64,000 nt of DNA from Desulfovibrio sp. (GTDB taxonomy: Bacteria; Desulfobacterota; Desulfovibrionia; Desulfovibrionales; Desulfovibrionaceae): assembly GCA_030145055.1 (NCBI GenBank), contig JAQYWK010000001.1:930001-994000 (forward strand), given 5' to 3'. The notes under the pieces were generated by a model. The model saw only the letters and a program-made list of their open reading frames with translations. It was not told where the DNA came from and made no database searches. This document shows positions 1 through 64,000 of this stretch, one piece after another. The translations under genes and the position numbers were made by a program. Within the stretch, counting starts at the first letter, position 1. Every line of letters begins with the position of its first letter.

Positions 1-57
1 ATCTTCAAGGGGCGCAGGGGTAGCTTTATTTAGCTTATTTGAGATCAGCTTTTTAAT

Positions 58-714
58 TTAAGCTTTTGTAGCTCTAGCTTCTCTCAGCCACTGGTACCAA
101 CCTTCAAGCCCTTCGCGTGAGCGGCAGGAAAGCGGGAATATTTTAATGTCGCTATTCAGTTTGCTAGCGTGCTTTTTAGCTTTTTCCATGTCAAAATCAA
201 CATAAGGAAGAAGGTCAATTTTGTTCAGGATCATTACAGAAGAAATGTGGAACATGAGGGGGTATTTTTCTGGTTTGTCGTCACCCTCAGTTACAGTCAA
301 AAGAGCAATTTTGTGATGCTCACCTACATTGAATTCGGCAGGACAAACTAAGTTTCCTACGTTTTCAACGAAAAGTATATCAAGCCCTTCAGTATCAATA
401 AGGCTCAGAGCTTCTTTAACTTGATTTGAGTTAAGGTGGCATCCGCCTTCGGTGTTGATCTGGACTGCCTGCGCACCCGTTGCAGCGACGCGGCGTGCGT
501 CATTGTCTGTCTGCAGGTCACCTTCGATAACAGCCATCTTGAACTCACCTTTAAGATCAGTGAGTGTTTTTTCCAAGAGACTGGTCTTACCTGATCCTGG
601 AGAACTCATAAGGTTGAGGCAAAGAATGTTGTTATCTGTAAAAAATTTGTTTAGTTCGTCAGCAATTCTGTCATTTGCTTCTAAGATATTCCGAATGATA
701 GGCACTTCACCCAT
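58..714 (-). CDS. hypB: Hydrogenase/urease nickel incorporation GTPase HypB
   Basis: HypB is a cytoplasmic SIMIBI-class GTPase that works with HypA to load nickel into the large subunit of NiFe hydrogenases. The 218-residue protein shows a P-loop SPGSGKT (38-44), a GDLQTD stretch near 65-70, the G-domain metal ligands Cys92-His93 and Cys124, and NKID (164-167) for guanine recognition. It lacks the histidine-rich nickel-storage N-terminus found in some HypB proteins, so it is the short form. It lies 20 bases downstream of hypA on the same strand, so the two are almost certainly co-transcribed. The rest of the hyp set is not in the window; 57 bases remain beyond its stop at the window edge. Confidence 0.96.
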   Translation of the reverse strand: MGEVPIIRNILEANDRIADELNKFFTDNNILCLNLMSSPGSGKTSLLEKTLTDLKGEFKMAVIEGDLQTDNDARRVAATGAQAVQINTEGGCHLNSNQVKEALSLIDTEGLDILFVENVGNLVCPAEFNVGEHHKIALLTVTEGDDKPEKYPLMFHISSVMILNKIDLLPYVDFDMEKAKKHASKLNSDIKIFPLSCRSREGLEGWYQWLREARATKA

Positions 715-734
715 TTTGATCTCCTTATTTAGTC

Positions 735-1082
735 TTAATCAATCTCTATGCCTTCGATGTGCAGTTCCTTCCCTTGAAGGACTTTGTGGCCTATTTCTAG
801 ACCGCAATCGGGGCATGGCATGTAAAGTTTATCTTCGGGGATGAACTCTTTCGAGCACCCACCGCAACTTACTTTTATTGGTATTTCATTAACAACGAGA
901 ATCGATCCTTCAAGCGGAGTTTCCAGTGTAATGGCTTCCCATCCGAAGGTCAGAGCGTCTGATACGATTCCAGCGAGGGCTCCGTTAGCAATTGTAACTT
1001 TTTTAAGCTTTGCATCAGGGTGTTTCCTCAATTCCTCTTCCACTATGGCAAGTATACTTTGAGCTATTGACATTTCATGCAT
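735..1082 (-). CDS. hypA: Hydrogenase maturation nickel metallochaperone HypA
   Basis: HypA binds Ni(II) and hands it to the hydrogenase large-subunit precursor together with HypB. The 115-residue protein begins Met-His-Glu; His2 is the nickel ligand in this family, which fixes the start at the first Met rather than Met4. The structural zinc site is the pair of CxxC motifs at Cys73/Cys76 and Cys90/Cys93. Length is normal for the family. It is the first gene of a hypA-hypB pair and is divergent from the CBS-ACT gene across a 159-base gap that must hold both promoters. Confidence 0.96.
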   Translation of the reverse strand: MHEMSIAQSILAIVEEELRKHPDAKLKKVTIANGALAGIVSDALTFGWEAITLETPLEGSILVVNEIPIKVSCGGCSKEFIPEDKLYMPCPDCGLEIGHKVLQGKELHIEGIEID

Positions 1083-1241
1083 GAATTTGGACTACCTCAA
1101 AAAAGTAACAGGGGCAAGATACTTCCTGTCATAACCCTTGCGTAAGTGGTGGGAGTGTTTTATCGACCATTAGTGCGGCGCAAAAGTTGAGCCATAAAAA
1201 TTTTACGAAACCGGGCTTCCCGGACTCTGGAGGACTTATAG

Positions 1242-1898
1242 ATGTATGTAGGACTGAAAATGCTTAAGGATTTTGTTACGGTAACTCCTGAAACTTTAGT
1301 GAAGGATGCGGACAAACTTCTAGAAGATAATCAGTTGTGGATGCTTCTTGTCAAAGAAGGTGAAGAACTTGTAGGTTATGTCACTAAAGAGGATGTCCGA
1401 GCAGCTTTACCTTCAATTATTACTTCTCTTGAGAAGCATGAATTGAACTATTTACTTGATAAAATCACTGTTAAAGATGTGGTTCGTAAAACTATAACAA
1501 CAATTCCTCCTGAAACAGACATAGAAGCTGCCGCAGATCTTATGTTTGAGATGAATCTTTCCGGTCTCGCTGTTGTCGACGAAAATGAAAAACTTATTGG
1601 CTATATCAACCGTAATAAGATGCTCGAAGTTCTTGTGGAAGAAATGGGCCTTAAGCATGGTGGATCGCGGATAGTTGTCGAAGCGGAAGAGCGGACAGGG
1701 GTTCTTTATGAACTTGCTGGAATTATTTCAAACATGAAATACAGTATTATCAGTACTGGTCTTTTTTATCATAAAAGTCGCAGAATGGTCGTGGTACGCA
1801 TAGATACTGAAGATCCTGCACCCGTCATTAGCGCTTTAAAAGAGCGCGGGCATAAGGTTGTCGGTCCTTCCGACTTCATGAGCGAGTGGAAAGTTTAA
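1242..1898 (+). CDS. CBS-CBS-ACT domain protein (AcuB-like)
   Basis: A 218-residue cytoplasmic protein with two CBS domains (about 7-60 and 75-135) followed by an ACT domain (about 142-218, beginning near the GSRIVVEAEE stretch). CBS pairs usually bind adenine nucleotides and ACT domains bind amino acids or similar small ligands, so this is likely a ligand-sensing regulatory protein. The order resembles AcuB-type proteins, but the target cannot be told from sequence. An SD-like CTGGAGGA precedes the ATG. The gene stands alone between divergent hypA and a strong terminator. Confidence 0.85.
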   Translation: MYVGLKMLKDFVTVTPETLVKDADKLLEDNQLWMLLVKEGEELVGYVTKEDVRAALPSIITSLEKHELNYLLDKITVKDVVRKTITTIPPETDIEAAADLMFEMNLSGLAVVDENEKLIGYINRNKMLEVLVEEMGLKHGGSRIVVEAEERTGVLYELAGIISNMKYSIISTGLFYHKSRRMVVVRIDTEDPAPVISALKERGHKVVGPSDFMSEWKV

Positions 1899-1922
1899 TT
1901 TAATCTTATTTATAAGACACAG

Positions 1923-1957
1923 AAAAGGCCGTTTCAATTAAGAAACGGCCTTTTTTT
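1923..1957 (+). terminator. Rho-independent terminator of the CBS-ACT gene
   Basis: A 13-bp stem (AAAAGGCCGTTTC and its complement) with a 6-base loop is followed by a T run, 25 bases after the stop. The opposite strand has only four T after the stem, so it acts mainly on the plus strand. Confidence 0.9.
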
Positions 1958-1996
1958 ATTTGGGTCTACGACCCTGAAAACCTTTATTGCGACTGA

Positions 1997-2308
1997 TTAG
2001 CCGCAGCTTCCTGAGCAGGAACCGCATTCTCCGCCGCCGCCCATATCCATATCGGAAGTGATAACAAATCCGCTATAGCTAAGGTCAACCTTGAAAGGGC
2101 TTCCCTGTCCATTCAGTTCTTTGTCTATTAGAAAAGTAAAACCAGCAGCATCTATATTTTCGTCATTATCTTTTGACTCATCCAGAGCCAATGCCAAGCG
2201 GGGGCCTGCTCAGCCGCCGGTTGCGAGATAGATGCGTATAGGGGTTTTTTCTTTATCTGCAAAGTAGCTTTCTAACTGCTTGCTAGCAGCTTCTGTGATT
2301 TCAACCAT
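1997..2308 (-). CDS. IscA/HesB-like selenoprotein (in-frame TGA = Sec33)
   Basis: Read from the ATG at 2308 the frame runs 103 residues if the TGA at 2212-2210 is decoded as selenocysteine. Sec33 sits in the sequence TGG-Sec-AGPR, exactly where A-type Fe-S carriers of the IscA/HesB family have their first conserved Cys. The C-terminal tail carries Cys95, Cys98 and Cys102 instead of the usual CGC pair. Frame, length and family similarity continue on both sides of the TGA, so this is recoding and not a nonsense mutation. HesB-like selenoproteins are known in selenoproteome surveys, and selD lies 9.4 kb away. An SD (GGAGGGA) precedes the ATG. A standard gene caller starts after the TGA at a TTG (2197) and loses the N-terminus. 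A role in Fe-S or redox chemistry is inferred. Confidence 0.9.
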
Positions 2309-2338
2309 TATTCCCTCCTTATAGGACATGTCTATCTA

Positions 2339-2367
2339 AAAATAAGTTTTCTATTGAGTTTTGTCAA
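2339..2367 (-). promoter_or_regulatory. Sigma70-type promoter of the IscA-like selenoprotein gene
   Basis: On the minus strand a perfect -35 TTGACA (2367-2362) is followed after 17 bases by TATTTT (2344-2339). The predicted transcript starts near 2332, giving a leader of about 24 bases before the ATG at 2308. Confidence 0.6.
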
Positions 2368-2468
2368 TTGCGTTGTGTTGACCTTAACAGCCGCTTAAGG
2401 TAGGAATTAAGCTGTTATTAAGTGTTATCAATTATAACGCATTTTAAAGATATTTCAACAAGATTAAC

Positions 2469-2487
2469 TAAACGCCTTTAGCGTTTA
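2469..2487. promoter_or_regulatory. Palindrome in the tetR leader, candidate operator
   Basis: TAAACGC-N5-GCGTTTA is a perfect 7+7 palindrome 14 bases before the tetR start, a size and place typical of TetR autoregulatory operators. A second inverted repeat, CCTTAA-N7-TTAAGG, lies at 2382-2400. Binding is inference only. Confidence 0.4.
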
Positions 2488-2501
2488 TCTGGAGTCAGCA
2501 A

Positions 2502-3056
2502 ATGAAAACCAAAGATATCATCTTGGCAACAGCCAAGGAAATGATCTCTCAGGTGGGTTTCCATAGAGCCACAACTTCGAATTTAGCGAAGACTGCAAAC
2601 ATCTCTGAAGGCACTATATATAGACACTTTGAAAGTAAGGAAGATATTCTTCTTCATATCCTTGCCGCACTTGAAGAACAGTTCTCTTATTTTATTGAGA
2701 GTGTTCGTCAGAAGCTTGATAAAGATCAATGTACTCTCGAAATGATTATGGTAGATTATTTTGCATTTGTTGAAGAGAATGAAGTTGATGTTAAGATTAT
2801 GCTTTCTACTTATGGACTGCTTGATTCTTCAAAACGCCTTATGGCTATTTTTTTGAAGAATCTTGAACTGATCCTACAGGATTGCATTAAGCTCGGAATT
2901 AAAAAAGGCAACGTAAAGGATGTTCCAGTAGAAGAAAATGCAACAGTGGTAATGACGATCATTTTCGGTTTGACCAGATTGCATTTGTACTGGCCTAACG
3001 AAACAGATGTTCGCACTGAAGCTATTGAATTCTGCCGTCGCAGTCTCCTCAAATAG
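2502..3056 (+). CDS. TetR/AcrR-family transcriptional regulator
   Basis: A 184-residue one-component regulator. The N-terminus carries the TetR helix-turn-helix (about 22-50, including GFHRATTSNLAKTA and the YRHFESKEDIL signature). The remaining helical region (about 60-184) is the ligand-binding and dimer domain, whose ligand is not predictable. The gene is divergent from the selenoprotein gene, with palindromes in the shared upstream region, and convergent with copA. Since copA's own promoter is 2.5 kb away at the other end, a link with copper is not supported by position. Confidence 0.9.
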   Translation: MKTKDIILATAKEMISQVGFHRATTSNLAKTANISEGTIYRHFESKEDILLHILAALEEQFSYFIESVRQKLDKDQCTLEMIMVDYFAFVEENEVDVKIMLSTYGLLDSSKRLMAIFLKNLELILQDCIKLGIKKGNVKDVPVEENATVVMTIIFGLTRLHLYWPNETDVRTEAIEFCRRSLLK

Positions 3057-3077
3057 CATTTACAGTAGATTTATTTT

Positions 3078-3110
3078 AAAGGCCGCCTAGCTTTAGGCGG
3101 TCTTTTTTTA
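3078..3110 (+). terminator. Terminator between tetR and copA
   Basis: Stem GGCCGCCTA/TAGGCGGTC (one G-T pair) with a short loop and a tail of seven T, 25 bases after the tetR stop and just short of the copA stop. A weaker A-rich flank on the other side allows some activity for copA. Confidence 0.8.
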
Positions 3111-3123
3111 TGTCTTTTGTTGA

Positions 3124-5610
3124 TTAATCTTTGATTGAGAAAAACTTAAGCCGTAATGCGTTTGTTACTACGGTGACTGAACTGAGCGACATGGCTGCCG
3201 CCGCGAACATGGGAGAAAGAGTCGGGCCTTCGAATACATAAAGCACCCCTGCGGCAACAGGAATTCCAAGTATATTAAATGCGAATGCCCAGAATAAATT
3301 CTGCTTAATATTACGAACTGTCGCACGACTGAGCGAAATAGCTGTCAACACGCCCGTTAAATCTCCCTTCATAAGCACTATATCTCCGGATTCGATGGCA
3401 ACGTCTATCCCTGTGCCCATAGCTATGCCCAAATCTGCCGAGGCAAGAGCCGGAGCATCATTAATGCCATCTCCGATCATAGCAACTTTGCGTCCTAAAG
3501 CTTTTTCTTTGTTAACTACTTCCGCTTTACGATCCGGCATGACCTGCGCGACCACTTCATCTATCCCTGCGCTGGCCGCAATGGTTAGGGCAACCTTTTC
3601 ATTATCGCCTGTCAGCATAATTGTTTTTACACCGAGTGCGTGGAGTTTTTTTATTGTAGCGGGAGCTTCTTCTTTTATCTTATCTGCGATAGCTAGAATT
3701 CCGACCAGCTTGCCGTTCTTTGCTATGTAAAGCGGACTTTGTCCTGCCGCCTTAAAACGAGTGGCGGCATCCTGCGCATCTTTATTGTTAAGATCTCCAA
3801 CAAAATTTCGATTTAAATATTCTTGGTTGCCGAGCAGCATAGAATGTCCACCTGTCTTGGTAGCAATGCCGAGACCCGCCACCGCATTAAATGAAGTCGT
3901 CTCCGGTAGAGTCAGTGCTGCATCTTTGGCTGCGCGCAAAACCGCCCTTGCTAAAGGATGTTCAGATTGTTTTTCCGCAGAGGCGGCAAGGGCCAGAACT
4001 TCATCCTCACTGTTTCCTGCCGCGATGAAAGAGTCTGCAAGCTCAGGCTGGCCGTAGGTTAGAGTTCCTGTCTTATCAAAGATCATAGTGTCTATTTTGC
4101 CAGCAGTCTCGAGAGCTTCACCTGATTTTACAAGGACACCAAGCTGTGCTCCGCGCCCGGTTCCGACCATGATGGCTGTGGGCGTGGCAAGCCCCATGGC
4201 ACAAGGGCAGGCAATAACCATTACACTGATGAAAATGCGTAGCGCAAAAGAGAACGGCTCATCACTAAATGCGTACCAGCAAAGGCCGGAAATAACTGCA
4301 ATAGCCATGACCGCCGGTACAAAGTAAAAACTTACCGTATCAGCGAGGCTGGATATGGGAGCTTTCGATCCTTGTGCTTCCTGTACTAGCTTGATGATGC
4401 GTGAAAGAACCGTATTCTCTCCAACATTTTTCACGCGGACTTTAAGCGCTCCGCCTCCGGTATTAACTGTGCCTCCGGCAACATCATCACCGATTGTTTT
4501 GGATACAGGCATACTTTCGCCAGTGAGCATTGACTCATCAATTTCGGAATGCCCTTCGTAAACGGCGCCGTCAGCGCCTACTCTGTCACCGGGGCGGATT
4601 AAAATATTGTCACCTGGGCCAATTTCTTCGATGGGAGTAATAATCTGTTCACCATTTTCCAGTAGAATAGCTTTAGCCGGAGTCAGATCCATAAGTTTTT
4701 CAATGGCTTCAGATGTTCGTGATTTAGCGCGGCCCTCTTGAAATTTTCCAAGAGAAATAAGGGCGATGATCGTGGCGGCTGATTCAAAATAAAGGTCCAT
4801 AGCCTTCATTTGAGGATCAATACCTATCGCTATTTCAATAAGATTCCAAACTGAATAAACGAAAGCCGCAGATGTTCCTACCGCGATCAGAGAATCCATA
4901 TTGGGTGCACCGCGCATAAGAGTCGGGAACCCGTGGATATAAAAATCTTTACCGAACCACATGACTGGCAGAGTCAAAAACAGTTGGATAAGAGCAAACC
5001 CAAGCGGTGAGTGCTGCGGGCTGATTATGTCAGGTAGTGGCATGCTCACCATATGGCCCATGGTGATTATGAGCAGCGGAATGGTAAACGCCAGCGCATT
5101 GATCAGCCGCTGTTTCATTAAAGCTAGCTTTTCCTCATTTTGTTTGCGCCTGGCATCGAAATTTTTGTGTGCGTCTTTTGTCTCTTCAATTTTACCGGCT
5201 TCGAAACCAATATCTGCGATTGTCTGCCTGATGGACCGAAGTGAAATGATAGCGGAATTAAATTTTATTGTAGCGGACTCGCCCGGCAAGTTCACCGCAG
5301 CCTTAATGATCCCATCAGTCATATTTAAAACGCGCTCAAGCCTTGAGGAACACGCTGAGCAGGTCATACCGGATATGGGAAGCAGAACTTCGGTTCCTTC
5401 AACTTTTTCGGTAGCTTCAAAACCTGCCATTTTAACGGATTCCATGACTTTTTCGGAGGAAGTTATAGCCTCATTAAAATTTACAACCAAGGATTCAGTA
5501 GCCAGATTAACGCTGGCGTGCTTAACTCCATCCATGTTACCGATGACCCGTTCAAGGCGTGTTGAACAGGCTGAACAGGTCATTCCCTTGATTTCAAAAA
5601 GAGCATTCAT
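3124..5610 (-). CDS. copA: Copper-translocating P1B-type ATPase CopA
   Basis: An 828-residue inner-membrane ATPase that exports Cu(I). It has two N-terminal heavy-metal-binding domains, each with MTCSAC (Cys12/Cys15 and Cys84/Cys87), then membrane segments, the actuator TGES motif, the intramembrane CPC site (in ACPCAMGLATP), the phosphorylation motif DKTGTLT, an HP motif (SEHPLA), and MIGDGINDAPA in the hinge. CPC plus two CxxC domains is the standard Cu(I)-ATPase pattern. Length is normal. It is monocistronic, divergent from pyrR across 139 bases and convergent with tetR. No clear copper-regulator operator was recognised upstream. Confidence 0.97.
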   Translation of the reverse strand: MNALFEIKGMTCSACSTRLERVIGNMDGVKHASVNLATESLVVNFNEAITSSEKVMESVKMAGFEATEKVEGTEVLLPISGMTCSACSSRLERVLNMTDGIIKAAVNLPGESATIKFNSAIISLRSIRQTIADIGFEAGKIEETKDAHKNFDARRKQNEEKLALMKQRLINALAFTIPLLIITMGHMVSMPLPDIISPQHSPLGFALIQLFLTLPVMWFGKDFYIHGFPTLMRGAPNMDSLIAVGTSAAFVYSVWNLIEIAIGIDPQMKAMDLYFESAATIIALISLGKFQEGRAKSRTSEAIEKLMDLTPAKAILLENGEQIITPIEEIGPGDNILIRPGDRVGADGAVYEGHSEIDESMLTGESMPVSKTIGDDVAGGTVNTGGGALKVRVKNVGENTVLSRIIKLVQEAQGSKAPISSLADTVSFYFVPAVMAIAVISGLCWYAFSDEPFSFALRIFISVMVIACPCAMGLATPTAIMVGTGRGAQLGVLVKSGEALETAGKIDTMIFDKTGTLTYGQPELADSFIAAGNSEDEVLALAASAEKQSEHPLARAVLRAAKDAALTLPETTSFNAVAGLGIATKTGGHSMLLGNQEYLNRNFVGDLNNKDAQDAATRFKAAGQSPLYIAKNGKLVGILAIADKIKEEAPATIKKLHALGVKTIMLTGDNEKVALTIAASAGIDEVVAQVMPDRKAEVVNKEKALGRKVAMIGDGINDAPALASADLGIAMGTGIDVAIESGDIVLMKGDLTGVLTAISLSRATVRNIKQNLFWAFAFNILGIPVAAGVLYVFEGPTLSPMFAAAAMSLSSVTVVTNALRLKFFSIKD

Positions 5611-5749
5611 AATATATATCCTGATTAGGGGTTGCTCAGGGATTGCATTGCCCCGTTACATTTTTTATAGCTGTTCCCGAAAGGGATACTATTTAAAAGA
5701 GTAAACAGATTTTATTTAAATACTAGAGCTTCTTTAAAGGAAGATTAAT

Positions 5750-6292
5750 ATGCAAAATCAAAAAATTATACTTTCAGAAAAAGCGATGGCTCGTACTCTG
5801 GAAAGACTTGTTTCAGAAGTAATGGAGCGTCGCGGTGATAATGAAAATCTAGCAATCATAGGCATTCAGCGCCGCGGAGCCGATCTAGCTCAGAGATTGA
5901 AAGATCTGTTAGACAGCCGCCTTGGTAGGAAAATACCTCTTGGGAAGCTGGATATCAATCTTTATCGTGATGATTGGACAACTCTAAGCCGTCAGCCAAG
6001 TATAAATTGCACTGAAATTCCTTTCGATATTGAATCTTCATCAATTATTTTGGTTGATGATGTTCTCTTTTCGGGACGGACCGTCCGCGCGGCACTCGAG
6101 GCTGTTCTGGATTTCGGCAGACCCCGCAGAGTAGAACTTTTAGTCTTAGTTGATCGCGGACATCGCGAGCTTCCTATACGGGCAGATTACGTCGGTAAAG
6201 AAGTCAGAACCAGCGGTGAGCAGCATGTAAATGTGCTGGTCAAAGAGCGTGATGGCGAAGACAAGGTTGTTCTTACTCTGCCTGAAGCATAG
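5750..6292 (+). CDS. pyrR: Bifunctional pyr regulator / uracil phosphoribosyltransferase PyrR
   Basis: A type I phosphoribosyltransferase of 180 residues. PyrR can make UMP from uracil and PRPP and, in many bacteria, binds pyr mRNA. The PRPP loop is IILVDDVLFSGRT (99-111), and the N-terminal IGIQRRGADLA (37-47) is typical of PyrR. SD AAGGAAG precedes the ATG. No pyr gene and no recognisable anti-antiterminator RNA is in the window, so RNA-binding regulation here is unproven. It heads a same-strand run with the kinase-like gene (62-base gap) and the YkgJ-like gene. Confidence 0.93.
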   Translation: MQNQKIILSEKAMARTLERLVSEVMERRGDNENLAIIGIQRRGADLAQRLKDLLDSRLGRKIPLGKLDINLYRDDWTTLSRQPSINCTEIPFDIESSSIILVDDVLFSGRTVRAALEAVLDFGRPRRVELLVLVDRGHRELPIRADYVGKEVRTSGEQHVNVLVKERDGEDKVVLTLPEA

Positions 6293-6354
6293 TAGAATTC
6301 GTATGTTCGGTCCCCTGCAACTGGCCCTATTAAATTATAAAGGTTTGGTTTCAT

Positions 6355-6891
6355 ATGAGTAATAGAGATTTGAAATTTTCCGAAGCTAGCGGAGTTAGTC
6401 TTATCGGGATGGCCGGAGCAGGCAAATCAACTCTCGCACCCCTTTTAGCTGAGAAGCTGGACTGGAAGCACATTGATACGGATTTGGTAATTGAAGCTTT
6501 TTACGGCAAGCTTTTGCAAGATATAGTGAATTATCTCGGCGTGGATAAGTTTCGTGAAACTGAAGATGAGATTCTATCCACTCTCGGCGCTATCAGGACA
6601 ATTGTTTCTACGGGCGGAAGTGTTATTTACGGTTCGCGGACAATGGAAAACTTACGAAGGCTCGGCCCTGTTATTTATCTTCGCATTGGTTGCGAAACTT
6701 GCCTTGACCGGGTTGGAAAGGGGGATGGGAGAGGTCTTGCAAAAGAGCCCGGACAGAGTCTTGAAGCTCTATATAATGAACGCGTGCCCCTTTATGAACG
6801 CTACGCCGATTTCATAATTGATACAGACAAATTTTCTGCTGATGATTGCGCTGAGCAAATTGCAGCGTGGCTTAAATCAATACAAGAATAA
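6355..6891 (+). CDS. Shikimate-kinase-like P-loop kinase
   Basis: A 178-residue small-molecule kinase of the shikimate kinase fold. Visible are the P-loop GMAGAGKST (18-26), DTD (41-43) in the place of the DxD substrate/Mg site, FRETE (67-71) with the shikimate-contacting Arg, and a lid-like RGLAK (126-130). The usual GGG substrate loop is TGG (86-88) and the lid lacks the common RPLL form, so the substrate may not be shikimate. The pyrR neighbourhood gives no aromatic-pathway support. I am confident of the family and unsure of the reaction. Confidence 0.75.
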   Translation: MSNRDLKFSEASGVSLIGMAGAGKSTLAPLLAEKLDWKHIDTDLVIEAFYGKLLQDIVNYLGVDKFRETEDEILSTLGAIRTIVSTGGSVIYGSRTMENLRRLGPVIYLRIGCETCLDRVGKGDGRGLAKEPGQSLEALYNERVPLYERYADFIIDTDKFSADDCAEQIAAWLKSIQE

Positions 6892-6915
6892 AAGAATATT
6901 AAGGTTGAATAATAC

Positions 6916-7524
6916 ATGAAAAAACTGACCAGACAAGCTGTTTTCCGTAAACTGGATTCCCTATACGAACGCATGGCGGACGTTTATGCCGAAACTTCAG
7001 CAAAGATCGGTTTATCCTGCGCTGACTGCGAAGATAACTGTTGTACCAGTTACTTTCAGCATCATACATATGTTGAGTGGCTATACTTATGGCAGGGTTT
7101 AAATAAGCTTTCAGAAGAAAAGAGAAACGAATACGTGCAAAGGGCCGCGGACTATGTAAGAGGCTCGCGCGGAATGCTGGAAAACGGTGTGCGTCCCAAA
7201 ATTATGTGCCCTCTGAATGATGAAGGACTATGTGGAGCGTATAAACATAGACTGATGATCTGCCGGATGCACGGGGTCGTAAACACCTTGCGTCAACCTA
7301 ACGGTCAGCATCATTCGTTCCCCGGATGTTTCAAATGTCAGGCTATTACTGCGGATATGGAAAATATTCCGGTATTAGATAGAACTCCGCTCTATAAAGA
7401 TCTGGTAGGTCTGGAAATGGCATTGCTTGGTAACAAAATAAGAACCATGCCCAAAGTAAATCTTACACTTGCTGAGATGATCATAATGGGACCTCCCGAT
7501 TTGAATAAACTTTCCCAGCAGTAA
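6916..7524 (+). CDS. YkgJ-like cysteine-cluster protein
   Basis: A 202-residue cytoplasmic protein with a cysteine pattern like the YkgJ/zinc-or-iron-chelating family: a first cluster CADCEDNCC near 35-43, CPLNDEGLCG near 97-106, an ICRMHG stretch near 115-120, and CFKC near 138-141. Such clusters bind Zn or Fe-S, but no defined reaction is known. It follows the kinase-like gene by 24 bases and is probably the last gene of the pyrR operon. No clear terminator was seen before the next promoter. Confidence 0.7.
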   Translation: MKKLTRQAVFRKLDSLYERMADVYAETSAKIGLSCADCEDNCCTSYFQHHTYVEWLYLWQGLNKLSEEKRNEYVQRAADYVRGSRGMLENGVRPKIMCPLNDEGLCGAYKHRLMICRMHGVVNTLRQPNGQHHSFPGCFKCQAITADMENIPVLDRTPLYKDLVGLEMALLGNKIRTMPKVNLTLAEMIIMGPPDLNKLSQQ

Positions 7525-7563
7525 GTTCTATGGCGAGTTGAATAGTATTGATTTGCCGTTGTG

Positions 7564-7569
7564 TATAAT
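7564..7569 (+). promoter_or_regulatory. Candidate -10 box upstream of the GH64-like gene
   Basis: A perfect TATAAT lies 84 bases before the ATG at 7653 in an AT-rich leader. No convincing -35 box is at 16-18 bases, so it is a weak or activator-dependent candidate. Confidence 0.3.
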
Positions 7570-7652
7570 ATAGCCTTTCGTAGTTGTTTGTGTAGTAATA
7601 TGTTGGGTGTTCTAAATATGCAGTGGTTTATGCGTAATGCGTACGGAGATGT

Positions 7653-9647
7653 ATGAAAAAAATAGCGTCGGTCTTTACACTAGTTTTTTTGCTGTTGGTT
7701 GCTTCAATTGCAAGTGCCGCTACAGCTGTGCCGATTGTATTTGAAATACCATCTTCTTTAAAACCTACGGATGTGCATATTCAATTCATAAGCACTACTG
7801 GTATTACAGGAACATTCGTAAATGCTACTGATGGCACACAGAATTTGACGACGACCCAAAATTATTCTCTTGCTGAACTTACTGGAAAGTTTTCGGTTGG
7901 TGGCGGAGCCCCAGCCAATAAACCGGCTGTTTTAATTTCAAATTTTGTATCAGGAAGGGTGTTTGTTACAATCGGTAATAGTACTGCGATGAGCCCTGTT
8001 CAGCAGGCGGCTCCACAAACTCCGACTGACCCAAATTATTATGAACGTTATCAGTATTTTGAACCTACCATTGTAGGTGGAGAAATACATGTAGATTTGT
8101 CTTATATCGATTTTGCGGCAATTGCTCTTACAATGGAAGCGAAGAACTCTCCTAATGCCCAATTCAGTCCGCAGTCCACTACTGTAACAAGTAAAGTGCT
8201 TACAGACCGTCTGGCTTTAACTTCTATGGTTGCAGATTCGGGGGTTATTTCAGGTGGTAATAAGTTGCCAAGCGAAAAGTTTGCCCGTGTTTTGGCTCCG
8301 AACACCCCGACCGGGGCTGCTTTGTATCCTGACTGGAGCTATTATTTAACTACGACTCTTCAGGGGAAGAAAGTGCGTATTAAGGGTCTATTTTCAGGGA
8401 CTCAGAACGCTGCGGGAGTCTTTGCAACTAAAGAGACTCAGGGGCAGAACTATGATTACATTGTTACTTTCGATGCAGGCGGAAATGCAACCTTTACTCC
8501 CAACGCTACAGTTGGGACTACGGGGTCTAGTAATGTGGCCGGAATTACAGACAAACCTTTTGCCGGGGTTGGCAATGGTGCCGGTACAGTAGTAACCGTG
8601 TCTTTTGCGGAACTTAGTACTGCTGGCGGGATATATCAAAACAGCCCTAAATATAATGTCGGTGGCGGGGGGTTAACTGCTGGAATTGTGAATGATTTCT
8701 ATGGATGGATCGTAGGAGATTTACTTGCTGGCCTGAGCTGGGGTTTTCCCGGTAGCACGGTTCAATTTGGCGGGACGGCTATAGGTGATATGTATAGTGC
8801 TAACTGGTGGGGCGGTACCTTGGAAGATGGAACTAAAACTCCTAAAGCGGATACTCCTGCCGGGAACGGGACTGTTTTTGGGCTCGCACAGCTAGGCACT
8901 CTCTTGAAAAACAACTTTCATACGTACGCTGCTGCACTTAACGGAATTACTCCAGGGTACGGTTTCGCTTTACAAGACAGGTTGGGTGAGAACCTAATGC
9001 ATTTTGATACTGGTGTGGATGAAAATGCATACTTGTTAGTTCAGATTGAGCCTGAGGCTAAGGCCTCTGTTCATCCTAGTCCTGGGCAGGCCCCAGGTGC
9101 GACCACATTGATAAGAGCAACTGTTATTAAAGAAAAGAATGCAGGGGCTCTGAAGGCGGAGTATCTTACTGATAATTTTGATCCAATCACTTCTGTTTGC
9201 TCGTTTAACGGAACAGTAGTTCCTTCTGGTTTATGTGCGACGTTTATGATGGACACTCATAAAACACCGACTGGAAAAGTTTCAGATATAACTTTAATGA
9301 AGCTTTATTCCGCCGGAACATCTACTCCGTATACATATGCGCCTACCGGAGCCAATTATGAAGATGGTTATTGGTGGCTTACCGATGCAGAATATAATCA
9401 CTTAACGCCAAATGATACTGTCATCTATGGGACTCAGTATTATATTCATTTCGTGGTTAAAGATAACGGTTCATTTGATGAAGATTCTGCGGCAGGCTAT
9501 ATCACTGACCCTGTTTCTGCAGGCGTTGCTACCGTTTCAGGAGGATGTGTCCTAAACCCTGCGTCAAATGTGTCGTATGAACTTGGCGCGCTCCTTGTGG
9601 CAGCTTTGATCATAGGGTGTCTACGCAGGCGAAGATCAAATAACTAA
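7653..9647 (+). CDS. Exported GH64-like (beta-1,3-glucanase family) protein with C-terminal sorting tail
   Basis: A 664-residue secreted protein. Residues 1-22 form a signal peptide ending SIASA. The body resembles glycoside hydrolase family 64 (thaumatin-like beta-1,3-glucanase) in several places: the GGEIHVDLSYIDF stretch near 143-155, a KFARVLAPN region near 209-217, and the NNFHTYAAALNG to GYGFALQDR region near 425-450. The C-terminus is tripartite: a SGGC motif, one hydrophobic segment (about 637-656) and a CLRRRR cluster, as in CTERM protein-sorting signals. I did not identify catalytic acids with confidence, so activity on beta-1,3-glucan is inferred. SD is GGAG. It is monocistronic and unlike its housekeeping neighbours, so transfer is possible. 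Confidence 0.65.
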   Translation: MKKIASVFTLVFLLLVASIASAATAVPIVFEIPSSLKPTDVHIQFISTTGITGTFVNATDGTQNLTTTQNYSLAELTGKFSVGGGAPANKPAVLISNFVSGRVFVTIGNSTAMSPVQQAAPQTPTDPNYYERYQYFEPTIVGGEIHVDLSYIDFAAIALTMEAKNSPNAQFSPQSTTVTSKVLTDRLALTSMVADSGVISGGNKLPSEKFARVLAPNTPTGAALYPDWSYYLTTTLQGKKVRIKGLFSGTQNAAGVFATKETQGQNYDYIVTFDAGGNATFTPNATVGTTGSSNVAGITDKPFAGVGNGAGTVVTVSFAELSTAGGIYQNSPKYNVGGGGLTAGIVNDFYGWIVGDLLAGLSWGFPGSTVQFGGTAIGDMYSANWWGGTLEDGTKTPKADTPAGNGTVFGLAQLGTLLKNNFHTYAAALNGITPGYGFALQDRLGENLMHFDTGVDENAYLLVQIEPEAKASVHPSPGQAPGATTLIRATVIKEKNAGALKAEYLTDNFDPITSVCSFNGTVVPSGLCATFMMDTHKTPTGKVSDITLMKLYSAGTSTPYTYAPTGANYEDGYWWLTDAEYNHLTPNDTVIYGTQYYIHFVVKDNGSFDEDSAAGYITDPVSAGVATVSGGCVLNPASNVSYELGALLVAALIIGCLRRRRSNN

Positions 9648-9657
9648 TAGTGAATAT

Positions 9658-9694
9658 AAAATCCCCCTGTAGCTCTGCTCAGGGGGATTTTTTG
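9658..9694. terminator. Bidirectional terminator, GH64-like gene and WcbI-like gene
   Basis: A 10-bp stem AATCCCCCTG/CAGGGGGATT with a 10-base loop and a run of T lies between two convergent genes. The flanking A/T runs allow use in both directions. Confidence 0.88.
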
Positions 9695-9698
9695 CTTG

Positions 9699-10532
9699 TT
9701 AAGTTTTATCCGCAGTGGCATGTAAAAAGCCTATGAAATCTTCTATACCCATCTGGCGGCATTTTATGTAGCGGATGGCGTAATCTTTGAAGGTAAGGCT
9801 CGCCCCGTATACATTGTAGCGGGTTTCCAGCCCTGCGAATTCTAGTTCTAAATATTCTGCTATTTGCGGATGAATGGGTTGCTCGAATTCGGGGAATGGG
9901 GCGGGGAATGTTTCAATTTGATCGCAGGTTAGATCAGGCAGTTTCATTTCTGATAGAATTGCATTTGCCGTGCGGCTAAGCAGTTCTGTGCCGGGGTGGT
10001 TGATCGTATTGAAAAGTCTTTTTTCCTTATAGTTCTCAAGGATATAATCTACGTATCCGGCGGAACAGAAACTTTCTTTAGCTCGTTCTATCTTTTCAGA
10101 TTTGGCAATGATCGAGTCGAAATCATAAATTTTAGTGATCTTGGCATTCATAAATAAGTGCAAAATCTGGGATTCGGTGAGATCTCTTTCGAGCAAAGAT
10201 TCAAGGAATGTGTCGGTGTAATCGAATCCTTTTTTGCTTGACCAAAGTGGCCAGTAGTGAATGAAAAGCATACTTGGAAAGGTGATGGTCTTGCAGTCTT
10301 GTTTCAGTTTGGCGCAAAGGTTTGTGGAAGAAAGATCTTTCCACCCTTCTGCAAGGTGTTGGTATATAAAAAGATCGCAGTTTGCTAAAAGCTCATCAGG
10401 AATTACTTCACGTATATAATTGGTGAAACGGTGAATTTCGTAAGTTTCCGAAAACTCGCGACTAAGTCGTAAGAGATTTTCAACAGGTTCACCTTGGCAA
10501 TTCGCCTGTAATATGCAAATTTTCTTCTTCAT
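9699..10532 (-). CDS. WcbI-family polysaccharide/acetyltransferase-like protein
   Basis: A 277-residue cytoplasmic protein whose N-terminus, KICILQANCQGEP (4-16), is the hallmark of the WcbI family. WcbI is a CoA-binding protein of a Burkholderia capsule locus that has been proposed to act as an acetyltransferase. The later region near TINHPGTELL (about 174-183) is also as seen in such proteins. Here the gene stands alone with no capsule or glycosyltransferase genes nearby, so its substrate is unknown. It is convergent with the GH64-like gene and divergent from cobT. Confidence 0.7.
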   Translation of the reverse strand: MKKKICILQANCQGEPVENLLRLSREFSETYEIHRFTNYIREVIPDELLANCDLFIYQHLAEGWKDLSSTNLCAKLKQDCKTITFPSMLFIHYWPLWSSKKGFDYTDTFLESLLERDLTESQILHLFMNAKITKIYDFDSIIAKSEKIERAKESFCSAGYVDYILENYKEKRLFNTINHPGTELLSRTANAILSEMKLPDLTCDQIETFPAPFPEFEQPIHPQIAEYLELEFAGLETRYNVYGASLTFKDYAIRYIKCRQMGIEDFIGFLHATADKT

Positions 10533-10636
10533 TATGGAACGCAGGCTAACATAATCAGTTATGATAGCACAATAAAGAGAGCCTTACTTTCCACGTAAGG
10601 TTTTCAATGAGCATTAAATAACTTCAGGTAAAATAA

Positions 10637-11716
10637 ATGAAAAATTATTCCAAAGCAGATTTAGAAAATATAATATCACAGGTAGCAGAAGTAGATTCTG
10701 CACTTGAGACATCTGCGCGCGCCCATTTGGATAATTTAACTAAGCCGATGGGCAGCCTTGGTCGTCTGGAAGATCTGGCGGTTAAGATGTTTGTTGCGTC
10801 GAGCGGCAATGCGCCTTGCTCTGATCCGGCTCGTATCTATACTATTGCGGGAGATCACGGTGTTAATGCGGAAAATGTGAGCTTCTATCCGCAAGAAGTG
10901 ACTCGCCAGATGGTGGAAAATTTTGTGCGTGGCGGCGCAGGTATTAATGTGCTGGCTAGGACTTCCGGTGTAGAACTTATAGTTGTTGATGCAGGTTGTA
11001 AGGGCGGGAGTTTTCCTGATCATCCGCATCTTATCCAGCGCAAGATAAACGCTGGAACAGCGAATATTTCTAAAGGTCCGGCCATGACCGAGGAGGATTG
11101 CTTAAAGGCCATTTTTCTTGGTATTGATCTGGCAGATGAAGCTCATAGGGATGGCATTAAGACTCTTGGTACTGGCGAGATGGGCGTATCAAATACGACT
11201 CCTTCTACCGCGCTGTACTGTGCATATTTCGGTTTGGAACCTAAGTTTGTAACTGGTCCCGGCGGCGGCATTGATGCTGAAGGTGTGATCAGAAAGACCG
11301 GGGTTGTTTGCTCCGCCCTTTCTGCTAATCGCGATGTTGTTGCGGCTGGTGATGCTTTTTCCATTTTGACGGCTCTGGGTGGTTATGAAATTGCAGCACT
11401 TGCAGGGCTGATCATTGGTGGCGCCAAAAATAGACAGATAGTTTGTATCGACGGGTTTATTTCAACTGCGGCTTATGCTGCGGCTTATAAGCTTTGCCCC
11501 GCTGTAGGGGCTTACTCTGTTTTGAGTCATGCTTCAGCAGAACCAGGTTATGCGGGGGTTGTGAAGGCGCTTGGTAGAAGGCCCTTGCTGCATTTGGACA
11601 TGCGTCTAGGTGAAGGTTCTGGCGCAGCTCTCAGTATGTTTATGCTACGTGTTGCTTCGAATATTTATAATGATATGGCTACTTTTGATGATGCTGGAGT
11701 TCATGCCGGTACTTGA
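10637..11716 (+). CDS. cobT: Nicotinate-nucleotide--dimethylbenzimidazole phosphoribosyltransferase CobT
   Basis: CobT makes alpha-ribazole phosphate for the lower ligand of cobalamin. The 359-residue protein shows the expected GDHGVNAENVSFYPQEVT region (about 75-92), GTGEMGVSNTTPS (about 178-190), and near the C-terminus MRLGEGSGAAL, which holds the catalytic Glu. Length is standard. No B12 riboswitch fits in the 104-base upstream gap. selD starts 30 bases downstream on the same strand and is probably co-transcribed; the pairing is not functionally obvious. Confidence 0.96.
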   Translation: MKNYSKADLENIISQVAEVDSALETSARAHLDNLTKPMGSLGRLEDLAVKMFVASSGNAPCSDPARIYTIAGDHGVNAENVSFYPQEVTRQMVENFVRGGAGINVLARTSGVELIVVDAGCKGGSFPDHPHLIQRKINAGTANISKGPAMTEEDCLKAIFLGIDLADEAHRDGIKTLGTGEMGVSNTTPSTALYCAYFGLEPKFVTGPGGGIDAEGVIRKTGVVCSALSANRDVVAAGDAFSILTALGGYEIAALAGLIIGGAKNRQIVCIDGFISTAAYAAAYKLCPAVGAYSVLSHASAEPGYAGVVKALGRRPLLHLDMRLGEGSGAALSMFMLRVASNIYNDMATFDDAGVHAGT

Positions 11717-11746
11717 TATATATCGTTTTACAGAAAGGAGAAGACT

Positions 11747-12790
11747 ATGTCCGCTTGGGAACTGGTCAAGACTGTCAAAGCCGCGGGTTGAGCCGCCAAG
11801 ATCGCTCCGGGGGACCTGGAGCAAGTGCTTGAAGGGTTGGCTGTGGAAGACGAGCGTCTGCTGACCGGACTGGGGGGGAATGATGATTCCGCCATAGTGT
11901 CTTTTCCTGCGGGCAAAGCTCTCGTGCAGACTGTGGATTTTTTAACGCCTGTGGTGAATGATCCATATTGTTTTGGGCAGATTGCTGCGGCGAATTCGCT
12001 TTCAGACGTTTACGCCATGGGCGGTGTTCCTTGGACTGCGATGAATATTGTTTGCTACCCTATGAAAAAGATGGGGGGCGAGGGACTGCGTCAAATTTTA
12101 AAAGGCGGCATGGATAAAATCCGTGAGTCTGGAGCTGTTCTGGCTGGCGGACACAGCGTTGAGGATGACGAAATTAAGTATGGCCTGTCGGTTACGGGCT
12201 ATATTGATCCAGATAAATTTTCTTCTAATAAAGGTCTGCGCGTAGGTGATCATTTACTGCTCACTAAGCCACTTGGAACAGGAGTGCTGGCAACTGCGCT
12301 TAAAGCAGACTGGGATGGGGCCGATCGTTTTGAGAAAGACGTTTATAAATGGGCTTCGCGGTTAAATGTGACTGGTGGTAAGATCATTCGTGAGCTTGGG
12401 TTGCTGGGTGCTACGGATGTCACTGGATTCGGTCTTGGCGGGCATGTGCTTGAAATGGCCGCTGCATCTGGAGTTGCTGTTGAGTTATGGCTGGATAAAG
12501 TGCCATTCATGGATGATGTGGTAGAGCTTGCATCCATGGGTCTTATTCCGGCTGGAAGCTTTGCTAATCGCGATTTTTGCAGTTCGGTGGTAGAGGTTAA
12601 GGACCATGCCGATCAAATCATGACAGACCTTATTTTCGACGCACAGACTTCTGGCGGGTTGATTTTAGCGGTACCCGAATCTAAACTTAATCAGGCGAAA
12701 GATATGCTGCTTGAGGCTGGAGATTTAGCCGCTCATGTGGGGCAGGTGGTTTCATTTGAATCAGGGAAAGGCAGGTTGCGGATAGTTTAA
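11747..12790 (+). CDS. selD: Selenide, water dikinase SelD, itself a selenoprotein (in-frame TGA = Sec15)
   Basis: SelD makes selenophosphate, the selenium donor for Sec-tRNA. From the ATG at 11747 (SD AAAGGAG) the frame reads MSAWELVKTVKAAG, then TGA at 11789-11791, then AAKIAPGDL, for a total of 347 residues. Position 15 is the catalytic Cys/Sec of SelD, followed by the family AAKI motif, so the TGA is Sec. The glycine-rich ATP-binding stretch GLGGNDDSAI follows, and TDVTGFGLGGH lies later. Automatic callers start at the GTG at 11825 and lose the active site. A hairpin at the right distance after the UGA could be the bacterial SECIS. Because the enzyme needs Sec to make Sec, expression is self-dependent. 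Confidence 0.96.
11789..11822 (+). promoter_or_regulatory. Selenocysteine codon and candidate bacterial SECIS hairpin in selD
   Basis: TGA at 11789-11791 is followed at 11804-11822 by GCTCC/GGAGC arms. Two inner G-C pairs, a single unpaired T at 11817 and a GGGA apical loop about 20 bases past the TGA complete the hairpin. Spacing, a bulged U and a G-containing loop match the general design of the E. coli fdhF SECIS, although there the bulge is on the other side. Structure drawn by eye. Confidence 0.6.
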
Positions 12791-12814
12791 TTTTTTCTGC
12801 TATATATTTTGAAT

Positions 12815-12853
12815 AAAAAAAAGCGCGTATCTGCTACAGATTCGCGCTTTTTA
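12815..12853. terminator. Terminator after selD
   Basis: Stem AAAAGCGCG-TATCTG paired with CAGATTCGCGCTTTT (one mismatch), loop CTA, with T-rich flanks on both strands. It also serves the convergent small gene on the minus strand. Confidence 0.88.
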
Positions 12854-12902
12854 GTTAAGTGAAGTCAATGTTCCTAACGTCGAATGGAGGTGGTCCTGAG
12901 CA

Positions 12903-13121
12903 CTATGCACTACCGTGACTCGATGAAACAGCTTGAATCAGATTTCCGCTGGCATTATAAACCGGCGATGATTCAATCTTTACGAGTTCGCGATGCATTG
13001 ATGGGTCAGCGAAAGCCTGTCTGTGCAGCCTCTTGCGCTGTAATACCTTCATTGAGTTAGCCATGTTTTCTGTATCCATTGGGGCCTGAGCAACCTGAGT
13101 TAGATCTGGTGAGTTAAGCAT
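12903..13121 (-). CDS. Small protein of unknown function, 72 residues
   Basis: I do not recognise this gene. The start at 13121 is chosen because GGAGGT lies 5 bases before that ATG; the ATG 12 bases upstream has no such site. The protein starts MLNSPDLTQVAQAP, is polar with a basic centre (LQRKRLHRQ, about 29-37), and has no cysteines, signal peptide or membrane segment. It sits alone between terminators, convergent with selD. A strong SD and isolated transcription unit favour a real gene, but codon evidence is limited. Confidence 0.5.
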   Translation of the reverse strand: MLNSPDLTQVAQAPMDTENMANSMKVLQRKRLHRQAFADPSMHRELVKIESSPVYNASGNLIQAVSSSHGSA

Positions 13122-13270
13122 TTGGACCTCCATCCGTGGAAGTTATAATTAGAATACTCTTTGAAATTGTTCCTCTTTAATATTCTTATCGGTTTTGGGC
13201 TGTGAAACTTTAGGGGGAAAATGATTAATTTATAAAACTTAATGATTAAAGATATTTTGATAGATAAATA

Positions 13271-13322
13271 AAAAGCCCGAAATCTATGTGCGAACGATAT
13301 GCACAAGATTTTGGGCTTTTTT
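13271..13322. terminator. Long terminator hairpin downstream of the Cdd1-like gene
   Basis: AAAAGCCC/GGGCTTTT outer arms, AAATCT/AGATTT and GTGC/GCAC inner arms, with T runs on both strands. It lies 24 bases past the stop of the Cdd1-like gene on the minus strand. Confidence 0.88.
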
Positions 13323-13345
13323 ACTATTAATGGTTGTGGATCTGA

Positions 13346-13618
13346 TCAGTCTTTCCAGCTCCACCATTTTTCAAGATGCGGATCGCGTTCTTCAGTATTA
13401 ACGCAGTAATTTACGCATCTGAAAACGTAGAGCATACAACGGTCCACGTGCTGTCCGGCTAATTCTTCCAGCCGGAAATACATTATTTCCGGATCTTCAC
13501 CCTTCAGATCATCAAGTGAGCGATAGCCCATATTCCAGAGATCTTCGGCGATCACTTTGCCTACTCCGGGCAGAGTGCGGAAGTTTTTTAATATGCTAAC
13601 CTTTTCCGCAGGTAGCAT
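13346..13618 (-). CDS. Cdd1-like helix-hairpin-helix protein
   Basis: A 90-residue protein from the ATG at 13618; a longer frame to 13663 runs into hemC. It carries a helix-hairpin-helix-like [19 protein letters not shown] (about 16-34), and then a [14 protein letters not shown] to [12 protein letters not shown] region with three Cys. This matches the Cdd1 'pathogenicity locus' family (PF11731 by memory), whose function is unknown. Its start overlaps the hemC stop by 23 bases, so translation is probably coupled to hemC. Confidence 0.7.
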
Positions 13619-14531
13619 AGACACGGTCAAGTATTTCTTTTGCGCCTTTGGCAAGAACGTCATCGGCGAGTTTCATTCCAATGTCCCATGCATCGACAGC
13701 GAGGCCAGTTCTTTCCATTCTGATAGGGGATGTTCCGTCGATATCTGCAACGAACCCTGTCAGTTTGATATTTTCACCTTCAAATACAGACCATGCTGCG
13801 ATGGGAACCTGGCAACCGCCTTCAAGCCCAGTCAAGAATCCGCGTTCAGCGCGAACCTGCTGTGCTGTTTCTTCATGGTGAATGAACTTAAGGATATCTT
13901 GAATTTCGGTATCTTCAATTCTATACTCGATTCCTAGAGCGCCCTGTGCCACTGCTGGCAGGAAGGTCGGAGGTCCGAGAATTTCGCTCTTAGGAGCGGA
14001 AAGATTAAGTCTGTTCAGGCCCGCTGTAGCGAGTATAATGGCGTCAAAATCGCCAGCGAGAAGTTTGCCCACACGGGTATCAAGGTTGCCGCGCAGAAAT
14101 TTGACCTTAAGATCATCGCGCAGGGCTAGGAGCTGCGACTGTCTACGTAGGGAGCTTGTTCCTATAACTGCGCCAGCAGGAAGGTCTTTGAGCGATGCAT
14201 ATTTAACGGATAGAAGAGTGTCGGTATCAGCTTCTCTTGGCGGAATGATACCAACTTCTAGCCCTTCAGGAAGCTGAGTCGGAACATCTTTCATGCTGTG
14301 AACAGCCAGATCTGCTTTTTTAGCTAGGAGCGCCTCTTCGATCTCTTTTACGAACAATCCTTTGCCGCCAACTTTTGCAAGTGGAACGTCCAGAATTATG
14401 TCGCCTTTTGTTTTGATCTTGAGCAACTGAACATCGATGCCTGGGTATTCTTTACGAAGAAGGTCAGAGATATGATTAGCCTGCCAGAGAGCAAGTTTGC
14501 TTCCGCGGGTCGCGATGGTAATTTTTCTCAT
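13596..14531 (-). CDS. hemC: Porphobilinogen deaminase (hydroxymethylbilane synthase) HemC
   Basis: HemC joins four porphobilinogens into hydroxymethylbilane for heme, siroheme and cobalamin synthesis. The start at ATG 14531 gives 311 residues beginning [18 protein letters not shown], the family N-terminus; the longer frame (to 14666) covers the FmdB-like gene and is rejected. The dipyrromethane-cofactor Cys lies in [10 protein letters not shown] (about 236-245), and the Arg-rich substrate region [11 protein letters not shown] is at about 126-136. It follows the FmdB-like gene by 31 bases and overlaps the Cdd1-like gene. Confidence 0.96.
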
Positions 14532-14562
14532 AGTGCCGCCATTTATTTTAAAATTTTGTGAA

Positions 14563-14808
14563 TTAACCGCAAGAAGAACAGTCGCCGCCGGAACATCCTG
14601 CGCAGGCGCTACTACTAGATGAAGTCGTCGGAGCAGATGTCCCCGTATCACCAGAATCTGCGCCACCAGTTTTAAACTTGCACGCTGATATCAGCTTGCC
14701 AGTGCTCTCAGATTTACATCCGGGACAGGGAGGACATTCATCTCGGTTGAAGACAAGTTCTTCAAACTCAATTCCACAGTCCGCACATTTATATTCGTAT
14801 ATAGGCAT
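14563..14808 (-). CDS. FmdB-family zinc ribbon protein
   Basis: An 81-residue small protein starting [12 protein letters not shown], the FmdB/CxxC_CxxC_SSSS signature, with CxxC pairs at Cys8/Cys11 and Cys29/Cys32. A serine- and threonine-rich linker leads to a Cys/Gly tail ([13 protein letters not shown]). FmdB-like proteins are regulatory or zinc-binding and have no fixed reaction. It heads a likely FmdB-hemC-Cdd1 operon on the minus strand. The Cys-rich tail resembles that of the IscA-like selenoprotein, probably by convergence. Confidence 0.85.
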
Positions 14809-14963
14809 GAATTACTCCATGTTTTAAAGTCTAGTCGCGAAAAATGCATAGCCCAAAACAGCCGTACGGGCAATGTCTTGCTTTCATATAAGTACGGTTG
14901 AGGGAATTGCAAGAAAAATGGTCCAACCAATTGGTGACTGTTTTATCTGACTATGTTGTTAAG

Positions 14964-15002
14964 AAAAAACGCGACCTACCTTGTAGTAAGTCGCGTTTTT
15001 TA
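14964..15002 (-). terminator. Terminator of lon
   Basis: Stem AAAAACGCGAC-CTAC paired with TAG-TAAGTCGCGTTTTT (one small bulge), 21 bases past the lon stop, with T runs on both sides. Confidence 0.87.
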
Positions 15003-15022
15003 TAATTATTAAATTGTAGTAA

Positions 15023-17536
15023 TTACTTAATTTTAGCTTTAGGCCAAACTTCTTCGATTCTTTCGATTGGAGTAATGTCAATCATAGCACGTAGATCATC
15101 AGGAATATCTTCAAGGTCTCTCATGTTCTGAGCAGGTATGAGAGCGCGCTTCATTCCGAGCGATACAGCTGCAAGAATCTTCTCTTTTATTCCGCCTACA
15201 GGAAGAACTCTTCCGCGCAGGGATATTTCACCTGTCATTGCGAGTTCTGGATCAGCGGGGATGTTGGTTAGCGCAGAGACAAGCGCTGTTACCAGTGTAA
15301 CACCTGCAGATGGGCCATCTTTCGGGGTCGCGCCGTCTGGAACATGGATGTGCAGGTCCATGTCTTCGTGGAAGGTAGGGCTGATGCCGTATTCTTCCGC
15401 ATGACGGCGAGCGAAGGATACAGCTGCCTGCGCAGATTCCTTCATTACATCACCGAGCTGTCCTGTCAGAAGCAGCTTACCCTTGCCGGGCATGGCTGAA
15501 ACTTCGATATGAAGAATAGTGCCACCGAACGGAGTCCATGCAAGTCCTACTGCAACTCCAGGAGGCAATATCTTTTCTTTTTCATCTTCAAGGTAACGGG
15601 GAATACCCAGCAGCTTATGAAGAACTTCAGTTGTTACTTCGAATGGTCCTTTCTCGCCTTCAGCTTTTTTACGAGCTAACTTACGACAAACTGAGCCAAT
15701 TTCACGCTCAAGGTTTCTAAGTCCTGCTTCGCGAGTGTATTCTGTGATTATTTTTGCCAGCGTTTCATCGTTCATGATGAGCTCGTCTTCTTCCAGACCA
15801 TTTTCCTTTGTCTGGCGGGCAATAAGATAGCGACGGGCAATTTTGACTTTCTCGTGCTCAGTGTAACCGGGGAGTCTAATTACTTCCATGCGGTCAAGTA
15901 GGGGACGAGGAATTGAGTCCAGAACGTTGGCTGTACAAATGAACATTGTCTTTGACAGATCATAAGGCACGTTCAGGTAATGATCAGTAAATGTGTTGTT
16001 CTGTTCAGGGTCGAGCACTTCCAGTAGAGCCGAAGATGGATCGCCGCGGAAATCAGAACCGAGCTTATCAATTTCGTCGAGCATGATAACTGGGTTGCGG
16101 GTTCCGCATTGCTTGATTCCTTGAATGATGCGTCCGGGCATAGATCCTATGTAGGTCCTGCGATGACCGCGAATTTCAGCTTCGTCACGCATTCCGCCAA
16201 GGGACATGCGATGGAATTTACGCTGCAAACTGCGCGCGATCGAACGGCCGAGGGATGTTTTACCAACACCCGGAGGGCCCACGAAACAGAGGATAGGTCC
16301 TTTCATTGACGGGTTCAGTTTACGCACACTTAAGTACTCAAGGATGCGCTCTTTAACTTTTTCGATATCGTAATGATCTTCATCGAGGATCTTTTTAGCT
16401 TCTTTAATATCAAGACGGTCGCGGGATTGTTTTTTCCAAGGAATTTCAGTCATCCAGTCGAGGTAAGTTCTGATAACTGTAGCTTCTGATGCTTCGGGGT
16501 GCATAGCTTCAAGACGGCGGAGTTGTTTTTCCGCTTCTTTGCGCACTTCTTTCGGCATCTTGGCCTTTTTAATTGCGTTTTTCAGCTCTTCCATTTCCTC
16601 GGCTTCATCGTGTGATTCACCAAGTTCGTTTTTAATGGCTTTTAATTGCTCGCGCAGATAAAAATCACGCTGAGCTTTGTCCATGCCTTCTTTTGCCATG
16701 GACTGAATTTTATTCTGCATGGAAGCCACTTCGACTTCCTGAGTAAGCTGAGTATTGACCAGTGTAAGTCTTTCAACTGGACGTTCGCATTCCAGAATAG
16801 ACTGGGCTACGGGGACCTTCATACGTAGATTAGATGCGATCAGGTCAGCAAGTCTTCCCGGTTCATCAACATTATTAAGCACGCTCATAATGTCTGCGGA
16901 AGAGATTCCCCTAAGTGAAAGGATTTTTTCGCTCTGCTCACGTGAAGATCTGATCAGAGCTTCTTGTTGAGGGGTTATAGGAGTGGCTTCCTCTTCTGAA
17001 ATCGTCTTAATTTCAGCAACATGGAACGGTTCAGATCCGATAAATCTTTTTACCTTTGCTCTGGAAACACCCTGCACCAGAACTTTAAGCCTACCGTCAG
17101 GCATCTTGAGCATGCGCATGATCATACAGACTGTACCTGTCCTGTAGAGATCTTCATGCTCAGGAACTTCAACGCTTTCATCTTCTTGAGTTAGGATAAG
17201 AACGTAACGGTCGCTAGTCATGGAAGCTTCAACAGCGCTAACTGATTTTTCGCGGCCCACAAAAAGGGGAAGAATCATATAGTTAAATACAACTATATCA
17301 CGGACGGCTAAAACAGGAAGAGTCGACGGGATATCTGTATGAATATTCTCATTCATGTGTCCGGTTTCATCTAAAAGGTCAGCCGCATCGTGTAGTACAT
17401 TTAGCGGAGACACAGGAGGTTTGTTTAACCCTTGATCGTTTCCGGCATCAGTTTTGTACTGCTTTTTGGTAACCTTTTTAGCTTTTTCTTTTCTCTTAAG
17501 CTTGAGGGGTTTGATCGGGGATTTCTTTTTTTTCAA
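15023..17536 (-). CDS. lon: ATP-dependent protease Lon
   Basis: Lon degrades misfolded and regulatory proteins in the cytoplasm. The 837-residue protein has a lysine-rich N-terminal extension (about 1-45) not found in E. coli Lon, the LON substrate domain (about 73-265), an AAA module with Walker A GPPGVGKTS, and a C-terminal protease domain. That domain has the Ser-Lys dyad at Ser743 (in KDGPSAG) and Lys786 (in GGIKEK). Ser-to-Lys spacing equals that of E. coli Lon. It is monocistronic with its own terminator. I searched the upstream region for a sigma32-type promoter and found none that convinces. Confidence 0.98.
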   Translation of the reverse strand: MKKKKSPIKPLKLKRKEKAKKVTKKQYKTDAGNDQGLNKPPVSPLNVLHDAADLLDETGHMNENIHTDIPSTLPVLAVRDIVVFNYMILPLFVGREKSVSAVEASMTSDRYVLILTQEDESVEVPEHEDLYRTGTVCMIMRMLKMPDGRLKVLVQGVSRAKVKRFIGSEPFHVAEIKTISEEEATPITPQQEALIRSSREQSEKILSLRGISSADIMSVLNNVDEPGRLADLIASNLRMKVPVAQSILECERPVERLTLVNTQLTQEVEVASMQNKIQSMAKEGMDKAQRDFYLREQLKAIKNELGESHDEAEEMEELKNAIKKAKMPKEVRKEAEKQLRRLEAMHPEASEATVIRTYLDWMTEIPWKKQSRDRLDIKEAKKILDEDHYDIEKVKERILEYLSVRKLNPSMKGPILCFVGPPGVGKTSLGRSIARSLQRKFHRMSLGGMRDEAEIRGHRRTYIGSMPGRIIQGIKQCGTRNPVIMLDEIDKLGSDFRGDPSSALLEVLDPEQNNTFTDHYLNVPYDLSKTMFICTANVLDSIPRPLLDRMEVIRLPGYTEHEKVKIARRYLIARQTKENGLEEDELIMNDETLAKIITEYTREAGLRNLEREIGSVCRKLARKKAEGEKGPFEVTTEVLHKLLGIPRYLEDEKEKILPPGVAVGLAWTPFGGTILHIEVSAMPGKGKLLLTGQLGDVMKESAQAAVSFARRHAEEYGISPTFHEDMDLHIHVPDGATPKDGPSAGVTLVTALVSALTNIPADPELAMTGEISLRGRVLPVGGIKEKILAAVSLGMKRALIPAQNMRDLEDIPDDLRAMIDITPIERIEEVWPKAKIK

Positions 17537-17700
17537 CTGAAGATCCTTATGTCAAAGTGGTTATTTATTGCGATATATTAAGAGCAATACAAGTCCATCT
17601 CCTTTCCTGAAAACGGTCTGGAGTATGAGCATGCTCACAGATACTAATTAAAACTTATTGCGTACTAAACCAATGTTGAGGCTTACAAGCTCATTTTTGG

Positions 17701-17973
17701 TCAGCGAATTTCAAACGAATCATGTTTTGTCTCATAATCCATCCATCCACATTTCAGGTCGGTAATCTGCGATAGAGGTGATCCTACAAGCAGTCTTTTT
17801 TTCATTTCTGCTATGTTGTCTTCATTTCCCTGGAGCATAACTTCTACCTTCCCATCATCAAGATTTCTTGCCCAACCACCGAGATTCAGCGCAACCGCTT
17901 GATCGTGAACCCATGAACGAAAGTAGACACCTTGAACCTTACCGGTAACAACACAATGATATGCTTTAGTCAT
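17701..17973 (-). CDS. acyP: Acylphosphatase
   Basis: A 90-residue enzyme that hydrolyses acyl phosphates such as carbamoyl phosphate. The signature GKVQGVYFRSWV (11-22) carries the phosphate-binding loop and catalytic Arg19, and GWARNLDDGKVEV (about 33-45) carries the catalytic Asn. Length is normal. It follows the RadC-like gene by 16 bases on the same strand, suggesting co-transcription without an obvious functional link. Confidence 0.93.
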   Translation of the reverse strand: MTKAYHCVVTGKVQGVYFRSWVHDQAVALNLGGWARNLDDGKVEVMLQGNEDNIAEMKKRLLVGSPLSQITDLKCGWMDYETKHDSFEIR

Positions 17974-17989
17974 CGAGTCCTTCCTATGG

Positions 17990-18673
17990 TTAGAATTGCA
18001 AACGTCCTTCTTTCATAAAACTGAAAAAACTGTTGGTGGTCACGATCACATGATCAAGTAACCTTATTTCAAGCTCACTGCATGCAGATGCAATATCCAT
18101 GGTCCTTACTAGGTCCTCAGGAGAAGGATTCGGGTCTCCTCCGGGATGGTTGTGGGCTAAAATTATGCCGCTTGCGTTATTTCTTAAAGCCAGTGAAACA
18201 ATTTCTCTAGGGAAAACCGCCGTTTTATCAACAGTTCCCTCAGAAAGCTTCTCCCAGCATATCACTTTATTACCATTGTTGACCAGAGCAACCCAAAATT
18301 GTTCGATTGCCAAGTTCCCTATGCGAGCCATTGCCGCATTAGCTACCGCATCCGGTGAGGATAAAGCGCTTTGAGTAAACATTGGTTCTTCGGACATCCT
18401 AGCCCAGAATTCGCGAAGAAGAGTGAAAAAAGTAATAACTCCGGGGCCTATCCCTTTTACTTTCTTAATCCTTTCATCAGGCGCTTTGAATACACCGCTC
18501 AAGGAATCAAATTCCGCAAGCAGTGCCTTGGCAATGGGCTTAGTGTCTTGCCTGGGAAGGACTTGCCCCAGCATCAATTCTAATATTTCATAATCAGCGA
18601 GATTTTGAGAGTTGCTGCAAAGCCGTTCTTTTAATCTCTGCCGATGTCCGTGGTAGTGTGGTTTGTCCTTCAT
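17990..18673 (-). CDS. RadC-like JAB/MPN+ domain protein
   Basis: A 227-residue protein of the family historically called RadC (DUF2466). The JAMM metal site is complete: HNHPGGDPNPSPED, fitting HxHPx7SxxD, with an upstream Glu in FPREIV. An N-terminal helix-hairpin-helix-like part precedes it (IKKVKGIGPGVITFF). Metal-dependent protease or deubiquitinase-like chemistry is inferred from the fold; a role in DNA repair is not established. The start is the ATG at 18673; a TTG at 18700 is in frame, and neither has a clear SD. Confidence 0.85.
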   Translation of the reverse strand: MKDKPHYHGHRQRLKERLCSNSQNLADYEILELMLGQVLPRQDTKPIAKALLAEFDSLSGVFKAPDERIKKVKGIGPGVITFFTLLREFWARMSEEPMFTQSALSSPDAVANAAMARIGNLAIEQFWVALVNNGNKVICWEKLSEGTVDKTAVFPREIVSLALRNNASGIILAHNHPGGDPNPSPEDLVRTMDIASACSELEIRLLDHVIVTTNSFFSFMKEGRLQF

Positions 18674-19057
18674 AAATAAATAGTAAGTATGCTTTGGCAA
18701 GTCGTATAGTTAAAAAAGATGAAAAATGTGTAAAATGTTAAAAATAACACAAAAAAAATGTAATAAAGGCAAATTTAGATCGTTTGTAATTAAAAAAATT
18801 GTGGAATTTGCCTTATTTTCTCAAAAGATACCTGATATATTACCTGAAGTCATAATCTACCTTATATGAAGGCATGATAAACAGTATTTTTTAGCAAATC
18901 AATTTGTGTATGCTTCTTTTTAGTATGTTTTCGTGTAAAAAACATTATTTTTTATTAAAAACGAGTTTTTTACACGAAAAGAGTGGCTAACATAGCTTGC
19001 CAATAATTGGAAAAAGGGATTGGTCGGTAGCTAAGGAGGGTAATTGATAGCTCTTTT
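18674..19057. other. AT-rich gap between holA and the RadC-like gene
   Basis: 384 bases with no credible gene on either strand. Poly-A tracts lie around 18716-18800. The only structure is a perfect 16-bp inverted repeat at 18928-18980. It presumably holds the RadC promoter, for which no clear consensus boxes were found. Confidence 0.6.
18928..18980. repeat. Perfect 16-bp inverted repeat downstream of holA
   Basis: TTTTCGTGTAAAAAAC at 18928-18943 and its exact complement at 18965-18980, spacer 21 bases of A and T. It lies 77 bases past the holA stop. The A-rich 3' end on the minus strand is not that of a standard terminator. Confidence 0.8.
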
Positions 19058-20047
19058 TTAGCGTCTGCCGCGATTTGGAGCTGTGGAGGCAAAAAGAGAT
19101 GTAAGCGCTGCAACTAGTAACTCTAAAGCCTGTTCCGGCTTGCGGTTACCTGTTTTAATTCCAATCTCAGCTTCCATAACGATGTCAAAAAGCTTCGCAA
19201 TTCGGGCTGGTCCGATGCGCTGAGCCAAAGCCATTTTTTGCTTCTTTACGAAAGGTGGCAATCTTACAGAGGATTCCTCGCCGTGGAGCATCATCCATAG
19301 TGCGCGTGCTTCGCGGGTAAGAGAGGCGGTAAGCATAAAGACCATGGAATCTTTTTCCATGTGATTTGTAAGAACTCTACGCCATATTTCGATGGGGTCG
19401 CCGCCTTGGGATATGGCATTCATGAATTCAAAGAAATTCATATCGTCGGAGAAAGCGATCATGCTCAGGTGGTCTGCCAGAAGTTTTTTTTCAGATCCGG
19501 CAGCAAGTTCTAGCTTATCAAGTTCAAGTTTAGCCGCTCTAGCGTCTTTTGGGAGAGCCTTGATCAGCGAATTTTTGACCGGATTTTCCATGGTAATGGA
19601 CGTTTTGGCGGCCCATTTATTAATGAATCCCGCAATAGATTTTTCATCAAGCCCGGCAGATTGCCATGTCCATTTTTGCTTCTCAGCGAATTGCCAACAT
19701 TTACGTTTTTTTAATACGGCAGGAACAGGTGGTCCTTTTCTTTCCCATTTACCCTCCAAGCAAATGAATAGGAATGAGGAATCAGAAAGAGAGGCCAGAG
19801 CTTTGTCCAGCATCTTCCACGTGGCAGTCTTGATTTTGTGTGCACGGCGAAGAACAACGGCTTTGCTGGAGCCGAAAAGAGTCTGGAGAGTTAGGTCATC
19901 CCAGAAATTCGAAGGCAGGTCTTCGTCCGCCCAATAGACTTTTTTTTCAAAATCAGAAGCGTTATTACTTTCGAGCAATTCGCTGATGCGTGCATGTAGT
20001 AGCTCCGCATCAGGGCAGGTCAAAAAGATGTATCCCGGTCTGGACAT
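19058..20047 (-). CDS. holA: DNA polymerase III delta subunit HolA
   Basis: HolA is the clamp-loader subunit that opens the beta clamp. The 329-residue protein has the delta N-terminal nucleotide-binding-like fold (the SRPGYIFLTCPDAELLHARI start) and the family features of a C-terminal collar domain (KTGNRKPEQALELLVAAL near 305-322). Similarity is diffuse, as usual for delta. It lies after lptE in the same direction with a 90-base gap and is probably the last gene of the long operon. The leuS-lptE-holA order is common in Proteobacteria (E. coli included) and strongly supports the call. Confidence 0.88.
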   Translation of the reverse strand: MSRPGYIFLTCPDAELLHARISELLESNNASDFEKKVYWADEDLPSNFWDDLTLQTLFGSSKAVVLRRAHKIKTATWKMLDKALASLSDSSFLFICLEGKWERKGPPVPAVLKKRKCWQFAEKQKWTWQSAGLDEKSIAGFINKWAAKTSITMENPVKNSLIKALPKDARAAKLELDKLELAAGSEKKLLADHLSMIAFSDDMNFFEFMNAISQGGDPIEIWRRVLTNHMEKDSMVFMLTASLTREARALWMMLHGEESSVRLPPFVKKQKMALAQRIGPARIAKLFDIVMEAEIGIKTGNRKPEQALELLVAALTSLFASTAPNRGRR

Positions 20048-20136
20048 GTTTATCCTGCTTAAGTTTAAGCTTCTAAGTAACTTGGCTTAGCCATTTTAGA
20101 CTGAGTCTGGTAAATATGGTCTGGTGGAAAAAAGAC

Positions 20137-20643
20137 CTAGTAGGCCTGATTCATGCGGTCTACTAGTCTACGGATCATAAGTTCTACAACCAGATCCTGA
20201 GTAGTGTCTTCCTGACCTTTATAATAAGATTCAGTCACTTCAACGGTTCCTGAGTTCCAGATGATATGACCGTCTGCGGCGTCAGTAACTTTCATCTGGA
20301 CTTTTAGAATTGAGTTGTATTTGAGAGTCTCATCTTTGTTGCCAAGTACTCGGCTGTTATTGGAGAAACTTACAATTCTGAGGCTGATGAGTGCTTCAGC
20401 TTTTGATTTATCGACCCATACAAGCTGACCGCGACGGGTAATCTCATCTCTGAGATCTCCTCTTAATCTAGGCTCAAGCCAACGCTCAAGGGTAGGGTTT
20501 TTTACTTCAGAAATAGCAATTTCGTGGTATTTTTCAGATAACTTATTAGGTTCACTTGCAGAGCTATGATAACCACACCCGCTTACAAAGAAAACGAGAC
20601 AAAGAAGTAAGAGAAGTCGTTTTGCGGAGTTGGTGGCAATCAT
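20137..20643 (-). CDS. lptE: LPS-assembly lipoprotein LptE
   Basis: LptE plugs the LptD barrel that inserts lipopolysaccharide in the outer membrane. The start at 20643 gives 168 residues with a lipoprotein signal MIATNSAKRLLLLLCLVFFV and the lipobox VSGC; a longer frame to 20751 puts 36 residues before the signal and is rejected. The GYHS after the lipid Cys and the ending RRLVDRMNQAY fit LptE. It lies between leuS (115-base gap) and holA, its usual place. Confidence 0.88.
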   Translation of the reverse strand: MIATNSAKRLLLLLCLVFFVSGCGYHSSASEPNKLSEKYHEIAISEVKNPTLERWLEPRLRGDLRDEITRRGQLVWVDKSKAEALISLRIVSFSNNSRVLGNKDETLKYNSILKVQMKVTDAADGHIIWNSGTVEVTESYYKGQEDTTQDLVVELMIRRLVDRMNQAY

Positions 20644-20758
20644 TTGAAATGTCCCTGTAAGCCGCTTTGAGCGGGTTGTTGTTAGCAATCTGTGAAAATT
20701 GGTTTGTGCAAAATCTTTATGAAAAGAGGGGCAGATAAATCCACCCCTCAAGAATTAA

Positions 20759-23269
20759 CTAATTAGCTACGATGTTAACCAGTTTACCTGGAACAACGAT
20801 CACTTTTCTAACTGTCTTGCCTTCGATAAATTTACCAACATTTTCGTGAGCAAGAGCTTCTTTCTCAATATCATCTTTACTTGCGGAGGCTGGAACTGAG
20901 ATCTTCGCTCTCATTTTTCCGTTAACCTGAATAACTATGAGCAGTTCGTCGGTGACTAGTGCAGATTCATCATATTCAGGCCATGCAGCCGCGGCAACGA
21001 TTCCTTCGTATCCCATAATTTCCCATAACTCTTCACAGAGATGCGGGGTGATAGGAGCAAGAACAGTAAGGACCGTGCTGAAAGCTGATGATAGTGCAAA
21101 TTTGCCGTCTTCAGACTCAACCAATGTATCTTTAAGAGCATACATCTCGTTGACCAGTTCCATGGTCGCGGCGATAACTGTGTTGAACTGGAATTTGTTT
21201 TCCATGTCACGGCTAGCGCGGTTGACTGTTTCATGCTCTTTGCGGCGAAGTTTTTTAGCGTCAGATGAAAGTTCGAATCCTTCCGGCTTGGCGCAAGCAC
21301 CAACTGGAGAAATTAAACCTTCAAGACCTTCAGCTAGTCGCCATATTCTGTTCAGGAAGCGGGAAGAACCTTCTAGTCCTTGGTCGCTCCATTCGAGATC
21401 CTTTTCAGGAGGAGAAGCAAACAGAATGAAAAGTCTAGTTGCATCTGCGCCGTATCTCTGAATCATGGAATTTGGATCAACTACGTTCCCTTTAGATTTT
21501 GACATCTTAGCGCCGTCTTTGAGTACCATTCCCTGAGTCAGCAAGTTTTTAAAAGGCTCAGCAACTTTTGTGTAACCTTCATCACGCAGAGCTTTGGTGA
21601 AGAATCTAGCGTAGAGCAGATGTAGAATTGCATGCTCAATTCCACCGATGTACTGATCAACTGGAAGCCAGTAATCAAGTGCTTCGGGATCGAATGGGCC
21701 ATCTTCTTTACGCGCACTTGTGTAGCGTAATGGGTACCATGAAGATTCAACAAAGGTGTCCATAGTGTCAGTTTCCCGCTCAGCAGGCTTTCCACATTTA
21801 GGACAGATTGTGTTGACGAAAGATTCCATCTGCGGAAGCGGGGAACGACCGTCTTCGTTCATTACTGCGTCTTCAGGCAGAATGATTGGAAGGTCTTCTT
21901 CCGGTACAGGAACAATTCCACACTGATCACAGTAAATTACAGGAATCGGTGATCCCCAGAATCTCTGGCGTGAAATATTCCAGTCGCGCAAACGGTAATT
22001 GATTGATTTTTTGCCTTTGCCGCTTTTACCAAGATAACTGACAATTGCGCCTTTAGCTTCATCGTTCGGCATACCGTCAAAGTCGCCAGAGTTCACGAGA
22101 ATTCCTGGAGCTGTGTAAGCTTCAGTCATTTCATCAAGATTCAAATTTTGATCTTTAGGGTGAATGACTATCTGCATTGGAATGTCGTACTTTTTAGCAA
22201 ATTCATAGTCGCGCTGATCGTGTGCAGGAACGGCCATTACTGCGCCGGTTCCGTAACCCATGAGGACGAAGTTTGCCACGTAGATAGGCATCTTCTCGCC
22301 GTTAAGCGGGTTAATGCAGTATGATCCAGTGAACACGCCTTCTTTTTCAAGGTCGTCAGCGGAGCGGACAATCTTGTCTAGGTTGGAAACTTTAGTCACG
22401 AATTCTCGGACTTTTTCAGCTTCCGGCTTGCCGTTGATGAGCTTTTCCACCATGGGATGCTCAGCGGCAAGAGACATGAAAGTTGCACCAAAAAGTGTAT
22501 CTGGTCTGGTTGTGAAAACAGCAATTTTGTTATCACTGTCGCTTGGTGCGTCTGCAACTTCAAATTCAAGCTCTGCACCGACACTTTTGCCGATCCAGTT
22601 GCGCTGCATTGTCAGAACTCTTTCAGGCCATCCGCCTTCAAGGTTTTTGAGGCTGTCTAATAGTTCTTCAGCGTAATCGGTAATACGCATGAACCACTGG
22701 GACAGTTCTTTCTGTTCAATCACAGTTTCACAACGCCAGCAAAGGCCGTCTTCAACCTGTTCGTTCGCAAGGACAGTATTACAGGTTTCGCACCAGTTCA
22801 CCGGAGATTTTTTGCGGTAAATTAAACCTTTTTTCAAGAAAGCAAGGAAGAACTGCTGTTCCCATTTGTAATAACCGGGATGACAGGTCGCCATCTCACG
22901 TCTCCAATCATATGAATAACCGAGACGGGAAAGCTGGGTGCGCATGTCGTCGATATTGGCGTAGGTCCATTCAGCTGGATGGGTGTTGTTTTTGATAGCC
23001 GCATTTTCAGCAGGCAAACCAAAAGCATCCCAACCCATTGGGTGAAGGACGTTGAATCCCTTCATCCTTTTGTAACGGGCAACAACATCTCCGATGGAGT
23101 AGTTGCGCACGTGACCCATATGGATTTTTCCTGAAGGGTACGGAAACATCTCCAAGACGTAGTACTTGGGACGAGATGTATCTGTTTCTACATTGAAGGC
23201 GCCTGTGTCGGTCCAAGCCTTCTGCCATTTGTTTTCGATTGTTTCTGGGTTGTATTTCCCGAAGCCCAT
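20759..23269 (-). CDS. leuS: Leucyl-tRNA synthetase
   Basis: An 836-residue class I synthetase. The HIGH motif appears as [10 protein letters not shown] (about 45-54), KMSKS as [12 protein letters not shown] (near 590), and the CP1 editing domain is present with [12 protein letters not shown] (about 230-241). Cys pairs such as [21 protein letters not shown] suggest the zinc finger. The start at 23269 follows AGGA and gives the usual N-terminus [11 protein letters not shown]; 19 residues further upstream is not used. It sits between nusB and lptE. Confidence 0.98.
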
Positions 23270-23340
23270 TATAAAATCCTTGCGTAATATGTCTAACATT
23301 ATTGTAGGCAGAAGAGGTTCTTCCACCTACAATAATATAA

Positions 23341-23802
23341 CTAGAATTTCTTAGTAACTGAGAATTTTCCGCCGTCAATATCACGAGCTACGGCATCGAG
23401 GATTCCATTGATAAAGTTGCGGGAATTTTCATCACCGAACTTTTTAGCAATTTCTATCCCTTCATTGATACCGACCTTAAGGGGGATATCCGCCTTATGA
23501 ATCAGTTCGTAAATAGCAAGTCTAAGTATGGACAGCTCAACTTTCGCGATGCGCTTGATCTTCCAGTGCTTCGAGTAGCTTGTGATGACTTCGTCTAATT
23601 CTTCAAGCGTATTCCAAACATTGATCAGCAGGTCGCGAGCATAAAGAATTAATTCTTCATCTGTTTCGCGTGTAACTGCGGGGCTTTGATTGTATATACG
23701 TTCACATGTCCACCCACCGTGCGGGGAGACAAAACTGAGACCATAAAGAACCTGGAAGGCTAATATACGGCCTTTTCTGCGTAAACCTTTAGTCTGGGAC
23801 AT
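23341..23802 (-). CDS. nusB: Transcription antitermination factor NusB
   Basis: NusB binds boxA RNA with S10 (NusE) in rRNA antitermination. The 153-residue all-helical protein has the family N-terminus RRKGRILAFQVLYGL (about 9-23) and the C-terminal VGINEGIEIAKKFGDENSRNFINGIL pattern (starts near 114). It follows ribH, the classic ribH-nusB order, but the gap here is unusually long (199 bases) and holds a strong hairpin. Confidence 0.95.
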   Translation of the reverse strand: MSQTKGLRRKGRILAFQVLYGLSFVSPHGGWTCERIYNQSPAVTRETDEELILYARDLLINVWNTLEELDEVITSYSKHWKIKRIAKVELSILRLAIYELIHKADIPLKVGINEGIEIAKKFGDENSRNFINGILDAVARDIDGGKFSVTKKF

Positions 23803-23884
23803 CTGACTTTATAATCCTGTAGGTTCAGACGCTCATGCGTCGTGCTCCTAAGATACAATTAAATTGTTTTTAAAACAACACAAC

Positions 23885-23924
23885 GGGCAATCGGTCTCCG
23901 TTTTTAGCCAGAGACCGGCTGCCC
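23885..23924 (-). terminator. Strong hairpin between ribH and nusB, possible attenuator
   Basis: GGGCAATCGGTCTC pairs with GAGACCGGCTGCCC (14 positions, one mismatch, one G-T), loop 12 bases. On the minus strand it is followed by a GTTGTGTTGTTTT stretch rather than a clean T run. It could be an inefficient terminator or RNA processing site limiting transcription into nusB-leuS-lptE-holA. Confidence 0.55.
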
Positions 23925-24001
23925 ATGTGATAAATATATAACTAATACAGTTGCATGTCCTTTTAGACGTAGCTTCTGACTAATTCAATGAAAAACTCTG
24001 A

Positions 24002-24472
24002 CTAGATCTGTTCCATTACTCTGATAGTTTCGAGCATTGCGGAAGCAGCTTCAACGCCTTTGTTTCCACCTTTGGTGCCGGCGCGTTCGATAGCCTGCTC
24101 AAGGGTGTCACAAGTGAGAACTCCGAATCCGATAGGCAGGTTGTTGTCCATGCTTACCTGAGCAACTCCCTTAGCACATTCGCTACAAACATAATCAAAG
24201 TGTGGTGTAGCTCCGCGAATTACAGTCCCAAGGCAAGTAATTCCGTCGTACTTGCCTGATTCTGCGACTTTTTTGGTGACTACAGGCATTTCAAATACAC
24301 CTGGAACTTTAATCAAAGTTATGTTTGCTCTGTCACAGCCGTGACGGACTAGATAATCAACAGCTCCGCCGACAAGTCTTTCAACGATGAAATCGTTAAA
24401 GCGACCTGAGATGAGAGCAATTTTAAGATCTTTTGCGTCAAGCTGTCCTTCGATTGTTTTGATGTGACCCAT
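24002..24472 (-). CDS. ribH: 6,7-dimethyl-8-ribityllumazine synthase RibH
   Basis: RibH condenses the butanone phosphate from RibB with the ribityl-uracil from the RibD branch; it usually forms a 60-mer shell or pentamers. The 156-residue protein has the family sequence [17 protein letters not shown] (about 20-36), PGVFEMPV (about 60-67), [15 protein letters not shown] (about 81-95) with the catalytic His region, and [11 protein letters not shown]. It lies 11 bases after ribBA on the same strand. Confidence 0.97.
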
Positions 24473-24483
24473 ATTCAGTCTCC

Positions 24484-25704
24484 TTATTTCTTGGTGTCGT
24501 CCAGATGTTCAAGAAGATGACCCATTTTATCTTTTTTAGTCTGGAGATAGTTATGATTCATTTCGCATGCGTCCATTTCGATTGGAACGCGCTTAGTGAC
24601 TTCAAGTCCGTATCCTTCAAGTCCGACAATCTTTTTAGGATTGTTGGTCATAAGCTTCATTTTAGAAATTCCGAGCTGAACGAGAATCTGTGCGCCTGTT
24701 CCGTATTCGCGGAGGTCGGCTTTGAATCCTAGTTTCTCATTCGCTTCAACGGTATCACATCCCTGATCCTGAAGATGGTAGGCTTTGATTTTATTACCAA
24801 GGCCGATTCCGCGTCCTTCTTGTCTCATGTAGAGCAGAACTCCGCGTCCTTCTTTGCGAATCATACACATTGCAGATGCAAGTTGTCCGCCGCAATCACA
24901 ACGCTGTGAACCAAAAACATCGCCAGTCAGACATTCGCTATGGACTCTGACCAGGGTTGGCTCGTTAGGATCAAGCTCACCCATCACTAATGCAATGTGG
25001 GTGCGATTGTCTTCTGAGGAGTGGAAAGCAACCGCTTTGAAATCACCCCAGCATGTAGGCAGTTCAGCATCAGCTTCACGGGTTACCGTGTGACTACCGA
25101 ACTTCATGCGGTATTTGATGAGAGCTTCGGTGCTACAAATTTTGAGACCGTGCTTTTTAGCGTAAATTGTAAGATCAGGAAGTCTTGCCATTGATCCATC
25201 ATCATTCATGATCTCACAAATGACGCCAGCTGGCTTGAGACCTGACAAACGGGAAATGTCGACACTGCCTTCTGTCTGGCCTGCGCGAACGAGAACTCCG
25301 CCGTCTTTAGCGCGAAGTGGGAAGATGTGACCGGGAGAAACAATTTCTTCAGCCTGTACGCCATCAGCGACAGCAGCTAGAATTGTTGTTGCTCTGTCAG
25401 CCGCTGAAATCCCGGTGGTAACGCCGTCACGAGCTTCGATGGAAACTGTGAAGTTAGTACCGAACTGAGAATCATTGTTCTGAGCCATGAGTGGTAGCTT
25501 AAGAGTGTCGACCATGGCACCAGACATGGCGAGACAGATAAGGCCTCTACCGTGTGTGGCCATGAAATTGATAATCTCAGGTGTTACTTTTTCAGCAGCA
25601 CATACGAGATCACCTTCGTTCTCACGATCTTCATCATCGACCATGATAACCATGCGCCCTGCACGGATGTCCTCGATTGCTTCTTCAATTGTACATAAAG
25701 GCAT
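24484..25704 (-). CDS. ribBA: Bifunctional DHBP synthase / GTP cyclohydrolase II RibBA
   Basis: A 406-residue fusion that supplies both inputs of riboflavin synthesis. The N-terminal half is RibB ([17 protein letters not shown] near 21-37, then [12 protein letters not shown]); the C-terminal half is RibA ([20 protein letters not shown] around 250-270 with the zinc Cys residues, and [13 protein letters not shown]). The start at 25704 is preceded by GAGGAT; an ATG 24 bases upstream is in frame but lacks a site. It lies between ribE and ribH, with 221 bases upstream. Confidence 0.97.
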
Positions 25705-25925
25705 ATTAATATCCTCGTACTCCAGCATGTCGGAGCGGTTCGTTATTTTTTCCCATACTCGACGCTTGCGAGCAGGAATTGTCTTCTTACCTTAAAAAAC
25801 AAAAAGGGTGAAATATGTTTTTCATGCCCAAAAAATAAAATTATTTAAGCATGTTGCTGCGTTAAAAAGGGCTTAAGTACAAGCTGTTTGATGTTGCTTT
25901 GTGCTCAGGCTCTATTAAAAATGGG

Positions 25926-26585
25926 TTAAAATCCATTTTTCTGGAGAAAATCCATAGTCACTTTGCTCTCAGGACTTTGACCTTTCGCGGATTGGCCTGT
26001 CCATGGTCCGAGCATTTTCTGTACATATTTCCCGATAACATCGGTTTCAATGTTAACAGGGTAGCCCGGCTTCCAGTCGGAGATTGTGGTCTGGTCCTGA
26101 GTTTCAGGAATGATGTTGACCTCAAGAAATTCGGGGCCGCAGTCGTTGACTGTAAGGCTGATTCCATCAAGCCCGATTGATCCTTTCGCAACCACGAACT
26201 GACCGTGTTCAGCAGGAAATTTAATTCGATAAATCTTGGATTCTCCGGCAGGGCGAACCGATTCAACAGAACCTAAGCAATCCACATGTCCGCTGACAAT
26301 GTGTCCGCCTAGTCTGTCGCCCATGGCAAGAGCTCGTTCATAGTTGACTTTTGATCCCGGTTTTAAGTTTCCGAGATTTGTGCAGTCCATGGTTTCCTTA
26401 CTTGCGTAGCAAGAAAACCAGCTGTCACTGAAAGTTTCAACTGTGAGGCACACTCCATTAATGGCAATGGATTCACCTTTCTGGTAATCTTTAATATCAG
26501 GGGCTATGACTGTAAAACGGGTTTCTTTTCCCCTGTTTTCAGCTTTTGCAATTGATCCTTTTCCCTGAATAAGTCCGGTAAACAT
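25926..26585 (-). CDS. ribE: Riboflavin synthase alpha subunit RibE
   Basis: RibE dismutates two lumazines to riboflavin. The 219-residue protein shows the two internal repeats of the family: MFTGLIQGKGSI at the start with GESIAINGVCLTV (about 37-49), and then GGHIVSGHVDCLG with GSIGLDGISLTVND (about 135-148). Length is normal. It follows ribD by 22 bases. The 221-base gap to ribBA is AT-rich and holds no recognised FMN riboswitch. Confidence 0.97.
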   Translation of the reverse strand: MFTGLIQGKGSIAKAENRGKETRFTVIAPDIKDYQKGESIAINGVCLTVETFSDSWFSCYASKETMDCTNLGNLKPGSKVNYERALAMGDRLGGHIVSGHVDCLGSVESVRPAGESKIYRIKFPAEHGQFVVAKGSIGLDGISLTVNDCGPEFLEVNIIPETQDQTTISDWKPGYPVNIETDVIGKYVQKMLGPWTGQSAKGQSPESKVTMDFLQKNGF

Positions 26586-26607
26586 TTATTGATCCTCTAT
26601 TGATTAT

Positions 26608-27756
26608 CTAGTTGGCAGTATCAACAGGTTTGAAAACTATTTTTAAATCTTGTCCGCTTTGGCAAACTTGGCTGATACGGAAATCAAGAGCTTCTTCCAT
26701 GAGCTGTCTGTCTGAACCTGCGAAGTTGGGTCTTCCAAGTGCATTGCCCAGAATACGCGGAGCTTGATACATTACGAATTCATCTATCAGCCCCTGTTCA
26801 GCAAGTGATAACGCAAGCTTTCCTCCTCCTTCACAAAGGGACCGTAATATTCCGTGCTTTTCGCGCAAGAATTTAAACCCATCCTCAAATATAAGGCCTT
26901 TTTCGTCTTGGGGAAGAGGTATAATCTCAATACCTTTATTCGTAAGCGACTTGGCGATTTCGGAAGCGGCTTGTTCGGTGGTAGTCCAGAAAATTGTTTC
27001 TTTTGCACGAGTGGTCGTCAGGGTAAAATCATCGTGATTTATAGGAAGTTTGGTTGTGACGACAACAGCTTTCGGCTGAGTGAATCCTTCGGGCTTAACT
27101 TCGAGCCTGCAATTCAGTGATGGGTTATCTTCACGTAAAGTATTTCCGCCCACAATCACAGCACCGACTATGGATCGCAAATTTTGAACATCCGCAAAAG
27201 ATTCGGGGCAGGAGACAGGTTCCTGTTTGCCTGTTGCACCGCCGATTTTACCATCGATTGTGGAGGCAAGTTTTAAAATGGAGTAGGCGCGGTCGCTGTT
27301 TTGCCAGAGCAAAAAGTCTGAGATAATGTCTAAACACTGTTCTTCAAGCACGCCTGTTTCGACTTTGACTCCCTTTGATTCAAGGAATTCAAGTCCACCA
27401 GCGGCTTTCGGATTTGGATCGCGTGTACCGATCACTATATGCGGGATTCCTGCTTCGAGGATTCCATGCGTACATGGGGGTGTTTTACCGAAGTGATTGC
27501 ATGGCTCTAGAGTGACGAACATGGTACATTTGGTCATGTCCACATTCCTAGCTATAGCGTTAGCAATGCAGTTGCGTTCAGCGTGAAGTCCACCGCAATA
27601 CTGGTGCCATCCTTCAGCCACAATTCGGTCGTCATAAACCATCACAGCACCAACCGTTGGGTTAGGCGCAGTGCGGTCTCTGCCACGCAAAGCCAGATTC
27701 ACGGCGCGTGCCATGAACTGTTCTGAAGAATTAATTGTCGAACTGCAAAAGTTCAA
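26608..27756 (-). CDS. ribD: Bifunctional riboflavin deaminase/reductase RibD
   Basis: A 382-residue protein with an N-terminal zinc deaminase domain (HAERNCI near 59-65; [16 protein letters not shown] near 84-99) and a C-terminal DHFR-like reductase domain ([16 protein letters not shown] near 161-176). It carries out the second and third steps after GTP cyclohydrolase II. The 5' end overlaps the dCMP deaminase gene by 26 bases if the TTG at 27756 (preceded by GGAG) is used; the ATG at 27714 is the alternative start without a clear SD. Translational coupling is likely. Confidence 0.95.
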
Positions 27757-28186
27757 ACTTAACTCCAGCTTCTTTAAACATGCCTTCGGATAATTCGTCA
27801 GAGTAGCTTTCTGAAAAATATACGGCTGTTACGCCAGCATTGATGAGCATTTTTGTGCAGATGAGGCAGGGCTGAGTGGTGCAGTAGATTTCGCAACCAC
27901 CAAGTTTAATACCATGGACAGCGGCTTGGATAATGACATTTTGCTCAGCATGAAGTCCACGGCAGAGTTCGTGGCGTTCTCCGGAAGGGACATTCATGAT
28001 CTCACGTAAACATCCAACTTCAGCGCAATGGGCTATGTTGGATGGGGATCCGTTATATCCAGTGGCGAGGATCCGTTTGTCCTTAACGGCTATCGCACCG
28101 ACTTTGCGTCTGATACAAGTAGCTCTTTCCGCGACTTGATGCGTAATGCGCATAAAATATTGAGGCCAAGGAAGTCTTTTTTCCAT
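27731..28186 (-). CDS. dCMP deaminase (ComEB-type)
   Basis: A 151-residue zinc-dependent deaminase that makes dUMP, the precursor of dTMP. The zinc site is HAEQN (His about 79) with [16 protein letters not shown] (about 103-118). A second metal-type cluster CAEVGCLRE is typical of dCMP deaminases with a structural zinc. Its place between glyA and ribD fits a folate/nucleotide neighbourhood, since dTMP synthesis uses the methylene-folate made by GlyA. Confidence 0.92.
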
Positions 28187-28214
28187 GGTAAGCTCCCTGC
28201 TTTTGAAGCTGAGC

Positions 28215-28244
28215 GCGGATTCAGGAATTTCTTCCTGAATCCGC
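28215..28244 (-). repeat. Perfect hairpin between glyA and dCMP deaminase (GAAA loop on the RNA)
   Basis: Arms GCGGATTCAGGAA (28215-28227) and TTCCTGAATCCGC (28232-28244) are 13 bp and perfect. On the transcribed strand the loop is GAAA, a GNRA-type tetraloop. There is no T run, so an RNA-stability or processing element inside the operon is more likely than a terminator. Confidence 0.7.
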
Positions 28245-28311
28245 CCTTATGTCAATGAATTTGATATGTAATTAAAACTTCAGCTATTTAGTAGCCGATT
28301 TCCAATTATTC

Positions 28312-29550
28312 CTAGTATGCGAATATTGGGTAATCTTTAGCGAAGTCTGCAATTTCTTTTTTGATAACGGCAAGCTGTGTGTCGTTATCCATAGAACCGA
28401 TTGCTGCTGTGATCCAGTCTGCAATCTTAGCCATTTCTTCGGTTTTCATTCCACGTGTTGTCATAGCAGGTGTTCCGATGCGGATACCTGATGTTACGAA
28501 CGGGGAGCGTGTTTCGAAAGGAATGGTGTTCTTGTTGACAGTGATACCTGCAGCGTCAAGAGCATGTTCAGCATCTTTGCCTGTGATGTCTTTGTTGGTC
28601 AGGTCTACCATCATAAGGTGGTTGTCAGTTCCGCCTGAAACTAGGTCGAAACCTGCGTTTACTAGGTGGGTAGCAAGCGCGTCTGCGTTCGCAACAACCT
28701 GTTTCTGGTATTCAACGTATGAAGGAGAAAGTGCTTCGCCGAAAGCTACTGCTTTCGCTGCGATAACGTGCATCAGAGGTCCACCCTGAATTCCGGGGAA
28801 GATATTGGAGTTTAGTGACTTGCCAAATTCTTCAGAGGAAAGGATCATACCACCGCGAGGCCCACGAAGGGTCTTATGGGTGGTAGTGGTGGTGTAATGC
28901 GCGTGCTCGATACATGAAGGATGAACGCCAGCCGCGATTAGTCCTGCGATGTGAGCCATATCTACCATAAGGACTGCGCCTACTTCATCAGCAATCTGAC
29001 GGAAACGGGCGAAGTCGATGATGCGTGGATATGCACTCGCACCAGCTACGATCATTTTAGGTTTGCACTCTTTGGCAATTTCTAAAACGTTATCATAGTT
29101 GATGGTTTTAGTGTCAGGATCAACTCCGTATGATTTAAAATCAAAGAGTTTTCCTGAAAAGTTTACTGGGCAACCATGGGTAAGGTGACCACCATGAGAA
29201 AGATCCATTCCAAGAACAGTGTCACCGGGCTTTAGGGCCGCAAAGTAGACAGCCATGTTGGCCTGAGAACCGGAATGAGGCTGAACGTTGACATATTCAC
29301 AACCGAAGATTTCTTTCGCTCTGTTGCGAGCAAGTTCTTCAGCCTGGTCAACGAATTCACAACCACCGTAGTAACGTTTGCCTGGATATCCTTCAGCGTA
29401 TTTATGAGTCATTACGCTGCCCATTGCCTGACGAACCGCGGTAGAAGTGAAATTCTCCGATGCGATAAGTTCAAGGTTGGTCATCTGGCGAGTTACTTCA
29501 CGGCTGATGGTTGCTGCCACTGCCGGATCTTTCATCATTAGTTCTTCCAT
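28312..29550 (-). CDS. glyA: Serine hydroxymethyltransferase GlyA
   Basis: GlyA interconverts serine and glycine and makes methylene-tetrahydrofolate. The 412-residue PLP enzyme has the family motifs [12 protein letters not shown] (about 25-36), YPGKRYYGG (about 55-63), and [14 protein letters not shown] (about 220-233) around the PLP-lysine. The start is the ATG at 29550 with GGAG upstream; the frame extends 12 bases further to a TTG. It follows fabF by 45 bases. Confidence 0.97.
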
Positions 29551-29595
29551 GACTAGCTCCAAGAGTTTGACGGTCCCTTACAAAGAGGGGGCCAA

Positions 29596-30834
29596 TTAAT
29601 CTTCAAATTTTTTGAAGAGCATGCAGGCGTTTGTTCCACCGAATCCGAACGAGTTGCTCAGAGCGTAGTTCACCTGCTTCTCACGCATTCCATCTTTACC
29701 GTAATCGAGATCGCAGTCAGGGTCAGCTTCTAACTGGTTTGCAGTTCCGGGGATTATGCCGGTTGCAAGAGTCTTTACCGCAAATGCCGCTTCCATTCCA
29801 CCAGCGCCACCTAATAGATGACCAGTCTGGGATTTGTTAGCAGTAATTGCAATATTTTTAGCATGATCTCCGAAAACTTTGTGAATAGCTTTTGTTTCGC
29901 AAAAGTCGTTCAGCTTAGTGGAGGTCCCGTGTGCATTGATGTGATCAATGTCAGAAGGGTTGATACCCGCTTCGCGGATAGCTGCTTCCATAGCGAGAGC
30001 CATGCCGCTACCATCTTCTGGTGGAGCAGTCATGTGGTATGCGTCTGAGGATGCTCCGAAACCTACTACTTCAGCAAGAATCTCTGCACCACGCGCTCTT
30101 GCGTGATCAAGTGATTCCAGAAGAAGCAGTCCACAACCTTCACCCATTACAAAACCATCGCGACCCATATCAAATGGACGTGATGCTGTTTCAGGATCAT
30201 CGTTGCGAGTGGATAGAGCCTTCATGGATGTGAATCCGGCAAACCCTAGAGGGGTTATGGTGGATTCTGTGCCGCCACAGATCATTGTGTCTGCGCGTCC
30301 AAGCATTATGTCAGTGTATGCTGCGCCGATGGAATGAGTTCCGGATGCGCAAGCTGTACACATACACATGTTCGGTCCACGAGCACCTGAAAAGATGGAA
30401 ACCTGTCCAGCTGCCATATTTCCAATTATGATTGGAATAAAGAAAGGAGTGATTTTTCTAGGGCCGGATTTTTGAAGTTTTGCGTGCTGAGTTTCAATGG
30501 TCTGAAGACCACCAAGCCCAACTCCGATAACTACTCCGGCGCGTTTGCAATCATCACCTTCAAGCTTAAGCTTCGCGCTTTCGAGCAACTGCTCGCCTGC
30601 GGCCACAGCTAGCTGTGTGAACCGTTCCATGCGCTTTGCTTGCTTGTGAGGGATGAATTCTTTGGGATCAAAATTTTTGACTTCGCCAGCAATCTGAGAT
30701 GTGAATTCACTCGCATCAAAGGATGTGATTTTAGCGATGCCAGACTTACCAGCAAGGAGGTTGTTCCAGCTGGTGTCTATGTCATTACCGATGGGGGTGA
30801 TGGCGGAAACGGCGGTTACTACTACCCTGTTCAT
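29596..30834 (-). CDS. fabF: 3-oxoacyl-ACP synthase II FabF
   Basis: FabF elongates acyl-ACP with malonyl-ACP. The 412-residue thiolase-fold protein has the nucleophile in CTACASGTHSIG (Cys near 163), the two histidines in INAHGTST (near 301) and NKSQTGHLLGGAG (near 338), and the C-terminal NSFGFGGTNACM. It follows acpP by 125 bases with a hairpin between. Confidence 0.97.
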   Translation of the reverse strand: MNRVVVTAVSAITPIGNDIDTSWNNLLAGKSGIAKITSFDASEFTSQIAGEVKNFDPKEFIPHKQAKRMERFTQLAVAAGEQLLESAKLKLEGDDCKRAGVVIGVGLGGLQTIETQHAKLQKSGPRKITPFFIPIIIGNMAAGQVSIFSGARGPNMCMCTACASGTHSIGAAYTDIMLGRADTMICGGTESTITPLGFAGFTSMKALSTRNDDPETASRPFDMGRDGFVMGEGCGLLLLESLDHARARGAEILAEVVGFGASSDAYHMTAPPEDGSGMALAMEAAIREAGINPSDIDHINAHGTSTKLNDFCETKAIHKVFGDHAKNIAITANKSQTGHLLGGAGGMEAAFAVKTLATGIIPGTANQLEADPDCDLDYGKDGMREKQVNYALSNSFGFGGTNACMLFKKFED

Positions 30835-30889
30835 GGTATTATAGCCTGTAAGGTATTTCGGAATTTAGTTTGGCTGGGCAAATGAAAAG

Positions 30890-30926
30890 GAGCGCCTTAC
30901 GCCCGTAAGGGATCAGTAAGGCGCTC
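30890..30926 (-). terminator. Hairpin downstream of acpP, likely partial terminator
   Basis: Arms GAGCGCCTTAC/GTAAGGCGCTC (11 bp, perfect) with a 15-base loop, followed on the minus strand by CCTTTTCATTT. A leaky terminator here would let acpP be made in excess over fabF, as is usual for acyl carrier protein. Confidence 0.65.
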
Positions 30927-30959
30927 TTCAAAAGCCTTGTCTAGGTCAAGTCTTATAAA

Positions 30960-31187
30960 CTATTTGCCTTCAACGAAAGCAACAGCGTCTTTAACTTTAA
31001 GAATCTTCTGAGCGTCTTCGTCTTCAATTTCGATGTCGAACTCTTCTTCCATAGCCATGATGAGTTCAGTCAGATCAAGAGAGTCTGCGCCGAGATCTTC
31101 AACGAAGGAAGCTTCGTCTTTAATTTCGTCTGCGGATACACCAAGCTGGTCTACGATAATTGCTTTTACTTTTTCAGCTGCGGACAT
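30960..31187 (-). CDS. acpP: Acyl carrier protein
   Basis: A 75-residue acidic protein. The phosphopantetheine attachment site is the Ser in [11 protein letters not shown] (Ser36 or 37 depending on counting). The start at 31187 is 5 bases after GGAGGG; 12 bases more are open upstream but include that SD. It lies between fabG and fabF, the common order. Confidence 0.98.
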
Positions 31188-31217
31188 AGGTCCCTCCAAA
31201 TCATTAAGTTTGTTTTA

Positions 31218-31961
31218 TTACATGTACATCCCGCCATTAACGGCGAGAGTCTGTCCTGTGATATAGCTTGAGTTTTCCGACGCGAGGAAGGAAACAGCGT
31301 TAGCTATATCGGCAGATGTTCCAAGTTTTTTAAGCGGTATGTTTTCCAACATGTGTGCCACGACCTCTTCAGAAAGCTCTGCTGTCATGTCAGTTGCAAT
31401 GAATCCCGGAGCTACGGCATTCACAGTGACATTGCGCGGAGCAAGTTCAAGGGCACTCGCTTTGGTCAGGCCGATTAGGCCGGCCTTGGCCGAAACGTAG
31501 TTTGCCTGACCGACATTGCCGGCCTGAGCTACTACTGAGGAAATATTAATAATTCTTCCGTACCGTTGTTTCATCATTATCTTTGCGGATTCGCGAAGGC
31601 ATGTGAATGCTCCGGTCAAGTTGATGTCTAGAACTTTGTTCCATGCATCATCTTTCATACGGACAAGAAGTCCGTCTTTGGTGATTCCACCATTATTAAC
31701 GAGGACATCAAGTTTCACTTTGCCCTTGATTTCTTCTTTGAAAAAGGATGTTACCGCTTTAGAATCAGAAGAATCCAGCTTGTAGGCTTTTGCCTTTCCG
31801 CCAGCAGCTTCAATGTCAGAACAGACTTTGTCTGCTGATTCTGGACGGCTAACGTAAGTAATTATAACGTCAAAACCGTCTTTCGCAAGCTTTTTGGCGC
31901 ATGCTTCGCCTATGCCTCTTGATCCACCCGTTACGAGGGCGGTGCTTGGCAAATCACTCAT
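31218..31961 (-). CDS. fabG: 3-oxoacyl-ACP reductase FabG
   Basis: FabG reduces 3-oxoacyl-ACP with NADPH. The 247-residue SDR protein has TGGSRGIGEA (about 11-20) for cofactor binding, NNGG (near 89-92), and the catalytic Ser-Tyr-Lys set in NISSVVAQAGNVGQANYVSA followed by KAG. It is in the fab cluster, 103 bases after fabH. Confidence 0.97.
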   Translation of the reverse strand: MSDLPSTALVTGGSRGIGEACAKKLAKDGFDVIITYVSRPESADKVCSDIEAAGGKAKAYKLDSSDSKAVTSFFKEEIKGKVKLDVLVNNGGITKDGLLVRMKDDAWNKVLDINLTGAFTCLRESAKIMMKQRYGRIINISSVVAQAGNVGQANYVSAKAGLIGLTKASALELAPRNVTVNAVAPGFIATDMTAELSEEVVAHMLENIPLKKLGTSADIANAVSFLASENSSYITGQTLAVNGGMYM

Positions 31962-32063
31962 CTGTATTTCCTCTGTATAATTTATGTAGTCCTGCGTCTC
32001 ATAGCCTAAAGAGGGGCCGACTGCAAATTTAATATATGCGTGCCCATTGTTGGGCTGCGCTTG

Positions 32064-33047
32064 CTAAAATTGAATCAGAGATGCTCCCCAAGTTAATCCT
32101 CCACCAAAAGTGGTAACAAGAGTTAGGTCTCCCTTTTTAACAAATCCGGTTTCTTTTGCCTCTGCGAGAGCAATAGGTATTGATGCCGCAGAAGTGTTGC
32201 CGAATTTATTAACGTTAACGAAAACTTTTTCGCTCGGAATATTCAGCTTTTTACCTACTGCTTCAATTATGCGCTTATTTGCCTGATGAGGAATGAAAAC
32301 ATCTATGTCATCACTGGTAATATCGTGTTTAGCGAAGAGTTCTTTCGCAATGGCAGGCATTGCTCTTACAGCTTTTTTGTAAATTTCGCGCCCGTTCATA
32401 TGGACGAAATGATCATTCCCTATAACATCACCCATTTTGTAAGAGCAGGATGATCCTCCGCCCTTGACCAGCAGGGCGGTATCCTCTCCTTCGGAGGAGA
32501 GAAGAACGTCAATAATTTTAGCCGAACTATCGCTATTTTCTGATGTGACAACTACCGCGCCGGCCCCGTCTCCGAAAAGAACGCAGGTTGAACGGTCTTC
32601 CCAGTTTACACGGCTGGTGACAACTTCGCTTCCACATACAAGAATTTTAGAATCTGGATTTAAAGCGACAAAAGCTCTTGCTGCTTCAACGGCAAAGACA
32701 AATCCTGAGCAGGCAGCTCCAATATCCATTGGTATTTTGTTTTTAATACCAAGTCGTTTCATCACCAAGCATGCTGTTGATGGGATATACATGTCGCCAG
32801 TGAAGGTTGCTACCAGAATGTGGGTGAGCTCATCCGCGTCCATTTGAGCATCTTCGAGAGCTTTTTGGGCCGCTTCAAAAGCTAGATCCGCGCTGGTCTG
32901 ATTATCAACAATCCGGCGCTCTGTGATCCCTGTGCGGGTGGTTATCCATTCGTCAGTGGTATCAACAAATTTTTCAAGATCGGAATTTGTGTAAACTCTT
33001 TCAGGGACGTAGTAGCCAAAGCCTCTGATATAGGAGAAATTACTCAT
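32064..33047 (-). CDS. fabH: 3-oxoacyl-ACP synthase III FabH
   Basis: FabH starts fatty acid synthesis from acetyl-CoA and malonyl-ACP. The 327-residue protein has the Cys-His-Asn triad: GAACSGFVFA (Cys near 112), FIPHQANKRI (His near 248) and GNTSAASIP (Asn near 278). It begins MSNFSYIRGFGYYVPERVYTN as expected of the family. It lies between plsX and fabG. Confidence 0.97.
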   Translation of the reverse strand: MSNFSYIRGFGYYVPERVYTNSDLEKFVDTTDEWITTRTGITERRIVDNQTSADLAFEAAQKALEDAQMDADELTHILVATFTGDMYIPSTACLVMKRLGIKNKIPMDIGAACSGFVFAVEAARAFVALNPDSKILVCGSEVVTSRVNWEDRSTCVLFGDGAGAVVVTSENSDSSAKIIDVLLSSEGEDTALLVKGGGSSCSYKMGDVIGNDHFVHMNGREIYKKAVRAMPAIAKELFAKHDITSDDIDVFIPHQANKRIIEAVGKKLNIPSEKVFVNVNKFGNTSAASIPIALAEAKETGFVKKGDLTLVTTFGGGLTWGASLIQF

Positions 33048-33161
33048 TGTTACAGTTCCTGTTTTTGACTGGGAGGGAAGCAGTTCTCCTGCTTGTAAAG
33101 CCTTCCGAAAAAAAGATAGCTGTATACATCCGGGTGTGAAGAGTAAAGAGGTATGGTAAAA

Positions 33162-34187
33162 TTAAACTTCGCGCTCGATTATTTCACTATGCGCTGCCAG
33201 ACCTTCTTTAAGATGAGCAACGGCATCATTTTTAACAAATCTTGCCGCCATCTCAATGGCTCGTTCGATTGCCAGACTATCAGCCTTACCATGGCAGACA
33301 AGGACAATACCTTTTAACCCGAGTACGGGTGCGCCGCCATATTCAGACGTATCTACCAGTCTACCGAATCTTTTGAAAGCCTTCATTGCTAACATTGCTC
33401 CTAATTTTGAAACAATATCGCGTTTTAGCTCACCCTTAAGGATGTTACCAAGGCTGTTCGCAAGACCTTCTGAAAGTTTAAGCGCAACGTTGCCTACAAA
33501 ACCATCACAGACTGCAACGTCAACGTCTCCAGTAAAAATGTCTCTTCCTTCAATGTTGCCAACAAAATTCAAAGATGAATTTTTAAGCATATTGTAGGTA
33601 GATTTTACCAGAGCGTTGCCTTTGCCTTCCTCTTCACCAATAGTCAAGATTCCGATGCGAGGCTTTTTGATGCCGAGCACATCTCGGGCAAGCACGTCCG
33701 CCATAATTCCGTATTGGAAAAGATGTGCGGGCTTGGAGTCTACGTTGGCTCCAACGTCGAGGAGTACCATAGGTTTTTTTTCGGTGGGAAGAATTCCGGC
33801 CATTCCGGGTCTAAGTACACCTTTAATTCTACCTATGATAAACATTCCTGCAGCAACCGTAGCTCCGGAATTGCCAGCACTGACTACTCCGTCAGCGTGT
33901 CCTTCTTTTACTAAGCGGCAGGCCACCTGGATTGACGAGTCCTTTTTTTTGCGCATGGCATCAGCAGGCTTGTCTTCCATTGTTACAACCTGCGATGCGT
34001 GAACAACGTCAATAGTACATGATCCGGTATCAAGCCTTTTGAGCTCGGACCGGATCATGTACTCATCTCCAACCAAAGTTATTGGAGTGCCGTTCTTTGC
34101 GGCGCGAACCGCTGCAGAAACTATTCCCGAAAGGCCGTGATCGCCACCCATGGCGTCAACTGCAATGCGGGGAAGGGTTTTAGGCAT
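33162..34187 (-). CDS. plsX: Phosphate acyltransferase PlsX
   Basis: PlsX makes acyl-phosphate from acyl-ACP for phospholipid synthesis. The 341-residue protein has the family N-terminus RIAVDAMGGDHG (about 7-18), SAGNSGATVAAG (about 101-112), LLDVGANVDSKP, and YGGAPVLGLKG near the C-terminus. Its ATG overlaps the rpmF stop by 8 bases, so translation is coupled. rpmF-plsX-fabH is a widely conserved order. Confidence 0.97.
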   Translation of the reverse strand: MPKTLPRIAVDAMGGDHGLSGIVSAAVRAAKNGTPITLVGDEYMIRSELKRLDTGSCTIDVVHASQVVTMEDKPADAMRKKKDSSIQVACRLVKEGHADGVVSAGNSGATVAAGMFIIGRIKGVLRPGMAGILPTEKKPMVLLDVGANVDSKPAHLFQYGIMADVLARDVLGIKKPRIGILTIGEEEGKGNALVKSTYNMLKNSSLNFVGNIEGRDIFTGDVDVAVCDGFVGNVALKLSEGLANSLGNILKGELKRDIVSKLGAMLAMKAFKRFGRLVDTSEYGGAPVLGLKGIVLVCHGKADSLAIERAIEMAARFVKNDAVAHLKEGLAAHSEIIEREV

Positions 34188-34359
34188 CTTCAGTGTTGAT
34201 TACCTGACGACCCTTGTAGGATCCACAAGAAGAGCAAGCTCTGTGAGCAATGATAGGCTCACCGCAATCACAAAAGATTACATTAGGAGGTGTGAGAGCA
34301 TCGTGAGATCTACGCATACCTCTACGGGACTTGGAAGTTTTCTTTTTAGGCTGTGCCAT
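34180..34359 (-). CDS. rpmF: 50S ribosomal protein L32
   Basis: A 59-residue basic ribosomal protein starting MAQPKKKTSKSRRGMRRSHD. A zinc-ribbon set Cys30, Cys32, Cys42 and Cys45 follows (FCDCGEP, then CSSCGSYKG). SD AGGAGACAG precedes the ATG. It is short enough to be missed by length cut-offs. It lies between the DUF177 gene and plsX, as in most bacteria. Confidence 0.97.
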   Translation of the reverse strand: MAQPKKKTSKSRRGMRRSHDALTPPNVIFCDCGEPIIAHRACSSCGSYKGRQVINTEDA

Positions 34360-34406
34360 GACTGTCTCCTGAGAGTGATTTTAAACCGATTTTTGCAAAC
34401 CGGAAT

Positions 34407-34925
34407 TTAGTTCTTTATCTTAAGATTGCGGAAAACCGCAAGCCTTGGATCGCCCTCTTCTTTTTTACAGGCGCATCCATCTTTATTTAAATCGGCTCCA
34501 CATTTATCACAAAGACCTTGGCAGCCGTTGCTGCATAAGGGCTTTATGGGTAGCGCCAAGACGAAATGTTCCCAAAGGAGAGCTCCAAGTTCGAATTTTA
34601 AACCTTCTTTGGTTTTAACCACCGGGGACGGTTCAGTGTCCTCAGCGTCCGCAACCTGTTCAAATTCCTCGAACTCGGTCGAAATATTCTGCTTGTAGTT
34701 TGCCGTACATCTATCGCAAACAAGTTTGATTGCTCCAGACGTTTTCCCCCGGACGAGACATCCATTGTCCTGCGGAAGTATAAATACTTCAGTAATAAGA
34801 GGTGTCGCAATTTCTGCGTCAACATTACAGTTTTTCATGGTTTCAGTCCAAAAAGACTGATCATCAAAAACTAAATCTTTGCCCTCTTCAGGGATGTCGT
34901 TAAGCGTAATCCAAAGTTCTGACAT
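34407..34925 (-). CDS. DUF177/YceD-family metal-binding protein
   Basis: A 172-residue protein with the YceD pattern. VCDRCTANYKQNIS (about 70-83) and the C-terminal CSNGCQGLCDKCGADLNKDG (about 134-153) supply Cys for zinc. YceD is linked with ribosome or 23S rRNA assembly, and its place before rpmF is conserved. It is the first gene of the long block: SD GAGGA, and a sigma70-type promoter 22 bases upstream. Confidence 0.88.
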   Translation of the reverse strand: MSELWITLNDIPEEGKDLVFDDQSFWTETMKNCNVDAEIATPLITEVFILPQDNGCLVRGKTSGAIKLVCDRCTANYKQNISTEFEEFEQVADAEDTEPSPVVKTKEGLKFELGALLWEHFVLALPIKPLCSNGCQGLCDKCGADLNKDGCACKKEEGDPRLAVFRNLKIKN

Positions 34926-34946
34926 ATTTTTCCTCGAGGAAGGGGT

Positions 34947-34974
34947 TCTATATGAGTTTTTTTTCTTCTGTCAA
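34947..34974 (-). promoter_or_regulatory. Promoter of the DUF177-rpmF-plsX-fab-rib-leuS block
   Basis: On the minus strand TTGACA (34974-34969) is followed after 16 bases by TATAGA (34952-34947). The transcript would start near 34940, 15 bases before the ATG. A perfect -35 with AT-rich spacing supports a constitutive promoter. Confidence 0.6.
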
Positions 34975-35108
34975 GGAAAAAGAGCTTGCATTTTCCAGAA
35001 CCAACGTTTAAATGATACCTCTTTTGTGTGGGTGGAGCAATACTTCTAACCGAAGGATTGTGTGTTTCGCACAAATATGAAAAGATAAGTTCCATAAGGA
35101 GGTTCAAC

Positions 35109-35321
35109 ATGTCCCAGGTATGCGATATATGCGGTAAGAGACCACAGACAGGCAATAACGTATCTCACGCTCATAATAAGTCTAAAAGACGTTTTATGCC
35201 TAATCTTCAGAATGTTCGTACTCAGCTCCCAACCGGAGAAGTAAAGAGCATTAAAGCATGCACTCGTTGCATTCGTTCTGGCTCTGTTATTAAACCAGTT
35301 GCTAGAAAAACTGAAAAGTAA
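35109..35321 (+). CDS. rpmB: 50S ribosomal protein L28
   Basis: A 70-residue ribosomal protein, [16 protein letters not shown] at the start and CTRC near residues 53-56, so the zinc-binding (CxxC...CxxC) form. The start at 35109 is 6 bases after AAGGAGG; the frame is open 81 bases further upstream but has no reason to be used. It is monocistronic, divergent from the DUF177 operon. Confidence 0.97.
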
Positions 35322-35357
35322 TTTTTTCAGAGATTTTATTTCGCACGGAATGCCGTG

Positions 35358-35395
35358 TAAAAAGCCCCGATCATTACTGGTCGGGGCTTTTTTTT
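35358..35395 (+). terminator. Terminator of rpmB
   Basis: AAAAAGCCCCGA/TCGGGGCTTTTT, 12-bp stem with 10-base loop and a run of eight T, 37 bases past the stop. The A run on the left lets it serve the opposite gene too. Confidence 0.93.
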
Positions 35396-35417
35396 GTGGC
35401 TAATTTTAAAGTGAAAC

Positions 35418-35792
35418 TTATTTCAAATTTGATTTGCTTGCCCATGCTGTAGCTTCAGCAAGTTCTTCAAGTTTGTAGGTCTTAAGTTTGCAATTCATAA
35501 AGTTATTGGCAATCTGGGTTCCCCATACAACCCACTTAGGTCCGCCGACGACTACTATTCTGTCGAAATCATTTTTGTGAGCAAGTCCAAATTTAGCATC
35601 TTCCCACATCGCTTCGAGTTCCCAGCCTTCGAATTCTTCATCCATGTAAAAGACAATGTTAGCTTTCTTGTACTTTTCGATGATTTTTTCCAGTGCTGGG
35701 ATCCAGGCGTCAGTGTAATCGCTCTGAGTCAATGTTTTTGTCGCTCTTACAGCCAGTAGATTACCAGTGCTTACATCCATTATTTCAATCAT
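35418..35792 (-). CDS. SpoIIAA-like (STAS/SEC14-type) protein
   Basis: A 124-residue protein starting MIEIMDVSTGNLLAVRATKT. The alternating pattern, with VFYMDEEFEGWELEAMW (about 46-62) and IVVVGGPKWVVWG (about 78-90), matches the SpoIIAA-like family (PF11964 by memory), a small STAS/SEC14-like fold of unknown role. The start at 35792 follows GGAGAGAG; the frame is open 42 bases further. It is monocistronic. Confidence 0.75.
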   Translation of the reverse strand: MIEIMDVSTGNLLAVRATKTLTQSDYTDAWIPALEKIIEKYKKANIVFYMDEEFEGWELEAMWEDAKFGLAHKNDFDRIVVVGGPKWVVWGTQIANNFMNCKLKTYKLEELAEATAWASKSNLK

Positions 35793-35888
35793 GTTCTCTC
35801 TCCATTCGCTATATGCATTGTTTATTAGTTTCAATTCAGAACTTCTGTTTAATGTATATCACGTTTTTACGCTATATGTTCATATTAC

Positions 35889-35935
35889 AAAAAAAAGGAA
35901 AGTTCCGAACTGGAACTTTCCTTTTAAAACTAATT
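35889..35935 (-). terminator. Terminator of the TAXI TRAP operon
   Basis: AAAAGGAAAGTTCC/GGAACTTTCCTTTT, 14-bp stem, with eight T after it on the minus strand, directly downstream of the permease stop. Confidence 0.92.
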
Positions 35936-35952
35936 TATTTGTAAGTGAAGGT

Positions 35953-37881
35953 CTAAGCTGGATCAAAAGCTCGTTTTTTGAATACCGCCTGTTCGCGCAT
36001 ATACATAGCTAACAGGAGCGTTGCACCGATTGCGTGTAATCTCATGTCAGGCCAGAGCAAAAGACCTGCTGCGCCCGCATAAGATATTCTCTGAAAGATT
36101 TTTAGTGCGTACGTGTTGAACCCCTCAAAGAAAACTGCAAAACAAAATAGTCCTGCTGTTGCTGAGATAACGGTTTCAGCGACTTGCCAAAGCGGGCCTT
36201 CAAACAGAATCGGAGTGTAGCAGAAGAGCAACGGTATTATGTAAAGTCCTTTTGCTATTTTCCACGATTCGATTCCCGTTTCGAGTGGCTTTGATCCCGA
36301 TATTCCTGCGGCACTATAGGCCGCGAGGCACACAGGCGGGGTAACGTTTGCATCCTGGGAGTACCAGAAGATGAGCATATGAGCTGCAATCAGGCTTGTA
36401 CCGAGCATTTGCATGGCAGGAGCTGCGAGTACTGCGAGCACGATGTAGGAAGCGGTTACGGGTAAGCCCATCCCTAAAATGAGGGATGCTATGGCAATCA
36501 TAAGTATTGTCAGGAGCAGGCTGTCTCCGGCAAGCATGGTGATGAGCATTGAGAACTTAATTCCCATCCCGACCATCAGGACAACTCCGATCACAATACC
36601 TGAGCAAAGCAGAATTACACCCGTGGTAACCATGTTCACGCCACCTGCAGCCAGAGCGTCAAGGACATCTCTGCCGGACATTCGGGTTTTGGGATTAAGC
36701 CAACTTGAAGCTACTATGGAAACGATTCCTCCGCATGCGGCAAATGTTGGTGTAAATCCGACCATGAGCAGTCCCATCAGTACTCCGATGGGGATGAAAA
36801 AGTTCCAGCCTTCTTTTATTACTTCACGTAATTTCGGAATATCTTCTTCAGGCACCCGTTTGATGCCTAATTTTTTTGCGCGCAAATGAACAAAAAATGC
36901 AACACTTACAAAATACATAATGGCAGGAATGAATGCCACCCCGACAATCGTTAGGTATGGAATTTGAGTCCACTGACTCATGATGAATGCTCCCGCTCCC
37001 ATAATCGGAGGCATGAGCTGTCCACCTGTTGATGACGCGGCTTCAACTGCCCCGGCAAATTTACTCGGGAAACCGGTTCTTTTCATCATGGGAATGGTTA
37101 TTGAACCTGTACCTACCGTATTGGCTACGGCGCTACCGGATATGGAACCCATGAATCCGCTGGCAAATACAGCCATTTTAGCCGGGCCGCCGATGGTACG
37201 TCCCATTGTCGCCAATGCCATTTTTATGATGAAATCTCCGGCCCCTGATTTGATAAGGAACGATGCGAAAAGTACGAACAGGAACACGAATGTACTGGAT
37301 ATTGTAGCAATGGTTCCGAATATACCATCGGGAGCGAAGTACATGCGGTAAAGCATGCGCGGCACTGTGACTCCCGGGAAATGCCACAAACCGTCTAGGT
37401 ATCGTCCGGCTCCGAGGCCATATGCCAGAAATATAATTGCCAGTGTTGGGATTAAAAATCCTGTTGTGCGCCTTGTTAATTCCATCAACAGAACCATGGC
37501 TAATCCTGCCGCAATGAGATCCACCATAATCGGGACTTCGTTTCTCATGTGCAGTGCATCTTCAAAAAAGACTAGGTAAAGGCCAACCGCAAATGACAAA
37601 ATTGCTAGAAAATAGTCTAAGGGAAGCGTTGCTCTCGCATGCTTTTTTAGAAGTGGATATTGTATGAAGCCGATGAATAGCATGAATGAGTAATGTATGG
37701 CATTGCGCTGGATTTCAGGCATCACCCCGACGGTATTAACCCATAGATGGAAAAGCGAACAGGTAATGCCTACTACATATAAGATCTGTGCTGTTTTTCC
37801 CTCAAAAACTCTTTTAATAGCTAGAGTTTCACCGCCTGAATCTTCTTTCACTGATGATTTATCGTTTTTAATATCAACCAT
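35953..37881 (-). CDS. TAXI-type TRAP transporter fused permease
   Basis: A 642-residue inner-membrane protein with about 16-18 hydrophobic segments, the fused small-plus-large (DctQ-DctM) form found with TAXI binding proteins. The large-subunit region has the conserved GSISGSAVANTVGTGSITIP stretch (near 250-269) and MGLPVTASYIVLAVLAAPA (near 474-492). It uses an ion gradient, and substrates of such systems are often dicarboxylates or amino acids; here the substrate is unknown. It overlaps no gene but lies 2 bases after the binding-protein gene. Confidence 0.93.
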   Translation of the reverse strand: MVDIKNDKSSVKEDSGGETLAIKRVFEGKTAQILYVVGITCSLFHLWVNTVGVMPEIQRNAIHYSFMLFIGFIQYPLLKKHARATLPLDYFLAILSFAVGLYLVFFEDALHMRNEVPIMVDLIAAGLAMVLLMELTRRTTGFLIPTLAIIFLAYGLGAGRYLDGLWHFPGVTVPRMLYRMYFAPDGIFGTIATISSTFVFLFVLFASFLIKSGAGDFIIKMALATMGRTIGGPAKMAVFASGFMGSISGSAVANTVGTGSITIPMMKRTGFPSKFAGAVEAASSTGGQLMPPIMGAGAFIMSQWTQIPYLTIVGVAFIPAIMYFVSVAFFVHLRAKKLGIKRVPEEDIPKLREVIKEGWNFFIPIGVLMGLLMVGFTPTFAACGGIVSIVASSWLNPKTRMSGRDVLDALAAGGVNMVTTGVILLCSGIVIGVVLMVGMGIKFSMLITMLAGDSLLLTILMIAIASLILGMGLPVTASYIVLAVLAAPAMQMLGTSLIAAHMLIFWYSQDANVTPPVCLAAYSAAGISGSKPLETGIESWKIAKGLYIIPLLFCYTPILFEGPLWQVAETVISATAGLFCFAVFFEGFNTYALKIFQRISYAGAAGLLLWPDMRLHAIGATLLLAMYMREQAVFKKRAFDPA

Positions 37882-37883
37882 GC

Positions 37884-38873
37884 TTATTTAATTGCGCCAA
37901 CTTCATGGTAGTATCTTTCTGCGCCAGGATGCAGAGGAGCGGGTAACCCTTTTGTTGCGCGCTCAAGACTCATTGCTTTGGTTGCTTTGTGAATGTTGTT
38001 CAGGAATGGAAGGTTTTCATAAATTGTCTTGGTCATGAGATATACAGTCTCTTCTGGGAGATCTGCACGACATGCTAAGAAGTTTGGTTGTGCGATGGTG
38101 TTGATATCATTTTCTTGGGAAGGGTATGTTCCTGCGGGGATTATATATCTGTTCCAGATAGGGAACTGTTTTTGGATGTCAGCAACCTGTGTGTCGGTGA
38201 AATCGAGGACTGTTACATCGTCAGAACCGAGCTGTGCGTAAAGCTGAGTGATCGCCGCGGCTGGAGGTCCTGCTGGAATATTTGCTCCAGCAATACGACG
38301 ATCCATCATAGCCTGAGCAGATGGAGTGTAGCCGAGGAATTCGAGGGTGAGATCTTTATCTACATCCACGCCCATGATTTTGAGCAGAGTTCTACCGGAA
38401 CCTTCAGATCCACTACCACGCTTACCAATTGAAAATTTCTCGTCGAGGGTTTTCAGGTCTTCGATGTTACCCGTTTTGAGGTATTTGTTCAGGATCGGAA
38501 AATGTTCAACATTTTCCCAAAGCATGGAGATGCTTCTGAAATCTTTGTAAGCTTTGCCTTCGTATGGTCCTTTTCCTTCGTATGCATTAAGGCCGTAAAG
38601 AGCCTGCAATATAGCAAGATCAGCTTCTTTATTCTTGAGCATCTGCACGTTTTCACCGGAACCAGCGGAGTTAATTGCAGTTGTGGTAATTTTATCGCTT
38701 TTCGCAAGCTTAATGCTAATGAGTGTGCCGATTGCAACTCCAACAGGATAGTAAGTGCCGCCAGTAGTTGCTGTTGCAAGAATAAGATTTTTGTCGCTGG
38801 CCTGTGATGGGGCGGCCGCAAAAGTGATACAAATGGTGCAAACTAAGAGCAGGCAGGAAAGTCTTTTTAACAT
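37884..38873 (-). CDS. TAXI-family TRAP solute-binding protein
   Basis: A 329-residue periplasmic protein with a signal peptide (about 1-25, ending SQA). The TAXI hallmarks are LATATTGGTYYPVGVAIG (about 32-49), SAGSGENVQMLKN (about 69-81), and GKRGSGSEGSGRTLLK near 154. It captures substrate for the downstream fused permease. SD GGAGAAG is near the ATG. The two genes form a complete transport operon. Confidence 0.93.
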   Translation of the reverse strand: MLKRLSCLLLVCTICITFAAAPSQASDKNLILATATTGGTYYPVGVAIGTLISIKLAKSDKITTTAINSAGSGENVQMLKNKEADLAILQALYGLNAYEGKGPYEGKAYKDFRSISMLWENVEHFPILNKYLKTGNIEDLKTLDEKFSIGKRGSGSEGSGRTLLKIMGVDVDKDLTLEFLGYTPSAQAMMDRRIAGANIPAGPPAAAITQLYAQLGSDDVTVLDFTDTQVADIQKQFPIWNRYIIPAGTYPSQENDINTIAQPNFLACRADLPEETVYLMTKTIYENLPFLNNIHKATKAMSLERATKGLPAPLHPGAERYYHEVGAIK

Positions 38874-39197
38874 TACTTCTCCAGAGTTGGTTCGTTTCGC
38901 GTATGGGGATAGAAGCTAGTTTAAATCAATGTAGACGCTGAACTTTTAACTGCACAATTGAGTTAAAACGTTGAAATGTAAGTTTTACATAGTTTAAAAT
39001 ATTCAAAAAAACCAGAATAAAGGGTCACTCCCCAAGTTATTTCCCCGCAATAGAGTGTGGTTCTTGCTATGACCTGTCTAGATGTTTATAAGTGTGCCTT
39101 AAATTAGGTGGAATTGTATGACCTAATGGATAGTATTAAAGGATGTTTTGTTCAGTTCGCGAGGGTGGGGCAAGTAAGAAGTACGGGAAAACATCAA
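38874..39197. other. Gap between the TAXI operon and the CGGC gene
   Basis: 324 bases, divergent promoters expected. AT-rich; I saw no convincing -35/-10 pair, operator or hairpin. A GTG frame from 39108 merges with the CGGC gene but lacks family support before 39198. Confidence 0.5.
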
Positions 39198-39530
39198 ATG
39201 AAAAAAGTTGGAATTATTAGGTGTCAGCAAACAGAGGATATGTGCCCAGGAACGAGCGATTTCAAGGTTGCAGCAAGCGGGAAACTCGCGTTTGAGTCTA
39301 CGGGACCAGTTGAAATTGTCGCTTTTGTCAGTTGCGGAGGATGTCCCGGGAAAAGGGCTGTGTCTCGTGCCCAGATGATGGTTGATCGTGGGGTGGATAT
39401 TATTGCCTTTGCTTCGTGTATTTCAAAAGGAAACCCCATTGGTTTTCCTTGCCCGCATTTTGAAGAGATTAAAAAGGCTGTTAGCAGGAAGATTGGTTCG
39501 GAAATTGAAATTTTAGATTATACCCATTAA
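39198..39530 (+). CDS. CGGC-domain cysteine-rich protein
   Basis: A 110-residue protein with the CGGC motif at 46-49 in FVSCGGCPGKRA, plus Cys9, Cys16, Cys74 and Cys85 in conserved positions. This matches the CGGC family (PF08821 by memory), found in anaerobes and archaea and thought to bind metal or Fe-S; no reaction is known. The start at 39198 is chosen from the family N-terminus MKKVGIIRC. The 94-residue gene follows by 33 bases. Confidence 0.85.
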   Translation: MKKVGIIRCQQTEDMCPGTSDFKVAASGKLAFESTGPVEIVAFVSCGGCPGKRAVSRAQMMVDRGVDIIAFASCISKGNPIGFPCPHFEEIKKAVSRKIGSEIEILDYTH

Positions 39531-39563
39531 TTAAGTCGAAAACTTTAATTTGAGAGAAGCATT

Positions 39564-39848
39564 ATGTCAGAACTTACAGATGAACAATTAGAGAAGAGAC
39601 TTGATGAATTGTTGGGAGATGATGTGCCTGCGCAGGTTCTGCAAGATGTTAATGTAGCGTTGCTTGTCGCTGACATTGTGCAGACGAAAGGGTATACATT
39701 TCACATGGAAGATCTTTGCCGCCGGAGTATGGATGACTGTATGTGGCGCGTGATTTTCTCAAAAGACGGATTAGAGTTTAGTGCTGATGATCCTAGAGCT
39801 GCTGTAGCCGTTTGTTCTGCTGCCGTGAAAGCCTTGGAGAATGATTAG
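39564..39848 (+). CDS. Hypothetical protein, 94 residues, downstream of the CGGC gene
   Basis: I do not recognise this. The protein is acidic and helical, starting MSELTDEQLEKRLDELLGDD. It has three Cys (about 49, 54 and 85, in LCRRSMDDCMW and VCSAAVKAL), no signal peptide and no membrane segment. SD GAGAGA precedes the ATG. Position 33 bases after the CGGC gene suggests co-transcription and a shared role. Confidence 0.65.
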   Translation: MSELTDEQLEKRLDELLGDDVPAQVLQDVNVALLVADIVQTKGYTFHMEDLCRRSMDDCMWRVIFSKDGLEFSADDPRAAVAVCSAAVKALEND

Positions 39849-39860
39849 CCATAAGATGAA

Positions 39861-39890
39861 GGCCACCCTTGATTGGGTGGCCTGTTTTCA
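39861..39890 (+). terminator. Terminator after the CGGC operon
   Basis: GGCCACCC/GGGTGGCC with a 6-base loop followed by TGTTTT. Also lies at the stop of the convergent glutamyltransferase gene. Confidence 0.75.
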
Positions 39891-39892
39891 TA

Positions 39893-41563
39893 TTAACATA
39901 AACCGTTAGAAGTGCCGTCTGATCGCGGATCACATCCCGCGCACAAAGTTCCTGTTTTTTCTTCTCTGCTGATGATCTGCCCACGTCCGAACAATACTCG
40001 ATCATAACCTTTACGGACTTCAATTTCGTGGCCCATATTTTCAAGTTCTTGTAAAATTTCATTGGGAATGCCTTCTTCAACGCATATCTTACCGCCTGCT
40101 TCGCCCGGTTCTATACAGAATCTAAGTCTGTTTAAAGCTTCCTGCGGGTTGGCTCCATCGTCAAGCATGGCGGAGATAACCTGCATGTGTCCCTGAGGCT
40201 GCATGAATCCACCCATAACTCCGAATACTGAGTGTAGTGAACCGTTAGCACGGAGACAAATGCCGGGTATAATTGTGTGATATGTGCGTTTGCCGGGTGC
40301 AAGTACGTTTGGATGGTCCGGGTCCAGAGAGAAATTATGTCCACGGTTCTGTAATGTGAACCCAAGTCCGTCCGGTACAATTCCTGTTGCAAAATTCATA
40401 TAGATAGAGTTGACCATGGAGCAGCCGTTTCCAGCCTTATCAACCACATTGAAATAAACTGTATCCGAGCTATTTACGGGCACGCCGCTTTCAGCATCTG
40501 GATTAGCTTTTTCAGCGTGTATTTCAGAAGCTCTTTTTGCTCCATATTCCGGCGATAGCAGCTCACTCAGTGGTGTTTTGTATATGGTATGGTCTGTTAC
40601 GTGCAGTCTTGCATCTGCGAAACCGAGGCGCATTGCTTCAATTTGATGGTGTAATCTTTGAGCTGAACAAGGCTCGCCTTTGTCCGCAAGCTCTATGTTT
40701 TCGAGAGTATTCAATGCAAGCAGAGCGGCAAGCCCCTGTCCATTCGGTGGGCATTCATGAATCTCATATCCTCGGTAGTTCGCTTTAATTGATTCAGCCC
40801 AGACGCTTTCGTGGTCCGCCATGTCGTTCATAGAAAGAAAACCGCCATTCTCACGTACTGTAGTCACGATCTTTTCTGCAATCTCGCCTGTGTAAAATGA
40901 TTTTTTAGCTTCCTGTGGGCTGAGCTCTGCAAGGGAGCGTAGTACATTTGCAAGAGCTTGGTTGTGCATAATCTCGCCAGCCTTTGGCGCCTTGCCGTTC
41001 AGAAGCAGGGTCATACCACCTGGGCTGGTAGTGAGTATCTCGTTTTCGCCATCTTTCCATAGTTTGGCCGTTACCGGGCTTACGGGAAACCCTTCTTCTG
41101 CGAATCTTATGGCGGGCTCGAAAATTGTTGAAAGTGGAAGACTGCCGTGTTTGTCGATCAGATCGCACCACATGGCGCATGTTCCAGGAACGTTCACGGT
41201 CATAGCATGGCGCGTCGGTAATTCCCCTTCGATGCCCATCGCTTGAATCTTCTCTAGTGTCATTTCACGGGGAGATTTTCCTGACCCGTTCAGTGCAGAA
41301 ACTTTTCTGTCGGCGGCTGTGTAGTAAAGAGCAAATGCGTCACCGCCAAGTCCCGTGCTGCAAGGCTCGATCACGGCGAGGGCGGCAGCTATTGCAATAG
41401 ACGCGTCAGCAGCGTTTCCGCCAGCGCGCAGCATTTCAATTCCTGCTTCAGTTGCTAAAGGCTGGCTGGTTGAAACCATAGCTTTTGTTGAGTAAACAGG
41501 TGAACGTCTGGCGTTGAAGATGAATTCGGGCTGTGCGTGGTCAGATATTTCGAAGGGGGCCAT
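39893..41563 (-). CDS. Gamma-glutamyltransferase family protein (YwrD/HpxW type)
   Basis: A 556-residue Ntn-hydrolase that self-cleaves at a Thr. The predicted nucleophile is Thr368 in SSDTVYFNVVD, where classical GGT has TTHxSVVD. The downstream GCSMVNSIY, LGFTLQNRG and YHTIIPG regions (about 380-430) match the YwrD/HpxW branch. HpxW cleaves oxamate, and several members do not act on glutathione, so the reaction is open. There is no clear signal peptide: the start MAPFEISDHAQ is polar, suggesting a cytoplasmic enzyme, unlike periplasmic GGT. Confidence 0.85.
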   Translation of the reverse strand: MAPFEISDHAQPEFIFNARRSPVYSTKAMVSTSQPLATEAGIEMLRAGGNAADASIAIAAALAVIEPCSTGLGGDAFALYYTAADRKVSALNGSGKSPREMTLEKIQAMGIEGELPTRHAMTVNVPGTCAMWCDLIDKHGSLPLSTIFEPAIRFAEEGFPVSPVTAKLWKDGENEILTTSPGGMTLLLNGKAPKAGEIMHNQALANVLRSLAELSPQEAKKSFYTGEIAEKIVTTVRENGGFLSMNDMADHESVWAESIKANYRGYEIHECPPNGQGLAALLALNTLENIELADKGEPCSAQRLHHQIEAMRLGFADARLHVTDHTIYKTPLSELLSPEYGAKRASEIHAEKANPDAESGVPVNSSDTVYFNVVDKAGNGCSMVNSIYMNFATGIVPDGLGFTLQNRGHNFSLDPDHPNVLAPGKRTYHTIIPGICLRANGSLHSVFGVMGGFMQPQGHMQVISAMLDDGANPQEALNRLRFCIEPGEAGGKICVEEGIPNEILQELENMGHEIEVRKGYDRVLFGRGQIISREEKTGTLCAGCDPRSDGTSNGLC

Positions 41564-41783
41564 ATATTACTCTCCACTTTATACTTTTGTGTCGGCTGCC
41601 ATAGTAGTGAAAATATATTGGATATTGCAAGCTTAGTTTCGTCATGAAGTTAGATTAGAAAATTCGGCGGATTTACTATGTTATATACGAGTTTGTAAGT
41701 GGCCTTATTATAATATTTTATAGACACTTAGGGGTTGTAAGAATTGCTTTAAATTTCTCATTGATCTAGTAATTAAAGGAATT

Positions 41784-42536
41784 ATGAAAAAATTACTTTT
41801 ATCCCTTCTGGGAGTTGTGCTTTTGTTCAGCCCATTTCCGGCTCTTGCAGATAATTTGAAGGTGCTGGCAGAGGACCACCCTCCCTATTGTTATGAAGAA
41901 GAAGGTCAAGCTAAAGGGTTCTTAATTGACCTTGTTCGTCTGGTTATGGAGCAAGTTCAAGAGGGGAATACCACTGTGATGTTTGTTCCGTGGGCGCGCG
42001 GGTATCATGACCTTAAAGCAGGCACAGGTGATGTTCTCTTTCCTATGGCAAAGACACCAGAGCGGGACAAACTTTTCAAATTTGTAGGTCCAGTTTTTAA
42101 AAATGTTGAATATTTTTACCGTAAAAAAGGTTCTAATATTAATATCTCGACTCTTGATGACGCGAAAAAAGTAGATAGAATAGGCGTATCCCGTGATACT
42201 TTACCGCATCAAATTTTGACTCAAAAGGGATTCACGAATCTCGATATTGGAGCTGATTTTGAGTCTGGACTTCATAAGTTAGTCAAGGGCCGTGTCGATT
42301 TGGTACCGCTGTCTAACGGTGTTTTGCAGGGATTAGTCGCTAAATCTTCTTCGTTAGATCTTTCAATGTTCGAAAAGGTTGGCCCGCCCTTGTTCGCCGC
42401 TTCCGGGTATATTGCCTTCGGAAATCATGTTCCTGATACTGTTGTGGCTAAATGGCAACAGGCTTTGGATAATCTGAAAAGTTCCGGTGTTTACCAGACT
42501 ATTGTAGAGAGGCATATAGCCATTTACAAAGAATAA
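41784..42536 (+). CDS. Periplasmic solute-binding protein, SBP_bac_3-like
   Basis: A 250-residue secreted protein with signal peptide 1-22 (ending PALA) and the type-II binding fold used in amino acid ABC uptake: EDHPPYCYEEEGQAKGFLIDL (about 30-50), VPWARGYHDLKAGTGDVLF (about 72-90), YIAFGNHVPDTVVAKW. No ABC permease or ATPase is nearby, so it could be an orphan binding protein or a sensor partner. A frameshifted paralogue follows 176 bases downstream, so the two arose by tandem duplication. SD AAAGGA. Confidence 0.88.
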   Translation: MKKLLLSLLGVVLLFSPFPALADNLKVLAEDHPPYCYEEEGQAKGFLIDLVRLVMEQVQEGNTTVMFVPWARGYHDLKAGTGDVLFPMAKTPERDKLFKFVGPVFKNVEYFYRKKGSNINISTLDDAKKVDRIGVSRDTLPHQILTQKGFTNLDIGADFESGLHKLVKGRVDLVPLSNGVLQGLVAKSSSLDLSMFEKVGPPLFAASGYIAFGNHVPDTVVAKWQQALDNLKSSGVYQTIVERHIAIYKE

Positions 42537-42712
42537 AGGCTATATTCTCCCTTTCTTTTTATTCAGGTTAGAATACTTTTGATGAATGGTTTTGAGGTTG
42601 TATTTCTTTATATTACTGCATTGATCAATATTCACTGCGGTTTTATTGCGAAGTTCCACCCCTTTTAAGTTAAGCAATTGCTTTTTTATAATCTCTGTTT
42701 TATTTGTATAGT

Positions 42713-43469
42713 ATGAAAAATTTCATTTATGCCATAATACTTGCCTGTCTTACACTTTTGACGACGCAGACAGTGTTTGCGGATTCTCTTAGGATTACAA
42801 CTGAGAATTATCCCCCATATAGTTACAAAGTTGATGGCCATGCTGAAGGGTTTGTTTCAAATATTGTTAATATATTAAGAGGGCAAATCGGCGAGGAATA
42901 TTCGGAAATTACTTTTTTACCTTGGGCTAGAGCATATCAAAATCTTAAAAATGGACAGTCCGACGTTCTTTATCCCATGGTTTTAACTGCCGAGCGGGAT
43001 AAATTGTTTAAATTTGTTGGTCCGGTTTTTACAAATAATGTTTATTTTTATCGTAAAAAAAGGGGCCGATGTAAGTGTTAAAAATCTTGAGGAATCTAAA
43101 AATAATGTCAGGATTGCGGTGACCCGTGATGATTTTTATCATCAAATGTTGACCGAAAAAGGGTTTACGAATCTTGACGTCAGTTCCAGCCAGAAGTCAG
43201 ATTTTTTAAAGTTGTTGAAAGGGCGTGTTGATCTCGTTCCTATGGGGGAGCGCGCGCTGCAAGGGTTTTTAAAAAAGCATCCTGATTTTGATAATTCTAT
43301 GTTTGAAAGAGCAGGGCCGCCATTGTTAAGTTCTGATACTTATATAGCCTTTGCCGCTCACGTTCCTGATGATGTGGTTCAAAAGTGGCAGGATGCTTTG
43401 GATAAAATTAAAGAGAATGGCGTGTATCAATTAGTAATTGATTCTTACTTTGAGCGGCATGATGATTAA
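42713..43469 (+). pseudogene. Frameshifted paralogue of the solute-binding protein
   Basis: Two overlapping reading frames together match the gene just upstream. Frame one (ATG 42713, signal peptide ending TVFA) ends early at a TAA at 43079-43081. The matching frame resumes at the A7 run at 43055-43061. Deleting one A restores YRKKGADVSVKNLEE and a protein of 251 residues, nearly the length of the intact copy. So the locus carries one extra base (or a read error, or a slippage site). The rest of the second frame is fully conserved to the C-terminus, so the lesion is recent or not real. No good SD precedes the ATG. Confidence 0.85.
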
Positions 43470-43471
43470 AT

Positions 43472-43530
43472 AATATCGTAAACAAAAGGCCCCGCACTTA
43501 TTAAGTGCGGGGCCTTTTGTTTACGATATT
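43472..43530. terminator. Very long bidirectional terminator hairpin
   Basis: Two arms of 29 bases each are perfect complements around a single central T (43501). The core is AAAAGGCCCCGC/GCGGGGCCTTTT. It lies between the frameshifted gene and the convergent gltX. Confidence 0.93.
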
Positions 43531-43541
43531 TATGTGAAAAG

Positions 43542-44936
43542 CTATGCGAGGGTAATGGTTTTCTTCATGCGGGCAAGGGTTTCATCTTTGCCCAGAACAA
43601 GCATTAGATCGTATAAGCCGCCGGGGCTTTGGATCTTTCCGCAAAGTGCCAGTCTAACAGGCTGTCCTATCGCTTTGAATTTCAGCTCTTTTTCTTCGAG
43701 GTATCCTTTGTGGATAGCTTCAAGTGAATCGTGGCTGAATTCTGAGTCTGCTTCTATCTTAGCTGTGATTTCTTTAAGGTGATCAATTGCTTCAGGGGTC
43801 AGAACTTTTTCTACATTCTTTTCATCATATTTAAGCTCATCTGCGCTAACTAAGAAGAAATCACACATGTCGGCCATTTCTTTATAGTTGGTAGCGCGAG
43901 GCTGTAGAAGAGGAATGATCTTCTCTAGATATTCGTCCGCAACCTCTGTTCCTTCTGGAAGGAAGGAGCGCATACCGGGAATAAGTTCTGCCGGAGCTTT
44001 TGCTTTGATATATTCACAGTTCACCCAGTCCAGCTTCTTGGTATCGAAAACCGAAGCGGAATTTCCGAGGTGTTCTGTGTTGAAAAGTTCAATTAGCTCA
44101 TCTTTGGAGAATATTTCCTGATCACCGTGAGACCAGCCCAGGCGAACAAGGTAGTTCACGACTGCTTCAGGCAGGTAACCCATTTTTTGATATTCCATGA
44201 CGGACAGCGCGCCATGTCTTTTGGAAAGTTTTTTCTTGTCTGGCCCAAGGATCATAGGAACATGGCCGAAACGCGGAACGTCCCATCCAAGTGCTTTATA
44301 AATAAGAACCTGACGCGGGGTGTTGTTGATATGATCGTCACCGCGCACAACCTGAGTCACACCCATGGTGTGATCGTCAACGACAACAGCTAAGTTGTAT
44401 GTAGGAGCTCCATCTGAGCGGCGCAGGATCATATCATCAAGTTCGATGTTTTCGACTGTGATGGGGCCTTTGATCATGTCATTGAAAGAGGTGCGTCCTT
44501 CGATAGGTGTTTTGAATCTTACAACTCTGTTCTCACCTGGTCCGATATTCTTTTCGCGGCAGGATCCGTCATATTTAGGCTTACGCTTTTCCTTCATGGC
44601 TTTTTCGCGCATAGCATCAACCTGCTCTGAAGTGCAGTCGCACCAGTAAGCGTGGCCTGTTTCAATGAGCTTGTCGATGTAGCTGTTGTACAGATCAAAG
44701 CGTTCGCTCTGGTACATCAGCTCGCCGTCCCAATCCATACCTAACCATTTCATGGATTCAAGGATTGCGTCAGTGTATTCCTGTGTGGATCTTTTCTGAT
44801 CAGTATCTTCGATTCTCAGAACGAATTTCCCACCATTGTGGCGAGCTAGAAGCCATGAAAAAAGTGCGGTTCTTGCTCCGCCTATATGTAGATGCCCTGT
44901 CGGACTAGGTGCAAAACGAGTTATGGTATTGCTCAT
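43542..44936 (-). CDS. gltX: Glutamyl-tRNA synthetase GltX
   Basis: A 464-residue class I synthetase that charges tRNA-Glu, which in this setting also feeds the C5 route to heme. HIGH appears as PSPTGHLHIGGARTALF (about 9-25), the KMSKS-like site as KKLSKRHGAL (about 246-255), and a Cys pair CDC (near 101) with CREK downstream suggests the zinc site. The start at 44936 follows AGGAGA; the open frame goes 54 bases further. Length is normal. Confidence 0.97.
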   Translation of the reverse strand: MSNTITRFAPSPTGHLHIGGARTALFSWLLARHNGGKFVLRIEDTDQKRSTQEYTDAILESMKWLGMDWDGELMYQSERFDLYNSYIDKLIETGHAYWCDCTSEQVDAMREKAMKEKRKPKYDGSCREKNIGPGENRVVRFKTPIEGRTSFNDMIKGPITVENIELDDMILRRSDGAPTYNLAVVVDDHTMGVTQVVRGDDHINNTPRQVLIYKALGWDVPRFGHVPMILGPDKKKLSKRHGALSVMEYQKMGYLPEAVVNYLVRLGWSHGDQEIFSKDELIELFNTEHLGNSASVFDTKKLDWVNCEYIKAKAPAELIPGMRSFLPEGTEVADEYLEKIIPLLQPRATNYKEMADMCDFFLVSADELKYDEKNVEKVLTPEAIDHLKEITAKIEADSEFSHDSLEAIHKGYLEEKELKFKAIGQPVRLALCGKIQSPGGLYDLMLVLGKDETLARMKKTITLA

Positions 44937-45051
44937 CGAGAAATCTCCTGAGAGTTGTTGGGAAAATGCGTATAGTTGAAAAAGCCGCAAGAGATCGCGG
45001 CTTTTGTACTTAAAGTCTTGAGTGTTTTTTTGTGCTTCAGGTGCGGGAGCT

Positions 45052-45276
45052 TTAATCTACAGCTTCGACACCTTTAAGTTCAGGAATTTCTTTGAGCAAT
45101 GTGCGTTCAATTACGCTTCTCAAAGTTTTCTGTGACATAGGGCATCCTTTGCATGCGCCCTGAAGACGGACCATAGCAAAGCCTTCATCTGTTACTTCTA
45201 CAAGTTCAACATTACCGCCATCAGCTTGTAGGAAAGGTCTGACTTTTTCGAGTGCAGCTTCGACTCTATTGTGCAT
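45052..45276 (-). CDS. NFU-type Fe-S scaffold protein
   Basis: A 74-residue NifU C-terminal domain protein. The CxxC of the scaffold is Cys42-Cys45 in LQGACKGCPMSQKTLR, and the N-terminus VRPFLQADGGNVELVEV is typical. Such proteins carry a [4Fe-4S] cluster to target enzymes. SD GGAGGA is near the ATG. Monocistronic, 115 bases from gltX. Confidence 0.93.
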   Translation of the reverse strand: MHNRVEAALEKVRPFLQADGGNVELVEVTDEGFAMVRLQGACKGCPMSQKTLRSVIERTLLKEIPELKGVEAVD

Positions 45277-45358
45277 GGTAAATCCTCCGGTTTGGTATGC
45301 ATGGTCAAATAATGCCTTTAGCTAACCTTGTCAACGCGAGGAGGATGTGTTGCGCGTC

Positions 45359-46414
45359 TTAAGTACCCAGAGTGGTGAGGATGGAGAAAGCGTCTTCGAG
45401 CATAGGTCCTAGCTCTGCATCGAGCTTTTTAAGCTTGTCAGGAGTAAGGCCGTTCTCTTCCCATCTTTCGTTTTTAACATCTTGAATGAAAAAGTCACCA
45501 CTACCGCCGATCCCAAGTGTTTTAGCAATAATATTAGCAAAGTAGACGTATAAGGACTCGGGTGTCTTGGTAGCCTTTGATGCATTGTGGTGGTAGAGTA
45601 CAGCTGTTACCAGTGAGAATGGCAGGTTCCATTTACGCAGAAGCATTCCGCCTAATTCTGAGTGGTCAAAGCCTGCAACAATTCTTTCCGCTTTGAACAT
45701 CAGAGCGCCTTTATTTCGAGAAATAGCAGTCGCGGCGATGGCTCTGTCTGGCAGGGTCATCATAAACACAGGTCGTCCGATGTCATGGAGCAGCCCGGCT
45801 ACAAAACATTTTTCAGGTGAGCCTTGCTTAAACATCTTTGCAAGCTGGCTTGCTATAATTCCGCAGGCAAAGCTGTGTCTCCAGAAAAGTTCAAGGTCGA
45901 GTATGTTTGTAGGAATACCTTTGAACATGTCCATAACAGACGTTCCAAGTGCCAGAGTCGAAAGCTGTTTGGTTCCGATAACTGCAACGGCTCTGGATAT
46001 GGTGTCTATCTGAGAAGGAAAGCTGTAGAAGGAGCTGTTTACCATGCGCAGTAGGAATGCAGAAAGAGCTGTATCCTGAGAAATAACTTTTGCTACGTCC
46101 GTCGCGGAACTGGATGGATCATTAATGACCTGCCTCATTTCGATGAAAACCTGCGGCAGAGACGGCAATTTAATCTCTGACTGCATCAGTGTCATCGGAT
46201 TCACAGGTTCAAACCTTTTTTTGGGCATGGGAAGAGGCTCACCCTTTCTGTACAGTTCTGGGTGTTCAATTAAATCTCTTGCTACATGGTTAAGCCCCAG
46301 TTCATATAATGTGGCGAGAACTGGTTTACTTCTATCTGCATGAGCAAACCGTTCATCCATTAAGGCTGTTGCCTCTGCAAGTGTTTCTTCTGGGATAGTT
46401 ATTTCTTCTGTCAT
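45359..46414 (-). CDS. HDOD domain protein
   Basis: A 351-residue cytoplasmic protein with an HDOD domain (about 85-290): IKLPSLPQVFIEM near 85, VISQDTALSAFLLRMVNSSFY near 114, and GLLHDIGRPVFM near 204. HDOD proteins are HD-like signal-transduction proteins, often without catalytic activity. Here the LLHDIG stretch retains an HD dipeptide. The N-terminal 80 residues have no recognised domain. Monocistronic, so its partner is unknown. Confidence 0.88.
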   Translation of the reverse strand: MTEEITIPEETLAEATALMDERFAHADRSKPVLATLYELGLNHVARDLIEHPELYRKGEPLPMPKKRFEPVNPMTLMQSEIKLPSLPQVFIEMRQVINDPSSSATDVAKVISQDTALSAFLLRMVNSSFYSFPSQIDTISRAVAVIGTKQLSTLALGTSVMDMFKGIPTNILDLELFWRHSFACGIIASQLAKMFKQGSPEKCFVAGLLHDIGRPVFMMTLPDRAIAATAISRNKGALMFKAERIVAGFDHSELGGMLLRKWNLPFSLVTAVLYHHNASKATKTPESLYVYFANIIAKTLGIGGSGDFFIQDVKNERWEENGLTPDKLKKLDAELGPMLEDAFSILTTLGT

Positions 46415-46762
46415 ATATAGTCCACATTGCTTGAAGTTAATTCTTTCAATTATACTACATCAAATAAAGTTGATAGCAAAGAAGTGATTGCTGTCAATGA
46501 TAAGCCTGATCTGATTTAGGTTTGCTGAGAGACAGCTCATTAGGAATATATGAGCTGTCTCTCAGAAACGATAAATAGCGAAAAGAAATATTTTAAAAAT
46601 AATAATACTTATTGACTGGGTGACATAGGATGATGATAACGCAAATATAGGCGAGTGAAGCGGATTTGTTAAGATAATTTTATATTGCTATTTTTTAGAG
46701 TAATTTGGAATTTGAAAACATTATATCTGAAAATTTTCTAACCAAATTTAAGGAGATTTAAT
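46415..46762. other. Divergent gap with a hairpin before the 96-residue gene
   Basis: 348 bases between two divergent genes. It holds a perfect 16-bp inverted repeat at 46525-46565 and, at 46613, a TTGACT that could be a -35 for the plus-strand gene with no convincing -10. No ORF of merit. Confidence 0.5.
46525..46565. repeat. Perfect 16-bp inverted repeat in divergent gap
   Basis: CTGAGAGACAGCTCAT (46525-46540) and its exact complement (46550-46565), spacer 9 bases. No gene ends here, so it is not a simple terminator. Confidence 0.85.
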
Positions 46763-47053
46763 ATGGATTTCGTCAAAGACATAGATGTTCCCTGTATGGC
46801 TGTGGGAATTGGCTCAGGAAAGTTGACGGTTAGACATCCTTTAGGAACTTGCGGTCAGCCCGTATTTGTTGCTGATTCCTCGACAACCGGATACGGACCT
46901 ACGGAAGTCACGTCAATCCAACCACTAGATGGGGAAACTTACTCTGTGGAGCAACTTGAGTATGTAAGATATCACGGGTTGCAGGTACAGGGTGCGCTTG
47001 CATGGTATATGGAAGGCTGGGCGTCAAGTGGGCATAAATGCGAAGGGCATTAG
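46763..47053 (+). CDS. Unknown 96-residue protein
   Basis: I do not recognise this gene. AAGGAG lies 8 bases before the ATG, a strong site. The protein is mostly extended (GIGSGKLTVRHPLGTCG, about 15-31), with three Cys (11, 30 and 93) and a C-terminal GHKCEGH. No signal peptide or membrane segment is seen. A clean transcription unit with a palindrome after it (47070-47102) favours a real gene; the function is not predictable. Confidence 0.65.
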   Translation: MDFVKDIDVPCMAVGIGSGKLTVRHPLGTCGQPVFVADSSTTGYGPTEVTSIQPLDGETYSVEQLEYVRYHGLQVQGALAWYMEGWASSGHKCEGH

Positions 47054-47069
47054 AATCGGCTCTTCCTAT

Positions 47070-47102
47070 AAATGTTTAGCTCAAATTTTGAGCTAAACAT
47101 TT
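47070..47102 (+). terminator. Palindrome after the 96-residue gene
   Basis: AAATGTTTAGCTCAAA and its exact complement around a single T, 16 bases past the stop. It lacks a strong T run (ends TTTAATG), so terminator activity is likely but not assured. Confidence 0.55.
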
Positions 47103-47138
47103 AATGCTGAGAAAGTTTTATCCCTGCAGATTGCGTAT

Positions 47139-47181
47139 AAAAAAAGGGTTTACAAACAATCCTAAAATTGTTCGTAAACCC
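47139..47181 (-). terminator. Terminator of the glycine-betaine-type ABC operon
   Basis: GGGTTTAC-A-AACAAT pairs with ATTGTT-C-GTAAACCC (one mismatch), with a run of seven T after it on the minus strand, 38 bases past the stop. Confidence 0.9.
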
Positions 47182-47218
47182 ATGATATAACCGTGGAACC
47201 CAGAATGCGGATTGTGGC

Positions 47219-48070
47219 CTATTTCACCCAGCTATCAACCAGCTCTTTGTTTTCTTTGATGAAACGTTTAGCATTTTCATATGGGTCAGCGTCTTCTGCC
47301 TGGTTCCAAGCCATGACCATCTGAAGCTGTTTTGGGCTTTTCCATGCAAATTTATCAAGGAAAGCGTACACTTCAGGTTTGTCTTCTTTAAGACCTTTAC
47401 GGACGACAGTATTAATGGTTTCTTCTCCACCAAGGATGCCTTTAGGATCTTTAAGGTATTTCATATCCCAACGACCGAATAACCAGTGTGGGGACCAAGC
47501 TGTAACAACTATCCATTCTTTGTTTTTGATAGCGTTGTTAAGACTTGCAGTCATGGTTGCGCCGGAGCCTTCCATGAGTTCAAGGTCAGTTAGCTTGTAC
47601 TCTTCCATCGCTTTTTCGGAAAGACCCATGAGGCCTGCACCTGGATCAATACCGATGATTCTACCATCTAATTTGTCAGCGTACTTATTAAGATCAGCGA
47701 TTGAATCAACTGTTACATATGAAGGTACAGCCCAACCGAGTTTTGCTCCGGTTACATTAGGACCGAGGTCTACAATGTTTTTCTGAACTCTTTTAAGGTA
47801 ATCACCATGTGTGACAGGTAACCATGCGGCTGCCAAAGCATCTACATCACCTGTTGATACAGCCTGCCACATGATTGCAGCTGCTACGGGAAGTATTTCT
47901 ACCTGATAACCCATGCGTTCTTGAAGAACAGCTTTGATAACGTTGGTAGTAGCTGTTGCGCAGTCCCATTCAACGTATGCAAGCTTAACTTTTTTGTCGC
48001 CGGCGAAAGCTGGGAATGCAAAGGAAGCTACAAGTAGAGCTGCCAAAGCGAGTGTTAAAATCTTTTTCAT
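47219..48070 (-). CDS. Glycine betaine/quaternary-amine ABC transporter, substrate-binding protein
   Basis: A 283-residue periplasmic protein of the OpuAC/ProX family with a signal peptide (1-23, ending AFA). Features of the family are KLAYVEWDCATATTNVIKAV (about 28-47) and YVTVDSIADLNKYADKLDG (about 117-135). Trp residues that could form the aromatic cage are present, such as those in VVTAWSPHWLFGRWDM (near 188-203). It is the last gene of a three-gene operon and is 30 bases from the permease gene. Confidence 0.92.
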   Translation of the reverse strand: MKKILTLALAALLVASFAFPAFAGDKKVKLAYVEWDCATATTNVIKAVLQERMGYQVEILPVAAAIMWQAVSTGDVDALAAAWLPVTHGDYLKRVQKNIVDLGPNVTGAKLGWAVPSYVTVDSIADLNKYADKLDGRIIGIDPGAGLMGLSEKAMEEYKLTDLELMEGSGATMTASLNNAIKNKEWIVVTAWSPHWLFGRWDMKYLKDPKGILGGEETINTVVRKGLKEDKPEVYAFLDKFAWKSPKQLQMVMAWNQAEDADPYENAKRFIKENKELVDSWVK

Positions 48071-48100
48071 TTTCTCTCCATTTTTAAGAGTTTTCGTAAA

Positions 48101-48934
48101 TTATTGTTTTCTAGAACCGACTTTCTGTAAAACACGGTCCATAATGATGGCCACGATAACGATGCCGATGCCTGCCTCAAAACCTTTGCCCATTTGAAGT
48201 CGCTGAATCGCTTTCCAAACTTCTCCACCAAGGCCTTTCGCTCCAATCATAGCAGCAATAACTACCATAGATAGCGAGAGCATGACAGTCTGATTTACAC
48301 CTGCCATGATTGTGGGGGTTGCAAGAGGTAGTTCCAGTTTAACAAGCCTCTGCCAGCGAGTAGACCCGAAAGCCTCAGAGCACTCGATAAGTTCTTTTGG
48401 AACCTGCTGAATGCCAAGACATGTGAATCTGATTGCCGGAGGCATTGCAAAAATAACGGTAGAAAATATAGCCGCAACCTTGCCTAGTCCGAAAAACGGG
48501 ATGGCAGGGATGAGGTATACGAATGCCGGCATGGTTTGCATGACATCTAGCACTGGCATTACAGTCTTGTTCACGTATTTGCTCATGGCAGCTAAAATCC
48601 CAGTCGGGACACCTATCATCAAGGCCATAAGGGTGGATACTATTACTAGCGAAATGGTGCTGACGGTCGCTTTCCATAAACCCATGTTCCAGATCAGCAA
48701 AAGTCCTGCTATTGAAAACAGAGCAATTCGTTTGCTTCTGGCTAGTCTCCATGTAAGCAGGCTAACAATGATGATAAAGAGCCACGGTGGTAAGGCAAGC
48801 ATGCCTGTTTGAACTATGTCTAGTCCTGTATCCAGTACGTCAGAAAAAGCTCGTGTTGCGAATGAGCAATGCTCAACTAGAAAGTCAATGCCGGCTTCAA
48901 TCGTTTTGCCTACGGGTATGCGTGGGATGTCCAT
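48101..48934 (-). CDS. Glycine betaine/quaternary-amine ABC transporter, permease
   Basis: A 277-residue inner-membrane permease of the OpuAB/ProW type with about six or seven hydrophobic segments. The conserved EAA loop region is near ELIECSEAFGSTRWQRLVK (about 172-190), where the ATPase docks. An N-terminal hydrophilic part of about 50 residues precedes the first segment. It lies 1 base from the ATPase gene, so translation is coupled. Confidence 0.92.
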   Translation of the reverse strand: MDIPRIPVGKTIEAGIDFLVEHCSFATRAFSDVLDTGLDIVQTGMLALPPWLFIIIVSLLTWRLARSKRIALFSIAGLLLIWNMGLWKATVSTISLVIVSTLMALMIGVPTGILAAMSKYVNKTVMPVLDVMQTMPAFVYLIPAIPFFGLGKVAAIFSTVIFAMPPAIRFTCLGIQQVPKELIECSEAFGSTRWQRLVKLELPLATPTIMAGVNQTVMLSLSMVVIAAMIGAKGLGGEVWKAIQRLQMGKGFEAGIGIVIVAIIMDRVLQKVGSRKQ

Positions 48935-48935
48935 A

Positions 48936-50126
48936 TTAATTCCCCCCTCTTTCAGCTATTGCAGCGATTAATGAGCCTCGGATAATTACGCCCTTTAATC
49001 TATTGTCGTCATCAACAACAGCAAGCGGATAACCGAGATCCTGCATAATAATAAATAAATCCTGAGCTGGTGTGTCGAGATGTGTGGTTTTGCAGGTTGT
49101 GCAAATTACACTTCTGAGATCGCTTGAGCCTTCTGCGACAAGTTTAGCACAGTCCTGCGCATTAACAACGCCCATAAGTTTGCGTTCTTCGTTCAAGACG
49201 AAAAGACTGGAGATGCTGTTTTTACGCATTTTGCGAAGTGCAGCTCTTGGTCCATCAGTTTTGATATGGCCGACAGCTTCGGTCTTTTTCATTACAGATT
49301 CGGCTGTGAGAACTTTGGTGATATCGACATCCTCAACAAAGCGGGAGACGTAATCGTCAGCCGGATTAGTAAGAATATCTTCGGGCGTTCCTATCTGTAC
49401 AATTTCGCCGTCTTTCATGAGGACAATGCGATCTCCAAGTTTTAATGCTTCGTCAAGGTCATGGCTGATGAAGAGAATTGTCTTCTGCATGCGCTCTTGT
49501 AAGCTGATAAGCTCATCCTGCATGTCACGGCGAATAAGTGGGTCAAGTGCACTGAAAGCCTCATCCATAAGCAAAATGTCGGGGTCGAGAGCCAATGCTC
49601 TGGCAAGTCCAACTCTTTGCTGCATTCCACCGGATAGCTGGCTTGGAAATGAGTCTTCCCATCCTTTAAGCCCAACAAGCTCAAGGGCATCGTATGCCTT
49701 TTTGCTACGCTCTTCCGGATCCATGCCTTTGATTTCAAGGCCAAATTCTGCGTTCTGGAGAACAGTACGATGCGGAAATAGAGCAAAGTTCTGGAAAACC
49801 ATTCCAAGTTTTTCAAGGCGGACTTTGCGAAGTTCGTTTTTATCTAAGGAGGTCAGGTCTATGCCATCAATGAAGACGCGTCCTTGAGTGGGTTCAATTA
49901 GTCTGTTTATGCATCTAACTAGGGTGGATTTGCCACTGCCGGAAAGGCCCATAACTACAACAATTTCACCTTCTTCAACAGAAAAGGACGCGTTATTAAC
50001 GCCAACGCCGTGCTTGGTCTTTTCCATTATATCACCCTTGGAGAGTCCTTGCTCGAGCATCGGGATGACTTTTGCCGGCTGAGGGCCAAAGATTTTGTAG
50101 AGGTTTTCGACGCGTATTTTTTCCAT
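48936..50126 (-). CDS. Glycine betaine/quaternary-amine ABC transporter, ATPase with CBS domains
   Basis: A 396-residue ABC ATPase of the OpuAA/ProV type. Walker A is GLSGSGKST (near 62-70), the signature LSGGMQQRVGLARAL (near 158-172), and Walker B ILLMDEAFSALDPL (near 179-192). Two C-terminal CBS domains (about 275-390) are typical of osmotically controlled OpuA transporters. The start at 50126 has CTGGAGAAATC before it; the frame is open 24 bases further. It is the first gene of the operon, so ion strength or nucleotide sensing through CBS is likely. Confidence 0.94.
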   Translation of the reverse strand: MEKIRVENLYKIFGPQPAKVIPMLEQGLSKGDIMEKTKHGVGVNNASFSVEEGEIVVVMGLSGSGKSTLVRCINRLIEPTQGRVFIDGIDLTSLDKNELRKVRLEKLGMVFQNFALFPHRTVLQNAEFGLEIKGMDPEERSKKAYDALELVGLKGWEDSFPSQLSGGMQQRVGLARALALDPDILLMDEAFSALDPLIRRDMQDELISLQERMQKTILFISHDLDEALKLGDRIVLMKDGEIVQIGTPEDILTNPADDYVSRFVEDVDITKVLTAESVMKKTEAVGHIKTDGPRAALRKMRKNSISSLFVLNEERKLMGVVNAQDCAKLVAEGSSDLRSVICTTCKTTHLDTPAQDLFIIMQDLGYPLAVVDDDNRLKGVIIRGSLIAAIAERGGN

Positions 50127-50290
50127 GATTTCTCCAGTTAGAATGACCAAAATCCGCTTTCAGCATTGAGCTTAGCGGATGAGTGATGTAATGTATTTAA
50201 TGTACTTTCAAAGCATCTTTTAATGCAGTAGTTTAAAATAACAGTGAGTTGTAATGTACTAATTGAATGTTGCTATAGTATCTCTCTCGT

Positions 50291-50330
50291 TGCATTGACT
50301 GCATAAGTCTAATGCATTGACTGTAAGTCT
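50291..50330. repeat. Tandem imperfect repeat, candidate operator of the OpuA-type operon
   Basis: TGCATTGACTGCATAAGTCT (50291-50310) is repeated after 2 bases as TGCATTGACTGTAAGTCT (50313-50330, with two bases missing). A two-turn direct repeat 165-205 bases before the first ATG could bind a dimeric regulator. Confidence 0.5.
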
Positions 50331-50671
50331 GTTTTTTATGTTAAATCAAAAAAATAATTAAAAGAGATAAGTGTCGTTCCTTTTTGTTTTTGGAATTACT
50401 CTTTTTTCGTCTTAAGGGTAGATAAATAAGAATGGTATGTCAAATATAGTGATTTATGCTAAGTGATGAGAATCTTTTGTGTGCATTAGATCAAAAAAAA
50501 AACTTTTTCTGAATTGATACATAAAATGGAACAAACATAGTCATAGTGGGGGGTAAGGCCATGTATAAAAAAGCGTAAAGAGCACTTTTTATGAAGTATG
50601 AGGCTGTATTGATCGCAATAGAATGGGGTTCTTGAAGTATATTTTTACGAGTTATAGCGAAAAATATTCCA

Positions 50672-50708
50672 AAAAAAAGGGACAACTCAAATGAGTTGCC
50701 CTTTTTTT
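50672..50708 (-). terminator. Terminator after the ZraR-like regulator
   Basis: AAAAAAAGGG-A-CAACTCA pairs with TGAGTTGCCCTTTTTTT around AA, one bulged base, T runs on both strands, 41 bases past the gene. Confidence 0.9.
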
Positions 50709-50748
50709 GATGATTCCGAAATATGAACCTGTTCAGCCTAAGTGGTAT

Positions 50749-52140
50749 CTATCTTCTTGTTAGACCGTATTTTTTAAGTTTGTATTGCAGTGTGCGGCGG
50801 CTGATCCCTAAAGCATCGGCTGTGCGCTCACGGTGATCCTGATTTGCTTCAAGAGCCGTAATGAGAGCTTGTCTTTCAGCATCATCAAGTGGCGCGGCAG
50901 AGGCTCTAGGGGGCAAGGAGGTTGTCCCGCCCTGAGTCTTTCTGGCTGAGGAGGCTGCAGACGAGGTCAGGGACCGTACTTGCGGAGGTAGCAGTTCTGT
51001 ACCAAGCACTTCAGATCTGCTGAGAATTATGGCCCGCTCAAGTACGTTTTCAAGCTCACGGACATTTCCGGGCCAGCCATAGCGACTGAGCGCATCCAGA
51101 AAAGACGGGCTTACCGAGCGTACTTTTTTATTGTTCTTGCGTCCTAGCTTCTCCAGCAGGTGTGCTACCAGTGCCGGAATATCACCGGGTCTTTCCCTTA
51201 AGGGAGGAATGCGGATTTCGAGAACTCCCAATCTGTAATACAGATCTTCGCGGAAATTACCATTTTCCACCTCTACTTTTAAGTCACGGTTGGTCGCAGC
51301 TATTATGCGTACATCGGTTTCTACCGGTGCGACACTGCCGAGTGGTTCAACTACTTTTTCCTGAATAGCCCGTAAAATTTTTGCTTGGAGAACTTGTTCC
51401 AATTCACCTATTTCATCGAGGAAAAGAGTGCCGCCGGAAGCTAACTGGAATCTACCTGGTTTATTGGTTGCGGCCCCTGTGAATGCCCCTTTTACGTAAC
51501 CGAAAAGTTCACTTTCAAGAAGATCACCGGGAAGGGCGGCGCAGTTAACCTTAATAAGCGGCTTGTCCGCTCTGTGACTGGCACGGTGCAAGCCTTCGGC
51601 AACTAGCTCTTTACCAGTCCCGGATTCACCGAGAACTAGAATAGTCGCCTCCGAAGGTCCTGCCTGCTCAATGAGTTCTTTTACCTCACGCATAGGCTGG
51701 CTGTTTCCGATCATCTTTTCAGTGGCTTCTACGGCTGATCTGAGGCGTTCATTTTCGTCAACAAGTCTGGAATAATCGAGGGCTTTTGCCATTACTGCTT
51801 TTAGTTCTTCGTTGTCAGCAGGCTTTGTCAGGTAGTCAAAAGCTCCCTGCTTCATTGCAACTACTGCGGAACCTACATTGCCATACGCTGTTAGCATTAT
51901 GACCGGAAGGCCTGGTATTTTTGCGTGAATTTCTTTCAGCAGGGTCATACCGTCCATTCCGCTCATGCGCATATCAATCAGAGCAGTATTCAGCGTAAGG
52001 TTTGGAAGCATAGCAAGAGCTTCCTCGCCAGAAATTGCTTCGTGCACAGTCCAGCCATCATCTTCTAGGACAGCTCTGATGAGCAAGCGAAGAGAAGGTT
52101 CATCATCAACTATGAGTACATTTTTATCAGTCATGGACAT
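50749..52140 (-). CDS. Sigma54-dependent response regulator (ZraR/NtrC type)
   Basis: A 463-residue regulator with three parts. The receiver domain is 1-125 (phospho-acceptor Asp56 in ALIDMRMSG; DD at 12-13; Lys in LTKPAD). The AAA+ domain is about 144-380 (Walker A GESGTGKE at 171-178; sigma54 contact GAFTGA at 218-223). A Fis-type helix-turn-helix is at the C-terminus (NQDHRERTADALGISRRTLQYKLKKYG). It should activate sigma54 promoters after phosphorylation by the adjacent kinase. The kinase gene ends 3 bases before its ATG (SD AAGGA). Confidence 0.95.
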   Translation of the reverse strand: MSMTDKNVLIVDDEPSLRLLIRAVLEDDGWTVHEAISGEEALAMLPNLTLNTALIDMRMSGMDGMTLLKEIHAKIPGLPVIMLTAYGNVGSAVVAMKQGAFDYLTKPADNEELKAVMAKALDYSRLVDENERLRSAVEATEKMIGNSQPMREVKELIEQAGPSEATILVLGESGTGKELVAEGLHRASHRADKPLIKVNCAALPGDLLESELFGYVKGAFTGAATNKPGRFQLASGGTLFLDEIGELEQVLQAKILRAIQEKVVEPLGSVAPVETDVRIIAATNRDLKVEVENGNFREDLYYRLGVLEIRIPPLRERPGDIPALVAHLLEKLGRKNNKKVRSVSPSFLDALSRYGWPGNVRELENVLERAIILSRSEVLGTELLPPQVRSLTSSAASSARKTQGGTTSLPPRASAAPLDDAERQALITALEANQDHRERTADALGISRRTLQYKLKKYGLTRR

Positions 52141-52143
52141 ATA

Positions 52144-53856
52144 TTATCCTTCATTACGGGGGCTTGGGAAGAAAAGTTCTACACAGGTTCCAGGGGAAGC
52201 AGAAGGGGAGATTGTTACGCGTCCGCTATGGCCGCGCATGATGGTATTAACTATCGCAAGTCCTAGTCCTGTTCCTTTTGGCTTGTCTGTAAAGAATGGC
52301 TCAAGTGCGTGTTTGCGAACGTCTTCCGGCATGCCCGGTCCATTATCGCAAACGCTGATCCATACGCCATGGTCATTTTCTTTGGCGTGAATTGAAATTT
52401 TTCCATCACCTTCCGGTACAGCATCGAGACTGTTTACCAGAAGATTTAACAATACCTGCCTGATGCTGTCGGGGTCAGCGTAGACCTCATTTACATCAAG
52501 GAGATGTTCTAGCTTTGTTCCTTTGTGTTCCAGATCAAAACCCATCAAAGTGTTCATTGAGTCGCAAATTTCACCGAGATTAACGATTTGCGGTTCAAGT
52601 TCGTGTGGTTTTGATAAATATAGCAGATCCGTAACAACACGATTCAACCTGTCAGCTTCTTCAAGCATGGTTTTGGCGTATGTTCCGTAGGGTTTTTCAT
52701 CTTTAAGTTTGTCGGCAAAAAGCTGCGCAAATCCACGAAGGGAACTTAACGGATTGCGGATTTCATGGGCAACACCCGCGGCAAGTGAACCTATCGAAGC
52801 TAATCTGCGCGCTTCGTTGAGATCATCTTCAAGCTCGGCAATATCGGTTTTGTCGCGGATAATGACCATGGTACGGACATCTGCGGGGCTGTCGAAATAT
52901 TGGAAAAAGAGCAATTCAAGGTTGATCCCGTTCAGCTTTACTCTCTCCCACAGTACTGCTCCTCTGCGAAATTCCTGAAGAGAATCGAAAGCAAATTCAT
53001 TCCAGTTTCGCCCGACAAGAGGTGCTTTTTCGTTGGCATTCAATAACGTATGTGCGGAGCCATTGGCTGCTAAAATTTTACCCTCAGGTGATAAGGTAAG
53101 CAGGCCATCCGGCATGTGGTCTAGCAAATTGGCCTGAAACCGTTCTAATTTAACAAGCTGTTTGTCACCTTCTCTGCGTTTAAAGTATGCAAGAGCCAGT
53201 AACCACAGCACAAAGCCGGCGATAAATACATATCCGGTCTGAATGAGGGCAGCACGTTTGTACTGTTTGAATTGAGCGAGATGTTTCTCAGCATTAAGCC
53301 CTAGCATAAGGTAGGTTTGCCGTTCCTGCGGCGGTAGGAACCTCTGGTCTCTATGTCCGTATAGCCTAAGTAGATGAGGTTGGCCCACTGTTCCATATAG
53401 TAAGGCAGCTTTCTTGTTTATTATTACAGGAGTGCTGGACTCCCTTAAGGAACGGATCATGTTGAAAATAGATGGGGGAGGAGTGAACTTTGGTGCCACT
53501 TTATTTTGTCCAACAATAATTAGTGGCTTATCGTCTGGACCGTATAATCCGATGAACAGTAAATCTCCCTGGGCTACCATTTCTTTAAAAAGCTCTCTTG
53601 CGGCCGGAGCAAGATTTTCTTGCGCCTGATGGCTTTTCATACCTTGGCGGCGCATTCTACGCATTCCTTCCGCGAGCTGGATATCAAGTCCGCGGGTAAT
53701 GGATTTTGCGGAAAGCAGCATATGCTCAAATACAGTCTGTTGCATTTGACGCAGGTTTTGCCACGTTAGGTAAAGACTTCCGGCTCCGAGTAATAGCAGA
53801 GCCAGAAGCGCTAAAGCTAGCGGAAGTTTATGTGATCTTTTAGAGCTTAATTCCAT
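52144..53856 (-). CDS. Membrane sensor histidine kinase (ZraS-like)
   Basis: A 570-residue inner-membrane kinase: TM1 about 11-31, a periplasmic sensor region about 32-203, TM2 about 204-225, a PAS-type domain (about 240-340, DHMPDGLLTLSPEGKILAANG), then HisKA with phospho-His364 in AAGVAHEIRNPLSSL. HATPase follows with LLNLLVNSLDAVPEGD (N box), DNGPGMP (G1) and GTGLGLAI (G2). The periplasmic part, flanked by two TM, suits sensing of envelope or metal stress. The gene lies between the DUF4405 gene (15-base gap) and the regulator gene. Confidence 0.93.
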   Translation of the reverse strand: MELSSKRSHKLPLALALLALLLLGAGSLYLTWQNLRQMQQTVFEHMLLSAKSITRGLDIQLAEGMRRMRRQGMKSHQAQENLAPAARELFKEMVAQGDLLFIGLYGPDDKPLIIVGQNKVAPKFTPPPSIFNMIRSLRESSTPVIINKKAALLYGTVGQPHLLRLYGHRDQRFLPPQERQTYLMLGLNAEKHLAQFKQYKRAALIQTGYVFIAGFVLWLLALAYFKRREGDKQLVKLERFQANLLDHMPDGLLTLSPEGKILAANGSAHTLLNANEKAPLVGRNWNEFAFDSLQEFRRGAVLWERVKLNGINLELLFFQYFDSPADVRTMVIIRDKTDIAELEDDLNEARRLASIGSLAAGVAHEIRNPLSSLRGFAQLFADKLKDEKPYGTYAKTMLEEADRLNRVVTDLLYLSKPHELEPQIVNLGEICDSMNTLMGFDLEHKGTKLEHLLDVNEVYADPDSIRQVLLNLLVNSLDAVPEGDGKISIHAKENDHGVWISVCDNGPGMPEDVRKHALEPFFTDKPKGTGLGLAIVNTIMRGHSGRVTISPSASPGTCVELFFPSPRNEG

Positions 53857-53871
53857 ATATATTCTATTCAG

Positions 53872-54762
53872 TTAGGGGTGCAGAAGTGTTCCGATTTCGC
53901 GCGGAGAATTCATATCAAGCATTCCGGCAATGTCGCGGATGGTAGTAGACTTGTTAACAGTAGCACCTTTCTCTTTAAGTGTTGCGATAGATGTATTTAG
54001 GTCTAGTCTCTGTCTTTCGCAATATTGTTCAAGAGTAAGCTTGCCAAGTCCCATGCCGGTTGCTCCGTTTCCGTGAATTTCGTCATTAGTGACAGGATTG
54101 CTCTGAGCACCGTTTTCCTGAATAGCATCATTTTTTTTGTGAGGGGCAGCTGTTTTAGCTGAACCTTGCTGATCTTTCATGATAATTTCATGTAATTCTT
54201 TGGGAGTGATGCCTGCTTTTCCTGCAAGTTCTTTTAGTGATTGCTTTGGTGATTCCACTGCAATCTGGGCGGCTTTAAGAGACACGACAGCCTTCTCGAC
54301 ATCAAGCCCCATGCGCTTGCAGAAAACACTAAGTGGACTGAGTTCTGCATGTCCATACGGTGGTACTCCGTATTTTATCGCACCTCGATCTTTTAGATGT
54401 GCGGAAAACTCAAGAACCTGCTGCATTGGGGGGACACCAGCGATAGTTCCAATCACAACATAAAGAGTAATAAAAAGACTTACGAAAAAGGCAGGAGAGG
54501 AGAAGTTTGAGGCTCCTGATTTCTTTTTGAGATAAGCCATAATAGGTTTCCAGTTTAGCCATATATGCAAAATGGAAGCGACAAGGAAAAGAACTCCTGT
54601 ACAGATATGAATGTCGCCCCATTGTTCTTTGCTTAGTCCTAGGAGTTTCCAGTTTGCCCAGTAAGCGACGCGCCCTTGAGGTACGACGTATAGAACAATA
54701 CTGGTTAATAACATGATGATAATTGAGAAAAAACTTACCAGTGAAGTTATTTTTCTAAACAT
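53872..54762 (-). CDS. DUF4405 membrane protein with a duplicated C-terminal module
   Basis: A 296-residue protein: three hydrophobic segments (about 7-27, 51-71, 89-110) of the DUF4405 type with His52 and His66 placed as possible heme or metal ligands. A soluble tail of about 185 residues follows. In the tail two related modules appear at about 140-196 and 239-296. Each has LSPLSVFCKR or LTLEQYCER, a LD pair, an SLK or TLK, and a final TP/SP-x-E-I or L segment. The linker between is charged. I infer a redox or metal-binding membrane protein that may modulate the adjacent kinase. Confidence 0.75.
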   Translation of the reverse strand: MFRKITSLVSFFSIIIMLLTSIVLYVVPQGRVAYWANWKLLGLSKEQWGDIHICTGVLFLVASILHIWLNWKPIMAYLKKKSGASNFSSPAFFVSLFITLYVVIGTIAGVPPMQQVLEFSAHLKDRGAIKYGVPPYGHAELSPLSVFCKRMGLDVEKAVVSLKAAQIAVESPKQSLKELAGKAGITPKELHEIIMKDQQGSAKTAAPHKKNDAIQENGAQSNPVTNDEIHGNGATGMGLGKLTLEQYCERQRLDLNTSIATLKEKGATVNKSTTIRDIAGMLDMNSPREIGTLLHP

Positions 54763-54913
54763 AGGATGCTCCGGTATTGAAAAAGTTTAGCAAAATGTTC
54801 AAAAAAGTGCGAGGAGTGAAATACGCATTCGGACCTTTTAGGACAGCCTGATGTAATTACTGAAACCAACCTTTACATAGCTTAAACACTACCATGATAG
54901 AAAGTACAATTAA

Positions 54914-54945
54914 CAAAAAAAGGAGGACTGAAAGTCCTCCTTTTT
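54914..54945 (-). terminator. Terminator of the ZraP-like gene
   Basis: AAAAAGGAGGACT/AGTCCTCCTTTTT, 13-bp stem with GAA loop, 45 bases past the stop. It separates the ZraP-like gene from the kinase-regulator operon, so the latter needs its own promoter (none clear in 54763-54913). Confidence 0.93.
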
Positions 54946-54989
54946 ACCCGTTTCCTAATTCTGTGTAGATGAACGCTAATTAAATCAAC

Positions 54990-55487
54990 TTAAGAGTTAA
55001 GACCGGGGCAGTTCTGTGGTCCAGAGCCGCCGCAATTGCCGCGTGCATTATTTCCGCAACCATTAGAGCCGCCGCCTCTTCTCATTCCGCGACTGTTACC
55101 CATTCCGGCAGCAGGAAATTTTAGGCCGGTTTCTTTTTCTATCTCGGAAGACATCTGCTTATGGGTTGCATACATTTTATCTCTTGTTTCAGAGAGATCT
55201 TTCACGAGTGCGTGGATTGTTTCTTTATCTGCTTTGCCGGATTCGACGAGTGCATTCAGTTCTGTGCGCTTAGCCCACTGCTGACTTCTCAGCTTCTCAA
55301 AAGTTGCTTCGTAATTTTTTATGATAGCTTGGACTTGAACCTGTTTTTCAGGTGTTAGTTGTTCATAAGCAGCCCACTTGCCGCCATTATGATACCCATT
55401 TCCGTTATTGCCGCCACGAGCCATAGCTACTGCGGCGATTGATAAGATGAATATTACTACTAATGGGACCAAGGTTTTCTTTTTCAT
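54990..55487 (-). CDS. ZraP/CpxP-like secreted metal-responsive protein
   Basis: A 165-residue periplasmic protein: signal peptide 1-23 (VAMA end), a glycine/asparagine-rich start, a long helical region (about 43-120) with the LTPEKQVQVQAI pattern of the Spy/CpxP/ZraP family, and a C-terminal Gly-rich tail with Cys144, Cys152 and Cys160. ZraP in enterobacteria binds zinc and represses the ZraSR kinase. Here it is next to a ZraSR-like pair and has a sigma54 promoter, which supports the same logic. The zinc-binding residues are not certain. Confidence 0.9.
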   Translation of the reverse strand: MKKKTLVPLVVIFILSIAAVAMARGGNNGNGYHNGGKWAAYEQLTPEKQVQVQAIIKNYEATFEKLRSQQWAKRTELNALVESGKADKETIHALVKDLSETRDKMYATHKQMSSEIEKETGLKFPAAGMGNSRGMRRGGGSNGCGNNARGNCGGSGPQNCPGLNS

Positions 55488-55534
55488 ATGATCTCCTGCT
55501 GTTAAATGTTGTTGCCCTCTCAGGATTACTTAAA

Positions 55535-55549
55535 GCAGTATGCGTGCCA
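55535..55549 (-). promoter_or_regulatory. Near-consensus sigma54 promoter of the ZraP-like gene
   Basis: On the minus strand TGGCACGCATACTGC (55549-55535): the -24 GG and -12 GC are 10 bases apart, and TGGCAC is perfect. The -12 half is CTGC where TTGC is the consensus, one change. The transcript would start near 55524, giving a leader of about 36 bases before the ATG at 55487. Confidence 0.8.
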
Positions 55550-55610
55550 AAATAATAATTAACATTATTGCAAATGGTTATAAGAATGCGGACAAGGGGC
55601 AATCTAAATA

Positions 55611-55645
55611 TGTGCAGAAGTCTGCACAAGATTTGCACAAGTGCA
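55611..55645. promoter_or_regulatory. Palindromic upstream sites, candidate binding sites of the ZraR-like activator
   Basis: TGTGCAGA-AG-TCTGCACA (55611-55628, perfect 8-bp arms) and TGCAC-AA-GTGCA (55634-55645) lie 62-110 bases upstream of the sigma54 promoter, as enhancer sites do. Both share the TGCAC core. They are in the gap between this gene and the radical SAM gene. Confidence 0.6.
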
Positions 55646-55687
55646 TGGGCTATAATGAAAAGGTGCAACTAATTTTAGGTTAGCTGT

Positions 55688-57373
55688 CTATTCGCTAAGC
55701 CACTTTTGCATTCCGCACATTTTGCATTCTTCACACCCTTTAGGTGGACAGGGAGGAGTGATTACTCCTTTCTGATACCGTTCCCATTCGCGCCATAGAT
55801 AAGATTTATTTATGCCCGTATCAATGAAGTCCCAGGGGAGTAGTGTTTCTTTGTCTAAATTGTGGTCTATAAATTTTTCAAGGTCGCCTTCGTAATATTT
55901 GAAAGCTTTCTTCCATCCGCCTTGTTCGGCGGCTATCATAATGAATTTATGCAGTTCTTCGTTACCGCGAGCGAGTATTCCCTGTAGTCTCGCTTGAAAT
56001 GGTGAGTCGCCTGAAAATGCGATTCCCTTATATTTTTTTGTGAGCGATTTAACTTTAGTCAGGACATCTTTCAGATCTTTTTCGGATGGCATAGCGGCCC
56101 ACTGCAAAGGGGTCCATGGCTTTGGAACAAGGCAACTGGCGCCTAAAGTGATGCGCATATACTGTTTTTTCTTTTTGCCCTGACCACGATTGCGAGCTTG
56201 ATCTATTTTTTCAAGCATTTCCGACAATTCTTCGTAATCTTCTTCTGTTTCACCGGGCCAGCCTACAATGATGTAAATCCGTAAATGATTTACGCCCTTG
56301 GATGCGCATAGCTCGACTGCACGAAGGAAATCTTCTTCTTTCAAATTCTTATTTGTAGAGTTGCGTAGTCTTTTGCTTGCACCCTCTAGTGCCAACGTAA
56401 CAGTACGAACTCCGGAAGCTCTCAAAATATCAAGCAATTCTTCCGTCAGTCCATCTGCTCGGACTGAGGATAGCGAAAATTTAGTTTTTCTGTCTTTTAG
56501 CCAGTTAATATATGGCACAAGGTCGGGCCAATCTGTAAGGGCGGTGCCAACTAGGCCGACTTTAGGTGGATCAGCGAGCTCAACTATTTCTTTAAGCTTG
56601 TCTATTGAGGCATGTCTCGGTGGTCTATAAATGTATCCAGCTGCGCAGAATCGGCAACCGTAAGGACAGCCTCTGTTCACCTCAACCAAAAACATATCTT
56701 TGAATACTGCTTCTGGACTGATGAAGCATGAGTATGCCGGAGACGTAAGAACAGGAACCTGCTCGTTTTTATTTCCGATGGCAGGAGGCACAACAGCTCG
56801 TTTAACCTTATTTGTCGTCTTGCCCGGGACATATACGCCGGGCCTATCTTTAATCAGCTCAAGAAAGTCATCTTTGGATCCACCATTAAAAATATGGTGC
56901 TTAAGCTCGATACAAATATCCTTAAGGCCACCTTCGGCTTCTCCTACCCAGAAAAGATCGAAAAAAGGGGCAATGGGTGCAGGGTTTAGAAATGCAACCG
57001 GGCCTCCGGCCATCACCAGAGGGAAGCCCGGGCGTTCCGCCGCAAGCGGAGGAACGCCCGAATCTTTCAGCATTCTAACTGGGTGGAGGTACTCCTCCTC
57101 GAAGTTAATGCTGAAACCGATCAGGGGAAACTCGGACAGTTCTTTATCACTGTCCATTGAAACAGCTGATTTTCCGGGGTCGCCTAGAAAGAACCTTTCA
57201 ACTGCTAAACCTTCGTCAGGAGCAAGCAGGCGATAAACAGCCTGCCACCCTAATGTGGATAAAGCAGCTCCTTTTCTGCCGGGGAAGACTAGGGCCGTGG
57301 GCAGACGTCCACCAGTCTCTTCAGCCGCGGGTTCTTCGCGTCCGTAATAGAAGAAATCTTCATTTACAGGCAT
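55688..57373 (-). CDS. Radical SAM protein (TIGR03960-like)
   Basis: A 561-residue protein. The first part resembles the B12-binding-like N-domain of TIGR03960-type proteins (RPGFPLVMAGGPVAFLNPAP, about 112-131). The radical SAM cluster motif CxxxCxxC follows in RGCPYGCRFCAAGYIYRPPR (about 233-252). A C-terminal Cys group, PPCPPKGCEECKMCGMQKW, is at about 540-558. Family members in many bacteria continue into a DUF2344 domain, which is absent here. The substrate is unknown. It lies after ftsZ with the promoter region of the ZraP-like gene beyond. Confidence 0.8.
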   Translation of the reverse strand: MPVNEDFFYYGREEPAAEETGGRLPTALVFPGRKGAALSTLGWQAVYRLLAPDEGLAVERFFLGDPGKSAVSMDSDKELSEFPLIGFSINFEEEYLHPVRMLKDSGVPPLAAERPGFPLVMAGGPVAFLNPAPIAPFFDLFWVGEAEGGLKDICIELKHHIFNGGSKDDFLELIKDRPGVYVPGKTTNKVKRAVVPPAIGNKNEQVPVLTSPAYSCFISPEAVFKDMFLVEVNRGCPYGCRFCAAGYIYRPPRHASIDKLKEIVELADPPKVGLVGTALTDWPDLVPYINWLKDRKTKFSLSSVRADGLTEELLDILRASGVRTVTLALEGASKRLRNSTNKNLKEEDFLRAVELCASKGVNHLRIYIIVGWPGETEEDYEELSEMLEKIDQARNRGQGKKKKQYMRITLGASCLVPKPWTPLQWAAMPSEKDLKDVLTKVKSLTKKYKGIAFSGDSPFQARLQGILARGNEELHKFIMIAAEQGGWKKAFKYYEGDLEKFIDHNLDKETLLPWDFIDTGINKSYLWREWERYQKGVITPPCPPKGCEECKMCGMQKWLSE

Positions 57374-57441
57374 TGCGTGTATTCCAGAGCAACTCGGATT
57401 GTTCGAGCTATTTCCAAATTATTTGTCATTCTTATGCAGGA

Positions 57442-58707
57442 TTAGTCAGCCTGTTTGCGAATGAAAGTAGGTACTTCAAAATCGTCATCATCGTGGAAGA
57501 TGAACTCTTCTCCTCCTGAATTAGCAGCAGATTTAATCTGTGCAGGCTCAGGATTTCCAGCTGCTTCCGCAGGTTTAGCTCCGGCGCGTAGGTAGGCCGG
57601 AATAGAACGATCTTCCTCGGAATGAGCATTTCCAATATGTCTTACATTGGTCTGTTCAATGTGCTTTGCAGCCATTCCTCTAGGAGTCAGGTTGGAACGT
57701 TTTGGCTGTCCCATTTCGACTACAGGCTGAGCAGGAATCTGATTAACATCTTCGATTCCGGTTGCAATAACGGTGATACGCATTTCGTCACCTACATCAG
57801 GGTCGAATACAGTCCCGAAGAAAATCTGAGCATCTTCGTGAGCTTCTTCATAAATAATATTAGCAGCTTCGCTTACTTCATCAATGGTCATGTCAGGTGA
57901 ACATGTGATGTTGATGAGTACGCCTTTAGCTCCATCAATCGAAACATCTTCGAGCAAAGGTGAGGTGATCGCCTTCATTGCAGCTTCACGTGCTCTGTTT
58001 TCACCGCGTGCGATTCCTGTACCCATGAGAGCAAGACCGGAGCTGGACATAACAGCCTGAACATCTGCGAAGTCAAGGTTGATTAAGCCGTGAACAGTAA
58101 TGAGATCAGCAATACCCTTAACACCGTAGTAGAGCACTTCATCAGCTTTTTTCAGCATTTCGGAGAAAGCTGCTTTTTTAGCTGCGAGCTGCAATAGGCG
58201 GTCATTAGGAATAGTAATAATTGAGTCAACGACGCTTTTTAGCTCTTCAATGCCTTTTTCAGCTTGAAGTAGACGGCGTTTACCTTCGAAATAAAATGGC
58301 TTAGTAACGACCGCAACGGTAAGTGCTCCAGCTTCTTTCGCAATCTGAGCGATTACGGGAGCAGCGCCTGTTCCGGTTCCGCCACCCATACCAGCAGTAA
58401 CGAAAACCATGTCACAATCGCTGACAAGTTCGCGAATCTGATCGATGCTTTCAAGAGCAGCATTTTTACCGATATCAGGGTTAGCTCCGGCTCCAAGGCC
58501 TTTGGTCAATTGGTCGCCAAGCTGAATTTTGTATTCTGCAAGAGATTTGTTGATATCCTGAACATCTGTATTGGCAGCAATGAAGCGTACACCAGTCAGA
58601 GCGGATTGAATCATGTTGTTGATAGCGTTACCACCACCACCACCACAGCCGATTACCTTAATTTTCGCATGCCCGTCGTTTTCGATTTCCATGTAATCCA
58701 TCATCAT
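57442..58707 (-). CDS. ftsZ: Cell division protein FtsZ
   Basis: FtsZ is the tubulin-like GTPase of the Z-ring. The 421-residue protein has [13 protein letters not shown] (about 21-33), the tubulin signature [13 protein letters not shown] (about 108-120), and NIDFAD-type catalytic loop (here [11 protein letters not shown], near 212). A C-terminal variable region ends in [16 protein letters not shown], the conserved tail that binds FtsA and other partners. It follows ftsA by 81 bases in the standard order. Confidence 0.98.
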
Positions 58708-58788
58708 TTTTTCTTCCCCTGTTAAGCTTCCATTAATTTGAATTCCCGGTGATCGAATCCGGGAAAGCCTTCTCCTAAATAGCCGTGA

Positions 58789-60024
58789 CTAAGCTATATC
58801 GGAGAACCATTTACGCATCCTGCCCAGAATGCGGTTGAAAACATTTTCGTCGCGAATACGGAAAACCTGTTCAGTACTGCCTTCTTTCTCTGCTCCGTAC
58901 ATGAGAAGACCGACTGCTGTTGCATATTTAGGACTGTAAACCACGTCTTTGAGACCGCCGATTCCAGCCGGGTAGCCGATGCGTACTGGCAAGTCAAAGA
59001 CCTGTTCAGCAAGCTCCTGCATACCGTCTACAAGTGAAGTCCCCCCCGTGAGCACTACACCTGCAGCAATCAGGTTCTTGTAACCGCTACGAACTAATTC
59101 CTGATCAACAAGAGCAATAATCTCTTCACAGCGAGGCTCACATATTTCAGCAAGCACGCGTTTAGACATTTTGCGATGATCGCGCCCACCAACGGAGGGT
59201 ACTTCGATAGTCTCATCGTTTTGAACGAGATCTGTCAGAGCTGTTCCGTATTTAACCTTGATCTGTTCAGCTGAACCCATAGGAGTTCTTAGACCGAAAG
59301 CAATATCGTTGGTCAGGTTATTGCCCCCCAGAGCGATAACCGAGGTGTGCTTAATTGAGTCGTTAGCAAAAATTGCGAGATCCGTTGTGCCGCCCCCGAT
59401 GTCAATGATCGCAACGCCTATTTCTCTTTCTTCTTCAGAAAGAACAGCTTTGCTGGATGCCAATGATTCAAGAACGATGTCGGAAACATCAAGCCCTGAA
59501 CGGTGACATGATCTAATGATATTTTGAGCAGAAGTTACCGCACCCGTTACGATGTGCACTTTTACTTCAAGGCGAACACCTGCCATACCTAGCGGGTCAG
59601 CAATGCCGCGCTGGTCGTCGACTATAAATTCCTGCGGCAGAGTGTGAATTACTTCTCTGTCGAGTGGGATAGCTACAGCTTTAGCCGCGTCAATTACTCT
59701 ATCCACATCTTTCTGAGTTACTTCTCCGCCTTTTACCGCGATGACTCCGTGGCTATTAAAACCTTTGATGTGGCTTCCGGCGATACCTGCGTATACGGAG
59801 CGGATTTCACAGCCAGCCATCAGCTCAGCTTCTTCAAGAGCTTTCTTGATGGACTGCACGGTCTGTTCGATATTGACTACAACTCCTTTACGGAGCCCCG
59901 TTGAAGGCGCAGTACCGATGCCGACGATGTCAACACCGTCCGCAGTAGCCTCTCCAACCACGGCACAGATCTTAGTAGTGCCGACATCAAGGCCGACTAT
60001 CAGATCAGATTTGGACATACTCAT
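58789..60024 (-). CDS. ftsA: Cell division protein FtsA
   Basis: FtsA is the actin-like protein that ties FtsZ to the membrane. The 411-residue protein has VGLDVGTTKICAVVGE (about 10-25), the IIDIGGGTTDLAIF stretch (about 207-220), LTGGTSLVDG (near 339), and the amphipathic C-terminal membrane anchor (ILGRMRKWFSDI). It lies between ftsQ and ftsZ. Confidence 0.97.
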   Translation of the reverse strand: MSMSKSDLIVGLDVGTTKICAVVGEATADGVDIVGIGTAPSTGLRKGVVVNIEQTVQSIKKALEEAELMAGCEIRSVYAGIAGSHIKGFNSHGVIAVKGGEVTQKDVDRVIDAAKAVAIPLDREVIHTLPQEFIVDDQRGIADPLGMAGVRLEVKVHIVTGAVTSAQNIIRSCHRSGLDVSDIVLESLASSKAVLSEEEREIGVAIIDIGGGTTDLAIFANDSIKHTSVIALGGNNLTNDIAFGLRTPMGSAEQIKVKYGTALTDLVQNDETIEVPSVGGRDHRKMSKRVLAEICEPRCEEIIALVDQELVRSGYKNLIAAGVVLTGGTSLVDGMQELAEQVFDLPVRIGYPAGIGGLKDVVYSPKYATAVGLLMYGAEKEGSTEQVFRIRDENVFNRILGRMRKWFSDIA

Positions 60025-60057
60025 TTCTCCTCATCATCTTAAATATAGGGACATTTC

Positions 60058-60924
60058 TCATTGTGACGCGCTCATGCCGGGAGTCCTTTTTTCAACCCAG
60101 ACTCTCCCTTTTCCGACAGATATCGTCGCAACATTCCTGAACTCTCCCCTGTGTTTGAGGTCGTTCCAAACGGTGTTCAGGTGTGAAAGCTGTTCTTGCC
60201 AGTTGTTCAACTCCAGCCTTACAGTCAGGCCGAGGTTGTCCATAAAAATTTCCATCCTGTTGCCGCCTTTAATATCAATCCATGCAATTTGCCCCGGATC
60301 AAAAGGAAGCTCTCTTCTGCTCAGCACAGCCATGAATTTAGGCAGTATTTCAGCCTTATCCATAGCATCCGACTCAATGTTTAAAAAAGGCAATGAGGCG
60401 AATTTTCCCGGTGCTACGGGTGCGATCAGTTCCCCAGAACTGTCGCAATAGAAAAGTTTGTCACTCTGTCTGACCATAAATTGCGGTGACTTCTCACGCA
60501 CATGAATGGACAGACTTCCCGGTAGCTCACGTTTTACAGCTGCGGATTTAATCCAATTGTTATCGCTAAGCCTGCTTTCTACATCTCCGATGTTCACGGC
60601 TAAACTGTTTTTATTCAGTCCAACTTCGGAAATTCCGAGAATTTCACCGTAAGTTAAACGGTGGTTACCCGTTACTTTGATATCTTGCAGAGCAAAGTAG
60701 GGATGGGCAGTCAGCCAGCGGTATCCGGTAAGACATCCGAGACCTAGGACTGCAAGCATTAGTATGCAGACTGATGAAATACATGTCGTACGGAATATCC
60801 CTGTAAGAATTTCCGAAAGCGGGCGAGACGGATTGCTACGCATTTTGTTGACGTTGCGGCCCCGTTTTTTCCTGTCCGTGTGGTTCAGGTTGAGACGGCT
60901 TTTGTTTAATTTAACAACGCTCAT
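60058..60924 (-). CDS. ftsQ: Cell division protein FtsQ
   Basis: FtsQ is a bitopic inner-membrane divisome protein. The 288-residue protein has a basic N-terminus (HTDRKKRGRNVNKMRSN, about 15-31), one membrane segment (about 49-69), and a POTRA-type periplasmic domain starting FALQDIKVTGNHRLTYGEI (about 76-94). Its ATG overlaps the murB stop by 4 bases (ATGA). Confidence 0.93.
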   Translation of the reverse strand: MSVVKLNKSRLNLNHTDRKKRGRNVNKMRSNPSRPLSEILTGIFRTTCISSVCILMLAVLGLGCLTGYRWLTAHPYFALQDIKVTGNHRLTYGEILGISEVGLNKNSLAVNIGDVESRLSDNNWIKSAAVKRELPGSLSIHVREKSPQFMVRQSDKLFYCDSSGELIAPVAPGKFASLPFLNIESDAMDKAEILPKFMAVLSRRELPFDPGQIAWIDIKGGNRMEIFMDNLGLTVRLELNNWQEQLSHLNTVWNDLKHRGEFRNVATISVGKGRVWVEKRTPGMSASQ

Positions 60925-61808
60925 TGTAGTATTATGACCTCCGACTCAAGGGTTACACCGAACTTTTTCAAAACGGCTTCTGTGGCCATATCCAATAACT
61001 CCAAGGCCTCTGCCCCTGTCCCATTTCCTTTATTCACCAAGAAATTTGCGTGCATCTCTGAGAAAGCCATTCCGCCGATGGTTTTACCTTTGAATCCAGC
61101 ATCATCGAGCAGTTTACCTGCGCTATGCCCTTCTGGATTCTTGAAAACACAACCCGCGGTTTTCTCTAAAATAGGCTGAGAGCTTTTCTTTTTGGCGAAA
61201 ATAGCCTGAACATTCTTTTTAACTTCATCTTCGGTAGACTTGCTGAACTTGAATTCAGCCTCCCATACTAAAGTGAACTCATTTGTTCCGGCAGAAAAGT
61301 GCCTGTATCCGAATTCCATCTCGTCAGCGCTCTTCCAGAACAGCCCTTTGCTAGGAGTCCAGAGTCTTGCTCTTGTAATGGTCGCTTCAATGTCGGTTCC
61401 GTACGAACCTGCATTCATTGCGATGCTTCCGCCCACTGATCCCGGAATTCCCGCGAGTCCTTCCATTCCGCTAAAACCGTTTCTAATGAGAAAAGCTAGC
61501 AAACCGGGAAGTCTTGTATCTGCAGAAACTTTGACAGTAATAGCTTGGTCATCGTCTACAGAAATTTCAGGTTCAACTTTATTTACAAGATCCACATTCA
61601 CGAAGGCGTAGTTAAGTTTGCCATCTGCCGCGAGCATATTGCTTCCTTCACCGATAGCGATAAGACTTGCTGCTTCTTTCTCATGAAAGAAAGACAGTTC
61701 GTCTAATCCCGCTTCGTCCCGCACTTTTGCAAGTGCTCTGGCAGTTCCACCTATACCTAATGAGGTAAGGTCTGCCATTTTCGGTTCGTGAAGTAATTCA
61801 AGCGTCAT
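60921..61808 (-). CDS. murB: UDP-N-acetylenolpyruvoylglucosamine reductase MurB
   Basis: MurB is a FAD enzyme that makes UDP-MurNAc. The 295-residue protein has the FAD-binding IGEGSNML (about 52-59), GLAGIPGSVGGSIAMNAGSYG (about 117-137), and the C-terminal Glu region (ESEVIIL) with the catalytic Glu. The shorter form lacking long insertions fits type IIb MurB. It follows murC by 28 bases and overlaps ftsQ by 4 bases. Confidence 0.97.
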   Translation of the reverse strand: MTLELLHEPKMADLTSLGIGGTARALAKVRDEAGLDELSFFHEKEAASLIAIGEGSNMLAADGKLNYAFVNVDLVNKVEPEISVDDDQAITVKVSADTRLPGLLAFLIRNGFSGMEGLAGIPGSVGGSIAMNAGSYGTDIEATITRARLWTPSKGLFWKSADEMEFGYRHFSAGTNEFTLVWEAEFKFSKSTEDEVKKNVQAIFAKKKSSQPILEKTAGCVFKNPEGHSAGKLLDDAGFKGKTIGGMAFSEMHANFLVNKGNGTGAEALELLDMATEAVLKKFGVTLESEVIILQ

Positions 61809-61836
61809 TACTTTTCCTTTGCCATTACTTATCGCC

Positions 61837-63321
61837 TTACAGCGAAGTAACTCTTTCCGGTTTTGTGGTTGTAGAAGTTGAGCCGTCCTCAGATTTTTTT
61901 TCTAAATTTTTCAAAAAGTTCTCACCGATACGGTAAACTGAACCTGCCCCCTGAGTGATGAAAATGTCGCCTGCTTTAAGAATATTAGGCAGTTCATTCT
62001 CCATCATTTCAAAGTCTGGGTAAAAACGTACTTTCGTTGAGCTGATCTGTCTGATTCCTTGCGCCAGAGACATACCGTTCACTCCTGGAATAGGTGATTC
62101 TGAAGCTGGGTAAATTTCAGTTAGCAGGAGCTCATCAGCAAGTTCAAAAGTTTTGCAAAAGTCCCCAAACAAGGCTTGCGTGCGGGTAAATCTGTGAGGC
62201 TGAAATGCGATAACCAGCCTTCTGGTAGGGTAACAAGCCTTTGCTGTCTCAATGGTTGCCTTGATTTCTGCCGGATGGTGTCCGTAATCATCAATAACCA
62301 GAATCCCTTTGCATTCGCCTTTTTTTTCAAATCTTCGCCCAACTCCCATGAAGTTTGAAAGTCCTTCGAGAATGTCTTTTTTATCAATACCAGTCTCGAG
62401 AGCAACGCCAATTGCGCCAAGGGCATTTAGCACATTGTGCTTGCCGGGCTGGGCTAGTGAAACTTCGCCGAGCAGTTCATTATCAAGGTAAACCTTAAAT
62501 AAACTACGGACTTCGCATGATAGAATTTCAGCTCTGAGTCTATTATGTTTTTCCAAACCGTATGACATGCAGGGGCGTTTAATAGAGGGGAGAAGCCTCT
62601 GAACTCCGGCATCATCACCGCAGACGATATTCATTCCGTAGAACGGAATGGAATTCATAAACTGTCTGAATGAATTGTCGATGGCATCCTGATCTTTATA
62701 AAAGTCCATGTGATCCATATCAATGTTGGTGACAACAGTAATGATCGGGGACAGGCAAAGGAAAGATCCGTCAGACTCATCCGCTTCAGCTATAAGGTAC
62801 TGTCCTTCACCGAGGCGCGCGTTGCTACCCCAAGTGTTAAGTTTTCCACCGATGATAACTGTCGGATCTAGGTCCGCTTCTGTAAAAATTGTAGCTAATA
62901 GCGAGGTGGTAGTCGTTTTACCATGTGTTCCTGCGATAGCTATGCCTGTGCGAAGTCGCATTAGTTCAGCAAGCATTTCCGCTCTTGGGATAATCGGAAT
63001 TCCAAGTTCCCTAGCTTTTACAATCTCAGGGTTGTCGTCAGAAATTGCTGTAGACTTGACCACAACATCAGCATCGGTGACGTTTTCCGGACCGTGACCT
63101 ATGAAAATCTGTGCTCCTATTTTAAGGAGACGCTTAACGGGATCACCCGCAGCTAAATCCGATCCTGTAACGGTAAATCCCATGTTAATCAGAACTTCAG
63201 CAATGCCGCTCATGCCGGAACCGCCGATTCCTACCATGTGAATAATGCCGACTCTACTACGCATAATGGGACATGCTTTATCCATGCGTGCTGGTACACT
63301 AGGTCCTTCTGCTGCGATCAT
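61837..63321 (-). CDS. murC: UDP-N-acetylmuramate--L-alanine ligase MurC
   Basis: MurC adds L-alanine to UDP-MurNAc. The 494-residue protein has [14 protein letters not shown] (about 28-41), the ATP loop GTHGKTTTT (about 126-134), and the [13 protein letters not shown] region (near 353). The start at 63321 overlaps the murG stop (ATGA) and has GGGAGG before it, so the N-terminus has about 20 more residues than usual. The C-terminal tail after residue 475 is charged and Thr/Ser-rich. Confidence 0.97.
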
Positions 63322-64000
63322 GCCAAACCTCCCGTTTTTTTCATGCGGATAATTACTTCTAAGCCGCTCACTATTGAGGTTGCGGCTTCGGGTCGTGCAA
63401 ATTTAAGTGCTTGATTTCCCATTTTATCGAGAGTTTCCTCGTCACATAGTAAATTTAGTATTTGCTGAGCCAGTTTTCTACCTGTCAGTTCATTTTGCGG
63501 AATAATTTTTGCGGCACCTATTTTCTCAAGATGCTGCGCATTTCCGGTCTGATGATCATGTGTAGCATGAGGATACGGGATGAATATCGCCGGTTTCCCT
63601 GCTGCTGCTATTTCAAAAATTGTTGAAGCTCCGGATCTACAAATCACAAGCTGAGCCTCTGCATAAGCGGCAGACATATCATATATGAAAGGAGAAACAG
63701 CCAGTGCGTTCACTGTTGCCTTTTTGTACTCGCTCTTGACTCTTTCGAAATCAGTTTTGCCCGTTTGGTGGCGCATATTTATGTCTTCAAGTTTTAGCAA
63801 GGGAAGAGCTTCAATGATTGCATCGTTGATTGCTTGTGCGCCTTGACTTCCGCCAAAAACAAGAATGCTTTTTTCTTTTGCTTTACTTGCAAAATCAATG
63901 ATTTCTTTGCGAACCGGATTTCCCACAACATCAACTTTGTCAGGGGCGAAAAATCCTTTTGTATCTTCGAAAGAAGCAAAAACGGTTTTTACTACTTTCC
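63318..64000 (-). CDS. murG: UDP-GlcNAc transferase MurG, 5' part missing at the window edge
   Basis: MurG adds GlcNAc to lipid I to make lipid II. The last ~227 residues are visible: the frame is open to the window edge at 64000. Motifs in the visible part are [60 protein letters not shown], all of MurG; the last is the UDP-sugar-binding loop. A caller starting at the internal GTG (63926) would truncate it. The stop overlaps murC by 4 bases. Confidence 0.96.

Follow-up and report, generated by a model that had tools for sequence, protein, structure and literature searches.

HesB-like selenoproteins have been in print since 2005-2006 (PMC1088965, PMC1794560). PMC1794560 counts 11 of them, together with two Sec-to-Cys events in the HesB-like family, and its Table 3 places a HesB-like selenoprotein in D. 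vulgaris and in D. desulfuricans; a table in PMC1914089 gives DVU_1382 as a HesB-family gene containing a TGA. According to a 2024 paper (PMC11097638), a methanogen member was identified by mutagenesis and 75Se labelling; its function is still called unclear there. Among the reviews, PMC13188914 gives UxGP in a table as the motif of the HesB-like proteins and describes Sec-to-Cys substitution as a rare event, and both it and PMC9312934 file these selenoproteins under TIGR01911. In the excerpted text of PMC2682760 the word "selenocysteine" occurred in the reference list only. The original prediction for the gene studied here described such proteins as known from bacterial surveys, and the family is indeed listed in PMC1794560, PMC1088965, and PMC9312934; judging by the excerpts of the papers cited above, proteins of this type, DVU_1382 included, had already been catalogued for Desulfovibrio and are not new.

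The gene lies in a 64,000-nucleotide stretch of Desulfovibrio sp. DNA, hereafter called the window. With the TGA read as Sec, its product matched the model NF038090 (IscA_HesB_Se) over the full profile (1-101 of 101) with 117.3 bits against a curated cut-off of 85; nothing material differs from that family, of which the protein is a member. The domain Fe-S_biosyn (PF01521) was also found above its gathering cut-off (32.1 vs. 26.3 bits). Sec in UxGP replacing the first Cys is common to TIGR01911 (HesB_rel_seleno), but the window protein fell under the curated cut-off of that model (40.0 vs. 66.35 bits). It differed from IscA, SufA, and ErpA in having Sec for the first Cys and another Cys-rich tail, and scored far below their equivalog cut-offs (23.3 vs. 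150.6 bits for TIGR02011, 22.3 vs. 136.2 bits for TIGR01997, and 28.5 vs. 117 bits for NF010147, respectively). HesB-like selenoproteins of the DVU_1382 type share with it the HesB family, a TGA-encoded Sec, and the lineage name, orthology being taken from family and lineage rather than from sequence comparison. Structure prediction gave an IscA-like fold, as in A-type carriers, with Sec33 standing where the IscA/HesB fold has its first conserved Cys. The words "hidden" and "unusual" had been used in describing this selenoprotein and its tail; both overstated the case, since Desulfovibrio members have been published and NCBI holds a curated model.

The gene and probable decoding of its internal UGA

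The features of the gene were as follows.

1997..2308, minus strand, hesB-like selenoprotein gene, 103 amino acids with Sec33 (NF038090 and PF01521 matches)
2210..2212, minus strand, in-frame TGA, codon 33, the single one in the frame (translation; Sec/Cys alignment column)
2173..2191, minus strand, SECIS-like apical hairpin TTGGCTC-TGGAT-GAGTCAA, 21-39 nt past the T of the TGA (homologue comparison)
2314..2319, minus strand, Shine-Dalgarno AGGAGG, 5 nt ahead of the full-length ATG (sequence)
2339..2367, minus strand, sigma-70-like promoter TTGACA-17-TATTTT (consensus match)
1923..1954, minus strand, terminator-like hairpin 3' of the selenoprotein gene (sequence)

Translation gave a 103-codon frame from the ATG at 2308-2306 to the TAA at 1999-1997, open on either side of the TGA as had been claimed. 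Under table 11 the ORF is reduced to 66 amino acids starting from a TTG (1997-2197), so that standard annotation does trim the first 37 residues. Promoter and Shine-Dalgarno sequence had been placed before the full-length start, and both were present there; AGGAGG and TTGACA were invariant in 13/13 aligned rows of the genus, the window's own row counted. The C-terminal tail carries Cys 95, 98, and 102; these cysteines were correctly read, but their arrangement, CxxCxxxC, is a minority form found in 16 of the 76 family rows with Sec, and three to five Cys with varied spacing occurred in 75 of the 76.

Very probably, the internal UGA specifies selenocysteine, the product being a small protein that resembles iron-sulfur carriers. 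This reading combines the frame, the NF038090 match, the Sec genes, the Sec-specific hairpin, the selB association, and the IscA-like fold. The 147 unique family rows had TGA (76), Cys (58), or another residue (13) at the Sec column, which agrees with the original expectation that relatives would align across the TGA with Sec or Cys. These rows derived from 151 matches of at least 60 bits, collapsed by identical first 300 bases, with the duplicates L001, L065, and L066 and the window file left out (the same stretches are present as L079 and L080). Loci came from the best NF038090 scorers, further matches, and hand picks, L107-L166 standing outside the alignment.

Rfam gave no match within the window at gathering thresholds, and the SECIS-like hairpin was therefore assessed through homologues. 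All pairs of a 5-bp stem after the UGA were kept in 76/76 Sec rows (own row counted) vs. 1/56 scored Cys rows, two of the 58 Cys rows being left unscored for want of C-x-G in the scanned stretch. Taken singly, each of the five core pairs was formed in 71/71 of the unique Sec sequences; among the 56 Cys sequences, the count per pair ranged from 8 to 47. The consensus in Sec rows was GGCTC/GAG(C/T)C with the loop TGGAY, and one sequence presented a double change (A-T for G-C) in the stem. Codons GCT, CTG, GAY (GAT 60, GAC 11), and GAG were fixed in the 71 unique Sec sequences, whereas they varied in the 56 Cys sequences (e.g., GCC 33, GCG 9, GCT 8; GAA 22, GAG 21). For the window sequence itself, 43 of 5000 synonymous shuffles were as stable as the apical hairpin and 472 of 5000 were as low over the entire first 42 nt; single-sequence RNA folding of the stretch was weak (z -1.47; 18/200 shuffles as good).

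The genome (7 contigs, 99.99% complete) was searched for the decoding genes that the original prediction had named, and all three were found over cut-off: tRNA-Sec (80.1 bits, C3:400264-400353), SelB (374.7 bits, C2:115664-117553), and SelA (607.6 bits, C2:119067-120428). Together with the NF038090 score, the IscA-like predicted fold, the Sec-specific hairpin, and the Sec/Cys homologues, this upholds the identification as an IscA/HesB-like selenoprotein; neither of the two outcomes that the original prediction had named as refuting it was observed.

In the bacterial family to which the window's genome belongs, 288 genomes were searched: NF038090 was matched in 264 of them (over cut-off in 241) and SelB was over cut-off in 232. 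TGA copies accompanied selB, with exceptions: 201 genomes had both, 16 a TGA copy without selB, 16 selB without a TGA copy, and 28 neither (Fisher p 1.7e-15 over 261 genomes, counted as independent despite kinship). The table leaves aside the 24 genomes without a family match and the unscored G124, G128, and G133; G089 was entered as non-TGA despite a 26-bit TGA match, and the TGA position was verified for aligned loci only. Among the 16 genomes with TGA and no selB, 12 were at most 89% complete. The presence of selA was checked in genomes without selB that were at least 95% complete, i.e., the other four of these 16 and 15 of the 28 non-TGA genomes; it was found in three of the four (absent in G269) and in 0/15, respectively.

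Proposed function and gene neighbourhood

Most likely, the protein is an A-type carrier of iron-sulfur clusters or iron that would use a selenol as ligand. According to the proposed mechanism, the ribosome, with SelA, SelB, tRNA-Sec, and the downstream hairpin, would insert Sec at UGA-33, a step strongly supported by the sequence comparisons above. Judged by the fold and by its position, Sec33 would replace the first Cys that ligates the cluster in IscA; together with the flexible tail and its cysteines (C95, C98, C102) it would bind iron or an Fe-S cluster, and the iron or cluster would then be passed to client proteins. We consider it probable that this Sec protein of the NF038090 type holds iron or a cluster between Sec33 and the Cys tail in this way and hands it on. 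The Cys paralogue, which adjoins the Sec gene in many loci of other genera, may take part in the same task or serve as a backup for it.

It is possible, though rather unlikely, that the same selenoprotein acts as a thiol/selenol redox protein or as a metal or selenide handler rather than carrying Fe-S; in that case its tail, rich in glycine and Cys, would be a resolving or metal-binding arm. The tail of IscA is CxC, from which the tail described here differs (C.C appeared in 26/76 Sec tails); DsrR has the same fold, and the low scores for IscA, SufA, and ErpA also fit such a role. Redox roles are moreover expected for most uncharacterised selenoproteins in the text of a 2026 review (PMC13188914). 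Against this, Sec occupies the site of a cluster ligand in the IscA fold, and the named neighbours included no recognisable redox partner.

The surroundings of the gene presented two features of possible regulatory relevance.

2502..3056, plus strand, divergent TetR-family regulator (PF00440, 59.7 bits)
2381..2401, no strand assigned, inverted repeat ACCTTAA-7-TTAAGGT between the TetR and selenoprotein genes, candidate operator (sequence)

A divergent TetR gene was found upstream in 17 of 46 loci of at least 5 kb, 13 of them from this genus, own locus included. A looser repeat, ACC..A.G to GGTCAAC, occurred in 11/12 rows of the genus (absent in L067) and in 0/4 other loci with a TetR neighbour. 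Perfect arms were seen only in the window and L070, and a 7-bp repeat could arise by chance. The TetR protein may control the selenoprotein gene through this candidate operator. Upstream of the gene, 13 of the 46 loci had a phosphoribosyltransferase, which we take to be PyrR-like; a CBS-ACT gene was present downstream in 13/46, in the window's genus only. A heavy-metal P-type ATPase with two HMA stretches is encoded at 3124-5610 of the window, and such an ATPase was near the selenoprotein gene in 7/46 loci, all of this genus.

Since hypA (735-1082) and hypB (58-714) lie nearby in the window, a service in hydrogenase maturation together with these genes was considered, but it is highly improbable and was dropped: the opposite-strand CBS-ACT gene intervenes, and hypA was near in 6/46 loci and hypB in 5/46, in the window's genus only.

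A reading in which the TGA is defective or simply ends translation, the product being the 66-amino-acid piece started at TTG, would suit the table 11 list, which holds only that ORF, and the weak folding of the window RNA alone, but we rule it out as extremely improbable given the 76 rows with TGA at the same column, the hairpin retained in Sec and not in Cys rows, the conserved Shine-Dalgarno sequence ahead of the full-length ATG, and the score of the piece alone (57.3 bits, under the NF038090 cut-off of 85).

A natural test is available in this bacterial family: its Sec and Cys versions adjoin one another, lineages free of selA and selB have Cys copies only, and in the genome of the window no canonical A-type carrier was seen by PF01521.

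Cysteine copies and the history of the Sec/Cys site

The less familiar point of this family is the neighbouring Sec/Cys pair, which carries the interest rather than the TGA. A second family member was present in 52/76 Sec loci, on the same strand in 52/52, and a Cys copy in 50/76, corresponding to 50 of the 63 loci outside the window's genus; the sample is biased, weighted to high scorers, and these fractions are not unbiased rates. The Cys copy was downstream of the Sec gene in 39 loci and upstream of it in 11. The two were 64-742 bases apart, and a further copy lies within the widest gap. In genus g18 (70 genomes, counted by eye), a non-TGA copy was found within 1 kb on the same contig in 36 of 43 TGA genomes. 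The pairing was seen in 0/13 loci of the window's genus. The genome of the window has a divergent Cys paralogue at C7:226404-226709 (5378-5710 of L080), not adjoining the Sec gene, with ACSGS replacing GGUAGP and an NF038090 score of 72.6 bits, below cut-off; in four other listed genomes of the genus the non-TGA match was likewise distant from the TGA copy. We found no description of a side-by-side Sec/Cys pair in the consulted passages of the HesB-like literature (PMC9312934 and PMC8211752 excepted as regards tandem copies).

On a tree of 144 rows (109 columns, many forks open), the Sec label needed 14 changes, at least seven of them forced by starred branches. A single origin of the Sec form was rejected: monophyly of 24 Sec rows gave p-AU 3.3e-6 in a set of 47 rows whose loci were hand-picked after inspection of the tree. 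As the Sec rows did not form one clade, which we did not find described in the consulted text of the HesB-like selenoprotein literature, the sequences suggest either gene conversion or duplications followed by repeated switching between Sec and Cys. When 15 Sec/Cys pairs from the same loci were compared, their identity profiles displayed no clear break, and duplication with switching and gene conversion were not told apart by the tree and these profiles.

A tentative and on balance doubtful idea is that Sec and Cys HesB-like proteins form a working pair in this bacterial family, kept as neighbours and repeatedly renewed, with Sec/Cys switching, through duplication or gene conversion; the two might, for example, build a mixed selenol/thiol dimer round one cluster or be swapped as selenium-dependent isoforms. 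If the pair does cooperate, it would reveal the benefit of selenium in iron-sulfur or iron handling.

The Cys copy at 2148-2465 of L020 retained an intact SECIS-like stem, a hint, from one case, perhaps of a recent Sec-to-Cys change or of gene conversion. In ten loci of genus g39 (L037, L039, L040, L041, L042, L043, L044, L046, L048, and L105) a third tandem copy had Glu, Asp, or Ala at the Sec/Cys site, and the CGGxC tail was kept in these third copies among the rows listed, which do not include that of L048.
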